64,000 nucleotides of DNA, taken from NCBI GenBank assembly GCA_900073065.1, contig FJOG01000002.1, forward strand, positions 1,306,652-1,370,651. The letters run 5' to 3'. A program made the translations under genes and the position numbers. A model generated the notes under the pieces. The model worked only from the letters and a program-made list of their open reading frames with translations. It made no database searches and was not told where the DNA came from. The DNA comes from Phialocephala subalpina. Its lineage: Eukaryota > Ascomycota > Leotiomycetes > Helotiales > Mollisiaceae. Positions 1-64,000 of this stretch are shown one piece after another (positions within the stretch are counted from its first letter, which is position 1; every line of letters starts with the position of its first letter).

Positions 1-361
1 AGAATCTATTGTGTACACGGAGAATTTGGGCTTAAGTACCCGGAAGGAAAACAGTATTTGTAGGGGTAAGGGCAATTGTAGCGGAGACGGGGAAAATATC
101 CAAATAATTGATGGAGCGTAACGAAATGTAGTGTTATATTTCTATAGTCGCATTCATAAGTAGAGGCTCTTACGCCCCGTATCACTTATATTTCCGAGCC
201 AGCGTCGACCATCACTGGATCACGTGTTCAGATCGTAATTATCTAGTTTCCAAGGTTAGATTCGCGTCTCGTCGCGTTTCGAGATCGCTGCTCTTACTTT
301 CTCATCGCGCTCACTCCGGCCTCAACATACCACGAGAATAGCGGCTGCAGAAGTAGACGAA
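1..361. other. Left-edge intergenic, 5' flank of 2EXR gene
   Basis: No coding frame or RNA gene seen. It holds the promoter and 5' leader of the 2EXR gene that starts at 362. Pyrimidine-rich stretches near 285-320 are typical of fungal leaders. Confidence 0.5.
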
Positions 362-1438
362 ATGGCCTCACCTCATAATTCAGCCACAGACCTGGTCGAA
401 GTTCCCTCGAGCGTTCTATCAACACTCCTCGACTCCGTTAAAGAGCTGAAAGAAGGCATGTCTGCACAGCAAGCAGAGATCTCCCAATTGCGAGCCGAAA
501 TTGCCGAACTACGAGCAACGAACACTTCCCTCATCAGCCAGATCCAAATCCTCCATCATGAGTCGACCACACCTAAATTTTCGAAGTTCAAGGAGCTACC
601 TGTGGAAATAAGGTGTATAATTTGGAGGATGGCTTTGACAGTCCCGCAGATCCATATTATTACAGACGAACTGGTTAGTCGGAGTAAAGTCAACCTCGTC
701 ATGCAAGCTTGCACAGAAGCTCGAGACGTGGGGTTGAAGCTCAAGCTTGCATTCTTCCAAGTTGGCCCAATGAAGTTCTTCAATCAGAACATACGAGACT
801 ACATGAATTGGGAAGACGATACAATTTGGATCCCTGATGAGAGCTTTCTTTCTGACCGCCCCGTCGCGTTCTATTGCTCCGAATGTCCGCCGTGGCCGGA
901 GGGTGATTCACAAGCCGGTCACCTTAGGCAAATCCCTCACTTTTGTCACCTCGAGGTACATAAAACACGCCGCCTAGGAGGTCGTCTCGCAATCAATTAC
1001 GACAAATGGGAGGACCCTAGCTTGGACGAAGACGGCAACTGGGAAGGAAATAGTACGGAGTCCCTGTGGTATTACCGGAGCATACGCAGGTTATACATCG
1101 TCGTCAATAACAGCGAGGCAATTCGAGACCGGGACATCATTTTCGTCGAGCCCGCGGAGTCGCCACGGAGGACGCTAGTTAGGTGTCTAGGATGTAAGGA
1201 TTGGGAAGAACTGGCCGCCAAGAAGGTGAAGACGATGGAGTTCTTCAGAACAGAACGCGCGGAGCTTAGGAAGAAAAAGCTTGCGAGTGGAATGACTGAA
1301 GAAGAATTGTACAAAGCAGAACTGGATGATCTTTCTGACTGGATCATTCCAGAAGTCAAGTTCGTCGAGGCACGACCTGCAGCTGTGCAAAAGGACTGGA
1401 TCATAGCCAATAGCTCGTCTGGGAGATTGAGAGTCTGA
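362..1438 (+). CDS. 2EXR-domain protein (intact copy)
   Basis: Single-exon gene of 358 aa. Residues about 25-66 form a heptad-like coiled coil rich in E, L, Q and A. It is followed by the hallmark 2EXR segment (residues 76-88, FKELPVEIRCIIW), the fungal-expanded domain Pfam calls 2EXR, which has an F-box-like look. Downstream the family's usual pattern continues: a run of conserved hydrophobic blocks, a DTIWIP block, and a C-terminal LYIVV block. The molecular role of 2EXR proteins is unknown; the LPxEIRxxIW core resembles substrate-adaptor domains, but that is inference. Two further copies, both broken, lie at 5291-6236 and 41121-42087. The start was chosen as the first in-frame ATG in good context, before the coiled coil. 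No signal peptide or membrane segment. Confidence 0.85.
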   Translation: MASPHNSATDLVEVPSSVLSTLLDSVKELKEGMSAQQAEISQLRAEIAELRATNTSLISQIQILHHESTTPKFSKFKELPVEIRCIIWRMALTVPQIHIITDELVSRSKVNLVMQACTEARDVGLKLKLAFFQVGPMKFFNQNIRDYMNWEDDTIWIPDESFLSDRPVAFYCSECPPWPEGDSQAGHLRQIPHFCHLEVHKTRRLGGRLAINYDKWEDPSLDEDGNWEGNSTESLWYYRSIRRLYIVVNNSEAIRDRDIIFVEPAESPRRTLVRCLGCKDWEELAAKKVKTMEFFRTERAELRKKKLASGMTEEELYKAELDDLSDWIIPEVKFVEARPAAVQKDWIIANSSSGRLRV

Positions 1439-1846
1439 GCGTAGGCAATGTCAATTGCAATCTTGATCACGATTATTGTAGGATTTTTGCCTTGGTGCTA
1501 CACTCAGAACATCTCATGCACAAACCTCACCTTCGAGAAACTTGTACGTGGGATTCCAAACAAATGTCGGCGAGGATCTAATTTTCAACATTAGACAAAC
1601 CAAATTCATCCATGAAGCTTGACATTTACTTCCGAAGCCTCTCCGGCACTAAATCAAAGCTCTTGACTTCTCTCCAATTACCATTGCCTCTTTCGTGGAG
1701 TTCGTGGAGTTCGTGGAGATGGTTCAGCTGCATGATTTCATACACTCTCATAATTCCAAATCTTGATACGTCACCAATCGGGTTTCCGAATTTACCCCGC
1801 CCTGACCCCTCTTCATCCATAATACAACTTCAACTCCAACAACTTC
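1439..1846. other. Intergenic
   Basis: No gene seen. A short perfect tandem of a 9-mer (cgtggagtt, about three copies) lies near 1695-1722. Confidence 0.5.
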
Positions 1847-2916
1847 ATGCCATTGCAACTTCTAAGGACCTCAATTAGAATCCCACAAGTCACTTTTCGA
1901 ACAAGCACTCGATTTAGACCTCCATACAAAGTAACACATCTTCTTATCAACAGAAGACAGTACGCCATGGCGATGCACGGTCACAGCGCAGCTTGCTGCA
2001 GCATTCCTCCTATTGTGTCTAAAGGCTACGAGCCCAAGGGCAAATATGAGACTATTGGAGGCTTGAAGACTTGTAGGTGGCTCTGCAGCTCCATAGCAAT
2101 TCAATTGCTGATACAGAGAATGAACAGATGTCACTGGCCCAGCAGATGCAACCAAAGCTATTCTCTACATCTACGATATCTTTGGATACTTCCCTCAATC
2201 ACTTCAAGGTGCCGATATCCTCTCGATCGCAGACGATAAGACCAAATATCAAGTTTTCATGCCTGATTGGTTCGAGGGCAAGCCTGCCGACATTTCATGG
2301 TTGGTCTCTGCTCCTTCATCAACAGCCACAACACCTTTTCCACATCTGCAATCAAGTAAATCTAACTACCGAACTCATAGGTATCCCCCTGACACAAAAG
2401 AGAAGGGCGAGAAGCTAGGAAACTTCTTCCAAACCACCGGCGCACCCCCCGCAACCGCCTCTAAAGTTCCCACCATCCTCAAAGAAATCGAATCAAAATA
2501 CAGCAAGATCTCCACCTGGGGAGTCGTCGGCTTCTGCTGGGGCGGTAAAATCGTCTCCCTGACCACATCTACATCCTCTACTCCATTTAAGGCGGCGGCG
2601 GAATGCCATCCTGCTATGGTTGATCCGAGCGAGGCGGAGAATATCAAGATCCCGCTTTGTATGTTGGCTAGCAAGGATGAGCCGAAGGAGGATGTGGAGA
2701 AGTTTGAGAAGAATTTGAAGGGGGAGAAACATGTTGAGATTTTTGGGGATCAGATTCATGGGTGAGTTTTGGTACTTTCTTTGAGAGACTGTTGTGTAAC
2801 TGACTGGGACATTTAGATGGATGGCTGCGAGAAGTGATCTTGATGATGCGAGGGTTAAGAGCGAGTATGAGAGGGGATATAAAACACTTTTGGAGTTCTT
2901 TGGGAAGTATTTGTGA
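1847..2916 (+). CDS. Dienelactone hydrolase family protein, possibly mitochondrial
   Basis: Four exons: 1847-2072, 2128-2299, 2381-2761, 2817-2916, giving 292 aa. The alpha/beta-hydrolase fold of the dienelactone hydrolase family is clear: nucleophile elbow GFCWGGK with Cys as nucleophile, the Asp in ASKDEP, and the His in QIHGW, forming the Cys-His-Asp triad. Family members hydrolyse dienelactones or related ester/lactone substrates; the substrate here cannot be read off. Two start codons are possible. The ATG at 1967 gives the usual N-terminus (MAMHGHSAACC). The in-frame ATG at 1847 adds 40 residues with many Arg, no acidic residue and a RRQYA-like cleavage context, which looks like a mitochondrial presequence. 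I list the longer form; the shorter may be used alternatively. Introns are 55, 81 and 55 bp. Confidence 0.82.
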
Positions 2917-3383
2917 GTGTGGCTCGCTTTGCTTTCCTGTTCTTGGGCAAGGAAGGATGCTGAGCAGACACACTGATGAATGGTGATTGGAGGTAGGAAT
3001 GAGAGCAGTGCGAAGTTATGAATCACCAGTCATTAACACAGGAACTATAATTGGGTGCACAGAAGAAACATCTGGATAGTAATGCCACTCGCTGATTTCT
3101 GAAATACGCAATGTTCCATTTATCGTGAAAGGCACTGGCTGCTATGAGAAGCAACGCTATCTTGCCATCTACCCAAAATTTCTCTCCCATATATCCCCTT
3201 TCCTCTTCCCAAACCATGTATACCCATGATGTGTAACCTCGCCTAGACCCATCCCATTTCCAACCACCACCATCCTAACTCCTCACACCTCACATCTCAC
3301 TCTCACTCAATCCTTCACGACCTCCGGAGTATAGCTACGCCAACATCAGTCCTAGCCCGCAAAAATAAACAGTGGAAGACTCA

Positions 3384-3819
3384 CTAAACAGTCATAACCC
3401 CCTCGTTATTCAAAGTCTTAACTCCCTTCTTCAACTCCTGATGTGCCTCACACCCATCATCATAGAACTTCATATCCTCAAGATCCTTGAACTCGGAGCG
3501 CGCGACGAGGGTGAAGCCTTGGGAGCGGACGTCGTCGTATGCGGGACCTGCGGCTAGGGAGAGGATGTAGGGCTTTCCGTCCTGGGGGTTGAAGGTGTTA
3601 GCAGGTGCATTGGGAGTGGCGTATGGATTCGAGGCTTCGGATGCAATTGAGGTTTGGAATGGAAAGGGGTGGGAGAGGATGGAGCTTGGGGTGAAGTTGA
3701 GAGAGGTATAGTACCTTGGTAGCAGTCTCACTCAGCGTCTTATACAAGCCGAGGAGTTTCTTCTGGTCCTCCTTGGAAGGCAGCTTGAACATCGTGATAC
3801 GAACAATCTTGGAAGCCAT
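3384..3819 (-). CDS. Stress-responsive A/B-barrel (Dabb) domain protein
   Basis: Two exons, 3819-3715 and 3581-3384, separated by a 133-bp intron (GTAC...CCAG), giving 100 aa. The order of strands and helices matches the Dabb family: an N-terminal KIVRITMFKLP strand, then helix, then DGKPYILSLAAGP, a QGFTLVARSEF strand, and the conserved YDDGCEAHQELK helix. The splice restores TK-DG-KPYIL exactly as in relatives. Dabb proteins are small dimeric ferredoxin-like barrels; some are stress-induced in plants and some are cyclases, and the role of fungal single-domain forms is not established. The whole domain is present with nothing appended, which matches the family's usual size. Confidence 0.85.
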
Positions 3820-4875
3820 CTTGCTTGTGGTTTGGTATATTTTTCCAATTGAGAGCTGAGAGGAATTGATTCTTTCTTGTAGTTGGAGGAGGTTGAGGCT
3901 CTGTGGGGAAGTCCGGAGCTTTTATGCTGTAAGGTACGCGAATGGGGTCTAGACCGAGATAGAACAGAAGAATTGTGGGCAGGAACTTGGAGTATAAACT
4001 TGAGATTACGGAAGAGAAGAGATGGAAAAATACAAAAAGAGAGACTCGTAAGCTCCAGACGGCAAGCTTAGTATGTTCTTCCGGGTTTTAGAAGCTGTCG
4101 CTGGAGGGGTATGCACGGTACATCGCGGGGCTGTCGGCATTGCGGGGCAGCAAGGCGGAATCCATACCGCGCTCCAAGCAGCGCTCATCTTCATGAGTAC
4201 ATGAAATGTATATCTTACTATCATGGGAAAATTTAGGCACCTTGACAGCTCAAAAAAGAGATCAGAACTGGATGACTACAAGAAAGAAAAGGCTCGGTAT
4301 TTTGAACTGAGTGATTCCGGAAGTCTTCGGAATAACTCATTCCATCCAACATCCTAGATGACCGCGACAGGGAGCAAGTCAGCTGACTGAGTCGATTGAA
4401 GAGGTCGTGTTGCGAGAGGTGGACAAATTGTGGGGGTATTCATTGTTCTGAGACAATAGAGACACTTGAGAATGTCGCCAGTTCCGATATCTCCAAGTAG
4501 CCAAGCATGATGGGAAGCATGTGATTGCTAGCAGTTACTGCCGGGAAGGAGCCATTGTACGGTACAGGCTTTTGTCCGAGCAAAGCAGCCCCAGGAAGTC
4601 AAGTCGGCAGAAATGAAAAAATCATCCTTGTACTCAGTATGGTCCCAGATCATTCTATTAATGCCGAAACAATAATGTCTGTATGCTTGTTGAGTACCGG
4701 CCATCTTCAGTTGTCGTCTGGTACTTGGATCCTGTGAGGGTCTTTCTCAACCGCTTCGACATATCTGACCTTTGGGACATCCCATTCGCAATAAGTATTC
4801 AAGAGATCCCATTCCGCTCGTTTCTCTAGTTTGAGATCTTCGTCTGCCAATGCTGTTAGTTTGTACTTGTCACAA
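3820..4875. other. Intergenic
   Basis: Shared upstream region of the Dabb gene and downstream region of the weak ORF below. Open frames here are short, lack codon bias and match nothing I recognise. Confidence 0.4.
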
Positions 4876-5172
4876 TTAGAAAATACGGCGCGTAATCATC
4901 GTTGATGTAACATTTGTCATCCGCCGCTTGGGAACGCCTCGTGGCTTGGTGAGATCGGGGTCGAGGAGGTTGATGGAGGCGGGGTGCATGCGCAGGTTGA
5001 GCTCTCGAAGAGCCTCTTGAGCCTCTGCAGAGACCAACTGAGGAATGGCGTTCATGATCTCCGGGGAAGAGAGGTCAAAGTCTGGGTTCAGTCTGTTGTG
5101 GGTAACAAGGTTTGAAGATTCTTTTTTGGATGGAAGTTGTGGCAGTCGGGCCAGGAGGAAAGTAGAAATCAT
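4876..5172 (-). CDS. Hypothetical ORF, doubtful
   Basis: A 98-aa frame from the ATG at 5172. The C-terminal two thirds (around PDFDLSSPEIMNAIPQL and the following helix rich in A, E and L) have coding-like codon use, while the first part looks random. It may be the terminal exon of a decayed gene. No domain recognised. It lies just downstream of the broken 2EXR copy on the same strand but is not part of the 2EXR fold. Confidence 0.25.
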   Translation of the reverse strand: MISTFLLARLPQLPSKKESSNLVTHNRLNPDFDLSSPEIMNAIPQLVSAEAQEALRELNLRMHPASINLLDPDLTKPRGVPKRRMTNVTSTMITRRIF

Positions 5173-5290
5173 ACGCGAATGCGAAGCGAATTTAATGAAA
5201 GTGAATGTAAGAAGGTCAACCGCCCGTCCACCAAGACGGTGAATCTGGGACGCGCGAAGGCCGTATTCCATAACAATGCCATCTTACCGG

Positions 5291-6236
5291 TCAACTCATC
5301 GTGACAAGAGGTAAGTCCATGATTAGCAATTGAGTCATAATGCTTTCGAATCGTCGAGCAGCATCATACCATTGAGTATTGCTCCTAGGGTGCTTGGATT
5401 TATGACCTCGAGTATAGATAAATTCGCGAAGTTCCATCTTTGGTAGCAGCTCATACGGAGTCCAGGTTGGCTGTACGAAGACGACATCCGCAGGGCTGAG
5501 AGTCATACTTGGTTGGGTAACGACAAGAAGTAGTTCTCGGACATTATTGAGCTCTCGTAAAATGTCAATTGAGCCCATGTCTTCGATACCGTCAGCGTTG
5601 ACGACAGGTTCTTTCCAATGATCGAAGTCGATGGCGATGCGGTTGAGTCGCAACTCTGCTGGATCCCCGTGAAAATCTTGGAGAAAATCTACCTGGCCTC
5701 GTTCAGGAGATGTCCCATTGTACAGACCGACATTAAAAGGTAAGAGGGTACATTTTCGAAGCCATATCGTGTCTGCGTCTAGGTTGATATAAAACAGAGG
5801 ACTTGAAGGCCCTTTCCATGGCTCGTTGACGATGCAGTAACCGTCCATACGATACTACGGGATATGGAGCTTAAGAGCAACACTTTGTGACTCCCGGCAG
5901 ACCTGCATTGTGCGATTGACCTGACTTCGACTGATTCCTCGTCGCCCATATGATGAATTTGAGGAGTCCTAAGAGCAATCTTCCGAATAATCTCTCGGAT
6001 CTCCGTTGGTAATTTCGGAAATCGAGAAAAGCTCGGACCGTTGTTCTCTCTCTCTCTCGAAGCAATCGAAGTTCGTGTGCCATCGAGGCGTTATCGCGTT
6101 GTACTTGGTCAACAGTGTGCTTGAGCTGCTCGACCGAGGCTAGGACTGTCGCAAGTAGGTCCGCGGGGACTCGAACCATGGTCGTCGTATTGCCGGGCTG
6201 GTTTTCGTTGAGGCTCGTGTTGATGGCGGGGTCCAT
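5291..6236 (-). pseudogene. 2EXR-domain pseudogene (frameshifts and a stop)
   Basis: Read from the ATG at 6236, an N-terminal region (MDPAINTSLNENQ) and coiled coil correspond to the intact copy at 362. The frame then slips inside a TC/GA dinucleotide run at about 6045-6058, so that the 2EXR core (RFPKLPTEIREII) is in a second frame. A second shift at about 5921-5932 moves to a third frame (RSQVNRTMQVCRESQSVALKL). A TAG stop at 5855-5857 interrupts that frame, after which it stays open to the natural end at 5291. No GT-AG intron can absorb these changes. Expected product would be about 310 aa. Copy-specific decay rather than assembly error is likely because three independent lesions occur. 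Confidence 0.8.
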
Positions 6237-6947
6237 GGCAGAAGGATGCTGGAATGGCAGATTGGCAGAGACCCGTGAAGAGATTGCTTGCTCAATCGGA
6301 GACTTCAAGGATTGGTGAGGGTAATTCGCAGAATGTTCGAATGTTTATATTGCGCGAAACATGAAAAGGCTCCAAGAGAGGAAGGACTGAGGTTAAAGCC
6401 ACGAAAGCACGTGCACGCGCGGACACCTGCGCTTCATCACAACTTCAACCCGCGAGACAGTTTTTCTCATCGAGCTTCTCGAGGGAAAAGTTCATTCAAC
6501 ACATACTTATGCGGCAGATCACTCATAGCCCTCAGCCGTGTTCAGTTAAGAGTCAATGAATGCACCAATGTCCCGATATGTCCTGAATGTCTCGCTTTCT
6601 CGAGTGCATTTCTGATTTGCTAGATCAAGGCTATCCATCGCAATTGCCCAGCTTATCATGCTTCCCGACTCTAGCAGAGTAGAGGAGACCAATACAAGCC
6701 TGACACTACCGCGTGCAGCTCACTCGCAATGCTCAATACCCCAAAGAAAGCAAAGTCCCAACCGATCCCGGAACTCCGGCAACAAATATCCCGCTATCCA
6801 TAGAAATATTTTCCCCCTAAACGCACCTGTTCAATTGAAAAAGAAAACACCCCAAGACCATTCTTAAGAGAGCGCAGCTCTGTCGAATCAGCAAAGAAAC
6901 AAGTCTGCAATCAACGGAATCAGAGACCAGCGGGGAGCACAGCCAAT
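6237..6947. other. Intergenic
   Basis: 5' flank of the 2EXR pseudogene and 3' flank of gene A. Short open frames only; nothing recognised. Confidence 0.45.
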
Positions 6948-8850
6948 TCAATCATCGAAGTCCAAGTACTGTTCGGCCGCGGCGTACTCCAAATCTAAGT
7001 CCAATTCCAATAGTTCAGGGAGACGGGAATCCAGTCTTTGAAGTTCCTCGAGCGTAGGCTCTGACGTTGGTGATCCTAGCTCTCGTCCTGAGTCTGATTT
7101 CGATGATTCGAGTGGTTGTCCCCGTTCTGGTGTAGGAGATCCCAGCTTTGGAAGTGTGTCGAAAGAGAAGTAGGAACTCAATACATTGGAATTGAAAGTT
7201 CCGGTCTCTCCGGGGTTGTTGAGACGCTCTCTCTTGGCTGGTCGCTCTTCAGTGTCAAGTTTGCTTGCTGGGTAGCTTCCAGGGAGAGTCAGCATAGACA
7301 TTGAGGAGCTTTCCTTGTTCTTCTCCTTCTCCACATCTGTCTCAGCCCCAGACATGACCATATCAGTTTCATCAACTTCCTGCTTGATGGCGCGCTGCTG
7401 GCCGATCACATCTTCATTGATGGTAGCGACATGGTTTTCTTCGACTTCTGTTGCCATGACAGTGTCAATATTTGCGTCGGTGACAACGTCGCCTTGCTGC
7501 TTGAGTTGTCCTTCTGTCTTCGGATCAGAAATATCTTGTTCCTCGATTTCTGTGGTCATGACAGTGTCAACGTCTGTCTTGGTGTCCATGTCCTCCTGTT
7601 TCTTAGCTTCTGCCTCGGTCTTGATGGCAGTGTCGTTCTCCTTGACTTCTGTCTTCATGACAATGTCGATGTCTGGCTTGATTTCCTCTTCCTTCATCTC
7701 CGTCTTGATGTCGGGTTCATCCTTGACATTTGCGTCGGCATGAGAACATGAGCTTTCTGAAGGTGAAGTGGTGGTTGCGAGACTATTGGCGGTATAACTT
7801 TGTCGGGTTCTCTTGCCTAGGACCGAGCCCGGGGAGCCGCAATCAGCATCATTGCTGATGGTAGAAGTCTGTGTTGCTGTGAAGCTCGTTGTCATATCTG
7901 CGGTTTCCTCGTCGTCGACACTGTCGTTTATGGGTTCTTCATTCCTGTCTTCCTCATCTGGATCTTCTTCATCCTCAATTTCCTCGTTCTCAGATTCCTC
8001 ATCCGTGACTTCCTCATCCGAGTCTTCCTCGTCTGAAGCTTCCCCATTCGTGACTTCTTCATCAGAGCCTTCCTCATGCGTAACTTCTTCTGGCTTAGGG
8101 AATGCAGCGTAGTCAGGGTCCCAATCTGTCGATTCCCATGGCGTGGAACACTCTGAACTCTTATCAAGGATCTCAGTAGAGATGATCCACAGCACAGCTG
8201 CTACAGGAGCTCCATGAGGGTTGCATTTCAAGTACGCATCTCGCAGCTTCTTGACATTGCCGTTCTTGCGGTCCTCAAACACTTCATAATAAATATCACC
8301 ATTCTCCCAACGCCGAACAAGCTCATCAGCTGGCCACGAGGCCCAGTCATTGAGGTCTTGTTCTCTCTTCTCATCGTCAGCAAACTCATGTCGTTGGTAA
8401 TATGGGGTCCTCTTACCAATTTCTTGAGCTCATTCATGACCCCCCTGAGCTTTTTACCAAGCTTCTTGCAGAGTCTCTCAAACTCATTTTCACCCGATAA
8501 TTTCTTGCGCTCAGCTTTCAGACGCTCAACCTCGTTCTCCCAATGAACAATCTTCTCTTCAGCATTCTTGACGTCTTCCTGAGCAGTAGCAAGAGTCTTC
8601 TGGGCCCGGGTCACTCTGGCTTTGGCGTTCAATCTCTGTCTTCTGAATTCCTTGACTTCCTTGGTGGCCTCTTTGTGTTGTCTCTTGCATTCATCTCGGT
8701 CAGCATCGATCTGCTTGACCGTCTCCTTCGTTACGATCAGCTTTGCTTCCACAACCACAAGCTCCTGTTCGAGTCGACCGATTGTCTCGATCGCTGAGCA
8801 AATTTGTCAGTAACGTCCTCGTAACACGGTCAGCTTTGACACTCACCCAT
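6948..8850 (-). CDS. Coiled-coil family protein A with acidic repeats
   Basis: Exons 8850-8847, 8793-8417 and 8369-6948 encode about 600 aa. The first coding exon is only ATG plus one base. Residues 2-125 are a strongly charged coiled coil. Exon 3 opens with the family core: NDWASWPADELVRRWENGD, then a helix, then STPWESTDW. The rest is low complexity: a Glu/Asp-rich tract, then three degenerate repeats of about 33 residues (DIVMKTEV, DTVMTTEI, DTVMATEV), then a Ser/Pro-rich tail ending LDFDD. No catalytic motif. Genes B (10604), C (19423) and D (21660) are paralogues of the N-terminal half and core. Function unknown; the acidic tail would suit a nuclear or chromatin-associated protein, but that is a guess. 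The acceptor of intron 2 could be 3 bp further on (exon 3 from 8366). Confidence 0.72.
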
Positions 8851-10112
8851 TATGCTGTTCGTCGTAGTAGCTCCTGACTCATCTAATCAAGGAATTGAAG
8901 AGTGACAGAGCGTTCAGTGGGGTTGTGGCTGAGGGGAAGTTGTTGATTGTTGAAGATGGAGACGAACAGGAACAGATGTGTAAATATGGAGGTGTACAGA
9001 TCGAAAGAAGTGGTGCAATCTCCGGAAGGCGGCAAAGAGGAGTCGAGTGAAGTCAGTAGTTGAAGGCTGACTTCGTCTGCAAGGATGTGCTTGATTATTG
9101 ACCACGACAAGGTTGATCGAATAATGGCGAAAGAAGGGGAGAACTCGAGATATCGAGCGGGGCTTGCAATTGAATGCCCAATTGGACTCTGGTTGAGAGA
9201 AGGAGGTTGGTGGTTGAAGAGGAGTAGGAAGGCTGTGCAAAGTTGGAGGTACAGGATTCGGAGGTCGAAGAGATAAAGGTAACGAGCTTCTCAACCTCAA
9301 CGCTTGCAATCTACCTACCCGTTGAGCTCTAGCTGGGGAAAGGATGCTGGTTGTTCAAGACGAAGAGAGTAGTTGTGTGAAGTTGGAGGTCAAGAGGTAG
9401 ACCATCTGAAGGGAGCGCGCTCCTTAAGTTTGGCACCAGCAATTCAGGACTGAAGTTGATCTGATTTTTTAACTCACCGGGAGCAATTGCCTCTCGAACT
9501 CCAAATCAATCCAGAACCGCGAAGCAACAGAAAACAGCCTTCGTCAACCTGGAGCACCAAGCCAATTTCACGTGATGGGCGAATCTGTTCTTCACCACTA
9601 TCCCAGCAAATTAACTAGAATGAAATCGTGATTTCTCAAGTCAAAAGGCCCTTTTACAAACACAGACAATCTGACAAGATTTTAAAAACGGTTGTGGAAA
9701 AGGGGATTGAACTGCGTCATGTAATAGCTGGGACTGTTTTTTCGACATTTTTCTGGCAAAGTTTCTAAAATAGAATTACAACATTTCAAGTTGAAAGGTT
9801 CTGTCCCAGCCACAAACAATCTGAGATAGATTCCAGAATACTTATTGAAAAGGGGGTTGAGAGTATTCGCGTGATAATTGGGACGGATTTTTGAAGTTTT
9901 CCGGAATGGCCTTCTGGAATGTTTGAATTCAGGTGGGTACATTTCATACTTAAAAGTACTGTTCTGGATATGGAGAAACAGGTTATAGATATAAAATGAG
10001 ACAAATCAAATTGCACTGCATCACAGATCACAGTGAAGTGGGATATTAGTATTGGGAAATTCATGCATTAATCTTTGGTGTTTATACTGCTCAAACCTAT
10101 GCCAATGTACTT
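8851..10112. other. Intergenic with tandem duplication
   Basis: Upstream region of gene A. Open frames near 8900-9310 are short and unbiased. The stretch 9633-9925 is an imperfect tandem duplication, listed separately. Confidence 0.5.
9633..9925. repeat. Two imperfect ~150-bp tandem copies
   Basis: Copy 1 is about 9633-9778 and copy 2 about 9784-9925. Matching blocks occur in the same order in both: tcaag-t-aaagg, then acaaacaatctga-like, then gaaaaggggattgaa/gaaaagggggttgag, then gggac-g-tttttt, then ctggaa. Divergence is substantial, so this is an old duplication. No coding potential. Confidence 0.6.
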
Positions 10113-10244
10113 CTAGAGTAGGGGAATTGAGAACAATCGAAGCAAAGCAGCCTCAATAGCCAGCTCCGGTGTATCCTGAAGCCAACTCGCAACATTGAAA
10201 TCCCATTGGAACTCGAAGGATTCTCGTGCTCGAGACGGTCTCAT
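10113..10244 (-). pseudogene. Relic C-terminal fragment of the coiled-coil family (gene B type)
   Basis: The minus strand reads NVASWLQDTPELAIEAALL in an open frame from 10244 to a stop at 10113. This closely matches the C-terminus of gene B (NIASWLQATPELVIEAALL). Nothing of the rest of the gene is recognisable between here and gene B, so it is a partial duplication or the remains of a fifth family member. Confidence 0.65.
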
Positions 10245-10603
10245 CGGTAGGTGTCTGTCTGCGGTACATAGTCAATTAGATAGTCACAATGTTCAAGAAG
10301 TAGCATTGTTCAGGAAATTCAGTGCATTGCTTTTCGGAGATCCCAGCTGCTAAAAGCCGAGCCTATCCATAGTTAGATAGAGGGTTTTGCGGGGAAACTG
10401 AATGCAGAGCAATGCTATGTAGAAGTATCTTCCTCCATAGTCCAATGTTTGCCCGACTCCTAGAAATGCCATCAAGAAAGTAAACGCCGGTATTCACCAC
10501 GACCCAACGCCAATCAAACCCAACATCACCTCGCTAAAAGAACATCAATGCATTTAATAAAAGCACTTTTAGATATGTGTGTAGGGCCATCATCGATCAG
10601 AAA
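10245..10603. other. Intergenic
   Basis: 3' flank of gene B. Nothing recognised. Confidence 0.5.
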
Positions 10604-11592
10604 TCAATAATGGTCGTTGCCGTAAGGGCGAAGGAGAGCAGCCTCGATGACCAACTCAGGTGTAGCCTGCAACCAACTGGCAATGTTGGCGAAGCACGGG
10701 TCTGGCAAGCGGGTTCGCATGTTGTTGACAGTCTCGGCATCGGGAGAAAATCGTCTTGACATGAATCCACCTGGTCCAACGGTTGTGCCTGGTGTAGGAT
10801 GGCTGTGCGCAGGGCATGGAGCAGTCTCGGCTGAGATGGTCACATCGGAGTTGCAGCCTCCCTCATTGCGGTGGCGAGGCCAATGAATGGACTCGAGGGG
10901 GGTGTTGCAGGCCTCTCCTTGTACTTCATAAGCAACGCGTCGGATGACCTCTCGGGTGGGTGGGTAGAGTTCGGGTTGGGTGTTCTTGTACGCGTTCATG
11001 ATCTTGTCAACGTTGCGGGCATGCTCTGATGACTTGGTGGTGAACTTGGAGAAGTCAAGATCTCCAGATTCGAATCGACGGACCAATTCTTCGTCAGGCC
11101 AGGAAGCCCAGTTCTTCAGTTCTTCCTCCTTTACATGGTTAGCCTACCATAGAGACTTCAAGTGGTGGAGTACTTTACCTTCTCTACAAGAGCCTTTCGG
11201 ATGTTCATTACTTTGCGAGCTGCAGCAGTGTTCTCCACATCCGCCAGCACGATCTCCGCAGACTCTAGTTGTGATCGATCGAATTCGGAGTAGACAGTTT
11301 GGGTGTTGCTTCGCCAATCAGCCAGAACAGTGTCGGTCTGGTTACCAACGAGATTGGGGAGAATCGTGTTTCGGGCATTGGCGAGGGGTTCCATACGTTG
11401 AGCCATTGCTTGTTGGCATTGTTCGTAATGGTAGGCCTTCATGTTACAGGCTCTGCGGAGGTCGATTCTTGCATTGAGAAGTTGAGCCTTGAGCTCGGGC
11501 TTGGTACCGGTAGGAGAAGCTGTGATAAAGGTAAGTAAAGGCAACGGGGAAGATATCTATCATCAATAGAGAGTATAGGTTTACATACACAT
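10604..11592 (-). CDS. Coiled-coil family protein B
   Basis: Exons 11592-11589, 11519-11179 and 11128-10604 encode 289 aa. As in A and C, the first coding exon is ATG plus one base, followed by a 69-bp intron (GTATGT...CACAG). Residues 2-115 are helical and coiled-coil-like (SSPTGTKPELKAQLLNARID onward). The core follows: NWASWPDEELVRRFESGDLD, a helix ending in PPTREVIRRVAYEVQ, then TPLESIHWP. The C-terminus ends in a helix (SWLQATPELVIEAALL). It is the most compact of the three complete paralogues and lacks the acidic or Ser/Pro tail of A and C. No known domain recognised; role unknown. A structured tandem repeat lies directly upstream (11740-12110). Confidence 0.75.
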
Positions 11593-12426
11593 GATGTCTA
11601 GCCAAGATTCAAGAAGTCCTTGACCAAAGATCGAAATATGCAAATCGACACTTCTTGTCGGGAAAAGATATTGTAGAAGGGAAGCAGATTCAAAGGAGGC
11701 GAGGTCCCATTAAATAGAGATCGAACCACGGACCGGATGGCGCTAAGGGGGTCGGTCGGTTGAACGAACCACGAGGCTACAGCCTCTTCGCCAAACCGAC
11801 CAAGATCAGATGACTGACCGCTTCCAAACACTTCTTGATAGGTGAGATACAGCTTGAACCACCAATCAAAAGCCGCTAAGGGGGTTTAGACGAACCAAAA
11901 GGCTACAGCCTTTCTTCCAAACCGTTCAAACATTAGACTACTGACGTCTTTAAAGCACTTTTCGACCAGGGATATGCGTTTTGAACGACCGCCGGAAAGC
12001 CGCTAAGGGGGTAGATGGTTACGCGAGCACATGAGGCCACAGCCTCTGCCCCAAACCGACCGAACATCAGCGGACCGTCAATTGACGTCTTTCAAACCCT
12101 GGGAAATAGACACCGTGACTTTCTTTTGGACAAAGAAAAGCCGTTGCCGTCGAATGCGTTGCAGCACGTAGCCTTGCTACTTCTCGGCCCGTCCCGGCGC
12201 TTTGACTTCGGCCTAGACCAATGAGAACTGCATTTGAATTTCGACTGCCTGCCTGCAGCCTTATGTCCCAACCCTTCAAGCTTCCAAATTTTTTCTGTCT
12301 TTCTGCACTTGATAGATACAAACATTTCGGTCGCTCGACCACAACGCAAGCGCTTCACTGCATTACGAGCACTTGACCGCAATACAAGCACCGTTCCGTT
12401 ACAAACAGAACAGAGAAAGCACGCAA
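11593..12426. other. Intergenic between divergent genes
   Basis: Bidirectional upstream region of gene B (left) and the small gene at 12427 (right), filled largely by the three-copy repeat below. Confidence 0.6.
11740..12110. repeat. Three ~130-bp tandem repeats with a conserved hairpin
   Basis: Each unit starts with CGCTAAGGGGGT (at about 11741, 11874 and 12001) and carries a short palindrome. Unit 1 has GAGGC-TACA-GCCTC, unit 2 AAGGC-TACA-GCCTT, unit 3 GAGGC-CACA-GCCTC. The G-to-A and C-to-T differences in unit 2 are compensatory and keep the stem. In unit 1 an outer perfect 8-bp stem (GGTCGGTT / AACCGACC, 11754-11761 with 11794-11801) encloses the inner one; units 2 and 3 keep only part of it. 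No coding potential. Conserved pairing suggests a structured RNA or a cruciform protein-binding site. Confidence 0.7.
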
Positions 12427-13042
12427 ATGTGTACGTTTCCTCCTTCCTTTCCGAATCAAAGAGAAAGATCGGAAATTTGACGCTCACTCACCTCCAGCTT
12501 CCTCATCCTCTTCAAACAGCAACAACCCCTCTGCGGAGAAGGAGAACGTTGCTATCACCCTCGCTACCTCAAGCCAAGCCAACGCCACTCACTCCAACGC
12601 CCTTGGTGATTTCCTCGCTCAGTTGGCTTTTGCTTCTGATCCCGTAAGCGCTCCTCTGTCTCGCCATACCATACCTGCGCTTTCAATCTCTTAACCTGGC
12701 AGGAGACCCGTGTCGGTTTGGCGCTTTAATATTCAAGCCAACGAAAGTCGTTAGTGGGCCATGAATGTCCCAGACAAGGCTGAAAGATTGAAAGCGCTGC
12801 CCCTTACTTCCTTCCTTTCTCACTTCTTATCTCTCTTCTCGGATGTGTGATTGGAGGCTGACGTCCAGCAGGCAGCATTCAAGAACGCACAAATGGGTAT
12901 GATCGCTACTCTGAAGGGAGAGAAGAAGGTTGGCGAGACAAGGGCTGAGGATACGTTGTTGGCTGGCATTATGGGTGGATTGGGTGTTAATAAGGATGTC
13001 GAAGCAAAGGATGAGGGAAAGGGTAAGGGCAAGGAGGCTTAG
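12427..13042 (+). CDS. Small Ser/Ala-rich hypothetical protein
   Basis: Exons 12427-12430, 12498-12643 and 12857-13042 encode 111 aa. The first coding exon is again ATG plus one base, before a donor GTACGT. The N-terminus is a serine/asparagine run; the middle (NALGDFLAQLAFASDP) and the helix QAAFKNAQMGMIATL look structured; the C-terminus is Lys/Gly/Glu-rich. Intron 2 is 213 bp and its acceptor may be 12856 or 12868, both in phase. No domain recognised. Not obviously related to the A-D family except for the shared start-codon intron. Confidence in a real gene rests on splice-signal and frame agreement. Confidence 0.6.
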
Positions 13043-13231
13043 GTGATGGCTTTATGCTTTCTGTCTTGAGTCGAAGGGATAGATTGGCACTTGCCAATAC
13101 GCAATGGATTTGACCCGATCACATCGAATTCCTACGTTTCTCATCCTACGCGGTGCTTTTGTTGTGATGCATGTTTTCAGCTGTGAATTGTCACTGAATT
13201 CCCGTTTATAAACAGGTTCCTATTTCCCTTT

Positions 13232-14989
13232 TTATACGAACTTGCTGTCCTTGTTGACGTACAAGTCAACATATTCATCCACAGCCATGCTCTCCAACTT
13301 CTTCGCATCATTTCCGAGATCAACCAACTCCTTGACCTTTGCCTCACTGTAGTGTGGGCCCAAGTGTCTCTTGTACTTGGCCAGAATTTCTGGCTTAGCT
13401 TCTTCTCTTCTTAATCTGTGTCCCAACGGTGCCTCGACGACGACTTCCTCCAAGACAGTACCGTCGTTCAAAGTGACAGTCAAAGCGTTGGGAATGGTTC
13501 GCATATTCTCATCATGGTAGTCCTTGGTAAATTGTGGGTCCTCGACGCACTTGATCTTCTGGCGGAGCGACTCAACAAGTGGCGAAGTAGCAGCCTCGCC
13601 ACCATCAGTGTAGTCAGTAGCCTCGAGACGACCATAGACAAGCATGACGGCAGCCATATATTGGATGCAGTGGTCACGGTCGGCAAAGTTGTCCATGGGC
13701 TTGAATTGTTTGTCGATGATGCGGATACAAGCCTCGTGTGTTCGGCAGGTGATGTCCTTGATATCAGCAGCAGACTTTCCTTGGTCTGCTAGTTGTTTGT
13801 GGATTCTCTTCGCGGCTTCAATTGCGGTCTGGGAGTGGAACTCGGCTATAAATGTTAAGAGAGGGGTAATAGTGGGGTAAGGTTCAGCTTACCTGGGTAC
13901 GAGACTTTGAACAGAACGTTCTCCATAACGTAGCTACCGTATGGTCTTTGGAACTCGAACTTCTTGCCCTTGAACAAGACGTCGTAGAACCCCCAGACTG
14001 GCGCGGACAGGACGGTGGGGACTCCTGGCTCGCCCTTCATGACCTTGAGAACAAGGTTCACTGCACGCTGGCAAGCATCACCAGCAGCCCATGACTTCCT
14101 CGACATGGTGTTGGGAGAGTGTCTGTATGTTCTCAAGCTTTGTCCATCAACCCAGGCTTGTGAGACGGCATCAGCAGTCTGCTTCTCGGAGAGACCCAGC
14201 ATTTTCGAGACAACAGCAGCCGAGGCAACCTTGACAAGCACAACATGGTCCAGTCCGACCTTGTTGAACGAGTTCAAAAGAGCCAAGCATCCTTGAATCT
14301 CATGTGCCTTGATCATAGCCTCCAGAACCTCCTTGACTGTTATGACCTTTCCATTACCCAGCTTCCCTCCAGCTCGGTTTGTTCGTGAGATCCAATCTGC
14401 GACAGCCAAAATGGCACCCAAGTTGTCTGAAGGGTGACCCCACTCTGCAGCAAGCCAACAGTCATTGTAGTCCAGCCACCTGATCATAGCACCAATATTG
14501 AAAGCACCATTGACGGGGTCGAGCTGGAATGGTGTGCCCGGAACCTTGGTACCATTAGGAACGACGGTTCCCTCAACAATTGGACCCAGCAGCTTTGTGC
14601 ACTCCTTGAATCGCAGACCTTCGAGGCCGCAGCCTAATGTGTCGAGGAAGACGAATCGAGCTGTATCGAACTGCGCAGATGTCAACGGGGACCAGGGCAA
14701 ACTTCGGGAGACTTACAGCCAGGTCGGAATTGATTGGGGTATTATGAACGTAGCTGGCGATGTCCTTAATCTCTGGGTCATATTCGCGGGCCTGAGGTGG
14801 TGGTGGAGCACCAGATTGTAGGGGAGACATCGTGGAGAATTGTTTGAAGGAGGGTGTGTGTTGGGAAGCTGCAAAGTTCGCTCTGCACGTAAACGCAAGA
14901 GGGGCACGAAGAGCTCGCGATTGGAGGGCAGGCACTCGAAAATTTCTGGACGCTGTACGAACACCTCGATTGATCGCCGACATGGTCAT
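13232..14989 (-). CDS. prpD: 2-methylcitrate dehydratase, mitochondrial (MmgE/PrpD family)
   Basis: Exons 14989-14717, 14670-13893 and 13845-13232 encode 554 aa, the family's usual size plus a presequence. The first ~55 residues are Arg/Ser-rich without acids, a mitochondrial targeting signal. The MmgE/PrpD fold follows: [19 protein letters not shown], the RWLDYNDCW and [13 protein letters not shown] blocks that line the active site, [11 protein letters not shown], then SYRHS-like ([20 protein letters not shown]), and the C-terminal lid domain. The enzyme dehydrates 2-methylcitrate to 2-methylaconitate in the methylcitrate cycle, which clears propionyl-CoA. Introns are 46 and 47 bp. No lesions. 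The ATG at 14989 is preceded by an in-frame TTG that is unlikely to be used. Neighbours are unrelated. Confidence 0.92.
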
Positions 14990-16395
14990 CAATTGAGGTC
15001 GGAAAGTGGAAGAGAGGAGAGTGAGAACTGAAGCAGAAATTGCAAGCTTCTCAAAGGAAGTCGAGCGCTATTCTGGAGATTTATGGCTGGATTGTTCTTG
15101 GGCTTCCTCGGCCTCGGTTAGAGTGGGAGCGGAGCATCACGTGAACACCGGCTTTCGGATGCAGGTGGCTTCGGCTATGTGGAAGAGAGTTGAATTACCA
15201 TGGCTTTGTAGCTCCGCGTACTTATTGAGTTCGTTGGGGGTATCAACTATATTGAGCCGAAGGGAGAGCTGGGTACTTCATGTACGATGCCTACGGATTC
15301 AATCATTTACCCCTCATTGTATCACTGTTGCACAGACATCATATCAGGAACCAGGAAGGGCCGCTGTCAAGGTATTAAATCTTTGTTATTAGTTCTGTTG
15401 CTGCTTCGAATGGGTTGAGATCTTTAGGTTGAAAGATAAAGACAGAGAAGAGAGGATCTGACCCGTGGTGCTGTATTTCAAAGTGCATCCCTAAGGTCAG
15501 AAATGTCCGTTTATCGTGCAATATTCCTCCAGACGGAGAGGATCTTCTGTAGAAGATAGAGAACGGTAACCCGACTCTCTATACTATCAATCCGCTATTC
15601 TCCAACTCGTATCTTGGTGATAAACCGTAGGGAGCGTTAACTTGGCCACATTACTCGCCATGTTTAGAAGTCTGTCCGGATACAAGAACCGCAAGCCAAC
15701 CTTCCCTAGAGAAGTTGCGCTAAAAAAATCTTTCATACGTTACAAAAGAGATCCGGCAATCCAATTGCTGAAAGGACCAAAGATTTTGGGACTTTGTAGC
15801 TGCCAAAAGTTGTAGCTGTGGTCCAGGAACTGGTCAGGCACCCAGACAGCCTTCTGAGCATGGCGAGTCTCACAACGCCCCTCTCCTCTCTTCCCCAACA
15901 CAGACCAATTACAAAGCTAGCAATTTCAAGGAGACAAATTGGCTAAAAGAATCACTGACAAGGTAATCTGACGAAAGTACACGAGTGCCTTTAATCGCTT
16001 GGCCTTATGAATATAGTCTGAAATGGACTTCTGTCCGTAGCCCTGAGCGAAACAACACTTCTCAGCAATAGAAAAAGGAAGAAGAATGCAACGCAAGAGG
16101 ATACATATAGGCACGTACTGTACAAACAACAGATTTCTGGAAATAGAATCTCCTTTGAACAATTTGAGCTTGGTCGGCGTTCCCCTATGTCCCTCTCGCG
16201 TCTTCCACTTGGTAGACAGCCTCACTTTCAAACACCAAATTCTGTCCACCACCGCCACCACCACCACCACCACCCGATCACCATCCATCATCCAAGTAAT
16301 GGTGAATCCCAACTTGCACACCTCGCTAGCGATATATTCCAGATCGAACGTCGCCACGATGGCTTCATCTACGACAGACACAACCAACAATCAAG
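14990..16395. other. Intergenic
   Basis: Divergent upstream region between prpD and the SH3 gene. A (CCA)n-type microsatellite lies near 16240-16280. Open frames here are short and unbiased. Confidence 0.5.
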
Positions 16396-18496
16396 ATGTC
16401 GTGGTTTCGACGCACGCAGGAGCGAGTACCCAGTGGGCTTGGGATCAATGTCTTCCCAAATCAATCCGACAGAACACCTACTGTACCGCCTACTACTAAC
16501 TTCCGACCGACTCCAATTCAATCGACTCCGATCTCATCGACGACTAATCATGAACACTGTCTCGGTACTCCCACCCTCCAATCGACTCCAAATGTCAACC
16601 ACGGTACTGGTGCTCACAATTTCCAAACGACTCCGACTGTCGACCGTGGTTTTGGTCCTCCCAATTTCCAATTGACGCTAATCCAATCCACTCCAATTCC
16701 ATCGACTCCGAGTGTCGAGTGTGGTCTGGGTCTAGGTATCGCGAGACAGAGGAGCGTTAGGTTGCCGGTCTTGAGACCGTCAGCAACGAACACCCCATTG
16801 ATACCATTGACAGGTCCGGGTCTAGATGAACACCCAGAAGCACTGCTCAATGATCTTCTCAATGAGACTTTGCGTAATCAAGCAGAGGCTTTTGTAAGGA
16901 AGACGAGTGGTTCTGCGGGAAGAGTGCCAAGAGACCCAATGTCTCGCGCTCACGCTCCGCCTGGCACAGCCACTCCCATTCCGCCTCAAGACCTACAAGT
17001 ACGGAAGGTACAATCGAACAACGCCGCTGAACAATCACGCAAACAACGTTCGCATACAATCACTGGCACTGACAGCTCTTCAATCCCACAGTCTGACAGC
17101 GATCCGTTCGTTCGCGGTCCTAATAACGCTCATTATCGATCACACTCAAGTAGCCTGAGTCCTCCGCCAAACACCTCACATTCCTCGTTCTCGAAACTCA
17201 TTTCGCGGTTTCCGACACCACCCAGCATCAAGAAGATTGGCAGCCGTCTCCGCCTCCTACCATCGGAATTCTTCCCATACTTCTCAACGAAAGAGCGCCA
17301 GGAAGTCGAAAAGAAAGTCTACGCCTGGACGCACGGCTGCGAAAAGCACGAGAACTGCACCGACTGCACCAACGAAGCCTTCGCATTCTTCGAGAACATA
17401 ATCATGTCTACCGCAATCCCAGCCGAAGAGCGCCAGAAGATCATCTCCAACAATAAGTCTCTGCGTACCATCAAGAATGTAAGCTAGGAGGTCTGAGCCG
17501 CGTGTGGGGAACCCTGCTAACAGGCTCAGGAACTTGACAACCTCTTTGCAGCCGGCATGCTCAGCGATGAGGCCTACGAAACCATTACCGGCGCCCTTCC
17601 TCAAGAATCGCCTCTGAACAATGCTCAGCGAAGAAATGCGGCTCCAGCGTCTCCCTCTCCCAACGCAAATCCTCTCGCAGCGGCCATCAGCAGCCTGAGA
17701 ATCAACAACGACCCTGCTCCCCCTTCCTACAACTCCTCTACTGTTGCCCCTCCAGCTCTGCCAGGCCATACACCTCAACCTCCAGAGAGACAAGAGATCG
17801 CACGCGCTACCAGCCTCTACGCCTACCAGGGTGCCCCTGAAGATTGCTCATTCGAAGTTAACGAACAAATCGTTATCTACGAACACATGAACAACGAATG
17901 GTGCCTTGGCAAGAATCTGCGTACTGGCAAGCAAGGTCTCTTTCCCACCAACTACGTCCAAGTCACTCCTCCGGCACAGCCAACCCCGATCCCAAGCGCG
18001 TATGGTGCCAACAATGAGAAGCAGAACGGCTACGGTGGAGGATACCCAGCCCAGCCTGTATACCAACAAGGTCCCCCTCCGCCAGGCCAAAGTAATCCAT
18101 ACAATAGCTCTGTGCCACCGATGGCAGTCGCTGAACAACCTGTTGATGGTGGCAAGCCAGGCAAGGGCGCTGAGATGGGCAAGAAATTTGGCAAGAAGCT
18201 TGGAAATGCTGCCATATTGTCAGTGACTCCACACACTCTACAACCTCGTCCCTTGTTTCATAATCGTGAGACATACGCTCCTCATCAAGGTAGCCTGTAT
18301 CGCGGTGACTACTTGCACCCGAATCGCTGAGCCTAAGAGGAGAGTATCTATTCTGCGTTGATATCGCGCGCGTTCGTTTGCTTGATCTGCTTCTTGTGCT
18401 CCTCAATCTGCAATTAAGAGAAACATGCTGACTTGTAGGTTTTACAGTGGTGCGGGTGCTACTATTGGAGGAAACATTGTAAACTCGATCTTCTAG
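16396..18496 (+). CDS. LSB1/LSB2-like SH3-domain protein with long N-terminal extension
   Basis: Exons 16396-17478, 17530-18218 and 18448-18496 encode 606 aa. The C-terminal part is a complete LSB1-type protein: a helical N-terminus (NKSLRTIKNELDNLF), a PPSY motif (residues ~425-428), one SH3 domain (about 452-506, ALYDY-type strand SLYAYQGAPEDCSFE, then EWCLGKN and GLFPTNYV), a Pro/Gly/Gln-rich linker and the typical end GAGATIGGNIVNSIF. LSB proteins bind Las17/WASP and act in actin and endocytic control. Residues 1-336 are an unusual extension in the same open frame, with degenerate Thr/Pro repeats (QSTPIPST-like), a Ser-rich region, and a Cys-containing segment (HGCEKHENCTDC). The canonical start would be the Met at 17404, so two transcripts, or two adjacent genes fused in frame, are possible. 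Confidence 0.75.
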
Positions 18497-19422
18497 GTCG
18501 ACGCACGGCATACTTTCACGGTTGGACTATGATCACTCAGCCATTTGGTCTGATGACGATGTATGGAGTTCCTGGCGTTTGGCCCTTTCCTTTCACAAAA
18601 CAACATAACAAGACCGGCTTTGAGATGGAGTTGATTCACACATCAACTTGTACTCGGCAAGCATTAGAGTCATGCGGTGGAGTTTTCCTTTTCGACACGT
18701 TCACTTTCTGACCCCAGGTTTGAGATGGAGTTGGTGTATCATATCAGCTTGTACTCGGAAGCATTATGGTCATGTGGTGGAGTTTAATTCTATGTTCTCT
18801 CCGTCAATGTTGACGAATCAGCGTGATCATGGAATGTATTGGAAGGTGGATATTCGAACGAGGGTCGCGCGCGGTTCTGTCTTCGTTGGCAGTTCAAAGT
18901 CTACTTCATACTTTCACATTGCCTCTAGATAAAACGTGAGCATATTCAAAATAGTCGCGCGGTGTTCGTGTGCGTGTGAGAGAGTGAGACGCGAGGATGC
19001 TTGAATTTGCATGGTGACTGCTGCTTTGTTGTGGTTTATGCTTTTATTTTGCTCTGCTGACTCTCACTTTCAGCACTTTACCCACTCGTCAGGTTCATGA
19101 GCTATCTACTCTGGCAGATTCCTTGGATAGATGGTTAAAGATAGTCGTTACCTTTAAGTCAGGTTCTTCCACTTCCGAGCTACGTTTCATCACACATAAG
19201 ACCCACAAGGACAAGTTTAGTTTCTGAATATTGTATTCTGCCTCCACGATGGCAGCAGTCGGGGTTTAACTTTCCCAAACGAGTCCCTTATTATCGATCG
19301 AAATCCGAGTGGTTCTTTCACACCAGTTTTCCCCGAGTCGTCACACGTTGGTGTCATCTGCGGAGGTAATTCTAAAGGAGGAAAGTGCGAATACTATCGA
19401 TCAATTGATTCCATCCTTCCCC
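18497..19422. other. Intergenic between converging genes
   Basis: 3' flanks of the SH3 gene and of gene C. Contains the duplicated 100-bp unit listed next; otherwise nothing recognised. Confidence 0.5.
18621..18790. repeat. Tandem duplication with period 100 bp
   Basis: TGAGATGGAG occurs at 18621 and again at 18721. The following ~65 bases match with scattered substitutions, keeping the CTTGTACTCGG and GGTGGAGTTT blocks in register. One local duplication in non-coding DNA. Confidence 0.7.
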
Positions 19423-20904
19423 TCAATATCTCCAACGCCCCAACCCAGCATCCCACCGCATACCATCCACAAACTCCATCCGAGACGCCGCAACACTTCC
19501 AGGAGCTGCTTCATTTGACATCACAGCCATGTTCTGGCCACCAAGAGCACGCTGTATTGCACCCAGGTCATGTGATACTAGAGTTGGTAGGTCGGGAGTA
19601 CGTGGACGTTGCTGTGGGTTGGGGCGCGGTTCAGAGTCCGGGAAAGACTCCATTTCGCTGGGAAGCGACACGTCGAGGTGTATCGCCGAGCGGCGTTGAG
19701 GAGGAAGAGATCTGGTGAAGAGTTGTGGAGAGTTTTGTATGGCTTCGGGAGCTCGGCCTCGGATGTCTGATGAGAATACGTGCATGCGTCTGAATGGATT
19801 GTTGGTTGGTTGTACTGGGGAAATTGCAGCATGTACTTCAGCTTGTGTTTGAGATGGAATGTTGGCAGCATTGTCACTCCGTGCAACTGGAAGATCATGT
19901 GCACTTGTACTTGCAGTTGCTGTAATTCCAGGTGCGGTTGCAAGAGCAGGTGCAGTTGAACTCGAGCTCGGTCCTTCCTCACCCTCCGGCGTCTCACGTC
20001 GCCTCTTACCTAGAATTGATCTCGGTCGCACCGCACTGCCGCTGGTAGAGAAAACCGGAGCGACAGGGGCACTTTCCGGGCCATTTGAAGATCGGACACG
20101 CCCAGCAGTCCCATTGCCGGAGTTCTCTGAAGGAACAGCGGGTTGGCTTGGCTGGATTCGTGCACGGATCGTACGTGTCCAATCCCTAGACTGCCAAGGA
20201 GTATCGATTTCTTGTCTCTGTACTTGAGCGGAGATGGATTCGATAAGACACTCTTCAGGAGGGAGTTGATGTGGTCGAGCAACCCCAAAAGCGTCTCTGA
20301 GGAGATTAATATTTCCTGGGATGATGAAGAGGGTGTATTCGATTGGCACATGGCGATAGATCCATGCATTGACAAGATCGTGCGATGACATACTTTCCAA
20401 GTCTGTTTGAGCTGCTTGGTAGCGCATCTATATTCAAAGTCAGCGAGAATTTTCCCTCAGATCTATGTTGCTCGTACCAAGGTCTCAATCTGAACATCAA
20501 GTTCTCGGAGTCTTCCTTGAAATTGAGCGACTAAGTTGCTATTAAAGATATTGGCAGCATGACAGCCCTCGAGATTCTCATCTGTCCAAACCTGCTGCTG
20601 TTCAGCTTCGTGGACATATTGTCGCAGGAGTTCGGCCCCTCCGCGAGTGATCCTCTCGTTGAAACGAACTTCTTCGATCTCCTGGAGTCGAGTATTGATT
20701 TCTTGTTGTGCTTCGGTCCTGTCTTCTTGCAAGGATAGAGCAAGAAGATTGATTTGATTGAGACGGTCTCGAGCTTCTTCGAGATATCTTGCTGTTTCTT
20801 CACGCTCTCTTTCAAGGGCTCGCTCCAGCTCGCTGGTGGGAATGGTAGCTACTCCGCGGTGTCAGTATCAACTTGATTGAGATTTAACTTCGAGGCGTAC
20901 CCAT
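19423..20904 (-). CDS. Coiled-coil family protein C with Pro/Ser-rich tail
   Basis: Exons 20904-20901, 20848-20478 and 20427-19423 encode 459 aa. The first coding exon is ATG plus one base, as in A and B. Residues 2-120 form a coiled coil (TIPTSELERALERERE onward, with long E/Q/R heptads). The family core is more diverged: SSHDLVNAWIYRHVP, a helix, PPEECLIESISAQVQ, then DTPWQSRDW, aligned with TPLESIHWP of B and STPWESTDW of A. The last ~250 residues are Pro/Ser/Ala-rich and disordered-looking, with scattered Arg clusters. No known domain. Introns are 52 and 50 bp. Function unknown. Confidence 0.72.
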
Positions 20905-21659
20905 GTTTCTTGATATGTTTTAAGACTTTTAGAGTAGTAAATATGAGTTGAAGAGTGTTGAAAGGCAGAAATAAAAATTGGTCGACGAGTGGTTGCCGAG
21001 ATATTGTTGGCAAGAAAGAGGAAAGGCAGCGAGGCAAGATTCAAGGATGAAACTGGAGGAACTCTATTTTAAACCAAAGAAGTTCAACGTTGAATTCACC
21101 GTAGATGAATCCAACTTCTTGAAGTCCGCTCAATCTGCATCTCAATCTTAGCTACCTTGCTCATGAGATTGTCGAATCGCCGAACAAAGAATGAAGTTGA
21201 CAAGAAGTCTGCCCATGCCATCTTACCTCTAGCCTAGAAGGGAAAGAACACTGGAAGTAATGTACGACTCATAGAGTCCCCCTCACTTTTGAACTCGAGA
21301 CCAAGGTAGCCTCGCTTGAACTCTATAGAATCCCCCTCGAGTTCCCAATTCTTCCTTCCTCTTTCCACAACAACTTCACCAGTTCTAAAACTTCCACCTC
21401 GACTGGGAACAACCACCATCAGCTCACTTTGCAACGCAGCTATCAAGTCTCAACCTTCAATCTCGACCTTGCAATCTCACTGCTTCCTTTAGCATTAATC
21501 CTTCAACTTTATTCCCTTGACCTTGCCTTCGGTCTTCGCTTTCAAGCTTTCTTGCAACAGTTCCTGATCTACCATTCAACTTCGATCTCTTGACTGCAGA
21601 CTTCTCAAATTCGATAGTTCGTCTTCGCTTCGTATTTAAGTCATCAAAATTCGTTGGCC
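20905..21659. other. Intergenic between divergent genes C and D
   Basis: Shared upstream region of two family members transcribed apart. Pyrimidine-rich tracts near 21350-21650 fit a leader for gene D. No gene seen. Confidence 0.5.
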
Positions 21660-22523
21660 ATGGACTCTACTAGCTCTATCCCACCTTATCCCGAAGCTGA
21701 GAACTTCAGTAAGTACCCCCTCTCGAGCTCTAAACGGCCTGCTGATATTCTCGGCCAGTCGGAGGTAGTTTGCCACAGCTGAGAATCGAATTTGCGCGAG
21801 CAAAGGATAGGCTAAAGCGAGACTTTGGAAATGCTCCGTTTGATTTCCAACTCAGATTGCTCGAGGCGTCAATTGATTAGAATGTAAGATCGCTCAAAGC
21901 ATCCTGAACTTTAAAGCATGTGCTAATTACTGTCCTGGGTTCATGCTCTCAGAGGACGCGAAAGTGAGTGGACAGCTGAAGAGTACGTCCGTCGATTCGA
22001 GACCGGTAACATGAACTACGAGCATCTTCAGGACTCAGAATACTCTCTTCAACTACAAGATGTATTTCTCAAGGTCCACGGTTATCTTCGAATGCTTCCA
22101 TCTCAAAGTCTCATTACGAGCGTTGCCGCCCTTATGAGCATGAAGTGGATCCGGTATCCGTTAGACTTCGAAGAGTATGCAAAACAGCGATTCGAGGCAG
22201 GCAAAGATTGCTTGGAACAGATCGCAATTAATATGCCGAACTTGATCCCATTGACGTACGACAAGCTGACACGGATGGTCATTGCTATCTCCAGGAGAGA
22301 GTCAGGCCTCCCGTCTCCAGCCTTCTTCCCGCCAATGACGGTTACGAAGATACACTTTCTTAACAACCTGCCACTGGATACGAAAAACGGACATTTGACT
22401 AATCTGCATGCTCGCGTCGAGTGCGAGCTCAACGTCTTATACACTTGGATTTTTCGCAAGCAGGGCCACCTCGATGATTCTTCCTCCCCAGACATCGGCC
22501 AGACTTCGAACACTGCGGCATAA
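21660..22523 (+). CDS. Coiled-coil family protein D, divergent, splicing uncertain
   Basis: Proposed exons 21660-21708, 21759-21867 and 21953-22523 give 242 aa. Exon 2 encodes a charged helix (PQLRIEFARAKDRLKRDF). Exon 3 starts with a copy of the family core (EWTAEEYVRRFETGNMNYE, compare DEELVRRFESGDLDFSK in B) and a second, weaker copy (FEEYAKQRFEAGKD). Intron 2 needs a weak donor (GTCAAT at 21868). The stronger downstream site GTAAGA at about 21893 would follow an in-frame TAG at 21878-21880 and be out of phase. So either a weak donor is used or this copy is beginning to decay. A CTAAT branch-like site lies at 21923. No known domain. Confidence 0.5.
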
Positions 22524-23214
22524 AGCTTGATCTTGGTGCCACAAAGCCCGTACAATAACTTCTAGACGATTTGAGATCAATGATCTGCGAAAAGGCAATT
22601 TTCGAGCGACGATACTACATATACAGCAACAACCTCACTTCCCCAATGTCCAATTCCGCAATACGACATCAAAAACATCACAATTATCCAAAAATGTTTG
22701 CACAACGTGTCAAAGACTTGCCAGTACACGACACTCTAGCAACCATACAACATTCACATAATTACATCCTGCAGGACACAAAATTTCTTGCCATTAAATT
22801 CGAGATTCGGTCGAGAGCTTGCCAAAAGTTTCTGATTTTGTGTCTGGCTGAGCAATTTCTCTACACTGGTAGATGGTGCAAGATACCCGAAGGCAAAATT
22901 TCCTCTGCCCTCATTTTCCTTCCGCTCAATGAGAGCAAAAACTAGTACAAACACCTTTCAAGACAGATACATACAGTACAAATCACGGGAGGACCTGCTA
23001 CTCAGAGTATGCATGACGAGATCGGGCTGAGACTGCAGGCAACCTTGCGTTGCCGCGGGTGAGCGCCACGTAGTCTCCGAAGATCTGTCGAGCATACTTT
23101 CCATAGAATAATACATGCGATGAACTTTACCACAACCATACACCACCAATATTCGTGAGCGAACACTTCTTCAAACCAGTGACTACAACCTGAATAACGA
23201 AATCAAAGCATCAC
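22524..23214. other. Intergenic between converging genes
   Basis: 3' flank of gene D and of the carboxypeptidase pseudogene. A 124-codon frame at 22571-22945 lacks codon bias and is probably chance. Confidence 0.4.
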
Positions 23215-25525
23215 CTAATAGTAAACCATCCCCTCATCTTCTAAATACCCCATAACAACCCAATCCTCAACAATCGCCGTCCCATTCTGCAACCTCGCAA
23301 GTTGATCTGTCGTACAAGTCGTAGTCGGCATATACGTATAACAGATCTTTGGTGGATCATCAGGCATCGTATTCTTGTTTTGGAAGCTTGAAGATGATCC
23401 TGTGGTGGAGTAGGCAGAATTATTGGGGAGAGAGATGTTGTCGGTGACGATGTCTTTGTGGAACATTGCACGAGTGAAGATGCGGTAGGCAGTTTCTGGT
23501 TGGGAGGAGGAGACTTGATGAGTAGCGTCGAAGACTCGTAAGAATGAGAGATTGCCGTGTTGACGGACGACTCCGCCGTTGTAGGTGGTTGTTTGTGGAG
23601 ATGTTGGCGTAACCTGCTTGTTGGAATTTGAGAGAGGATGTTGATTTGACGGCGAGACTTGTTCTTTCGCCACTTATCCCTGTGAGATTTGAGTGAGAGT
23701 ACTGCATGTGGAATTGTGGAATTGATGAGCTTACAGTTGCAGATGTAGTCTCGGTCTCCATACATGAGAGTGACTCGGACCCCACGATCGAGCAGGCTAC
23801 CAAGAGTTTCGAGAAAGCCACCACGAATAATACTGTATCTCCAGTTATCTCCAGTAACCATTACATCTCGACGAAGTTAGTAAACCTGTACCTGAGCAGT
23901 CTGCCTCACGATGCAAGAAACAAGGATCCACATGCGGGGTCGTTCCCTGCCACGATCCTTCATCTCTCGGCTCGAAGCGAGCAGGAGGAAGCCACCTTAA
24001 CACATCTCCTATATACCCATAAGACGCACGGCTATCACTCCTCTTATGCTTCGCGTAAGATTAAACCATACATGATATGATATCGCGATATGCAACAGAA
24101 ATAATAGCTTGAATTAATGAATGAAAAAGAAAGGTGGTCGAATTAGCGTTGTAGACAACCATGTTTTGGTATATGAAGTTAACTGGAACGCCAAGCGCGG
24201 ATTGGACCCAGTGCTGGTTGAGATATCCGAGCTCGTATTTGGTGGGTGTGGGGTCGGGAGTTGTGTGGCCGATGTCGAATGCGTCGTGCTGATTGGTGTT
24301 AGTGGGGTTCTGTGTGACATGAACGCGACTTACTCCAGAAATCAGGTAGACATATTCGACATATAGAGCGCAATATCCATGCGCTTCAGCACACAGAGTG
24401 TTGACGTTTGCGGTGTCTCCCAAGTTGGCTGGATCATAGATGGCTTCTTAATCCCGACATTCTTGGATGAGAGCTTCGTAAGTCGTCAGATTGGTAGATA
24501 TAAATTCGTCTTCAGTGATGGCTCCGAATCCGTAGGTATTGTTGTGTGCCATATCTGGGTAGGAGCCTGCTAGAATCGAGAAGTCAATTTGCCCATCGAT
24601 GATACCTACTGTGTCGGCCTTGATTGGGAAGGCTTCTTTGAGAGTACCGGTAGCGATGCGGTTTTTTTTGACCTTCGATGAGTCCGGCAAGGCCAGTGAC
24701 CCAGTGACCCAATGACCTCCGTATGAAGCACCCCAAATGCTGATGGTATTGCCGTAATTTTCATAGAAAGGTACTCTGTCACAGGATCAGTGACTGCAGG
24801 TCATCTTGAGGTGGGCAACTTACCCCTCCAGCCAGACTTGCAGAAACTCCCAGACGGTTAACGCTGAGTTGGTGGTGGTATTCGCAGTATTTCCTGACTC
24901 GAGTGAAGGGAATGTGCCAACAAAGAATGTGTTATTCTGCTTCGGAAACCCCGAGACCGAGAAATCCGACATAGTTGGTAGCAAGGCGGTCGATAGAGTG
25001 TTCAAAGTTCCATTGGACAATGTGTCGTACGAGAACCTACTTGCACAGGCTGATCGATATAGAGCATGTTCACTTCGTTATTCCAGGACCAAAGGCTGAG
25101 TTCCGTGGTATTCGAGTCTGCCAAAACAGTGCATGGCCCGTTCTCGCTGACAGCGGAAGCCACAGGTGATGCGCCTGGTCCTCCATTAAGCCAAATTGCT
25201 AGAGGTGCATCGATAGACCCGCTGCGGGCTTCGAAGAACCAGAAGAACATGTTGACAAGGTAGTCTCGGGATTCCTCTGGGGAAAGATGGACATAGTCAT
25301 TCCATCCACGAACGCCGGGAGTTGTCTCGCAAATGAAGGTCTAAAATTGGTGAGTGCTTGCTAACGTGCGGGCTTGATGAGACCGGCCTCTTTGTATGAT
25401 ATGGTAGCACTCTTGCCGAAAGTCGACCGGATGGTGATGCGTTCAGGGGCGGATGGAAAATACCGTGCCTTGATAGCGAATGGAAGAGCGAGCAGAGTTG
25501 AGAAGGTACTTCGTAATGAGAACAT
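23215..25525 (-). pseudogene. Serine carboxypeptidase (S10 family) pseudogene
   Basis: A multi-exon S10 carboxypeptidase is recognisable throughout: a secretory N-terminus (MFSLRSTFSTLLALPFA), WLNGGPGAS, the nucleophile block IWGASYGGHW, the Asp block LMYGDRDYICN and the His block RVFDATHQVSSSQPETAYR. Four lesions are visible. (1) The exon 1/2 junction near 25340-25390 has no in-phase GT-AG solution. (2) A one-base deletion near 25035 in the VGFSYD block shifts the frame. (3) A TAA at 24448-24450 replaces a sense codon between QECRD and EAIYDP. (4) A one-base shift lies near 23585. The remaining introns have normal signals. The family cleaves C-terminal residues at acid pH and is secreted or vacuolar. 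This copy should not give a full enzyme. Confidence 0.85.
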
Positions 25526-26151
25526 GGTGCAACAAAACAGCAAGAAAATCAGAAACGAGTGTGATGGTGCAAAGAACGAATGTTGGTGGATAGAAAGTGA
25601 AAGAACTGGCGAGACTAGTACTACTTATAGATCTTGCTTGAGAGCTTTCGAACAGACGAGCTGTGGAGATAGCAAGGTGGCTTGGAGGATTCCATAAACA
25701 TAGCATCCTGTCAAGACCATCGTAGAACGAAGTCAACGAGATGAATAACGTAGGCGTCCAAGCCATGACGGACGTCAACTTTGAGGCTACTCAAGTATCC
25801 AAAGAGTGCCCCGACTTTGAGGCAGCCAATTTTTGACCAATCAAACAGATCTCGGTGCGACTGAAATGTGGAGCATCCCTTCAACACTCGACGTAGCCTC
25901 ATAATGAGAGAATTGGGAATGCTATTTCTGGAGAAATCGATGTCGAGAACAGATGATAGTACGTGCGTGAGGCTCTTGGAGGAGTGTGACGATTGGTCTT
26001 CAACTTGAGATCTGGAAAGAGTCAGGGTCATCGAGGTCTTTCCGGGTCACCGTACCAAGCCTCTAGCTTCAAGACCGTCCCATTGCCGAGCTTTGCCGGT
26101 ATACCAATCACACCGGCGATTCTGTCATGGCGCCACCATTTATGGAAATAC
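25526..26151. other. Intergenic
   Basis: Upstream of the carboxypeptidase relic. Nothing recognised. Confidence 0.5.
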
Positions 26152-26176
26152 CCGTATAGATTTAAATAACAAAATC
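26152..26176 (+). promoter_or_regulatory. Conserved AT-rich element upstream of tRNA-Lys
   Basis: This 25-bp stretch, with core TATAGATTTAAATAACAAAA, spans -45 to -21 relative to the tRNA. The same 25 bases occur without mismatch at 45503-45527, at nearly the same distance (-43 to -19) from the tRNA-Ala gene. An upstream TATA-like element is known to help TFIIIB placement at tRNA genes in some fungi such as Schizosaccharomyces pombe; extension to this organism is inference. Confidence 0.7.
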
Positions 26177-26196
26177 CTTGCACAAATCAGCATCAA

Positions 26197-26293
26197 GCCC
26201 GGCTGGCACAATTGGTTAGCGCGTGGGCCTTTTAAGACATTCAAACGTCCAAAGAGCAGCCCAAGGTTGAGAGTTCGAGCCTCTCGTCGGGCG
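26197..26293 (+). tRNA. tRNA-Lys(UUU) with 23-nt intron
   Basis: Acceptor stem GCCCGGC (26197-26203) pairs with GTCGGGC (26286-26292); discriminator G. D arm GCAC/GCGC has one mismatch. Anticodon stem TGGGC/GCCCA encloses loop CTTTTA-A with anticodon TTT at 26231-26233. An intron of 23 nt (26235-26257) sits one base 3' of the anticodon, the canonical position. T arm GAGAG-TTCGAGC-CTCTC is perfect. Confidence 0.93.
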
Positions 26294-26313
26294 GTGGACC
26301 TCCGAGAAGTAAA

Positions 26314-26318
26314 TTTTT
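26314..26318 (+). terminator. Pol III terminator of tRNA-Lys
   Basis: A run of five T, 21 nt downstream of the tRNA end. Confidence 0.7.
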
Positions 26319-28180
26319 GCCATTTTTGTATTGTTTCTGGAGTATATGCATGTTTCAGGAGTTCTTTTTTGGTGCGCCGGGAGTATCTCGCTTCTCGCCT
26401 ATTCTTTTTGCTGAGGATATATATGAAGTTTTCGTGCTGTTGTGATTTTTTTGATATGACGCTAAGATCGGAAGATCGGAAGATTGTTCTGCCGCTCCAT
26501 AGCTAGCGTTGGCTAGCCGATTAGCTGAGGTCGAGCAGAAAGCAGCGAAATCTTTGGCATCAAAGTTGTGGAACTCGTTGTTGTGCTTGGTGGTGATGTT
26601 TTCAAGAGAGTGAAGTTTATTTCTTGTCTTTCGACGTAATCAGGATAAGGACCACGCGCTAACAATTGTGTTAGCCTTGAACGCTGTTAGATGTTGTTTT
26701 TCGTTGAAATGAGTTGGTGACAACTTCCGTTGCGCTCCATGCATGACGACTAGTTCTATCTACAACCTCCTTTCGAAGCCGTCAACAGCTTACTTTGGTC
26801 CTCCTAGCGTGGTCGCATGCCTCTCTGGAGTGCTACGACGTTCCCTACTAAATTCAAACCAGAACACGGAAAACTTTCGAGGAATACCAAGGATGAACGT
26901 CTCATTACGATGAGCAAGGTCGATATCTTCTTCTAGGACCGGCCGAGTCTGTTGGGACTGCGAGCACAATTCTCAATCTCACAATCTACGACAGCTTGGA
27001 GAGTCGTATATTCAGCGAATCGACCAAAGAGATGGGAACATACACTGGTGTCTGACTGCAAGTGCTGGGGTGGGACGGCGCTTCGGCATGATTGCTCGGA
27101 AGCAACGTCATATGGTAGTATCTGGAATTGCGTGCTGTTCGTGGTAAGACCGTCGAATGTAGCAACACGCTTTCTTTTCTGCTATGATTCGATAAACACG
27201 ATGATTGTTGGTGCTGCAAATTGTCGAGGATGTTGTGAACCCTTCGTGCTGGTCCATGAGGTCGTCGAAGGAAGTCTCGCGGGGATGCTGTCCTGCTAGA
27301 TGAAGGCCCTGCAGAGTCTAGCATTTCAGCGACACCTGAGGTTGGCTTAGACTCGATCTTGTTTGGTGATGGCTTGCTCCCAGCAGAAGCCATGGAATGT
27401 CTATATTGTGGCGTTTCTTCTCTCTCAAGTGGGAATCGAGGCTGTTGACACCCAAGTCGACTGTTATTTCTATGCTTTCGTTCCTGCGTTCGATGCTCTC
27501 ATTTGCTTTGCTTTGGGTTCCGACTCTTTCAAGGCGGACGGCAATACTAATGACAGCTGTTTCACAAACGTCATCTATCGCCGGTGACTCTAGATCTGCT
27601 GCAGCTTCCATCTCTGATTGAGTGCTCTCTTTCTCTCTCGAAATGCTCGGACCTGGGCGCAAGCCTCTCATGACTTTAATGACAAACTCTTCTGCCTTTT
27701 GGGTGTCTTCGCGGCGATGCATGCCAAACAGTTGAAGGTCGCATCTTTCATCCCGTTAGAGACGAAGGCGAGGGAGAAGGTAAGACGGTTCCAATGAACG
27801 GTGGTTGCGAACAAGACAATTTTGACGTTGTAATTTCTGGTGAGGCGTGGAAAGTATTGAGTTCCTATTGGGACAAAAGGATCAATTGTGAGCGAGGATC
27901 GCGAGAAGAGACGACGCGTTGGCGCCAAAAGTGAATCTTGAGCCTAGAGGAGCATCATCAAATCATCCCAATTGGGTCGGTCTCAGCATGTCTGCTTGTT
28001 TTGACAAACGAGAACGTTCCAAAAGTTATTTTTGAGTGTTTCCATTGGCACCTAAAAACTCCATCGATGCCTCATAGGGCCAACTTCATCATTTCGAGCA
28101 ATTGCGGAAGCCTGCGCAACACCCAAGTCGGTTGCTTCTCACGTACGCTTCGACCTCGTAGTACGTACTCCTTAGGGTAG
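26319..28180. other. Long region without a supported gene
   Basis: Minus-strand frames at 26986-27393, 27318-27722 and 27668-27928 overlap and have partly coding-like composition (Ser/Glu-rich). They cannot be joined into one frame with good splice sites and match no family I know. They may be the remains of one hypothetical gene reading right to left. Confidence 0.35.
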
Positions 28181-29270
28181 CGTGGCAATGGGGACACTGT
28201 TATTGGCGCGAACACAAAGCACCCCTATGGTGGGAGACTTCAAGTTAGTAAACCAGTTAAGCGAGGGTTGGACCTTGGTATTTGAGCACAAATTGAATCA
28301 CTTCCAGAGGGTCGAAGCGCATTATACTCACAGCCTCAGTCAACAAAACGGCAATCACATTTCCAAGACGGAATCTCATGCGATTTCTTTCAGACAGAGT
28401 CGGCTGAAGACTATATGTTCGTCATCCCAAGGGATGAAATACCAGAAGAATGGAAGGTGGTCGACCATGTTGGAAGGGCCAAAATCTCGACTGGAAAACG
28501 AGTCTGGGCAATTTCTTTTTCTACTACCACGGATGAGAGAAGTGGGTCGAATATCTGAGATACATCTTGAAGGTTAATGGACTTGCTAAGGAACAGTTTG
28601 TTATGGCACATGAGGAGATCGGACAAGAAGGGAGTGAAGAGGTGCCACCAGTCGAGGGTCATAGCGAAAGCGACAGAGCTTCGGATAACGAAATGCCGGA
28701 GGGTGAGATAGACTACGATATGTCTGGCGACGAAGAAGCAAGAGTCTTGCCGAAGGGAAAGAAGAAGTTTCTGATTGGAGGTGTTGATGAGGGAAGAGCT
28801 GCCGGACAGATGAAGAGGGTGCAAGTTCAGCATAGGGCTCGGGAAATATTCTAGCGTCTGTAGACTGAATCCTGTCGAGAGTAAGTTATGATCCTTGCCC
28901 ATTTCTTGAATATTCACTGACGGAATTTAGGGGACAAGACCTGTTCTTTTGGCTTGGATGGCGCCGCCCATTCGGACAAGCAGCTTTCGTGATTCGGGAT
29001 TGGACAGAGGCTGAGAAGACAGAGTTCGAAGGGAACCTTACGACTCCTATCGAGTTCATCGAGTTGCCAGCCGCGAAGCCATGTATCATAGTTGCATTCG
29101 ATGGTTGGGAGCCAATTACCTGGTCTCGGTCGAGTTCAGGAGCATTTTTGGCGATGCCGAAGTCAGAGAAGAGTACAGTCCAAGTTATTCTATCTCCGGA
29201 ATGTCGACTACTTGAGCAATCAGACATCTATTTGGAAGGCAAAACCTTTCCAATTGGAAAGTTACAATAG
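28181..29270 (+). pseudogene. Decayed hypothetical gene
   Basis: Three coding-like blocks on the plus strand belong together by composition: TESAEDYMFVIPRDEIPEEW (near 28400), EKWVEYLRYILKVNGLAKEQ (near 28540), and RDWTEAEKTEFEGNLTTPIE (near 29000), ending in a stop at 29270. The first two are in different frames, separated by an apparent two-base slip in GATGAGAGAAG near 28530, and stops interrupt the join to the third block even allowing for an intron (GTAAGT...TTTAG, about 28883-28930). No family recognised. Alternatively a real gene with an exon structure I have not found. Confidence 0.45.
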
Positions 29271-29812
29271 TGAAATTTGTTGAGACACGCTCTGCATCTG
29301 CATGAGTATCCTAAAGGGCAACAAGCCCCACCAAATTGCAGTCGGATGAATTCGAGGAGTACGCGGATCTAGAGATCAGAGTCATCCAAGAGATCCCGGT
29401 TCTACAACAAGGCATGCCACCAAAGGAAAACGAGAAGTGTGCTAGTTCTACTAAAGGAGAGCGAACCAAGCAGTCATGCAATCTAACAGCGCTTTCAATC
29501 TCCCAGCTTTGTGGGGACTTCGCCACAACTTGGGCCATGGTGCTGAAAGCTTGTATCGGGCAAATCGTCTTTGATTTTGGCCAATTGTTGTCCTCGTTGA
29601 GATAGGGTGAACCGAGCAAGTCCAGGCGAGGCTCGGACATTGAAAAGCTGCTTGGATTTGATGAGCTACATCTCGCTTCTTGTAATCCTTCGATATGTAT
29701 CATCAACATGGAAATCTATGTGCAGAACTCGTATCCCAAATCCGTAAACACCATGCATCTCAATATGAACCCAAAATCAAACCCAGACGCCGTTTCCCTA
29801 TTCATACTCTCC
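29271..29812. other. Intergenic
   Basis: 3' flank of EAF. Open frames on both strands are weak; nothing recognised. Confidence 0.45.
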
Positions 29813-30725
29813 CTATTCCTCCTCACTCTCATCACTCTCGTTCTCCAACGCCTTCTCCAATTCCGCCTCCAACTCATCCTCAATATCCTCATCTGACATA
29901 CCCCCAACATTCCCTGCCGGACTAGGCAGTTTCAAATGATCCACATCCTGATTCCGTTCCCGTTCATCCTCGTATTCTTCTCCTTCAGCATCTTCATCCT
30001 CGTCTGATTCTGCTTCACTGATGTTCCGTTGGAAAATTGGTGTGGAGTTGTATTCTCGGTATGGGGGTTGGGAGTGATTTGTGGGGGCGCCAGGATATTC
30101 GATTGTGAGGCCGTCGTCGCTATCTTCTTCTGGTTCGGGGGTAGGCTCTCGTGGTGGTGGGGCAGGCTTGGGAGTCTTCTTCGGCTTCTCGACTTTTGTT
30201 TTCGGTATGCTTGTTTTTGTTGTTGTGGCTTTCGTGGCAGCGGCTTTCTTTCCGGCTTTCGAACCTTTTCTTTGTGGTGCCGCGGCAGGTTTCTGTTCGG
30301 AAGGCTCGATTCGGGCGTAATCGTCCCGGATATCGGAACTCCAGGGAGCGGAAACGATGTTCATGTCGAACGTGGAGTCTATGCGGTGGAGCACGAAGTG
30401 TTTCTTTACAGGATCGAAGATTAGGACATATTCACCGTTGGCAGAGACGCGGGTCCCTTCGTAGGAGTATTTTTCTGAAGCGTCTGTTAAGGTGAGGTCG
30501 TATCGGTCGGAGGAGGAGGGTTGGAGGTGCGCGGTGGGAGAGGAGGATGAAGGGTCTGGTTTATGGTTATCTTGCAGATTGTTAGCTGGGTCTACACAGG
30601 AGAGGGAAGAGGGAGTTACATCGAATTCCTGTGTAGACTTCCTTTGATGTTTTGCCCAATAGGGCATCGCTCAGGACGATGGGGTATTTGCCTGGCTTGT
30701 CGATGTCGATCATACCTGCTGCCAT
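29813..30725 (-). CDS. RNA polymerase II transcription elongation factor EAF
   Basis: Exons 30725-30620 and 30570-29813, joined by a 49-bp intron, encode 287 aa. The N-terminal ~110 residues match the EAF domain: YPIVLSDALLGKTSKEVYTG, then YNHKPDPSSS, YDLTLTDASEKYSYEG, the strand EYVLIFDPVKKHFVLHRID and the MNIVSAPWS segment. After that come a basic Lys/Ala region (nuclear-localisation-like), a Pro-rich segment and a long Asp/Glu-rich tail, as in other fungal EAFs. ELL-associated factors bind ELL and stimulate Pol II elongation in the nucleus. No lesions. The start ATG at 30725 gives a short MAAGMID lead, and a second Met follows four residues later. Confidence 0.88.
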
Positions 30726-31472
30726 GATGGAGGATCGTTGTCGTTGGCAGGTTCCTGGGAATGTGAAAGGAGTGAGGTTTGGGAGGGCTGAGGTTTGTCA
30801 GATCACATCGTTCCGGTGTTGTCGTTGTCGTATAGATACGCTAGTTTACCCCAGATTTCGGGTTGCCGGGCTTTGTTCCATTTTTAGCGTCCTCTGGCCC
30901 CTGTGTCTCGGGTGTCGTATTTTCGCGTGATTCATCATCTTCCACCCTTCTTATTTTCTCAACAGTCACATCTTCACTCTTGTACAACATCATTCCGAGT
31001 CAAGATTCTAAATCACGATAGTTGTCTCACTAACTCTCTGCCGCTGTGGCGAAGACCCCTTTCTTGTAGCCCTCGATGGTCTACCCGGATTCCGTATCCT
31101 CACGCAAGTCGCGTGAGTGATCAACTGCTACTGGGAGCCCGCAACCAGGTTAAACCTCCACCATACCTCTAGTCGGGGTTGACATCGAATAGGAGAGTCA
31201 AGCACGTTCTTCTCGTCGCTGCTATCTCCCAAAGAGGCTCTAGTGACCCCTCTCAACCTCGATTGCGGGGTAGAGATCCTCGGTCTTACGAGGTAGCCTC
31301 CGAGATCGTTTCTCTTGGCTCAAAGGTTTTGCAATAGTCGTTTCGTATTGAAGATTGTGCAAAGTTTCCGTTCTTCTTCTTACAAGTCTCAGGCATCTCC
31401 TTGGACTGTCACTGATCAATTTTGGCTTCTTGCTTTTCTTTCTTGCTCTTGTATAACTCAATTCAAATCAAA
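30726..31472. other. Intergenic between divergent genes
   Basis: Shared 5' region of EAF and the FMO. CT-rich leader sequence precedes the FMO start. Nothing else seen. Confidence 0.5.
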
Positions 31473-33736
31473 ATGGCGCCAGACATCTCCGGCATGACAG
31501 CCAATGGCTCTCAAAATGGCCACAACGTACCTGCAGATACGTACCAGATACCAGATATCACATTTCGAGATCCCAAGAATCGCAGACTCAAGGTCTTGAC
31601 TATTGGTGCGGGTGTTTCTGGGATTATGATGGCATATCAGATTCAGAAACAGTGTCAAAAGTAAGCCTTCACTGAATCACTAGACAAGACCAGCCCCAGC
31701 GCCTTCATCTGACCATCATCAGTGTCGAACATGTCATTTATGAAAAGAACGAAGATATTGGAGGGACTTGGCTGGAGAACAGATATCCGGGAGCGGCTTG
31801 TGATGTCCCTTCGCATGCTTACACTTTCAATTTTGCAATGAAGTAAAGCTTTCCTGCACCATCTCTTTTGCATAGCTAACCGGAATACAGTCCAGACTGG
31901 CCACGATACGCAAGCCACTCACCGGACATCTTCAGATACCTCGACAAGGTCTGCGAAACTTTCGACCTTCGGAAATACATGACCTTCAACACGGAGATCA
32001 TTGGCTGCTACTGGAATGAAGAGGCCGGACAATGGACAGTTAAAATGCGGCAGACAAACCCTAGCTCTGAACCGAGAGAGTTGGAGGAGAAATGCGACTT
32101 GCTGCTCCACGCTACTGGAATCCTCAATAATTTCAAATGGCCTGACATTGACGGTTTGGAAAAGTTCAAAGGCAAAGTCATTCGTGAGCTTACTCCTGCG
32201 CCGCCATATGGTACAATCGTAACAGTTGCAGATACCGCACGATGGCCAAAAGACTACCAAAAAGAGCAATGGAAGGAAGAATCCGTGGCAATCATTGGCT
32301 CAGGCGCCTCTTCGATCCAGACACTTCCAAACATGCAACCCTATGTCAAGCATATCGACACTTACATTCGCACAGGCGTCTGGTTCATCAGCATTGCTGG
32401 AAACAACGGTGCAGGAGAAACATACACCGAGGATCAACGAAATGAATTCCGCGCAGACACGAAAGCTCTCATGTACGTCTTATTTCCATACTAATTTGCT
32501 GTATTTTTGTGTGGGAGCTCTAGAGCTGGGAGCTGTCTTAGGAGCTGAGACACTGAGCAAACGGACAAGATCCGTTTGCTGCTTCCAAGATAGCTCTGAG
32601 CTCCGCGGCTCTCTCCCAAAAAGCGACTTTCTCCAGTGCTAATAAGCTGGTAGGAAGCACGCTAAGTATCTCGAAGACCAAGTGAACGGACACTGGGATA
32701 CCTTCTTCACAGACAGTGAGGCCCAGAAAGAAGCTCAGAAGATATTCTCAGAGCGTATGGCAGAGTTCATCAAGGACGAAAGGTTGCTGAAGGGATTCAC
32801 GCCTAAATTTCAAGTTGGTTGTCGAAGAATCACACCTGGTATGTTTTCTTTCTGTCAATGATTCTGCTTCTGACCATCCCAGGTGATCCATACATGCGAG
32901 CTATCCAAGAACCAAACGTTGACGTCCACTTCGCAGCCGTCAACAAAATCACCGAAAACTCAGTCGTCGACACCAACGGCCAAGAGAAGAAAGTCGACAC
33001 AATCGTCTGCGCAACTGGGTTCGACGTGTCCTACCAACCACGCTTCCCAATCGTAGGACAAAATGGAGTCGAGCTTGGTGACAAGTGGAAAATCTGCCCC
33101 GAATCTTACCTTGGACTCACAATCCCAGATATGCCGAACTTCATCACTTTCATTGGTCCTACTTGGCCCGTGGAGAATGGTTCTGTTATGGGACCTCTTG
33201 GATATGTGGGAGAATACGCTATCAAGATTATCAAGAAGATGCAGAATGAGTTCATTAAGTCGATTGTTCCGAAGCAAGATATCACTGATGCATTCAATGC
33301 TCATACACAAGAGTTCATCAAACATACTGTTTGGGCGAGTAATTGTAGAGCTTGGTATAGAAGTTGGTGTTCACTCCCACTTTTCCTGGACAACGCTAAC
33401 AAAAACAGACAACGAAACGGGCCGCGTCAACGCTGTGTATCCGGGTAGCTCCCTACACTACTGTCAATTGATAGAAGAGCCAAGATATGAAGATTACAAC
33501 ATCACCTATCAAAACAAGCTAAATCCGTAAGTCTACCTGCCACGATTCACAACCTGTCGCGTGCTAAAAATAGCAGATGGGCATTCCTTGGACTTGGATT
33601 CACAGTAGAGAATCGCAAGTTCGGAAAAGAAGAAGTTGACTGCTCTCCATACCTGTCCGAAGACAAGATCGATCCGAAATGGATGGAGGAGGTCATCAAG
33701 AAAGGCGCTTTGGTCGCTGATAGAGCAAGTTTGTAG
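31473..33736 (+). CDS. Baeyer-Villiger-type flavin monooxygenase
   Basis: Eight exons (31473-31660, 31723-31842, 31891-32183, 32232-32472, 32654-32838, 32883-33362, 33409-33526, 33577-33736) encode 594 aa without lesions. FAD-binding GxGxxG is at residues 45-50 (GAGVSG), followed by the Glu block [11 protein letters not shown]. The type I BVMO fingerprint FxGxxxHxxxWP is intact at 195-206 across intron 3. A second Rossmann motif (GSGASS) binds NADPH. The C-terminal ATGFD block ([10 protein letters not shown]) is present. Such enzymes insert one oxygen next to ketones or hydroxylate soft nucleophiles, using FAD and NADPH, often in secondary metabolism or catabolism. No substrate can be inferred. 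Intron 4 is unusually long (181 bp) because it houses a fold-back element (32512-32618). Confidence 0.92.
32512..32618. repeat. Fold-back (inverted-repeat) element inside FMO intron 4
   Basis: The left arm starts TGGGAGCTC and the right arm ends CTCTCTCCCA. The arms pair imperfectly over about 48 bp and close with a perfect 10-bp hairpin: AGCAAACGGA (32556-32565) and its complement (32571-32580) around a 5-nt loop. It resembles a small MITE-like insertion. No clear target-site duplication. It leaves the intron's branch site (GCTAAT, ~32639) and acceptor intact. Confidence 0.7.
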
Positions 33737-34665
33737 CGGCATCATTATGTTCAGCCTCGTACAAATACAGTCAATCTTTCCGTATGAACAGTTCCTAGGC
33801 ATGAGATCTGCCTGGTAGGCCCGTGAAGCCGTTATTTCGGTCTAACACTTTCCTCTTAAGAAGCTATCGCGAGACTGGTGGTGCATCCCTGCACTGCGGG
33901 GGTTACTGCCGAGAAGGCAGGTACGATGCCGGATCGTCAGGTGGCGGAGGGTCTGCCTCCGTATTCTGGACCCCACGAGTAAAAGCCGCAATTGCTGGTG
34001 AACTACTTTATTTTGCGGGTCTCGGAAGTACTTGAGTTTAATCTATGGGCAGATGAATATTCCGGTTCGAGTCGTGTTTTTGTCTCCTCATTTCAGGTTA
34101 CAGTGGTGGTAATTCTTGTTGTTGCTCGCTCAAGTACTTTTCGAATATCTCTAAGCTCTCTTGTTTCTTGCATTGTTTGGTAGGACAAGGTCCATACATT
34201 AGATACCAGGGCCCTTCCGTTTTTGGGCCTGTGGCGTCCTTCTTCGGTACTCGATGCAGTCGGTAGTCTGGCTGTTTCATGTTTAACCAAAATATGGGGA
34301 GATATCCCACCATGGCTTGTCCCAGCAGGAGCTCCCACCCCGCATCTAGCTTCCCATGTCTTTTATAGCCGTGCAGGCATATCTTAAATCTAGTTGATCC
34401 CTGCAAAAGATCACAAGGTCCCGAAGATCCTAGATTGCCAAGACTGTACATTGATTGTTCTACCCAGAACGGACTTCCTTATGGCAACTCATGGATGGGA
34501 AGTCTCCAGATATCTTTATTAAATTACGACCTTGGGCAAATCAATACTGCCGCGAGATGATTATAAAGCGAGCAAGTGCCCTTCAATTCTCAATGTAACT
34601 CTCAGGCAGTCCCAGAGAATTTCAAGCGTTTACTGTAGCTTGTATCTTCAGCTTAATTCTTCATC
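33737..34665. other. Intergenic, promoter of GH5
   Basis: Contains a TATA-like TTATAAA near 34560, about 100 bp before the GH5 start, and GCGGGG-type sites near 33896 that fit the carbon-repressor CreA consensus (SYGGRG). Functional use is inference. No gene seen. Confidence 0.4.
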
Positions 34666-35831
34666 ATGCGTTTCGTCGACTTGTTCTTTGCTGCCAGCAC
34701 GGCCATGCTCGCCGTTGCTGCTCCATCCAGTGAAAAGAAGAAGCGAGCCAAGACCTTTCAATTCTTTGGTGTCAATGAGTCTGGTGCCGAGTTTGGAAAC
34801 ACTGCCATCCCGGGTCAGTTGAACAAAGATTACACATGGCCACCAACGTAGGCACCATTTCTGAAAGATTCAGTTCCCTAGCTAACTCGAAAACAGGGCT
34901 ACTATCGATACCTTAGTTGGGAAGGGGCTGAACATCTTCCGTACGTCCACTTTTCAAAGGTTCGGAGAGAATCAATCCTAACAAGCAATAGGAATCCCGA
35001 TAATGATGGAGCGCGTAATTCCCAGCACCATGACCGGCACCGTCAACGCAACCTACCTCTCCGGCTTAACAACCTACGTGAACTACATCACCTCCAAAGG
35101 CGCCTACGCCATCGTCGACCCCCACAACTTTGGTCGCTACAACGGAAACATCATTACAGATTATACCGGCTTCCAAGCTTTCTGGAAAACCCTCGCAGCT
35201 GTCTTTGCAAGCAACAGCAAAGTGGTCTTTGACTGTAATAATGAACCGCACGATATGGGGAGCGCCAGTGTGCCAAATTTGATGCAGGCTTGCATTAATG
35301 GGGTGAGGGCGGCGGGTGCTACGAGCCAGTATATCTTTGTGGAGGGGACGAGTTATTCGGGGGCTTGGACATGGTTTGTCACCCTTCCCTTTTCTTTCCT
35401 GTTCAGAAAGAATAATTACTGATTTCTGGTAAAGGACAACAACATCAGGCAACACCAACCTCGCCTCCCTAACCGACCCCCAAAACATGATCATCTACGA
35501 AATGCACCAATACCTTGACTCAGACGGCTCTGGCACCTCCGCAAACTGCGTCTCTGCCACCATCGGCTCCGAACGCATCACCGCCGCTACAAACTGGCTC
35601 AAAACCAATAATAAGAAAGGTATTATTGGGGAGTTTGCTGGAGGAGCGAATGCGCAGTGTGAGAGTGCGGTTACGGATATGTTGACGTACATGGGGAAGC
35701 ATACGGATGTCTGGCTTGGTGCGCTGTGGTGGGGTGGGGGACCGTGGTGGGGAAATTATATTTATGGGATGGAACCACCGAGTGGGGTTGCGTACACGGA
35801 TGTGCTGCCGAAGATTTTGCCGTTGATTTAA
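34666..35831 (+). CDS. Secreted GH5 endo-beta-1,4-glucanase (cellulase)
   Basis: Exons 34666-34847, 34897-34940, 34992-35373 and 35435-35831 encode 334 aa. A signal peptide ([20 protein letters not shown]) precedes a KKKRAK stretch that may be a Kex2-type processing site. The GH5 barrel shows IPIMMERV, the [10 protein letters not shown] block, the acid/base Glu160 in CNNEP, the catalytic-site tyrosine/histidine block YEMHQYLD, and the nucleophile Glu269 in GIIGEFAGG, ending with WWGGGPWWG. This pattern is that of fungal subfamily GH5_5 endoglucanases, which cut internal beta-1,4 bonds in cellulose. No carbohydrate-binding module or linker. Introns are 49, 51 and 61 bp. No lesions. Confidence 0.93.
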
Positions 35832-36150
35832 GGAGGGTGAGGAGAAAAGAGATGGCTTGTATATACGTTAAGAGCAATGGAGGTGTGGGGAAGTTGTTGG
35901 TGAGCGGGGTAAGATTTTTCGTCCTGTATACATCTGCTCCTCCATAAAACGGAAACCTGCGTCTTCTCGAGTACTCCTTTGCGCAACCTAGACCTTCGCC
36001 TTTGGTTACCAGTTGAAATGATCGCAAGCTTCAAGATTGATAAAATCAGAGCTTGTCACTGGAAGTTTTGTCATCAGTCCAATCCCCAGATCATTTGCGT
36101 TCCGAAAATTCCTGAATTGACATTCCAATATCGTTCTTCCTAGTCCAATC
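35832..36150. other. Short intergenic between converging genes
   Basis: 3' flanks of GH5 and the hypothetical gene. Nothing recognised. Confidence 0.5.
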
Positions 36151-36834
36151 TCAATCACTATCACGCTCCAACACCATCCCAACAAGCATCTCGTCATATA
36201 TCTCTCTCAACCTCACCCCCTCAACCGGATCGCTCATCTCAAGATACTCTCCCCAGTCTCCCTCTTTGTCGCTTCCCCACATCGGTACGATCTCCACGTT
36301 TTTCCCAGCCCCTGGCTCCATCACTCTCAAATATCTCCAAATACGCATCCTAGTTCCAACAGCCACACCAATAAGCACACTATTCTCCTCATTCCTTTGG
36401 AAAAGCCAATATCTATTCCATTCCCTCGCTCCACCAAACCGAAGACTCACACATTTCTTTGCTTGCCTTTCCAATCGTTCTATCGTACACTCTTCCTCTT
36501 TCTCCCCAGCAAGTTTTGTGAAGAAGAATCCAGGGGTCCGGCGTACGCTAAGGCCAGCATATAAATCCTGGTAAACAAGTTGTTGCGGGATTGCGTTGTG
36601 AGAACTTAGATTTGGTTGTCTGGGTAGAGCGAAGGCTAGGAGGTCAAATGTTGCTTCTTGTTCGTCTTTGGTGGGGATTGGTGAGGGGTAGGGATGGGAG
36701 AATGATGTGCATTTCGTTTCCAGAGCACGGATTGTCTTGGATAGATTCTTGTTGGTGCTGGTAAGCAATGTTTTGGTGAGGTAGGGGGAGGGTGGTGGTG
36801 ATGGCGTATCATCGGTGGGTGATTCTGAAGCCAT
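36151..36834 (-). CDS. Hypothetical protein, 227 aa
   Basis: An uninterrupted single exon with an ordinary start. The N-terminus is Pro/Ser/Asp-rich; from about residue 60 there is a mixed alpha/beta-looking region with LVYQDLYAGLSVRRTP, a Cys/Glu-rich helix, the strands NRYWLFQRNEENSVLIGVAVG and TRMRIWRYLRVM, and a C-terminal helix. It is soluble, with no signal peptide and no motif I can tie to a family. Codon use resembles the neighbouring real genes, which supports a real gene. Confidence 0.6.
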   Translation of the reverse strand: MASESPTDDTPSPPPSPYLTKTLLTSTNKNLSKTIRALETKCTSFSHPYPSPIPTKDEQEATFDLLAFALPRQPNLSSHNAIPQQLVYQDLYAGLSVRRTPGFFFTKLAGEKEEECTIERLERQAKKCVSLRFGGAREWNRYWLFQRNEENSVLIGVAVGTRMRIWRYLRVMEPGAGKNVEIVPMWGSDKEGDWGEYLEMSDPVEGVRLREIYDEMLVGMVLERDSD

Positions 36835-37432
36835 GAGAGCTCCTGCGAGTGGTGGAAGACCTTGGGATTTTTGTTGCTGTCAAAAGTTTGGTGGTGTGGC
36901 GCAGGAAATATTCGGAGTGGCTTAGGGTCCTCCGTAACACGCCAAAATGCGGAAGAGGAGACTTCAGAAGTCTGATGTCAAAGAAAACATGTGCTGTACA
37001 GTAGACTTCCAAGGCAGATGTCCGAAGAACAATAAGAGTAGTCGATTGAGATCTTGAAATTCAAGCATGCGTTAACGATTGCGATAAGAAGGCTCAAATA
37101 CAAGGGGTCGAGAATACCCCGCTATGGAAAATGCAAAAACTGATCGACATTGCATGATGGAGAGTCAGACCATTGGACCAATGCAACCCTTGTCGACATC
37201 TTCAATTCGACCCTTCGTTTTCTAAAGAATCTCTTTGTTTGCTTGATTTTGCTTTTTAAGTTAGCAATCCATAGTGGTCCTGATCGGGCAAGTAAGAGGT
37301 GATATAGTGGAGCAAACTTTTGACGAGCTTGGGGATGGGCATAGGATCATGTTTTTGAAGAATGTTCTGTTTGAGAAGTAGTATGGCGCTTGTGCAAGTT
37401 AACCTCCTAAATTGTGTAGGACAGCAACAGTA
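36835..37432. other. Intergenic
   Basis: Left flank of the transposon. Nothing recognised. Confidence 0.5.
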
Positions 37433-39674
37433 ACCGATTTCCACTGTCAGTGCACAGACCCACCCAATGCACGCACAAAAAATTTCGTAAAAATTATCAA
37501 CCCTCACTCTTTAAAAAATTAAAATGGCTGTCGACGACGCTACAATGGAAGCCGCTCTTGCGGAATGTGATGTAGAATTGGCTCCTAATTACTCTGTAAT
37601 AGCTAAAAAGCATAGTTTGGAGCGTACTACCCTTATGCGCCGCCATTTAGGCAAAATTGTCTCGAGGAGAGAAGCGACTTACCTTTACCACTCTCTGCTT
37701 TCAAGGGCTTAAGAAGAGGCTTTAATTAAGCAGATAAACAAACTTACGGTCCGTGGCTTGCCTCCGACGACTCAGATAGTCACAAATCTAGTAGAAGAGA
37801 TCATTAGAAGGGAGGTTCATAAGAATTAGACGGCCCGATTTGTCGCACGATACAAGAACCGACTCAAGTCCAAGTATCTACGAAATATTGATAATACACG
37901 AGTTAAAGCAAAATATGGACTAATGATCGCTGAGTTTTTCAAGCTAGTGAGCAACTTTTTTCATTAATATTTAGTGGAGATATAATTTTTTAAGAGTCAT
38001 AAGCTAATTGCCCCTCCCCCCCACTTAGTACAAAGATGCCGTGGAAAAACACAATATTTTGCCGGAGAACACATACAATTGGGATGAGAAGGGGTTCTTA
38101 ATTGGCCTTTGTCAAACGGTCAAACGCATTATGACCAAAGAAGCATATGAGAGTGGAAAGATGAGGTCTGCTAGACAAGATGGTTCTCGAGAGTTCATCA
38201 GCTTACTGGCCACTATCTGCGCAGATGGCACTTGTCTCCCTGCTGCGTTGATTTACTAAGGGAAAACCAATGCTTTGCAAGATACATGGTGTTAAGACAT
38301 AAGAGAAGAGAAGATTTATTTCACAGCTTCTACCAATAGGTAGTCTAGTAATGCGTTCGGTCTGGCTTACTTGACTCAAGTATTTGACCTATATACTCGC
38401 GCTAAAGCTGGAAGAGGCAAGAGACTCTTGATTGTGGATGGGCACTCTAACCATGTGAATATAGCGTTTCTGGAAGCATGTGATAAGCTCAGGATTTGTA
38501 TCTTGATCTTACCACCTCACAGCACTCACAGACTTCAACCCTGTGACGTGGGTGCTTTCCTTCCTCTCTCCACCCAATACTCTAAGCTCGTCAGCGCTCT
38601 TTTGCATAAGAGTGATGGAATTTGCGGTATGTCTAAAAGGCTGTTTTACGGTTTATTTAAGGAGGCTTAGAGTTTAGCTTTGACCAAGCAGAACATTTTG
38701 TCTGCGTGGGCCAAGACTGGCATTGCTCCTTTCGACCCCTCCATAGTGCTAAATGCACTAAAAGTCCGTCCTTTGGCCCTACCAGAATCAGAGGATGAAA
38801 CCACTGCTTTTAAGGCTGTGAAAACACCTCGGACGGCTAAATCTTTTCGTTATTTTAAGCAGGAGTTCTATAGGAATCCTTCTAAGTTAATGATCAGGAA
38901 GTTGTTTAAGTCAGCCGAGTAGTCAGCCGCAGAGCGTGAGATTGCCAATTTTAGAGTAGTGGGCTTGAGAGAAGCTTTGGATATTGAAAAGAAGAAGAGG
39001 TAGAGGAGTAAGAAGCTTAATTTGCTTGGAGAAGTGCCAAATGGTGGCGCACAGTGGTAGTTAGGGTCGGAAATCCAAGCAGCGTTAGTGTATCAGCATG
39101 ACAAGGAGGCCAATGCTCAGAGGGAAAAAGACGAGAAAGAGGCTAAGAAAAAGCAGGCTGAGATCGATAGGGAGGTTAAGAAGGCCCTTGCTGCTAAAGA
39201 GAAGGAAGTTGAGAAGGCTAGGAAAGCAGAGCAGAGAGAGGTGGACCGACAAGTAAAGGCAGAGGTCAAAAAAAGGGAACAAGAAGCGGCTAAGGCTGCT
39301 AAACAGGCTGAAAACAAGGCCAAAAAAGCAGCCAAAAAGGCTAAACCGTTTAGTATTATAGTACTAAAGCTTGGGAGCACTATATTACAGAGTTTAGGGT
39401 CACATGAAGAGGTTGAAGTGGCACAAATTGATGTTTAAGAAGAGGAGGTAGAACATGTGATTAGGAGGGGTCGGAAAATCATTTTGCCAGAACGAATAAG
39501 GAATTGAAGATTATTATTGATAGAAACAAATTGAATACAATGTGCGACAGTATATTTTTAATTTTAGAAGATTCTATAAGAGCGTTGTTGAGTTATAATT
39601 TTTTAAAGTTGCGAGGCTGATGGATAAATGGGGTGTGCATTGGGTGGGTTTGTGCACTGACAGTGGAAATCGGT
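37433..39674 (+). mobile_element. Pogo-like DNA transposon, full length but inactivated
   Basis: A 2242-bp element bounded by a TA duplication (37431-37432 and 39675-39676). Terminal inverted repeats of about 42 bp start ACCGATTTCCACTGTCAGTG; the inner end is CCCACCCAATGCAC, and the two ends differ at one or two positions. It carries one transposase gene with stop codons (next entry). TA target choice, length and transposase type place it in the Tc1/mariner-pogo superfamily. It lies about 140 bp from an MFS pseudogene. Confidence 0.9.
37524..39438 (+). pseudogene. Pogo-type transposase pseudogene (HTH + DDE_1)
   Basis: Two exons (37524-37946 and 38029 onward; intron 82 bp with GCTAAT branch) stay in one frame to 39438. 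Domains in order: a Psq-type helix-turn-helix (VDDATMEAALAEC), a CENP-B-type helix-turn-helix, then the DDE catalytic region with the three Asp blocks YNWDEKGF, LIVDGHSNH and PPHSTHRLQPCDVG, and a Lys/Glu/Ala-rich coiled tail (39088-39330). About ten in-frame TAA/TAG codons interrupt it (for example 37710, 37827, 38257, 38668, 38920) but there is no frameshift. At nearly every one, Gln or Trp is expected, so CpA>TpA transitions explain the stops. The catalytic Asp residues survive, but no full transposase can be made. Confidence 0.9.
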
Positions 39675-39814
39675 TATATAACCAATCCCTAACATCAACC
39701 TTACTCTCCGTTCCCATCGTAGTTGAAGATCCCACCATCCCAATCGCAACCATGCCAGCAATTCAATAGTCAACCTACAAATTTGATATCGGTCTGAGAT
39801 ACAGAATTTGAGCT

Positions 39815-40565
39815 TATAGCAGTATTTCCACCCAGACTGTGCCCGAGATGTGTTCACTTCAGCAGCAATTTTCTCCACGTCTTCTGCATTTTGGGGAGCC
39901 ACCTTCGACGGAATCGGCTTGATGAATACAAGTGCAACGAGAGCTCCAGCACCGCCAAATGCAACAGCTGCCCAGTAACTGTTCCGATATTGTGGTAAAA
40001 GATCTTGAGGCGTATCCGCACTGAGAAACGAGCTTCCAATGGCGAGACCCAGCCCCTTAGCGATTTGCGCAGATGTTTGTACGATGCCAGAACCAGTCCT
40101 TGGTCTTCAGAAGGTGTGGCAGCATAAGCGACATTCAGATAATTGATGAAGAAGACGGCGGTGCCAAGAGACATGACGACGGAGCCCGGAAATGTGTATT
40201 GTCAATACTCTGTGTGGATGTCGTTGCGTGAGATCAAGACCACACCAGTAGCGAGAATAACTGGCGCGACAACGAGGAGCCATTTTGGGGGCATAAACTT
40301 GTGGTTGTAGAAGGGTGCCATGAGGATGCAGAATATCAGCGTGCTGATTATGAGGGGGCCCCACATAACTGCAGAGATTAATGTTTCCCGTTGCGTGGCT
40401 ATTAGCGGGACTTTGAGAGAAGCGCGTGAAGAATTGTAGCTCACCTTTTGAACTCTCAACAGGAACGTTTAACCCTTCAAAACGGCAAGATAGAAAGTCC
40501 CAAAAAGAACCCTGTTTCAACAGCAAGTGCGGCAAGGTTGTGGTAAGCGCAGACTCTCCTGGCAT
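39815..40565 (-). pseudogene. MFS transporter pseudogene, C-terminal half
   Basis: The minus strand encodes the C-terminal ~6 membrane helices of a 14-TM drug:proton antiporter-like MFS protein (VMWGPLIISTLIFCILM, WLLVVAPVILATGVVLI, FPGSVVMSLGTAVFFINY, then in another frame QTSAQIAKGLGLAIGSSFL and YWAAVAFGGAGALVALVF). A TGA at 40202-40204 stands where EYWQY is expected, a Trp-to-stop change. A one-base deletion near 40105 shifts the frame. The N-terminal half is absent. The pogo element sits just downstream. Confidence 0.8.
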
Positions 40566-41120
40566 ATTGTTGTCTCACCTCGACCTCAATCTTTGAATAA
40601 TACACCATCTACCTGCCCAGCATCTGACTTTGAACTTGCTTGTTGAAAACTTAAGACAGACCACAATCATTGCCTCGCAGAAAGTGACATTTCCAAAAGC
40701 CCCTCGAACAACACTTTCATGGAGTGCCAAACTTGGTAAAGTGCATCACGTGCGTTGGCGTTTCATCTCGCGCTCCACTCTTTCTTTCGCGACGTTCTCT
40801 TCATTTCTTTCCCCAAGCCATCCCTCAAAAGTCCGTCCTATCTCCACTACAACAATCTCTATCCTCGCTTAAGTTGCCCGCCAGAGGAAGGGGCATTGAT
40901 ACCCTCGCGACATATCTCAATTGAAACGCGCACCATCTTGAGCTTCGACGATGTCGCAACCGCCAGGACACCGCGATGCCGAAGACCGCACACAAATCGA
41001 CTGAGGCTCGGAACAATCTGCAGAAACAGTGTCTGTAGATTTCTGCTCCTTTTGGGGACTCTGAATGCCCCATAATTCCTGGGACATTGTCCTCGGCTCA
41101 ATTGAGAAAGAGGTTTACTG
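40566..41120. other. Intergenic
   Basis: Between the MFS relic and the third 2EXR copy. An ATG at 40950 opens a short frame that could be the original first exon of the 2EXR copy, but no clean splice joins them. Confidence 0.35.
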
Positions 41121-42087
41121 ACTTTGAGATCCCCCGCACAGATACTGCAGAACCTACTTTCGAGAGTCGACAGGCTGGAGTATGGTCTTGAAGTTGAAAG
41201 GCAAGAGAATAGAGTAATGAGAGCAGAGGTGACACGGTTGACAAACGAGAATGTGGAGATGTCTTGCGAGTTGGAACATGTAAGTGGAACGGTTCCGCAG
41301 ACTCCAATGTCCCTCCCTGCGTGGGTCATGTTGCATGCGAAACGTGTTTTTGTCTCCCCACACATTGGGCTGATTGCACGCTCTGCAGGTACAAGAGAAT
41401 AATGGCGTACGGTTCCACCGTTTTCGAAGACTTCCGAAAGAGCTTCGAGGGATGATATGGAAGGAGGCTATACGAGAACCGCAGACACATACTATAAGGA
41501 GGAGATGCATTAGCGAGAGCAACATTAATAAGATCATACAGGTGTGTCAGGAGTCGCGCAACATTGGCTTGTTGATGCGATTGGATTACTACCTTCTTCG
41601 CCCACGAGATAGGTGTGGTCCTTGGAGGCCATCAGATCCAAAATTCTATCTCAACACAGATATCGACACTCTTTGGCTTCAGCAATACATTGAACCTGAG
41701 AGTGCAGGGATGTGACCTATGAATATGAGTTTCTTCTGTGGACGCTGTCGCGATATGCAAGAAGCATTTAGCTTGGATGACTTAGACGAAATTATATGCC
41801 CACACAACCTTTACTTGAATCGCCTCGCTATACCGAGTTCATTTTGGGAAGAACCGGATGTCCTTGAAGGTTATCAAGATCAATTATCTAAGACGGAGCT
41901 CCTCCGGCTCTTAAAGCCTCGAGAGATTTTACTCGTTGTTGGAGATGGGAACCTACTAGAAGGACAATCAGGGGCCTATACATTTGGGCAACCACATCTT
42001 GAGCCATGGAACGCCTTGCCGGGGCTGAACTTTCCAAAAGAGGTTGGTGGCGACGGAGCCGACGGTGTTGTTGCCCCCTTCACTTGA
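41121..42087 (+). pseudogene. 2EXR-domain pseudogene with an in-frame stop
   Basis: The coiled coil (RSPAQILQNLLSRVDRLEYG) aligns with the N-terminus of the intact copy at 362. A 109-bp intron (GTAAGT...TGCAG, 41281-41389) joins it in phase to VQENNGVRFHRFRRLPKEL and the 2EXR core RRLPKELRGMIW. The frame continues through the DTLWLQQYI block to a TGA at 41713-41715 and stays open in the same frame beyond it (PMNMSFFCGRC onward) to 42087. So one nonsense change breaks an otherwise recognisable gene. No clear ATG precedes the coiled coil in frame, so the first exon is also lost or undetected. Confidence 0.75.
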
Positions 42088-42484
42088 ATCTAGCAGGTCG
42101 TAGAGCGGAGGGAATCTTGGAACTCCACAGGTCATCGAGGAGAGAAGATATTGTGGAAAGCTTTCGAGGTGCGCGACGAGATCTTCTCCTTTAACCCCCA
42201 GTGTTCTTGTATTGTTCATCAGAGGTGGGGGGACATTGGAGTTCATTTTGTTGAGGTAAAAGTGATGATCAGGTCTCAGCAGCTAACTATGTATAGCTGA
42301 TTGAGTAAATACGGATTATGAGATAGAGAACGATAACGAATGGGATAGTTATCGAGCTTTTACCTTATAGAATCCTCCGACGGTCAGATACGTGCACGTT
42401 TATCCGAAAGGTCAGGACTGGATATATCCACCAGGAACCGGACTTGCTGGACGAAATCCTTACGACGAGTCTTTTAATGCGATG
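42088..42484. other. Intergenic
   Basis: Flank of the AT-rich element. A frame at 42006-42194 overlaps the end of the 2EXR relic and may be part of its shifted C-terminus. Confidence 0.4.
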
Positions 42485-43790
42485 TATAATCAGGTCGCTT
42501 AATTATTCGTCACGTGCCAAAAACACACCCCTCACCAAAAAACAAACAACTTTTACATTCTCTTATGAAAAATGGCCTAAATAAGCTCAAAATAAAGATA
42601 TTTAGTACTTAGTTACTTTATTCTTATTCTTAAGATAAGCCTAATATCTAATAGGCATAAAATCACAAAGCTTTATAAAGAAATATTTTTTTATTTTTAT
42701 TTATTCTTGTTTTATAGCTATAATAAAATCTAACTTGTTTCTAGCCTTATACTTACGTTTAGCGATCTTATCTTTAATCCTCTTTTACATATTCTCAATA
42801 AGATTAAGATTAAAAGATTATAAAGTATAAAGTATTATTTTAATCTTTTTATTAATCAAATATTTCTTAACGATTTTAACTTTATATTATATCGCTTTAT
42901 CTTCTATAAATATTACTTTATCTCTATATATTCTTTTTATCTTTTTATAAAATAAAATCATATAAGTTTAAAGTACTTATTTATACTTTTTGGCGTTTAT
43001 ATTTTCTTTTTTTTAAAAGGATATAAAATACATTAAATTAATCTCTATAAAAATAATTTTATGCCTTTACTATTTCTCGCTTGCTCTTAAAAAAAAGTCT
43101 TAAATTCTTGTTTATATACTCCTTATTTCTCTTTGGCCCTCTAATCATAAAAAATATAATCTAATTTTTTTTATCTCGAAAGTAATCTTATTACTCTAAA
43201 TTATCGCTTTATAATTCCTTTTCCGCTTAAGTTCCTCTTTATAATATATTTTTCTTTTCTTTTTATATAAAAAACTCAAATACAGTTTCTTATAAAGGCG
43301 GCGCTTTATTTTCTTATACCTTTTGAGGATTTTGGAGACTATATAATAATTAAGTTCTTTGCCGGATTTAGATAATAAAGCTAAAGCTTTTAAAGTTATC
43401 TTTGGCTTATTAAAAGTAATATATATTAAAGTTTTTTCCGCTCGAGAGTTTAGTTTAAGCTTATTACTCTTACCAAGCTTACTTTTAAAGTTAATAGAAC
43501 CGGATTTAATATATCGAATAAGAAAAAAGGAGATAATAAAGCGGGGTATATCTGTTTTGTTAGAAATTGCAATCGGTTTAAGTCCTTCTTTATAAAAAGT
43601 CTAAATTTTAGACTATTTGGTAATTAATAGATTAAAATTAGATTTTCTTAGTAAAAAACTTATAATTTGAAGTTTAAAGAGATTTCATAAGAGAACAAAA
43701 AAAATATTATTTATGTGAGTAGGATAGGTAGTATTCGGTTAATAGCCAAATATAACCTCACGTGACGAATAATTATGTGATCTGATTATA
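42485..43790. mobile_element. AT-rich, RIP-degraded element with 32-bp inverted ends
   Basis: The ends 42485-42516 and 43759-43790 are inverted repeats of each other (CACGTGACGAATAATTA-type core, TATAATCAG at the outer edge) with about four mismatches, and end in TA. The 1.25 kb between them is extremely AT-rich with long runs of A and T and very few CpA, consistent with heavy repeat-induced point mutation of a DNA transposon. No frame remains; the ORF at 43359-43595 is composition noise. Confidence 0.75.
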
Positions 43791-44094
43791 CGGTCACGGT
43801 CTTTAAGATAGCAATACTAAATTCTCATGCCTCGAATTTCCCGCGAGCTAAACTAGGATACGGAATCCATCGGATGCGACATCGTGAAATATGCAATGGC
43901 CACCTTGAGAGGTCGCGTAAATATGTCTCGTTCGTCAAATCAAATGTGCGGAGTCTCTCGTATTTCACAATTGTCCCAACACTACGGTTACCTCTCTTCG
44001 ATCTACAGAACCGCATCTCCTTACAATGCTCAGCCCGAAAGATGTCTCTTTTTTACGTCTCATCCACCTCATCCAGCGCAGATTCCATCACCTC
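43791..44094. other. Intergenic
   Basis: 3' flank of the NTF2-like gene. Nothing recognised. Confidence 0.45.
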
Positions 44095-44741
44095 CTACGC
44101 CCCAAACTTCTCGACCTCCTGCTCACTCCTTCTCAAATACGGGACCAACAAACTACGATCATAATACAACCTCGCACTCAGAATCTGCAGTCCCTCAAAT
44201 CCAACATCCTCTCCCGCCTTCCTCTCGCTTCCATCATCCTTCGCAGGGCCAAGCTCGAAGACCATACCTCTAGGAATGGTGATCTTCTTCGACTCTCCGT
44301 TCTCATCCTTCACATGCTTTAACCAAAAATGGGCAAACCATTCACAGTGAATGGTGTGCGTGCCGTCAGGACGGGAAACTACTAAGCATAGGCGGATTTC
44401 CATGTAGATGCTGTTGAAGGGTTCGAAGAGCTTGGTTATCCAGGTCCAAATTGCTTGGCCTCCGACGTAGTCGATCCCTGTTGCGTCGTCTGATGGTCGA
44501 GTCAGTGTTTGTTCGAGCCGAGAAAGGGGTTATGGAAGAAGGATGGGGAGAGGGATGGGGAGAGGGGTGGGGAGAGGGATGTACGGAATACAGCATCGGG
44601 ATGGTAGTATGGGAGGTAGCTGCCGTCATAGTTGGCACTGTCTATCTTGGCTGTGTAGTTCGCAAGGAAGCGGAGGGCATCATTGGACCGCGAATGGGCG
44701 TCATAAGGACCCTTATGTTCGAAGTAAATGTTTTCTGCCAT
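44095..44741 (-). CDS. NTF2/SnoaL-like protein
   Basis: Exons 44741-44585 and 44489-44095 encode 183 aa. The N-terminal helix (DALRFLANYTAKIDSANYDG) followed by YLPYYHPDAVFHDATG, GGQAIWTWITKLFEPF, and strands around IRLCLVV, TIHCEWFAHFWLK and PRGMVFELG give the cone-shaped NTF2-like fold shared by SnoaL cyclases, scytalone dehydratase and many small enzymes or binding proteins. The exact activity cannot be told. The 95-bp intron contains a GC-rich minisatellite of about 12 bp (ggatggggagag, four to five copies near 44540-44580). The splice restores FHDATG in phase. No lesions. Confidence 0.75.
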
Positions 44742-45502
44742 ATTGCGATCGTCGGTTTAGTGACCTAACTTTTCGAAGGACTCAGAGGCAACAAGGAAAA
44801 TGCAAGATTGGAGTTTAGAGTAGGAAGTTGGAGTCTGTCATGTTTCTTGCGGCAGAGAGATTGTCCATCCTATATACAGCTTCCGGTACACAAATGTCAT
44901 GTGTCTCTGAGCAGATTTCGTACACAAGTGTCATGTATATTTCCATAGTGCTCCATGCAATATCTTGACAAGCTCTTACCTGAGATTCTCCTCTGGGATG
45001 GGAACCTTCTGTGATAGGCAAACGCTCAGGTCCCTTCTCAAGGTGGCCACGAGATTACTCATCGTCGAACTGTTGAACACACGGATTTAATGTGAGTGAG
45101 ATTCTGGACTGCAATACTAATCATGACATGAAGCGGAAGCTGACCATTTTAAACTCTGCTTTGAAATAAAACTTATTTACTGACCACATTCATATGGGCC
45201 GAGCTTCGCGGAAGGTATTAGGACAAAATGACGTGAAATAAGTTCCTCCTTTAGATTCAAGTCATCTGGAAGTTACGAAGTGGAAGCTTGGCTGCTACAC
45301 GTGACTGTTTATTCCTCTCTGTGAAAATGATGACATTACTATTGTTATAGTAAGTAGAATCGTCCAGTGAAAGTTATATATGAAAATTAGATGATATGTC
45401 GAGCAAGATCAGAGGTAATCATAGAGAAAAGCACGTTAAGTCTGTATCACATGACAGAGCTAGTCCCACAAAGCGTTCCATCATGCTCCATTCTTAACAT
45501 TA
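44742..45502. other. Intergenic
   Basis: Upstream of the NTF2-like gene and of the tRNA-Ala locus. No gene recognised. Confidence 0.5.
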
Positions 45503-45527
45503 CCGTATAGATTTAAATAACAAAATC
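45503..45527 (+). promoter_or_regulatory. Conserved AT-rich element upstream of tRNA-Ala
   Basis: Exact 25-bp match to the element at 26152-26176 upstream of tRNA-Lys, at -43 to -19 from this tRNA. The surrounding bases do not match, so it is the element itself that is conserved, not a larger duplication. Confidence 0.7.
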
Positions 45528-45545
45528 GCCATCATCCAATCAAAA

Positions 45546-45739
45546 GGGCGCGTGGTTTAGGTACGCTCTAATCATCCAGACATACCATACAAATCCTAAC
45601 ATCCTCCAGTGGTATAATTTTCCCTTAGCATCTTTAAGATGACATTCAGTCTGGGAAAGGTCCTGGTAAGCTACAACTTCTGCATAATTCAAAAGAATTC
45701 GAATTAACAATCATTAGGGTTCGATTCCCAGCGCGTCCA
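45546..45739 (+). tRNA. tRNA-Ala(AGC), interrupted by three intervening sequences
   Basis: Acceptor stem GGGCGCG (45546-45552) pairs with CGCGTCC (45732-45738), discriminator A. The G3:U70 pair, the alanine identity mark, is present. Anticodon stem TTCCC/GGGAA (45620-45624, 45653-45657) encloses TTAGCA-T with anticodon AGC (45627-45629). A canonical 21-nt intron (45631-45651) follows position 37. Two more inserts exist. Insert 1 (45561-45609, 49 bp) splits the D loop between positions 15 and 16; it runs GTACGC...CTAAC...CCAG. Insert 2 (45666-45717, 52 bp) splits the 5' strand of the T stem; it runs GTAAGC...TTAAC...TTAG. Removing them restores A14, G18 G19 and A21, and a perfect T arm CTGGG-TTCGATT-CCCAG, leaving 72 nt. 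Both inserts look exactly like this genome's mRNA introns. The D stem is weak (about 3 pairs). Whether the product is functional is unknown. Confidence 0.75.
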
Positions 45740-45743
45740 CTTA

Positions 45744-45749
45744 TTTTTT
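45744..45749 (+). terminator. Pol III terminator of tRNA-Ala
   Basis: Six T starting 5 nt after the tRNA end, with a second T-run shortly beyond. Confidence 0.7.
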
Positions 45750-46641
45750 CCATTTTCTTTTTGGCCTTGGGAAGAGAAATAAATAGTGGGTTCTTTTTTT
45801 TTGGCTGGATGTTTGTGCGAAGTGGAGTGGGTTTCGTTTGTGTGGCAGCTATTTTATTAGCGAGCCATGGCGGGACTAGCCTGGGAATCTGCCCCTATTC
45901 TTCCGGTCTCGTTCGCTAACGATAGGGGTCAATGCTTGAGAGGAGTATTCTTTTGCCAGTGGAGTTCATTGTATTGGCGAAAAAGTAATCTTATCATTCC
46001 TGCAAAGTAACAAATACATAGTCTTATCGAGGTACTGTGCATTGAAATGTACAAGCAGCATTCTTTCATTCCTCGCCAATATTTTCCCATCCCAAATTCT
46101 CATTCTCGCTTAGTAGCTCACGCTCTTCCTTTTCCTCCTCACACTTAAATGTCTTATCGCTAACGATGCATTGCCACATTGAGCAATACATGCGTTCAAT
46201 ACCAATCACAGCGGCAGTCGCTTGCTCCAGTTCTGCTATCCTCTCACCACACGAGGTCGAAATCTTTCGTCAACGATCCAACCCACCCAGCTCCCTGCTC
46301 CCCTCGGATAGCAGCCCATTTGTAGTTTGTGATGCAACTCGACCCCACATGGTCCGCGAGATAGATATCAAGAATCAGAATCATCGACCTCCACCAAAGT
46401 GAGGAAAATACTGCGATCCTTGAGGGACCTTGTACACCTCATCAGAAAGATGCACCAAATTAAGGAACTACTCCGCGACAATACAAACTCTCATTAAAAT
46501 GTAAAATACGAAAGCCCAGCAACAAAATACGTGAGTGAAATCAAGGATTCCATCGGAGAGAGAGTTAGAGGACTAGGACTTCGAGTAGCACTAAGTATAG
46601 CAGGTACGAACATTGTCCTCGATGCGAAGTCGCACAGATTT
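45750..46641. other. Intergenic
   Basis: No gene recognised; short unbiased frames only. Confidence 0.5.
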
Positions 46642-46644
46642 ATG

Positions 46645-47109
46645 CTATTGGAAGAAGCCGAATATGGAATATATCAGGACCAAGAGTACCAAGGCAGATG
46701 GTGCGACTATGTTGATGCTCGAGATACCCCACAGAAGAAGCTCCGCATGGGTCATGAAAGGTCCGCTCCAAGCCAGTAGATGCAGCCCACCATAAACGCC
46801 TGTGCAAATTGCCAGACCAATCAATGCTGCTGCTGTATTTTTGTCTCTTAGTGGAGAATTTGAGATTCTGGGTACGACGTAGTCCGAAAACCCAGGTAGG
46901 GTTGGGAAACCAATACGATCGTCGGTAGGCAAATCGATGGAGCAATTAGGTTTCCAGTGATCCGACTCTCGGATTCTGCACTTTGCTTCCCTAGAGGACC
47001 TCCAGTCCATAAATTTCAAAAATGTTGATAATGCGCGAAAAAAAAATTGGAGGAGAGAAGCGGAATTTTGGGGGCTGAACGTAGCGCTTGTGGACTTGGA
47101 ACTCGGCAT
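46645..47109 (-). pseudogene. Truncated membrane-protein fragment
   Basis: A 154-codon frame whose ATG overlaps the stop of the ABC transporter gene (TAATG). The last ~80 residues (AALIGLAICTGVYGGLHLLAW, then WGISSINIVAPSALVLLVLI) resemble the C-terminal membrane segments of a common but uncharacterised fungal multi-pass protein family. The N-terminal half matches nothing, and the upstream part expected for the family is missing. Probably a 5'-truncated relic; a genuine short membrane protein is possible. Confidence 0.45.
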
Positions 47110-50100
47110 TAAGCCTTCTTGACACTCCGGCTGGCTTTCGCTCTCCTCCTCGACTTTAACAACCTTGGCAGCCCCGTAACAAGCAGCAGAATTGCAACAT
47201 TGAAAAACACATATACCCTGTACTGCTCATTAGTCCTCGTTCATTCTCTCCTCCCTCCGTGATCGAAAGAACTCACCACATCACCCCAAAATTCCTCCAC
47301 CTAGCACCCCACCCCATATCCAAGGTTCCAAGATACTGATCTCCGGTCGAATACCGACAATACTCACAATCCGTCATACTCTTCAGATTATAAACCGCTC
47401 CAGAAGCATAAGTGAGGAATGGAGCTATGAAGGCACCGCATGTGGTGTTTGTGGGTGGCTGAAAGATGTTAATTTCGGGTTGGGTGCATATTACTGTCGT
47501 TTGGTGGAGAGCGTTTGAGAACAATCCGTCGATGAGCCAGGTGAAGGGACTAGCATAATGAACAAAATGCCAGAATTCCGGCAATTGGGAGAGAGGTTGT
47601 AGAACGCCACAGAAGAGGGCGACGAAGACGAAGACCATTGGGATGAAGAGAGAGGCTGTTTGTTCGTTGGGGGCGATGGCTGCCAGCAGTTGGCCGAATG
47701 TTGAGACCCAGGTTTCGAACATGAGCTTTTACTTGTCAGCACTCTCCTCCAAACCAGGTCCATCATATCAGAAAGACCGAAACGTGAAGGGAGAAGGGAT
47801 GCATGGGAGTTACTCACAAACAGAATCCACTGATACACCCCTCTCGAATTCGCATCCTTCATCTCATTCTTAAACCCCACAGCAAAATACCACGGAATGA
47901 AAAACAATGTCCCCGTAACAACATTAGCAATTATCTCCGTGATCGCAGCAGTAACGACAAAGATCGACCAGTGATACATCCTCGCTGGCTCTTCTCTCGC
48001 GACAAATAGGCCTCGAGCTTTGAAGAAGCGGGGCTGGAGTTGATTCATCAATGCTATTTCACTTCATCAGCATCCAGTCATGAAAGGAATTTCAGGAGAG
48101 GGAGGACATACGAGCTGACTGAATAAGGGAAAGAAAAGTAGCAAACATCTTATTCTGCAGCCCAACAGCAGAATTCTTTTGCTGATAGAATGTAAAGCCG
48201 ATGAAGAGTCCCGCAGCGAGATTCAGGATTGCTTTGCCACGGATGTAGATTGGTGAGCGCCAATACCATCGGAAACTACGGCGTTGGACGAGCTGGTATT
48301 TATAGAGGTAGGATGTTGTGTCTTTGCCCTTTGATTCCTTGGTAGTGGAGAGGTTGATTGATGGGGTTTGGCTGAGGGAGGAAATCTCTTCTTTGCCGAT
48401 GCGAGCTTCTTCGGAGTTTTGCCATATTTCCTTCCAGTCATGATCTCTGTAAGTTTTTCTGTCAGTATCATTTGAAAAATCGGGAGAATTGTTGACTTAC
48501 TTCGCTTCAGCGGCTTTCAACATGTCTATCTAAAGTTAGTATATACAATACAGTTCTTCAGGTAATTATGTCACTCACATTCTGCAGGATTCGTTTTCGG
48601 TGCACACTTGATCAATCCATGGCTCTCAAAATAGCGGATCACATCTTTGCTATTTTCTCCAATGCCTCCGAAGTAGACACAGCGACCTCCTTTTTGTAGC
48701 AGCAAGAGTCTGTCAAATTGCTCGAAGAGAGCAGAGCTAGGTTGGTGGATGGTGCAAAGGATCGCTTGGCCTGAATCTGCAAGTTTGCGAAGACATTTGA
48801 CGATGGCGAACGAAGATTCTGCAACGAAGATCAGTATACGGCTCGAGGTTGTATCAAAGATGCAGTACTCACGAGAGTCGAGACCGCTCGTTGGTTCATC
48901 CAGAAACAGCAGTGTCGGCTTAGCAACAAGTTCAACGCCAACCTTTCCCAAAATCAGCCCATCATCCTCTAAGTTCGCCCAAAAGTCCACTCACAGTCAT
49001 CCTCTTCCTCTGCTCCAAGCTCAACCCAGACCCCGGAACACCCACAACAGCATCCGCAAACTCCCCCATGTCAAGCATCTCAATAACCTCTTCCGCATAA
49101 GCATTCTTCTCCTTCACACTCACATGCTGAGGTTGTCTCAACTGCGCCGAGAACCGCAAATTTTCACGAACAGTAAACTCGCTCAAGAGAACATCTTGGC
49201 TTTCGACGTAGCCTGTTCTGCGTGCGAAGTTCTCGCCTGGTGGTGAGCCGTTGATGAGGATATCGCCGTGGACGGTACCAATGTGTGTTCGTTGGGCGAG
49301 GACGTTGAGGAGAGTTGTCTTGCCGGCGCCGGATTCGCCCATTAATGCTACGTTGTCAGTTGATGTACTGAAGAGGTGAGGATGGGTTTACAGTACCTGT
49401 CATTGCTCCCGATTTGACATATCCATGGATATCCGTGAGTAGAGTTTTGGACCCGCCTTTGACTGGAATTTGGTATTCTAGGTTCTTCCACGTGAAGCAT
49501 CCGTCTTGTTGCTTTAGCTTCGAATCAGTGCGGACAGCCTTAGGAGTGAGAGAATTAAGCTTCTTCATGGTATGAGAGGCTTCCTCCTGACTTCCATCTT
49601 GCTTCTCGGTGGCCACGTTCTCCTTCTTCGCGGCATACCTCTTTCGATGCAGAAAGATGAGGACATCTCCCCTACCTTTCTCTACCTGTGGGACGAACTC
49701 AACAACAAGCCCATATGCGATAAGAAGTCCGACAAAGTACGCGATGAGGATCCCGTAGTTTCTCCATAGATGTGTGTGGGTATATCCGAAAGATGCCTCG
49801 ATGTAGCGATCTCCAGAGACGACACTTGACCCGGCAGTTGAGCCTGTGACGGGACAGACTTGATTTTGAGGTGAGATGTTTGGGTATGCCGGACCGCTGG
49901 GAACCATGTGAGAACATGGAACGAATCTGTCGTGACTACAAATTGTTAGCCAATTCTAAGATGAGGCAAAAGTGTTGGAAGTACAATTCGTTTGCCTGCA
50001 AACGGTCAGTATGAGGAGTCAAGAAGGGGAGGATGGAGAATCTACCATCAGACCCTCAAAAGCATAGGACAACGGATTGATATAAGTAATCCACTTAAAC

Positions 50101-52331
50101 CATGGATGCATCGAAGGCTTCGGGATAATATCTGCATTGCTATTAGATCTTCTCTTGTCAATAGGAAAGAGGAACTCACATCCAGTATAAACAACAAGCG
50201 GCAGTATAAACACCCCACCAACACTAGTCGCAATAGCTTCATGCTTACTCAACGCCCCAATGAGACGAAAGAACGAAGCCATGATGAGGACAGTTGTGAA
50301 TGTGAATAACATGAAGGTGAAGAATGCTCCAACTTCTCGCTTCAAGTTCGCCATGAAGTAGAGGATGATGTTGAAGAGTGCAACAGCGACTAATTTTAGA
50401 GGATAGAGCGAGATGAGGGATGCTACTGCATCGATACCGGCGTGGTACATGGCAAAGCCTGATTGTTTTTGCTGAAACCTGTTAGTTAAGATGGTGGAAG
50501 TTTGGCGGAGGTACGTACCACGATGGGTCTTTGAGCGAATTGAGATGCGATTTCGACCATGCATTGAATGGAATTGAATAAGAGCTAGGATTGGTTAGAG
50601 AGTGTAGGTTGAAAAATGAAGACGCACGCTGAAGAATATGACGCCTTGACGACTGAAAAATCCAATTGTGTTCTCTGCTGTGTTGTAGAAAGCACTCCCT
50701 GGTTCATGCAGTCAGCACTGTTCCCAGGGGAGAGTTTAGGGTAGCCTACCAAAGATCAGCGAGATGATAATTGGTCCCATAATACTTCCAACCAAGAATG
50801 GTCTGTCTCCAGCTAGACGAATGAAGGCGCGCTGCAAGGTTGTCGTTCTGGTCGAGACCAGTTTGTTAGTAAGAAACCATCAAAACTATGAGAGATAGAG
50901 ATGTTCACTCACAACTGTGCTCTCCACGTCAAGACGTATGGATTCTTGCGCCGAGTGGCTTTTCGCTGTGCTTGTAAAATACTGTTCGGTGTTGCTGGCT
51001 CGCTGTGATCACCACTGACCTGACCCTCAACCTCCTTCTGCAACTTCCGATAGTAAATACTCCCCTTCCAATACCTCTCCCAATCCTCAACCCCCCGCGG
51101 GACCCTTTCTTCCCATCCTTCTTTGGTGATACGGACATCCGGATCAGTGACTGAAATGAGAAACTCGCTCAAACTTTGCCGATCGGACCATACGAAACCG
51201 ATCGAATCGAGATACTCCTGTGCTTCAGCGATGGTGCCGAAGAAGATCTGGCGACCTTGATGAAGGAGAGTGACTTTGTCGAATAGGTTGACAAGGTCAT
51301 CACTTGCTTGGTACAGAGCGGCGATTGCTATGTTGTGGCCGGCTCTGGCATATCTTTGGAGAGCTTGGCCGAATCGGACGGCGGTTGTTGAGTCGAGACC
51401 TTGGGTGCTGTTGTCCCAGAGGGTGACTTTTGCGTTTGTTGACAACTTGATAAGTGGATTAGCATGTAAAAGAAAGTGCGGCTATATTGAGGGAGACTCA
51501 CGACCTCGGCAAGAGAAGTACGCTTCCTTTCTCCACCACTGACTCCTTGGACGAATTCGTTGCCGACGAATGTATCCTTCGTTGCCTCGAGTCCAAAGAC
51601 TTTCAACAACTGCTCAGTTACATTCCTGACCTGTCCGCTTCGCTGTGATCGTTTGTTACCCTCTACAACAGTCTTCGTCTTGACTGCAAATCCAAGAGTC
51701 CTCAAGACGGTGAGATATGGGAAGTGAACATCGACTGTCACCCAGACAGTGATTAGCTTCGGTTCAACAGGAGAAGTCCAGGCGACTTACTTTCAGCATT
51801 GTACACGAGATCCCCTCTGTAATCTTTCTTGACAGTATTCACAGGAATTCCAAAGTAAGCAATATCCCCACTCCAACCTTGAAAGGTCTCCGTGCTCCCA
51901 GAGAGTGTTTTCAATAGTGTCGTACATCCGCTTCCAGGACGTCCGAGAAGCAGCAAAGTCTCGCCTTCTTGAATAAAACCATCGATTCCGTGAAGAATTG
52001 CTTTCCTCGCGTGCTTTTTTTGTGAAAATAGCTTCCGCATCAGCTTAACGGGTACTTCGAAGATACTTGCGAGCGTTTGCAGGTGCTCGAGCTCAGAGTC
52101 GCTGCCCCATACTTTCACATCCTTGAAGACGGCAGTCTTTGGTCTAGAAACAGCATATCCCAATCGAGTTGATTGGTCACCGTCGACGAGTTGGAGGTAT
52201 TCATCGACCACGGTGGAAACGGATGTTGGATTTGATCCTGCTCCTGGATCTTTGTCCATGGACACGCCTGAGTCGTCGTTCATGGCTTCAGCAATTGCAG
52301 TCCCTCTGAAAAGATGTGTACGTGATGACAT
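47109..52331 (-). CDS. PDR-type ABC transporter (ABC-G, full size)
   Basis: Eighteen exons from 52331 to 47109 give an intact frame of 1428 aa. Junctions (exon ends/starts): 51791/51734, 51502/51445, 50913/50847, 50750/50698, 50628/50584, 50519/50471, 50180/50131, 50046/49995, 49985/49935, 49397/49347, 48995/48942, 48873/48818, 48579/48525, 48501/48446, 48112/48053, 47818/47725, 47277/47217. Order is NBD1-TMD1-NBD2-TMD2, the PDR arrangement. NBD1 has Walker [10 protein letters not shown] (130-138, with the PDR-typical Cys for Lys) and VSGGE (245-249). NBD2 has GESGAGKTT (827-835), a [10 protein letters not shown] signature and [13 protein letters not shown]. Two 6-TM regions follow the NBDs. 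Such pumps export azoles, toxins and other lipophilic compounds at the plasma membrane. Exon 9 is only 11 nt and exon 14 is 25 nt, so automated calls may miss them. Confidence 0.93.
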
Positions 52332-53434
52332 ATTCACAGGGGAGCTCCTGGGCTAAAAACAAATAGATATGTCCGTCAACGGGCGACTGTTGATCCACGT
52401 GACATCTGAGACTTCCAATCATACGATGCACGAGACATGCTCATCCAAACAAATCGGCGATAGAATCGAAAGCTGGGGTCAAGAGAAGATGCACTTGAAT
52501 CTTAAAGGGCTAGTTTACGAAGAAGATCATCGTCCTCCATCCCATCGAACAGTCAACATCGGTGGTCGGCGCCTTCAAACCCACGATATCATAGGCTGAA
52601 GACATTTTGAACATGGCCTGATGCAGTGATATACTACCATGTGATAGGACTGAGCTTAGTGCGGTATGCTTCGCGAATGAATCAGAGGGCCGAGAAGCAG
52701 TTGAGGCTGCTGGTCGTGAAGAAAGTGTGTGGTGTGACAGGCGCCACAAGGAATTGTGGCAGAGGAGCACATGTCGGAACGGAAAATAAGAGAACAAAAC
52801 CTCCGGTGTTGGCACTATGATCCGTAAGAATGGATTTAATTGTAATTGAAGCGCCGAAACATCGTCTTTTTTATGGACGTTGAATGAGCTTGACCTGAGA
52901 AGAGAGATGAAAGTTGAAACGACGCGATGAAGAAGAAGGCCAAACCAAGAAACACACTAGGCCCAATCAGTCTTGACACGTGCAGTCGAACGGACAGCGG
53001 AATCGATTCACAATCAATTTCAAAACGCTTTAAGAAACATTTCGACATGTCATTTGCGACCGGAAGGTGCGATGTGCAACAAAAAATTGTAAAAGTCCAT
53101 CCTAAGGCGAAAGATCCTGACAGCGGCAATGGGGCGGGGTTGGCGGACGGAGCGGAATCTGTGAGCATCGTGTTTTGACGGGTGCTTCCTAATGTCTTTT
53201 AAAGGTCGACCTTCAGCAGAGAAGATATTTATTCAATAATAAACTCCTGATGAGATAGTGAGGCGTGACTTTACCTGCTTCGAGACCCGTGTTTTACACG
53301 TGATCATGCATGGGGCTTCACTTTCACTTTGACTGAAGAGTCTAGATCTTCCTCTTTACGATGAGTACTTTTCAAATCGATTTTTGGGTATAACTGGAGG
53401 TCCAAATGAAGGCTAAGTTCGAAACTTCTCACCA
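52332..53434. other. Intergenic, promoter of the ABC transporter
   Basis: About 1.1 kb upstream of the transporter and downstream of the phosphatase. No gene or clear operator recognised. Confidence 0.5.
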
Positions 53435-55026
53435 TCAGTTCAATATCCAAGTAGCAAATACCATCGCCACAAATGGAGCCACTACGCTACTCCTCGTCAC
53501 GATTCCCGCACTTTTCGAGCTCGTCGAAGCTGGGGCACTAGAAGTTCCAGTCGCAGCGCTTGTGCTTGTGGAAGAAGCAGCAGCAGTGCTCGCCGAACCT
53601 CCAACGTCGTTCTTGTGAACCTCATCATATGGATACACATTTGTGTAGTTCATGGATCCATCAGACTTACCCCAAGTACTGACAACGCTGCTAAGAACAC
53701 TTCCAGCGATGCACTTAGCGTTCGTGTCTGGGACTGGCCAAGTTGGAATGTACTGAGCGTCGGATAGTGGGCCTGGGTAGGAGGAGTTGAAATACAGGTT
53801 CGTGGTATTGACCACAGTATTGGTGTGGCCTGTCTTGTTGGCAACGAGGGCAAGCAAGTTGGCATTGCAGTCCCATCGACCGAGAGATGGAAGACCCCAG
53901 TTTACTGAAACAGTGGAGATCATGCTGTAGTGGTTGTAGAAAGTGCTGTCCGTGGTGCCGTGTAAAGAGGTCGGAATGGCGCCTCCGAGCAAGATGGAGT
54001 ACATGTTGTTGTGGTTTGTGTAGGTTTCGTCTTCGTCGAAGGTCAGAATGACAAGGGTGTTGTTCATGAAGTAAGTATTGTTCAGGAGTGGAGCGATGAA
54101 ATTGCGAGCCCATGATGCAGTGAAGGCAATTGTCGTGTCATGGCCATCGTTTGTCATGTTCTAGAAGGCCGCATTAGAGAAGCTCCGAATGCAATTGGGG
54201 TTGCTGAACAAGGCTTACAGGTGTGATGAAGGACCATTGTGGAAGCGTCTTCGCGGCAAGGTCCTTGTCGAAAGAATCAAATCCCTTGATGAGCGAAAGA
54301 CGTGTAGCATTTGTCGAGACCGAATCAAAGATGATGAGAGGGTCGTGTTTTCGGACATAGTCGTTTGCAAAAGTGACTTGATTTGAGTAATTGAAACCTT
54401 GGAATCCAGGGTAAGGTATATGTTCTTGGTACTCGCCCCAGGAGATGCCCTTCGTATCGAGAAGATCTACAACAGTAGAGACATTGCTGGGTATGCGGAG
54501 GAAATCGTCATTGTCAATACCTAAGAATGTTAGCAGGATTCGCTGGCAAGAGTCTCAGCAGTCTCAATTGCTCACCAAACGTGTCACCACCAACTACTGC
54601 AACATAGTTGCTATAGCAATTGTTAGCATAGTGTTGATGTAAAGAATCAGGGTTCCACTGACGGTTCAGAAGGATGTGTGACGGCATAGTAGTTTGAGAG
54701 AGCTATTCCCTGACTTGCAAGCCATTGCATGTTGGGATCTCCCGATGCCTTGTCATAGTCCTGCAATGCATTTAGTATCATGCAGAAAGGGCAGGGGACG
54801 AGGTGAGCCTTACTGTGTTCTCCAACCAAATCTGTACAATCCGGTCAAATGCCAGGCCCGGCACATTTGAGACCGGTGACAGAGGTGTTGCACTAGCCTC
54901 AGAGGCAATGATGGATGCAATTGTTGGCTCGACAGTCGAGAGAGGAGGTCTCGAAGCATAAGTGGCAGTTGCTCCAAGAGCGAGCTTGGTGCCAAGCACC
55001 ACTGCTAGCAAAGCTGTAGAAATCAT
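53435..55026 (-). CDS. Secreted acid phosphatase / phosphoesterase, GPI-anchor type
   Basis: Exons 55026-54814, 54760-54663, 54610-54576, 54520-54219 and 54160-53435 encode 457 aa. A signal peptide (MISTALLAVVLGTKLALG) leads into the phosphoesterase fold of the PF04185 acid-phosphatase group: FDRIVQIWLENTDYD, the SNYYAVTHPSEPNYVAVVGGD block with its metal/substrate residues, NMTNDGHDTTI, and ILTFDEDETYTNHNN. Many N-glycosylation sequons. The C-terminus is Ser/Thr/Ala-rich and ends in a hydrophobic tail (VVAPFVAMVFATWI), which fits a GPI signal, so the enzyme is probably cell-wall or membrane attached. It would release phosphate from organic esters outside the cell. Introns are 52-57 bp. The ATG at 55026 is preceded in frame only by a TTG. 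Confidence 0.88.
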
Positions 55027-56333
55027 CTTCAGAGAAGGCAATTCTTCAATTGGCTTGTCAAGTCAACGACACTGAAGAAAGGGCCTAGTGAAGCACAATT
55101 GGAGCTTGATCTAGTGTTGAGACGCTTCTGCAAGCTCGAACCGGGTTCGGATTGATCTTTATACTCTGGGCGATTGTGCGAGCTGTCAGAGCTGTCCACG
55201 TTCCACCAGGTATAGGACAAGGATGACGAGTTCTGGAATGCAGTCTGCCTCGTTGGGAAAGATCAGTTCCAACAGCTGCACAGCGAAGCTTTCACCCAAG
55301 CTTCTCTGAAGCGTCCTTCCAGATCGGCCAGGCTCGAGAACAGGGTTCTGGTCCAGCAAACAGTCACAATCAGTCGCATTGATAGCTCCGTTGATCGACA
55401 GCCAATGAGACCTCTCGTGTCCGGCAGGTTGCTCCTGGATAAAATCTGCATGCGGGATGGATTCGGCAGGCGTGGGATCATGTCGCACGACGTCTGTAAA
55501 TTACCCCTCATCCACGTTCTTCAACGTCAAGAGGGCATTCGACAATCCGAGTCTGGAGGTCCATGGCGCCGTCGTTTTTCCGGTGTGGCGTTTGGCTTGG
55601 AAATATTAGTCGTATGATTGGGCGTGGAACCATTGTGGAAGGAGAGCTTCGATGTAGTGGCGTCGAGGGGAAGGAGTGAGAGAAGTTTTGGGGAGTTGTT
55701 TCTGGGGTCCAGAACAGGCATGCAGCCAAGCGAGTCCAGTGAAGCGCCAGGGCAAACAAGCCTGTTGAGCTTTACGGCAAGCGTTCTAGCGTGTTTCAGG
55801 GGCCAACCCCAGAACCCCAGCCCCCTCCAACCGCCTCTGTTGGATCCTCGGCTTCACCGTCCAATATCAAGAGGAAGACGCCCGACGGCTGGTAACGCAA
55901 GATCAGCACGCACGCACACACTCATCTACTTGCATCTCGCCCTGGCCTTTACCAATTATCACGTACACATGTCTAGCTTCCACCTTCCTTCTGGAATATT
56001 GCGGCCCGAGAGTGTCTGGCCAGTTACGCCCATGAGTTAGTCCGTGATACAGAATCAGTTATCTTTCAATCAGCCGCTGTTATCAGATGGGCGTGCAGCA
56101 ACCACCACGAAGTATCGTCTGGGAAGTTCGTATCTGATCTTTGCCTGTCTTTCAATTGCATTGTCTGCATCAATCACAGTGTTTGTTTCTCGCTGGCAAC
56201 TTCTATTAATCTAGATTTGCGGTCGTGTGCTTAGAATGTTCTCTGTCTGCTAAATTCTATTCTTTGAGGCTGGATTTCCCTGGCATGGCTTGTACGATTA
56301 GAGTTTGGGGATCTCGGAGCTTGATATAAAGAT
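55027..56333. other. Intergenic between divergent genes
   Basis: Shared upstream region of the phosphatase and the multicopper oxidase. Frames here (for example 55618-56040) are unbiased. Nothing recognised. Confidence 0.45.
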
Positions 56334-58497
56334 TTGATGAGAATGAAGGACGACAAGCCTTCTGGAGCTGTCGGTGTGGCGGAACAAGAGAAGCCGCGTA
56401 CTGCAAAACCAAGATTTGGAAAGGTTTTCCTCCTCCTCAGCGGCCTCATTTTGGTCATTGTTGCACTGGCTCTCGGGTTGGGCTTAGGACTGGGATTGAA
56501 ACATCACCATAGCTCTTCGTCATCGACAGAGCCCTCCGCAAGCGCCACTCCTTCATCCACCCCATCCGGGATATCAGAAAACATCCCATCATGGAGACGA
56601 GATCCCTCAGAGTACAATCTCGACATGGATTGGGATATCAATGCTGCACCAACTACCAGGATCTTCAATATAACCGTCAGTGAGATCCAAGCTGCTCCAG
56701 ATGGTAAGTGAACTGTCCAGATACGGTCACGTGCATCCTAACTGTTCTCAGGAGTCGTGCGAACAATGCTGGTCATGAATGGACAATTTCCGGGCCCATT
56801 GATCAGAGTCAATGAAGGAGATCGGGTACTAGTCAATGTGACCAATGAGCTGAAGAATGGAACCTCGATGCATTGGCATGGACTGTACCAGAATGGGACA
56901 AATTGGATGGATGGAACTTCAGGCATCACACAGGTAAGGCTGCTTTCTAGACCTCGAAAACCAGATATTGATTTTTCATTCGTAGTGTCCAATCCCACCA
57001 GGAACATCCTTCCTCTACAATTTTACGGTGACCAATCAATTTGGGACCTATTGGTACCACTCTCACGTCTCAAGCCAGTACACCGACGGCCTCGTTGGCC
57101 CCTTCGTCGTACACTCGCCATCCGAAGCTGCCGTCCGCTCAAACTATGACTATGACCAAGTTATTCTTCTCCAAGATTGGTACCACGATCTCAGCAGCGA
57201 TCTCATGCCCGCTTATCTCGCGTCCGGGAACGAAAATGCAGAACCACTCCCAGACAACGGCCTTATTCAAGGAACCAATTAGTTTGTCTCTTTTTTACGT
57301 TCTCAATTATTATACTGACGCAATTTGCAGCTTCAACTGCTCTTCTTATGACCCTGACAGCGGGTACACGTGCCAAGACAACTCCACACGAGCAATTCTC
57401 CCCATCCACCCTCAGAAACGGCACCGGCTTCGCCTCATAAACACCGGAGCATTCGGCGAATTCTCAGTCAGTATCGACAACCACACCCTGTCTGTAATTG
57501 AAGCAGACTCAACCCTCATCGCTCCGGCCACAGTTCATCGACTACCAATCCATATCGCGCAACGATATTCAATAATCGTGAATTTCAACCAATCTTCCTC
57601 AACCAACTACTGGTTCAGAGCACAAATGAACGAGCATTGCTTCTCAGACGACAACCCAGTTCTGGATCCCGATGTCTTAGCACTCATCTCATACAGTAAC
57701 ACTACTGCCGAGCCCACAAACTCAGTTGATTGGTCAGACGTCCTCGACGTCGTATGCAAAGACCTCAACACCACTCTCCTTGTGCCTTTGGTGCCGGCAT
57801 CGCCACCAAAGCAAGGCCTGACGTACCAACTCGATGTCTCGTTCCAGATTGGTGCGTATGCGCTTGATAAAGCATACATCAATTCCACGACATGGACTCC
57901 ATCCACCGTCCCGACATTGAACCAAGCAATTACCGCCCTCTCGTCCTCCAACACCTCTCTGTCCTCCCAATTCTCAACATCGGGACTCGACACAACTCTC
58001 TTCTCACCCTCAGGATCACAATTTGTCCTCTCCGTCCCCTCAATCTCAGTCGTCGATATCCTTTTGAACAATCTGGATGAAGGTGCCCATCCCTTCCATT
58101 TGCATGGACATCAGTTCTGGGAGTTGGCGTCTGGACCTGGAGATTTTGATTATGGAAATTATGGGAGCTTAAATACGACTAATCCGATGAGAAGGGATAC
58201 GATGACTGTTAATGCTTATGGGTGGTCGTTGATCAGGTTCGTGGCTGATAATCCAGGGTTGTGGGCGCTTCATTGCCATATTAGCGTGAGTTTATTTGCC
58301 TTTCCCACGTCTCCTTTGTGTCACCCAAGTCCAGTAACAAAAAAATTCCCTCCAGAAACAAAAGATGATCATTTTACTGACGAGAGAACAAATAGTGGCA
58401 TATGGAATCTGGTTTGCTGATGCAATTCCAGACGCGAGCAGACATCATGAAAACGTGGACATTGCCAGCTGATGTAGCGGGGCTGTGCTCTATTTAG
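56334..58497 (+). CDS. Membrane-anchored multicopper oxidase (laccase-like)
   Basis: Exons 56334-56703, 56752-56933, 56986-57281, 57331-58285 and 58396-58497 encode 634 aa. Instead of a signal peptide there is a ~28-residue charged lead and one strong membrane segment (about 29-53, LLSGLILVIVALALGLGLGL), then a His/Ser-rich stalk, a type II membrane arrangement. All four copper motifs are intact: HWHG (164-167), HSH (209-211), HPFHLHGH (536-543) and HCHISWHMESGL (597-608), with Leu608 at the axial position, the class-2 laccase type. It would oxidise phenols or similar donors and reduce oxygen to water. The N-terminal anchor is unlike typical secreted laccases and opposite to Fet3 ferroxidases, which have a C-terminal anchor. 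The Met at 56340 is an alternative start. Confidence 0.9.
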
Positions 58498-58783
58498 ATT
58501 TCATCCGAGATTCTTTTATCTCGCCTTAAGCCTTCTCAACATGACATGATGCAATATTATGAACGGAATTCGAGATCGATTGCCTTCGCTTTCGTACCTG
58601 GCGGATAATCTCCCCTGAGCTGACGTGCATTCAGCTACTGCACCCCGCAAACGTAGGGAGCGATCCAAGCTGAGCGTGACGTTCGTTACTTAAACAAATA
58701 CGACGGCATTTCTTTCGTTCTGTTTCTTTCTCGCTTCCGTCTTTTTCATCGTTTGTTGTGAGAACGGCGATCGTTCGAGAAGA

Positions 58784-60175
58784 ATGGCGTACTCATTAAA
58801 TGCGCTAGTCCTCATGCTTACCTGCTTCTTGACCTTTCTATCTCTCGCGGCCTGTCATCCAGTCCAATTCATCGCACATGTCAAACGCGAGCAGACCAAC
58901 TCGATTCTAGCTATGACACATTATCGTCGGTAGCAGAACGAGCGGTCTCACAGTCACCGACCGCCTGACAGAAGATGGAAGAAGTACTTCCCTCGACTTC
59001 CTCCCTCCCCAAACCCGCCTCACTTCTCGTTAGTAATCCCTAGAAACCGTCCTCGTAATCGAATACGGCCCCCTAGAACCCAACCCCGACATCCTCATCC
59101 CCGCCACCGGCCTAACAAACTTCACAGCCGACATGTAAGTTACAACTACACCTCCATCCTGCAATCCGGAATGGCAAACCGAACAGCTGTTCTCCGCGCT
59201 GGAGCCCTGGTCGGAGGTGGCAGTGCGGTTAATAGTATGTTTTTTTATCGTGAGTCTGCGGAGGATTATGATAATTGGGAGAAGCTTGGGAATCCTGGTT
59301 GGGGTGGGAGGGGTTGTTGCCTTATTTTCGGAAGGTAAGCCTCTGTTGATTTAACGAGACAGATAAGATGCTGACAATTACAAGAGAGTGTGACATTTAC
59401 TCCTCCATCTCTGGAACTACAGACTCATTTCAACGTCACCTACAACGTAGATGCATACGGACAGAACGGCTCCGTACACTCCAGCTTCCCACCTTTCATC
59501 TGGCCAACAACAAGTATGCACCCCTTTAACCTCCTTTACTATCTCATTCTCACACCTCACAGTCGCCTTGATGAAGGGATGGAACAACTACGGCATCACC
59601 ACCCAACAAGAAGGGGCGAGCGGGCACGCCTACAACCTAATTTGGGTCCCCGCCTCCCTCGACCCCAAATCTCTCACACGCTCTTACTCCTGAACCACAC
59701 ATTACGAAACTTTTATCCAGCGTCCGAACTACTATCTATTAACTGGGTTTCATGCAGATAAGATTTGTTTTTCTGAAAATTTGAATGCTGAGGGTGTTGA
59801 GATCCAAGCGAGAGATGCTTCAAATTCTGGTCAAGAAATCATCACGGTTCGAGTAAGCAAAGAAGTTATCCTAGCAGCAGGTGCAATCGGGATTCCGATT
59901 CTCCTCCAACGCAGTGGCGTAAATCCTGCGAAACCTCCCCAAGAAGCTGGGATAGATGTCAAAGCCCACTTGCCAGGTGTAGGACAAAATCTTCAAGACC
60001 ACTCTGTCTTGCTTATCGGAATGAACTGTTCGTCAACGTTGTCTCACACATAAGAATGCTGAAGTTGATTGATATAGTCACAGGAGCAGGTCCGATATCG
60101 AGCAAGACCATCTTAGCGGCGAATGCTACATTTTTGGCTGAAGCTTTGATAGAATACCTTCAAACTCAGGATTAA
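58784..60175 (+). pseudogene. GMC oxidoreductase pseudogene, truncated
   Basis: A secretory N-terminus (MAYSLNALVLMLTCFLTFLS) is followed, in shifted frames, by GMC landmarks: SGLTVTDRLTEDG from the FAD-binding start, VLVIEYGPLEPNPDI, the GGGSAVNSMFFYR signature, and later VILAAGAIGIPILLQRSG with GVGQNLQDH. Lesions include a frame break near 58920, an in-frame TGA near 59691 where Arg fits (CGA to TGA), and loss of everything after about 60175, including the C-terminal His/Asn active site. Originally an aryl-alcohol/glucose oxidase-like H2O2 producer. It lies beside the multicopper oxidase, a common pairing in lignocellulose degraders. Confidence 0.82.
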
Positions 60176-61044
60176 TTTTCCCTTCGCTGGTTCCGTTTTA
60201 GTCTGCGGACGCGAGCAACTGCTACTTTAACTTAAGCTAAAAGTAAATATACTTAAGCCGAGGTAAGCATACCGGAGCAGAGCCTAAGCATACTTAAGCA
60301 AAGCTTAAACAGAGCTTAAGCGGGTCCTAAGTATACTTAAATAGAGCCTAAGTAGAGCCCAAGCAGATCCTAAGTAAAGCCCGAGTATTCTAAGCGCTTT
60401 AAATCAATGTGCGCATTATAATACGAACCTTATTACACCATTTGAGTATTATTAGTAACGAGGCTGCCTTCAATATCTGCCGCCGGGACCAGAAATATTC
60501 TATGGTCGCCTTCAGGCATCTCAAACCATTTAGATACTCACTAGAAGCCATTCCTTCTATTTATAGACTTTATCGCTTGGAAAGTCAGGGAAATATACGA
60601 TGTGCTACGCAGCAGTCAAGCGCTCGTGATGCTCAATATTTAAATATGACTTTGGCTCCTGGTTGTATGATATATGTCTCCAAATATAAAAATTTCATGC
60701 GTGAGTTTTTGGCCGAAGGCAGCATGACTGTATAACGCGACTGGTTGGAGACAAGTCGTGCTTCAAAATCAAGCTTTAGACCCCACGACGAATGAGCGAA
60801 TCAGAGCTTCTCATATCAATATTGCGATGTGTGGTGGTACTGCATCTTATGTGGCCATTGATTGAACAACAATATGATCAGATGACATGATCGATACATG
60901 CAGACTGTAAATAATCATGCTATCCAAACCTCTTAGAGAAAGAATCTCTAAAACAATCTCAAGTATTTCTATAACCATCATACCGGCGCACACAGTATAA
61001 TTAACCGGATCCTCTCAAGCACCAAAGGCCAGGATTCAGCGAAA
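60176..61044. other. Repetitive/degenerate stretch after the GMC relic
   Basis: From about 60230 to 60395 short motifs recur (ACTTAAGC, AGAGCCTAAG, GCTTAAG, eight or more copies in two related forms), a decayed simple or tandem repeat that replaces the lost end of the GMC gene. A frame at 60409-60735 is not recognised. No gene supported. Confidence 0.5.
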
Positions 61045-61540
61045 ATGGAAGGCCTCACAGTGGCAAAGCCCGGTGCACCCTACGAGCTGACCACTGATAT
61101 CGAAAATCCAGAGCCTGGCAAAAACCAAGTTCTCGTCAAGTCTCTCTTCGCAAGCATCAATCCGGTGTATGCCCCCTCCTTCTTCTACCTCCTTCACGGA
61201 TGTGTACTTACTTTACACCAGAGATACGTATATGCAATCAACGGGAATGCTCGTCACTACCTGGCCCATCGTTGGGCTGTGATGCTTCAGGCATTGTTGA
61301 AGAGGTCGGCGAAGGGGTTTCCAGCCTATTAAAAAAAAGTGATGAAGTGTTCGGATGCACAAGGTTCGGTATGCCAGGTTACGGCACCTTTCAGGAATAC
61401 GTACGTTGATCTATTGATAACTCGGATGCGAAAGGCTTTCTGAACTACAATGGTTTTTGATGGATGAGCACATAACGTTCCGCAAGCTGTACAACATATC
61501 GCTAGGACGAGCTGCAACCATTGGGGTCGGAGCATTGGTA
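61045..61540 (+). pseudogene. Zinc-type/quinone reductase (MDR) pseudogene, N-terminal part
   Basis: The frame starts MEGLTVAKPGAPYELTTDIE and continues EPGKNQVLVKSLFASINPV, the GroES-like start of medium-chain reductases of the trans-enoyl-reductase type. After an intron-like gap comes LGCDASGIVEEVGEG and GYGTFQEYV in a different frame, then YNISLGRAATIGVGAL. At least one one-base shift lies near 61275, and the NAD(P)-binding half is missing. It reads like the remains of a secondary-metabolism-type enoyl reductase, but no synthase is present. Confidence 0.7.
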
Positions 61541-62348
61541 AGTACCATACGAAGATGTAGCACTGGACGTCGGTATTGACTCTTGGGAAAACAGCAAGTC
61601 TTGCCTTAGTAGAAGGCGATAACGGGACTGGGAAATAGACTCGCCAGATCCGGAGTTTCAGTGGCCCGACGCGCCAGTCGTAGAGTGAGAACCGAGATCT
61701 AACTTTGCTAGAACTTGAGGCCCAAAGGGACTGAGGGTCTGGAAGTGAGAATACTTTTCATTCCGTAGCTGCAGAATGAGGAAATTTCAAGAGGTAGACG
61801 GGAAGGCAGCAGCACAGAAGACTGGCCTAAATGCAGCAACTAATGCTCTCCGCAGTCAAGGCTCCCAAGACCAAAACCTTCAAGGGACAACATTCTGCCG
61901 GTTGATGTCTAGTCTTATTCTCCTTCAAACAGCTTCTGATGGGACCTCTAGGTCCAGATTTGAGAAGAAGGGACTAGCACTACACATTGGTCAAATTTGT
62001 TGTAGGATGAGGATGCCCAAGGCGATTGGGGAAGCGGGTGAATTTTAAGTTTTGAATATGCAGCTAAGTGATTATGTCGCATGCAGGCCTGGGGTGCCAC
62101 AAGCACTTCTCCGCGGTCGTTTTCGGGAAGTACGGATTAATAACATCGCCAAGCTCTTGGCAACGGGGAGTCGGCACATCATGTCCGGGCCAGATGACAT
62201 GGCGATTGGATGAAGACGCAGCACGATGCAAGGACTTGCATTTTTTTGTCGGCCCTCATGAAGGTTCTCCGATGTAAGTTTTGGCATCCTCGACTCGAGA
62301 GACGACTTCAACGACAACGACGCTCAACTTTACGATCGGCAGACAAGA
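61541..62348. other. Intergenic
   Basis: Between the reductase relic and the transcription factor. Frames are short; nothing recognised. Confidence 0.45.
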
Positions 62349-64000
62349 ATGGACGAACAAACCTGCGACGCAATACATCATGATTCGATCGTCAATGCCT
62401 TTGGTCCACTTCAAATCGATGGCTTGGACTATGGCCTCTTGTTTTCCGATTTCGATGAAACAATTGAATCATTCTCAAGAACTTCCCAGTTTGATCCTTT
62501 AGATCTGCCGTGTTCATTTGATCCTCACCCACCTACTCGGGCAAAGAGCCGTGTCTCCCTGGCTTGTATTACGTGCCGCATCCGGCATACCAAATGTGAT
62601 GCAAGACAACCGGTATGCTCTCAATGTCGTGAAAGCGGTCGATCCTGCAACTACGCACCGTCTCGACGAGGACGAAAAACGGAAACGCGTCAACAACTTC
62701 CGAGGGACGATGGGCGGTCTGAGACAGACGGACCTCGTCAAGAATCAAATTGCCAGTCCAGATCAGGGAGTAATGCTACCTTATCTGGCTTCACTGTCAA
62801 CAGCAGCTCGAGCTCGAGGCAGATTCCAGTCAATATCCATAGCGCCCCATCGAGTGTAACTTTAGAACCAGGCCACCAATCAAAATTCCTGGATCTTTAC
62901 TATACTTACTTCCACGATGCCCATCCCATTGTTCTTCCGCACCAATTCTTGAATCAACGATTAGAGACCAACCAAGTCTCTTTACAACATCTCCTGCCTG
63001 CAATGGAATTTATCGGGTCGCTATTCGCGCCAAATGCAGCGAAAGAAATCCAACGGGCTCGGGTAGAGAGTGCACTTTTGTCTGACAATCTACCAGCAAC
63101 CGGCTTTACAGTTCAGGCGCTCCTCATTTTCGCCATCTCTATGCATGCTTCTAATGAGTTCGCATATGCGCGCGAAATCCTGGATCGCGCTGTCCGGGTA
63201 GCCCTAGGGATCAATATGCAATCCAAATCATTCGCAATAGCGAATAGGGAAGGTTGCGCCGTGCTAGAGGAAAGCTGGAGGAGGACATGGTGGTTTCTTT
63301 ATGTAACGGACGGAATCTTTGCTGGTATCCGGCATTGCTTGACATTCTCTTTATTTGACGTAGAGACAGATGTTGACCTCCCATGTGAGGAGGTTGACTA
63401 TCATTCCGGAGTAAGTCCGACTTCTATATAATCTATTGGGTCAAAATTGACAAGTAATAGGTGATCCCACAGCCTCGGACGTTGGAGGAATACAACACCC
63501 GCGAATTTGCGGTAGATGAACTCACTTTCTCCTCCTTCGCATATTTGATCGATTTAGGTCACATCATCGGCGTGATCTTAGCGTTAGGAACTGAACCGGG
63601 TGAGCCATTTGATCCCGAAATCATCAGTGCCGACACAAGCTTGATGAATTGGGCATTGTACCTGCCAAAGAAGAAGCAGCTGGTTGTTGAGGATCTGGGG
63701 AAGATAGATGAGATCCTGTTTCAGGCCCATATGCTCTGTAGTACGTAAGTGCTATCCTTTCCCCGCACAAAGCAACCCTCGCAATGCCACAGGCCCAAAA
63801 GCCTGACTGAAGATATCTAGGTTGAAAGTTTCTCTTCACCGACCTCGGTCTCAGTTAGCTTATGGTCCCATCGAACGCATTTCAAAATGTGCTCCTCCGC
63901 CATGTGACAAGTCTGTAGCAGAGCAACAACGAGCTTACGACTTTCATACGAAGAAGGTGCTTGAAGCTTCAGAAGCAGGCATAGGACTATTTACGCTCCC
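62349..64000 (+). CDS. Zn2Cys6 transcription factor (3' end outside the window)
   Basis: Exons 62349-63410, 63461-63744 and 63821 onward; the frame is open at the window edge. The Zn2Cys6 cluster is at Cys73, 76, 83, 90, 93 and 100 (CX2CX6CX6CX2CX6C), followed by a basic RRGRK stretch. From about residue 180 the fungal-specific transcription factor domain is recognisable (LDLYYTYFHDAHPIVLP, EEVDYHSG). It is intact within the window. Its position next to a dead reductase and dead GMC oxidase hints that it was the regulator of a local cluster that has since decayed; target genes cannot be inferred. Confidence 0.9.

Follow-up and report, generated by a model that had tools for sequence, protein, structure and literature searches.

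At least 21 tRNA genes of Phialocephala subalpina, belonging to 15 anticodon classes, were found in a partial census to be interrupted, by 28 GT...AG-type inserts in all, and the likely explanation is that spliceosomal introns have invaded nuclear tRNA genes on a large scale in the lineage of this species. The supply of cytoplasmic tRNA, including that of essential isoacceptors without an uninterrupted gene (Cys-GCA, Glu-TTC and Arg-TCT being the candidates), would then depend on the spliceosome acting on RNA polymerase III (Pol III) precursors, and a strong upstream TATA element, by relieving the genes of the need for intact internal promoters, would have made the invasion tolerable. A sequence-only reading of a 64,000-nucleotide stretch of the genome (hereafter, the window) had proposed that one tRNA-Ala(AGC) gene carries two spliceosomal-type introns plus a canonical tRNA intron. 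That interpretation is supported by paralogues in the same genome and by splice signals, and what it describes recurs across the genome and is not confined to a single oddity.

According to the textbook view, tRNA introns are removed by a protein endonuclease and a ligase, and the spliceosome acts on Pol II transcripts. The presence of spliceosomal-type introns in at least 21 tRNA genes would tie splicing directly to translation capacity; if this is true, two splicing systems act on one transcript, and splicing inhibitors or stress are predicted to lower particular tRNAs. A genome with split tRNA genes also offers a test of whether spliceosome recruitment requires Pol II or a cap, and its paired empty and filled sites allow intron gain to be studied in genes that have no reading frame. 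There is a practical side to this as well: tRNA finders miss genes in such genomes, with ARAGORN blind to all three interrupted Ala genes described here.

The interrupted tRNA-Ala(AGC) gene

The gene occupies positions 45546–45739 of the window (Table 1). When both inserts are removed, at exactly the coordinates put forward by the sequence-only reading (45561–45609 and 45666–45717), ARAGORN calls a 72-nt tRNA-Ala(AGC) with a 21-nt intron, in agreement with that proposal. No tRNA is called by ARAGORN when the locus is intact or when the first insert alone is removed, and removal of the second alone gives a nonsense tRNA-SeC. The spliced tRNA has the G3:U70 pair, a 7-bp acceptor stem, a perfect T arm and a D stem that, read manually, has three pairs. 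Several of these features had been recognised beforehand and are borne out here, namely the G3:U70 pair and the perfect T arm, the 21-nt insert at the normal anticodon-loop site (which we place between positions 37 and 38) and the splitting of box A, by intron 1, in a gene whose box B is whole. Free-energy folding of the 72 nt forms the acceptor, anticodon and T arms with the D arm absent (z-score −2.46). A T4 run is found within an exon of the tRNA itself.

Table 1 Features of the tRNA-Ala(AGC) locus and of an ordinary tRNA-Lys(TTT) locus in the window
Feature	Position	Strand	Remarks
Upstream TATA-like element TATAGATTTAAATAA	45506–45520	+	Exact match; 40 nt 5' of tRNA-Ala
tRNA-Ala exon 1: acceptor 5' strand, positions 8–9, D-stem 5' half to G15 (start of box A)	45546–45560	+	Same in L002–L004
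Spliceosomal-type intron 1, D loop	45561–45609	+	49 nt; GTACGC...CCTAAC...CCAG; splits box A
Exon 2, part 1: from the D loop up to position 37, with anticodon AGC	45610–45630	+
Canonical anticodon-loop tRNA intron	45631–45651	+	21 nt; one is present in the uninterrupted paralogue (L004) too
Exon 2, part 2: position 38, 3' strand of the anticodon stem, variable loop, T-stem positions 49–51	45652–45665	+
Spliceosomal-type intron 2, T stem between 51 and 52	45666–45717	+	52 nt; GTAAGC...ATTAAC...TTAG
Exon 3: box B GGTTCGATTCC, T loop, 3' strand of the acceptor stem, A73	45718–45739	+
T6 run, Pol III-type terminator	45744–45749	+
TATA-like element TATAGATTTAAATAA before tRNA-Lys(TTT)	26155–26169	+	Comparison
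Ordinary tRNA-Lys(TTT)	26197–26293	+	Comparison; canonical intron only

An Rfam search of the Ala locus at E ≤ 10 gave no match to RF00005; it returned seven matches, all below their gathering scores, and the lowest E value belonged to a 13-nt tmRNA fragment on the T arm. An ARAGORN scan without introns found no gene in the window, and carries no weight because the ordinary tRNA-Lys was missed too.

To gauge chance, every GTNNG...YTRAY...HAG candidate of 38–90 nt on both strands of the window was removed, singly and in pairs. Among the 4823 resulting variants a tRNA was obtained at two places, one being tRNA-Lys (26197), which is intact, and the other the tRNA-Ala gene, whilst 300 block-shuffled and 60 reversed sequences, run under slightly narrower first settings, gave none. 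A chance origin of the Ala reading was rejected on these figures. False alternative spliced readings do arise where a tRNA is intact already, as at the loci designated L007, L020 and L037.

A census of interrupted tRNA genes

Loci were collected through tRNA, box B and promoter searches of the 68.1 Mb assembly (119 contigs). The genome search with RF00005 scored 63 of 2196 candidates, and the census also drew on 100 of 175 box B places and 100 of 374 promoter places, among the matches listed, which were fetched in part; given the number of RF00005 candidates scored, the census is incomplete, and we give no figure for the share of the genome's tRNA genes that is interrupted. It includes three genes each for Ala-AGC and Phe-GAA, two each for Leu-AAG and Glu-TTC, and one each for Arg-TCT, Asp-GTC, Thr-CGT, Thr-TGT, Thr-AGT, an initiator-like Met, Leu-CAG, Cys-GCA, Pro-AGG, Lys-CTT and Gly-CCC. 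Two inserts are present in seven of the 21. The insert sites lie in the acceptor stem, at position 9/10, in the D loop, at 25/26, in the T stem and in the T loop, the T loop itself being split in Asp-GTC, the second Glu-TTC gene (Glu-TTC b) and Lys-CTT.

Some curation was involved in reaching this count. Dropped from it were the readings at places with an intact tRNA (L007, L020 twice and L037), a poor one at L160 and alternative cuts of L036, L061 and L098. Phe a (L025, where the caller's cut is 5 nt too long) and Leu-CAG (L094, for which ARAGORN makes no call) were added by hand, the Phe a boundary and the Leu-CAG call being manual, and Phe b (L199) and Phe c (L201, labelled Ser by ARAGORN) were also added. 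ARAGORN mislabels the spliced forms of L182 and L201 and offers a competing unspliced reading for L189. For the Arg-TCT gene (L027) it gives, in addition, an intron-free reading that starts inside the insert, and Rfam aligned model positions 6–65 only; the spliced reading, with its full acceptor stem, seems preferable. An uninterrupted Leu-AAG paralogue (L034) labelled Thr by ARAGORN was classed by its likeness to L072.

The tRNA-Phe genes illustrate the variety of sites: L198 has no insert, L025 and L199 have different-looking inserts at 25/26 and L201 has one at 15/16. At a fifth Phe place (L200), a 3' part with a splice-site-like 3' end at 25/26 is seen with no 5' exon in 211 nt. This locus, which would be either a broken copy or a copy with a longer intron, was left out of the count. 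Five further loci (L091, L096, L100, L111 and L126) have a T arm and tRNA-like 5' parts with long unassigned stretches around the anticodon arm, and are possibly further interrupted tRNAs or tRNAs with long anticodon introns.

Uninterrupted copies are present for Ala, Phe, Leu-AAG, Thr-AGT, Pro, Lys-CTT, Asp and the initiator-like Met, and for these isotypes the interrupted copies may thus not be needed by the cell. For Cys-GCA, Glu-TTC, Arg-TCT and Thr-CGT, a genome DNA search, which diverged genes may escape, found no uninterrupted gene; on that basis the cell could not do without splicing for Cys, Glu (GAA) and Arg (AGA) at the least. Split genes escape the whole-genome DNA search (neither L098 nor the interrupted Ala trio came up in it), so the finding that there is no intact gene is only as good as that search.

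Splice signals of the inserts

Ten interrupted genes of five isotypes were aligned with uninterrupted paralogues of the same isotype, an empty-site comparison that assumes no splice motif. In all 15 inserts delimited in this way, GT...AG is allowed at the break and a G is found at +5, and 14 of the 15 have a YTAAY motif with its A located 8–14 nt from the 3' end, whereas 1000 shuffles gave 1.26 on average and never more than 5 of 15. Two-mismatch alignments (one of 84 nt, in L002) were excluded from this test, and a 93-nt L003 alignment that depended on a flank of 5 nt was treated as a chance match and not used.

The full set of 28 inserts has a median length of 51 nt, with 27 falling between 47 and 60 nt. 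Their 3' ends are CAG (13), TAG (12) or AAG (3), the commonest 5' ends are GTAAGC (10) and GTAAGT (4), and the last branch-like A is found 9–14 nt before the end; since the caller required GTNNG and a branch motif, only the 15 motif-free inserts are unbiased in these respects. Leu-AAG b (L102) has an insert of 81 nt with no YTAAY, and a TATA-like match of 7/15.

For comparison, mRNA introns were placed in two genes of the window, with a 2-methylcitrate dehydratase and a monooxygenase as references for spliced alignment (for the former, the closest of the 120 matches listed were from Hyaloscypha sp. PMI_1271, at 94%, and Oculimacula yallundae, at 93%, which points to a helotialean source). Ten introns were placed and six used, two long introns (97 and 84 nt) and two uncertain ones (46 and 50 nt) being omitted; for one of the six, the 3' end could be placed at either of two positions. 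In this small sample the introns are 42–62 nt in length, the same class as the inserts (to which the sequence-only reading had given the modal length of the window's mRNA introns), and begin GTAAGT, GTAAGC (twice), GTAAAG, GTGAGC and GTATGT, with CTAAC, CTGAC (twice), TTAAC and TTGAC or GTAAC seen by eye near the 3' end. The same reading had described GTACGC or GTAAGC starts, CTAAC or TTAAC motifs and CAG or TAG ends, all of which are seen in the two Ala inserts. Base composition differs, with 35% A and 14% G in the tRNA inserts versus 24% A and 18% G in the six mRNA introns.

The bodies of the inserts show no shared family across isotypes (best score 26, against a shuffled mean of 22.8 and maximum of 30). 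With cross-isotype similarity at chance level, introner elements were rejected as a source and the inserts are not one spreading element. Taken as a whole, the sequence evidence is best read as indicating that the inserts are U2-type spliceosomal introns in Pol III tRNA precursors.

Exon conservation in the Ala paralogues

A count of the other Ala(AGC) genes had been called for by the sequence-only reading. Used as a query against the genome, the Ala locus identified four places, which is to say the window copy and three more. Two of these, L002 and L003, are interrupted at the same two sites as the window copy; L004 has neither insert. The three interrupted copies are identical at 72 of 72 exon bases in each pair. 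By contrast, their first inserts align at 59–67% and their second inserts at 63–72% (50–53% with shuffled partners), their 30-nt flanks at 46–68% (shuffled, 51–59%) and their canonical introns at 59–90%. Every exon base has been kept whilst inserts and flanks have drifted, which would not be expected of genes that had ceased to work; decay of the exons at a neutral rate, as in a pseudogene, is not seen in the three Ala copies.

This bears on the suggestion, raised by the earlier reading as that of a retired tRNA, that the interrupted genes are pseudogenes, derived from surplus tRNA genes into which introns or some other DNA had inserted. Uninterrupted Ala, Phe, Leu-AAG, Thr-AGT and Pro copies do exist, as surplus would have it, but retirement is contradicted by the exon identity of the diverged Ala copies and by retention of splice and branch signals, of an upstream element in 18 of 19 genes and of T runs after most of them. 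No intact Cys-GCA, Glu-TTC or Arg-TCT gene was found, moreover, in a search of limited reach, and we regard retirement as very unlikely.

Promoters, terminators and the transcribing polymerase

The TATA-like element TATAGATTTAAATAA is found, allowing up to one mismatch, at 374 places in the genome, compared with 74 for a reversed control. It lies about 40 nt upstream of tRNA genes and is also present upstream of a 5S gene (L187) and an SRP RNA gene (L178), with a version that is one base off, TATAGATTTAAATAT, upstream of a U6 gene (L196). From its distribution the element looks like a shared Pol III promoter of P. subalpina.

Nearly all of the interrupted genes have a similar element 28–60 nt upstream. 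Upstream sequence of 49 nt or more was available for 19 genes, of which 18 match the motif at 11–15 of 15 bases, or 13 of 14 when independent matches only are counted (L140, L141, L177, L182 and L189 having been fetched by the motif); the upstream stretches of Phe b and Phe c are too short for scoring. In random 70-nt stretches of the window, 11/15 is reached in 1.9% and 12/15 in 0.4%. Of 85 distinct places with an exact promoter match, 22 precede an uninterrupted tRNA and eight an interrupted one (seven without L160), this set being enriched for ordinary tRNAs because Rfam matches were fetched first. The remaining 55 have no tRNA under the filter applied, although at least two of these (L136 and L150) are tRNAs by ARAGORN alone.

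A run of at least four Ts is found within 150 nt downstream of the last insert in 19 of the 21 genes, the two Phe exceptions being short stretches; for Gly-CCC the counted run falls inside the gene. Within the inserts, a run of T4 or longer occurs in one of 28, compared with 5.86 in shuffles, a modest depletion that was reached by 8 of 500 shuffles; depletion of T5 is not significant (64 of 500). With T runs downstream, and upstream an element that 5S, SRP RNA and U6 genes have too, the interrupted genes look to be transcribed by Pol III, from what we infer is a TATA-type promoter.

Recruitment of the spliceosome is normally coupled to Pol II, and this coupling would favour the Pol II-made precursor that the sequence-only reading had listed as an option, in which a Pol II transcript is spliced and the tRNA excised from it. 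That possibility is disfavoured, to the point of being highly unlikely, by the element common to the 5S, SRP RNA and U6 genes, by the T runs after most genes and the scarcity of T4 inside the inserts, and by the Schizosaccharomyces pombe U6 RNA, which passages of PMC10484740 describe as a Pol III transcript that is spliced. The same case contradicts the statement, made in that reading, that Pol III transcripts are not, as far as is known, spliceosome substrates.

Transcription from an upstream Pol III promoter may also explain how introns could settle in box A and even in the T loop. According to passages of PMC3978253, an upstream TATA box is important for the transcription of tRNA genes in certain plants and fungi, and Saccharomyces cerevisiae tRNA genes with such a box can be transcribed in vitro without TFIIIC.

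Other sequences are found behind the same element. A small-RNA-like family with a core resembling CGCCTGCCCCGAGCTCAAAAGCGAGAGCACACGCCAT (L143, L149, L155, L156, L164, L171–L173, L175, L184, L190 and L191) is multi-copy and has the TATAGATTTAAATAA promoter with T runs downstream; four copies searched against Rfam (L143, L149, L155 and L173) gave no match. Four other repeat families (L163/L165/L186, L162/L181, L144/L183 and L146/L167) are similarly placed behind TATAGATTTAAATAA with T runs downstream, and six of their nine members (L144, L146, L162, L163, L167 and L183) likewise had no match in Rfam.

A proposed pathway for tRNA-Ala

It is very likely, in our view, that the Ala gene is functional and gives rise to a Pol III transcript from which two U2-type introns are cut by the spliceosome and a third by endonuclease and ligase, yielding a 72-nt tRNA. 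Pol III, aided by the upstream TATA-like element, would transcribe the gene and stop at the T run, producing a precursor with a U2-type intron in the D loop, a second in the T stem and an ordinary intron in the anticodon loop. U1 and U2 would recognise the two GT–AG introns and the spliceosome would join the tRNA exons, after which the spliced tRNA would fold and be trimmed by RNase P and RNase Z, and the anticodon intron would be taken out by TSEN and ligase. Pol III transcription, spliceosomal removal, this order of steps and the freedom of the promoter boxes conferred by the upstream element are what we infer from the features described above. Making the interrupted tRNAs thus probably needs the spliceosome besides the usual tRNA-splicing enzymes.

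Comparison with known systems

Introns of the endonuclease type are marked by a bulge-helix-bulge (BHB) fold. BHB introns are not known to have GT...AG ends or a branch motif at a near-fixed distance. A BHB core with flanking pairs was found in none of the 28 inserts, and three or more core pairs in seven of them (shuffled mean 5.0). Nor do the two Ala inserts, in the D loop and T stem, lie at position 37/38, where only 45631–45651 is found. Thus, whilst the nuclear tRNA genes of Cyanidioschyzon merolae carry ectopic and multiple introns (Soma et al., reviewed in PMC3978253) and were named by the sequence-only reading in listing BHB introns at unusual sites as an option, this fold test, the GT...AG ends in 15 of 15 inserts and the branch motif, which in 14 of 15 keeps a nearly fixed distance, make that option extremely unlikely. 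The two systems are alike in having introns outside 37/38 and more than one per gene, and differ in that the C. merolae introns are described, in the passages concerned, as BHB-mediated, whereas those of P. subalpina have U2-type signals. TATA-like-dependent tRNA transcription has been proposed in algae, according to the same passages (PMC3978253). The nucleomorph of Guillardia theta has ectopic tRNA introns, many without a defined BHB (Kawach et al. 2005, cited in PMC3978253); compared by description only, it resembles P. subalpina in the unusual positions of its introns.

The canonical anticodon-loop introns of fungi, one of which is present in the same Ala gene, are distinguished by their different site and by the lack of GT...AG ends. 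Such introns are removed by TSEN and ligase. An mRNA-type intron was reportedly described by Rogers and colleagues in 1993 in the nuclear 18S rRNA gene of fungi. rRNA is made by Pol I. That case is similar in placing an mRNA-type intron in a stable structural RNA, but the RNA is rRNA, not tRNA.

The nearest precedent found is S. pombe U6, a Pol III transcript with an intron of mRNA type, as in the P. subalpina tRNA genes. The U6 intron is removed by splicing (Tani and Ohshima 1989, 1991, cited in PMC10484740) and is thought, in the same passages, to derive from reverse splicing near catalytic bases. U6 differs in being part of the spliceosome, whereas the P. subalpina inserts affect 15 tRNA anticodon classes, at many positions, with up to two per gene and beside canonical tRNA introns. 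A 2026 review classes tRNA splicing as spliceosome-independent (PMC13149111), and a full-text literature search, covering titles and abstract openings with most subscription journals and bioRxiv beyond reach, returned no report of spliceosomal introns in nuclear tRNA genes. The type of intron seen in P. subalpina is familiar; the class of RNA that carries it is one for which this search yielded no earlier case. The Ala T-stem design gave no matches in contigs from prokaryote genomes, in which any match would have to come from contaminating fungal DNA.

Other Pol III genes of P. subalpina were also surveyed. With 47 of 2963 candidates scored in a search that split copies would escape, 23 5S genes over the Rfam cut-off are all 120 nt in length with no large inserts. 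With 48 of 3913 candidates scored in a search that a split U6 would likewise escape, seven U6 genes are full length on the model and free of large inserts, at 103–112 nt.
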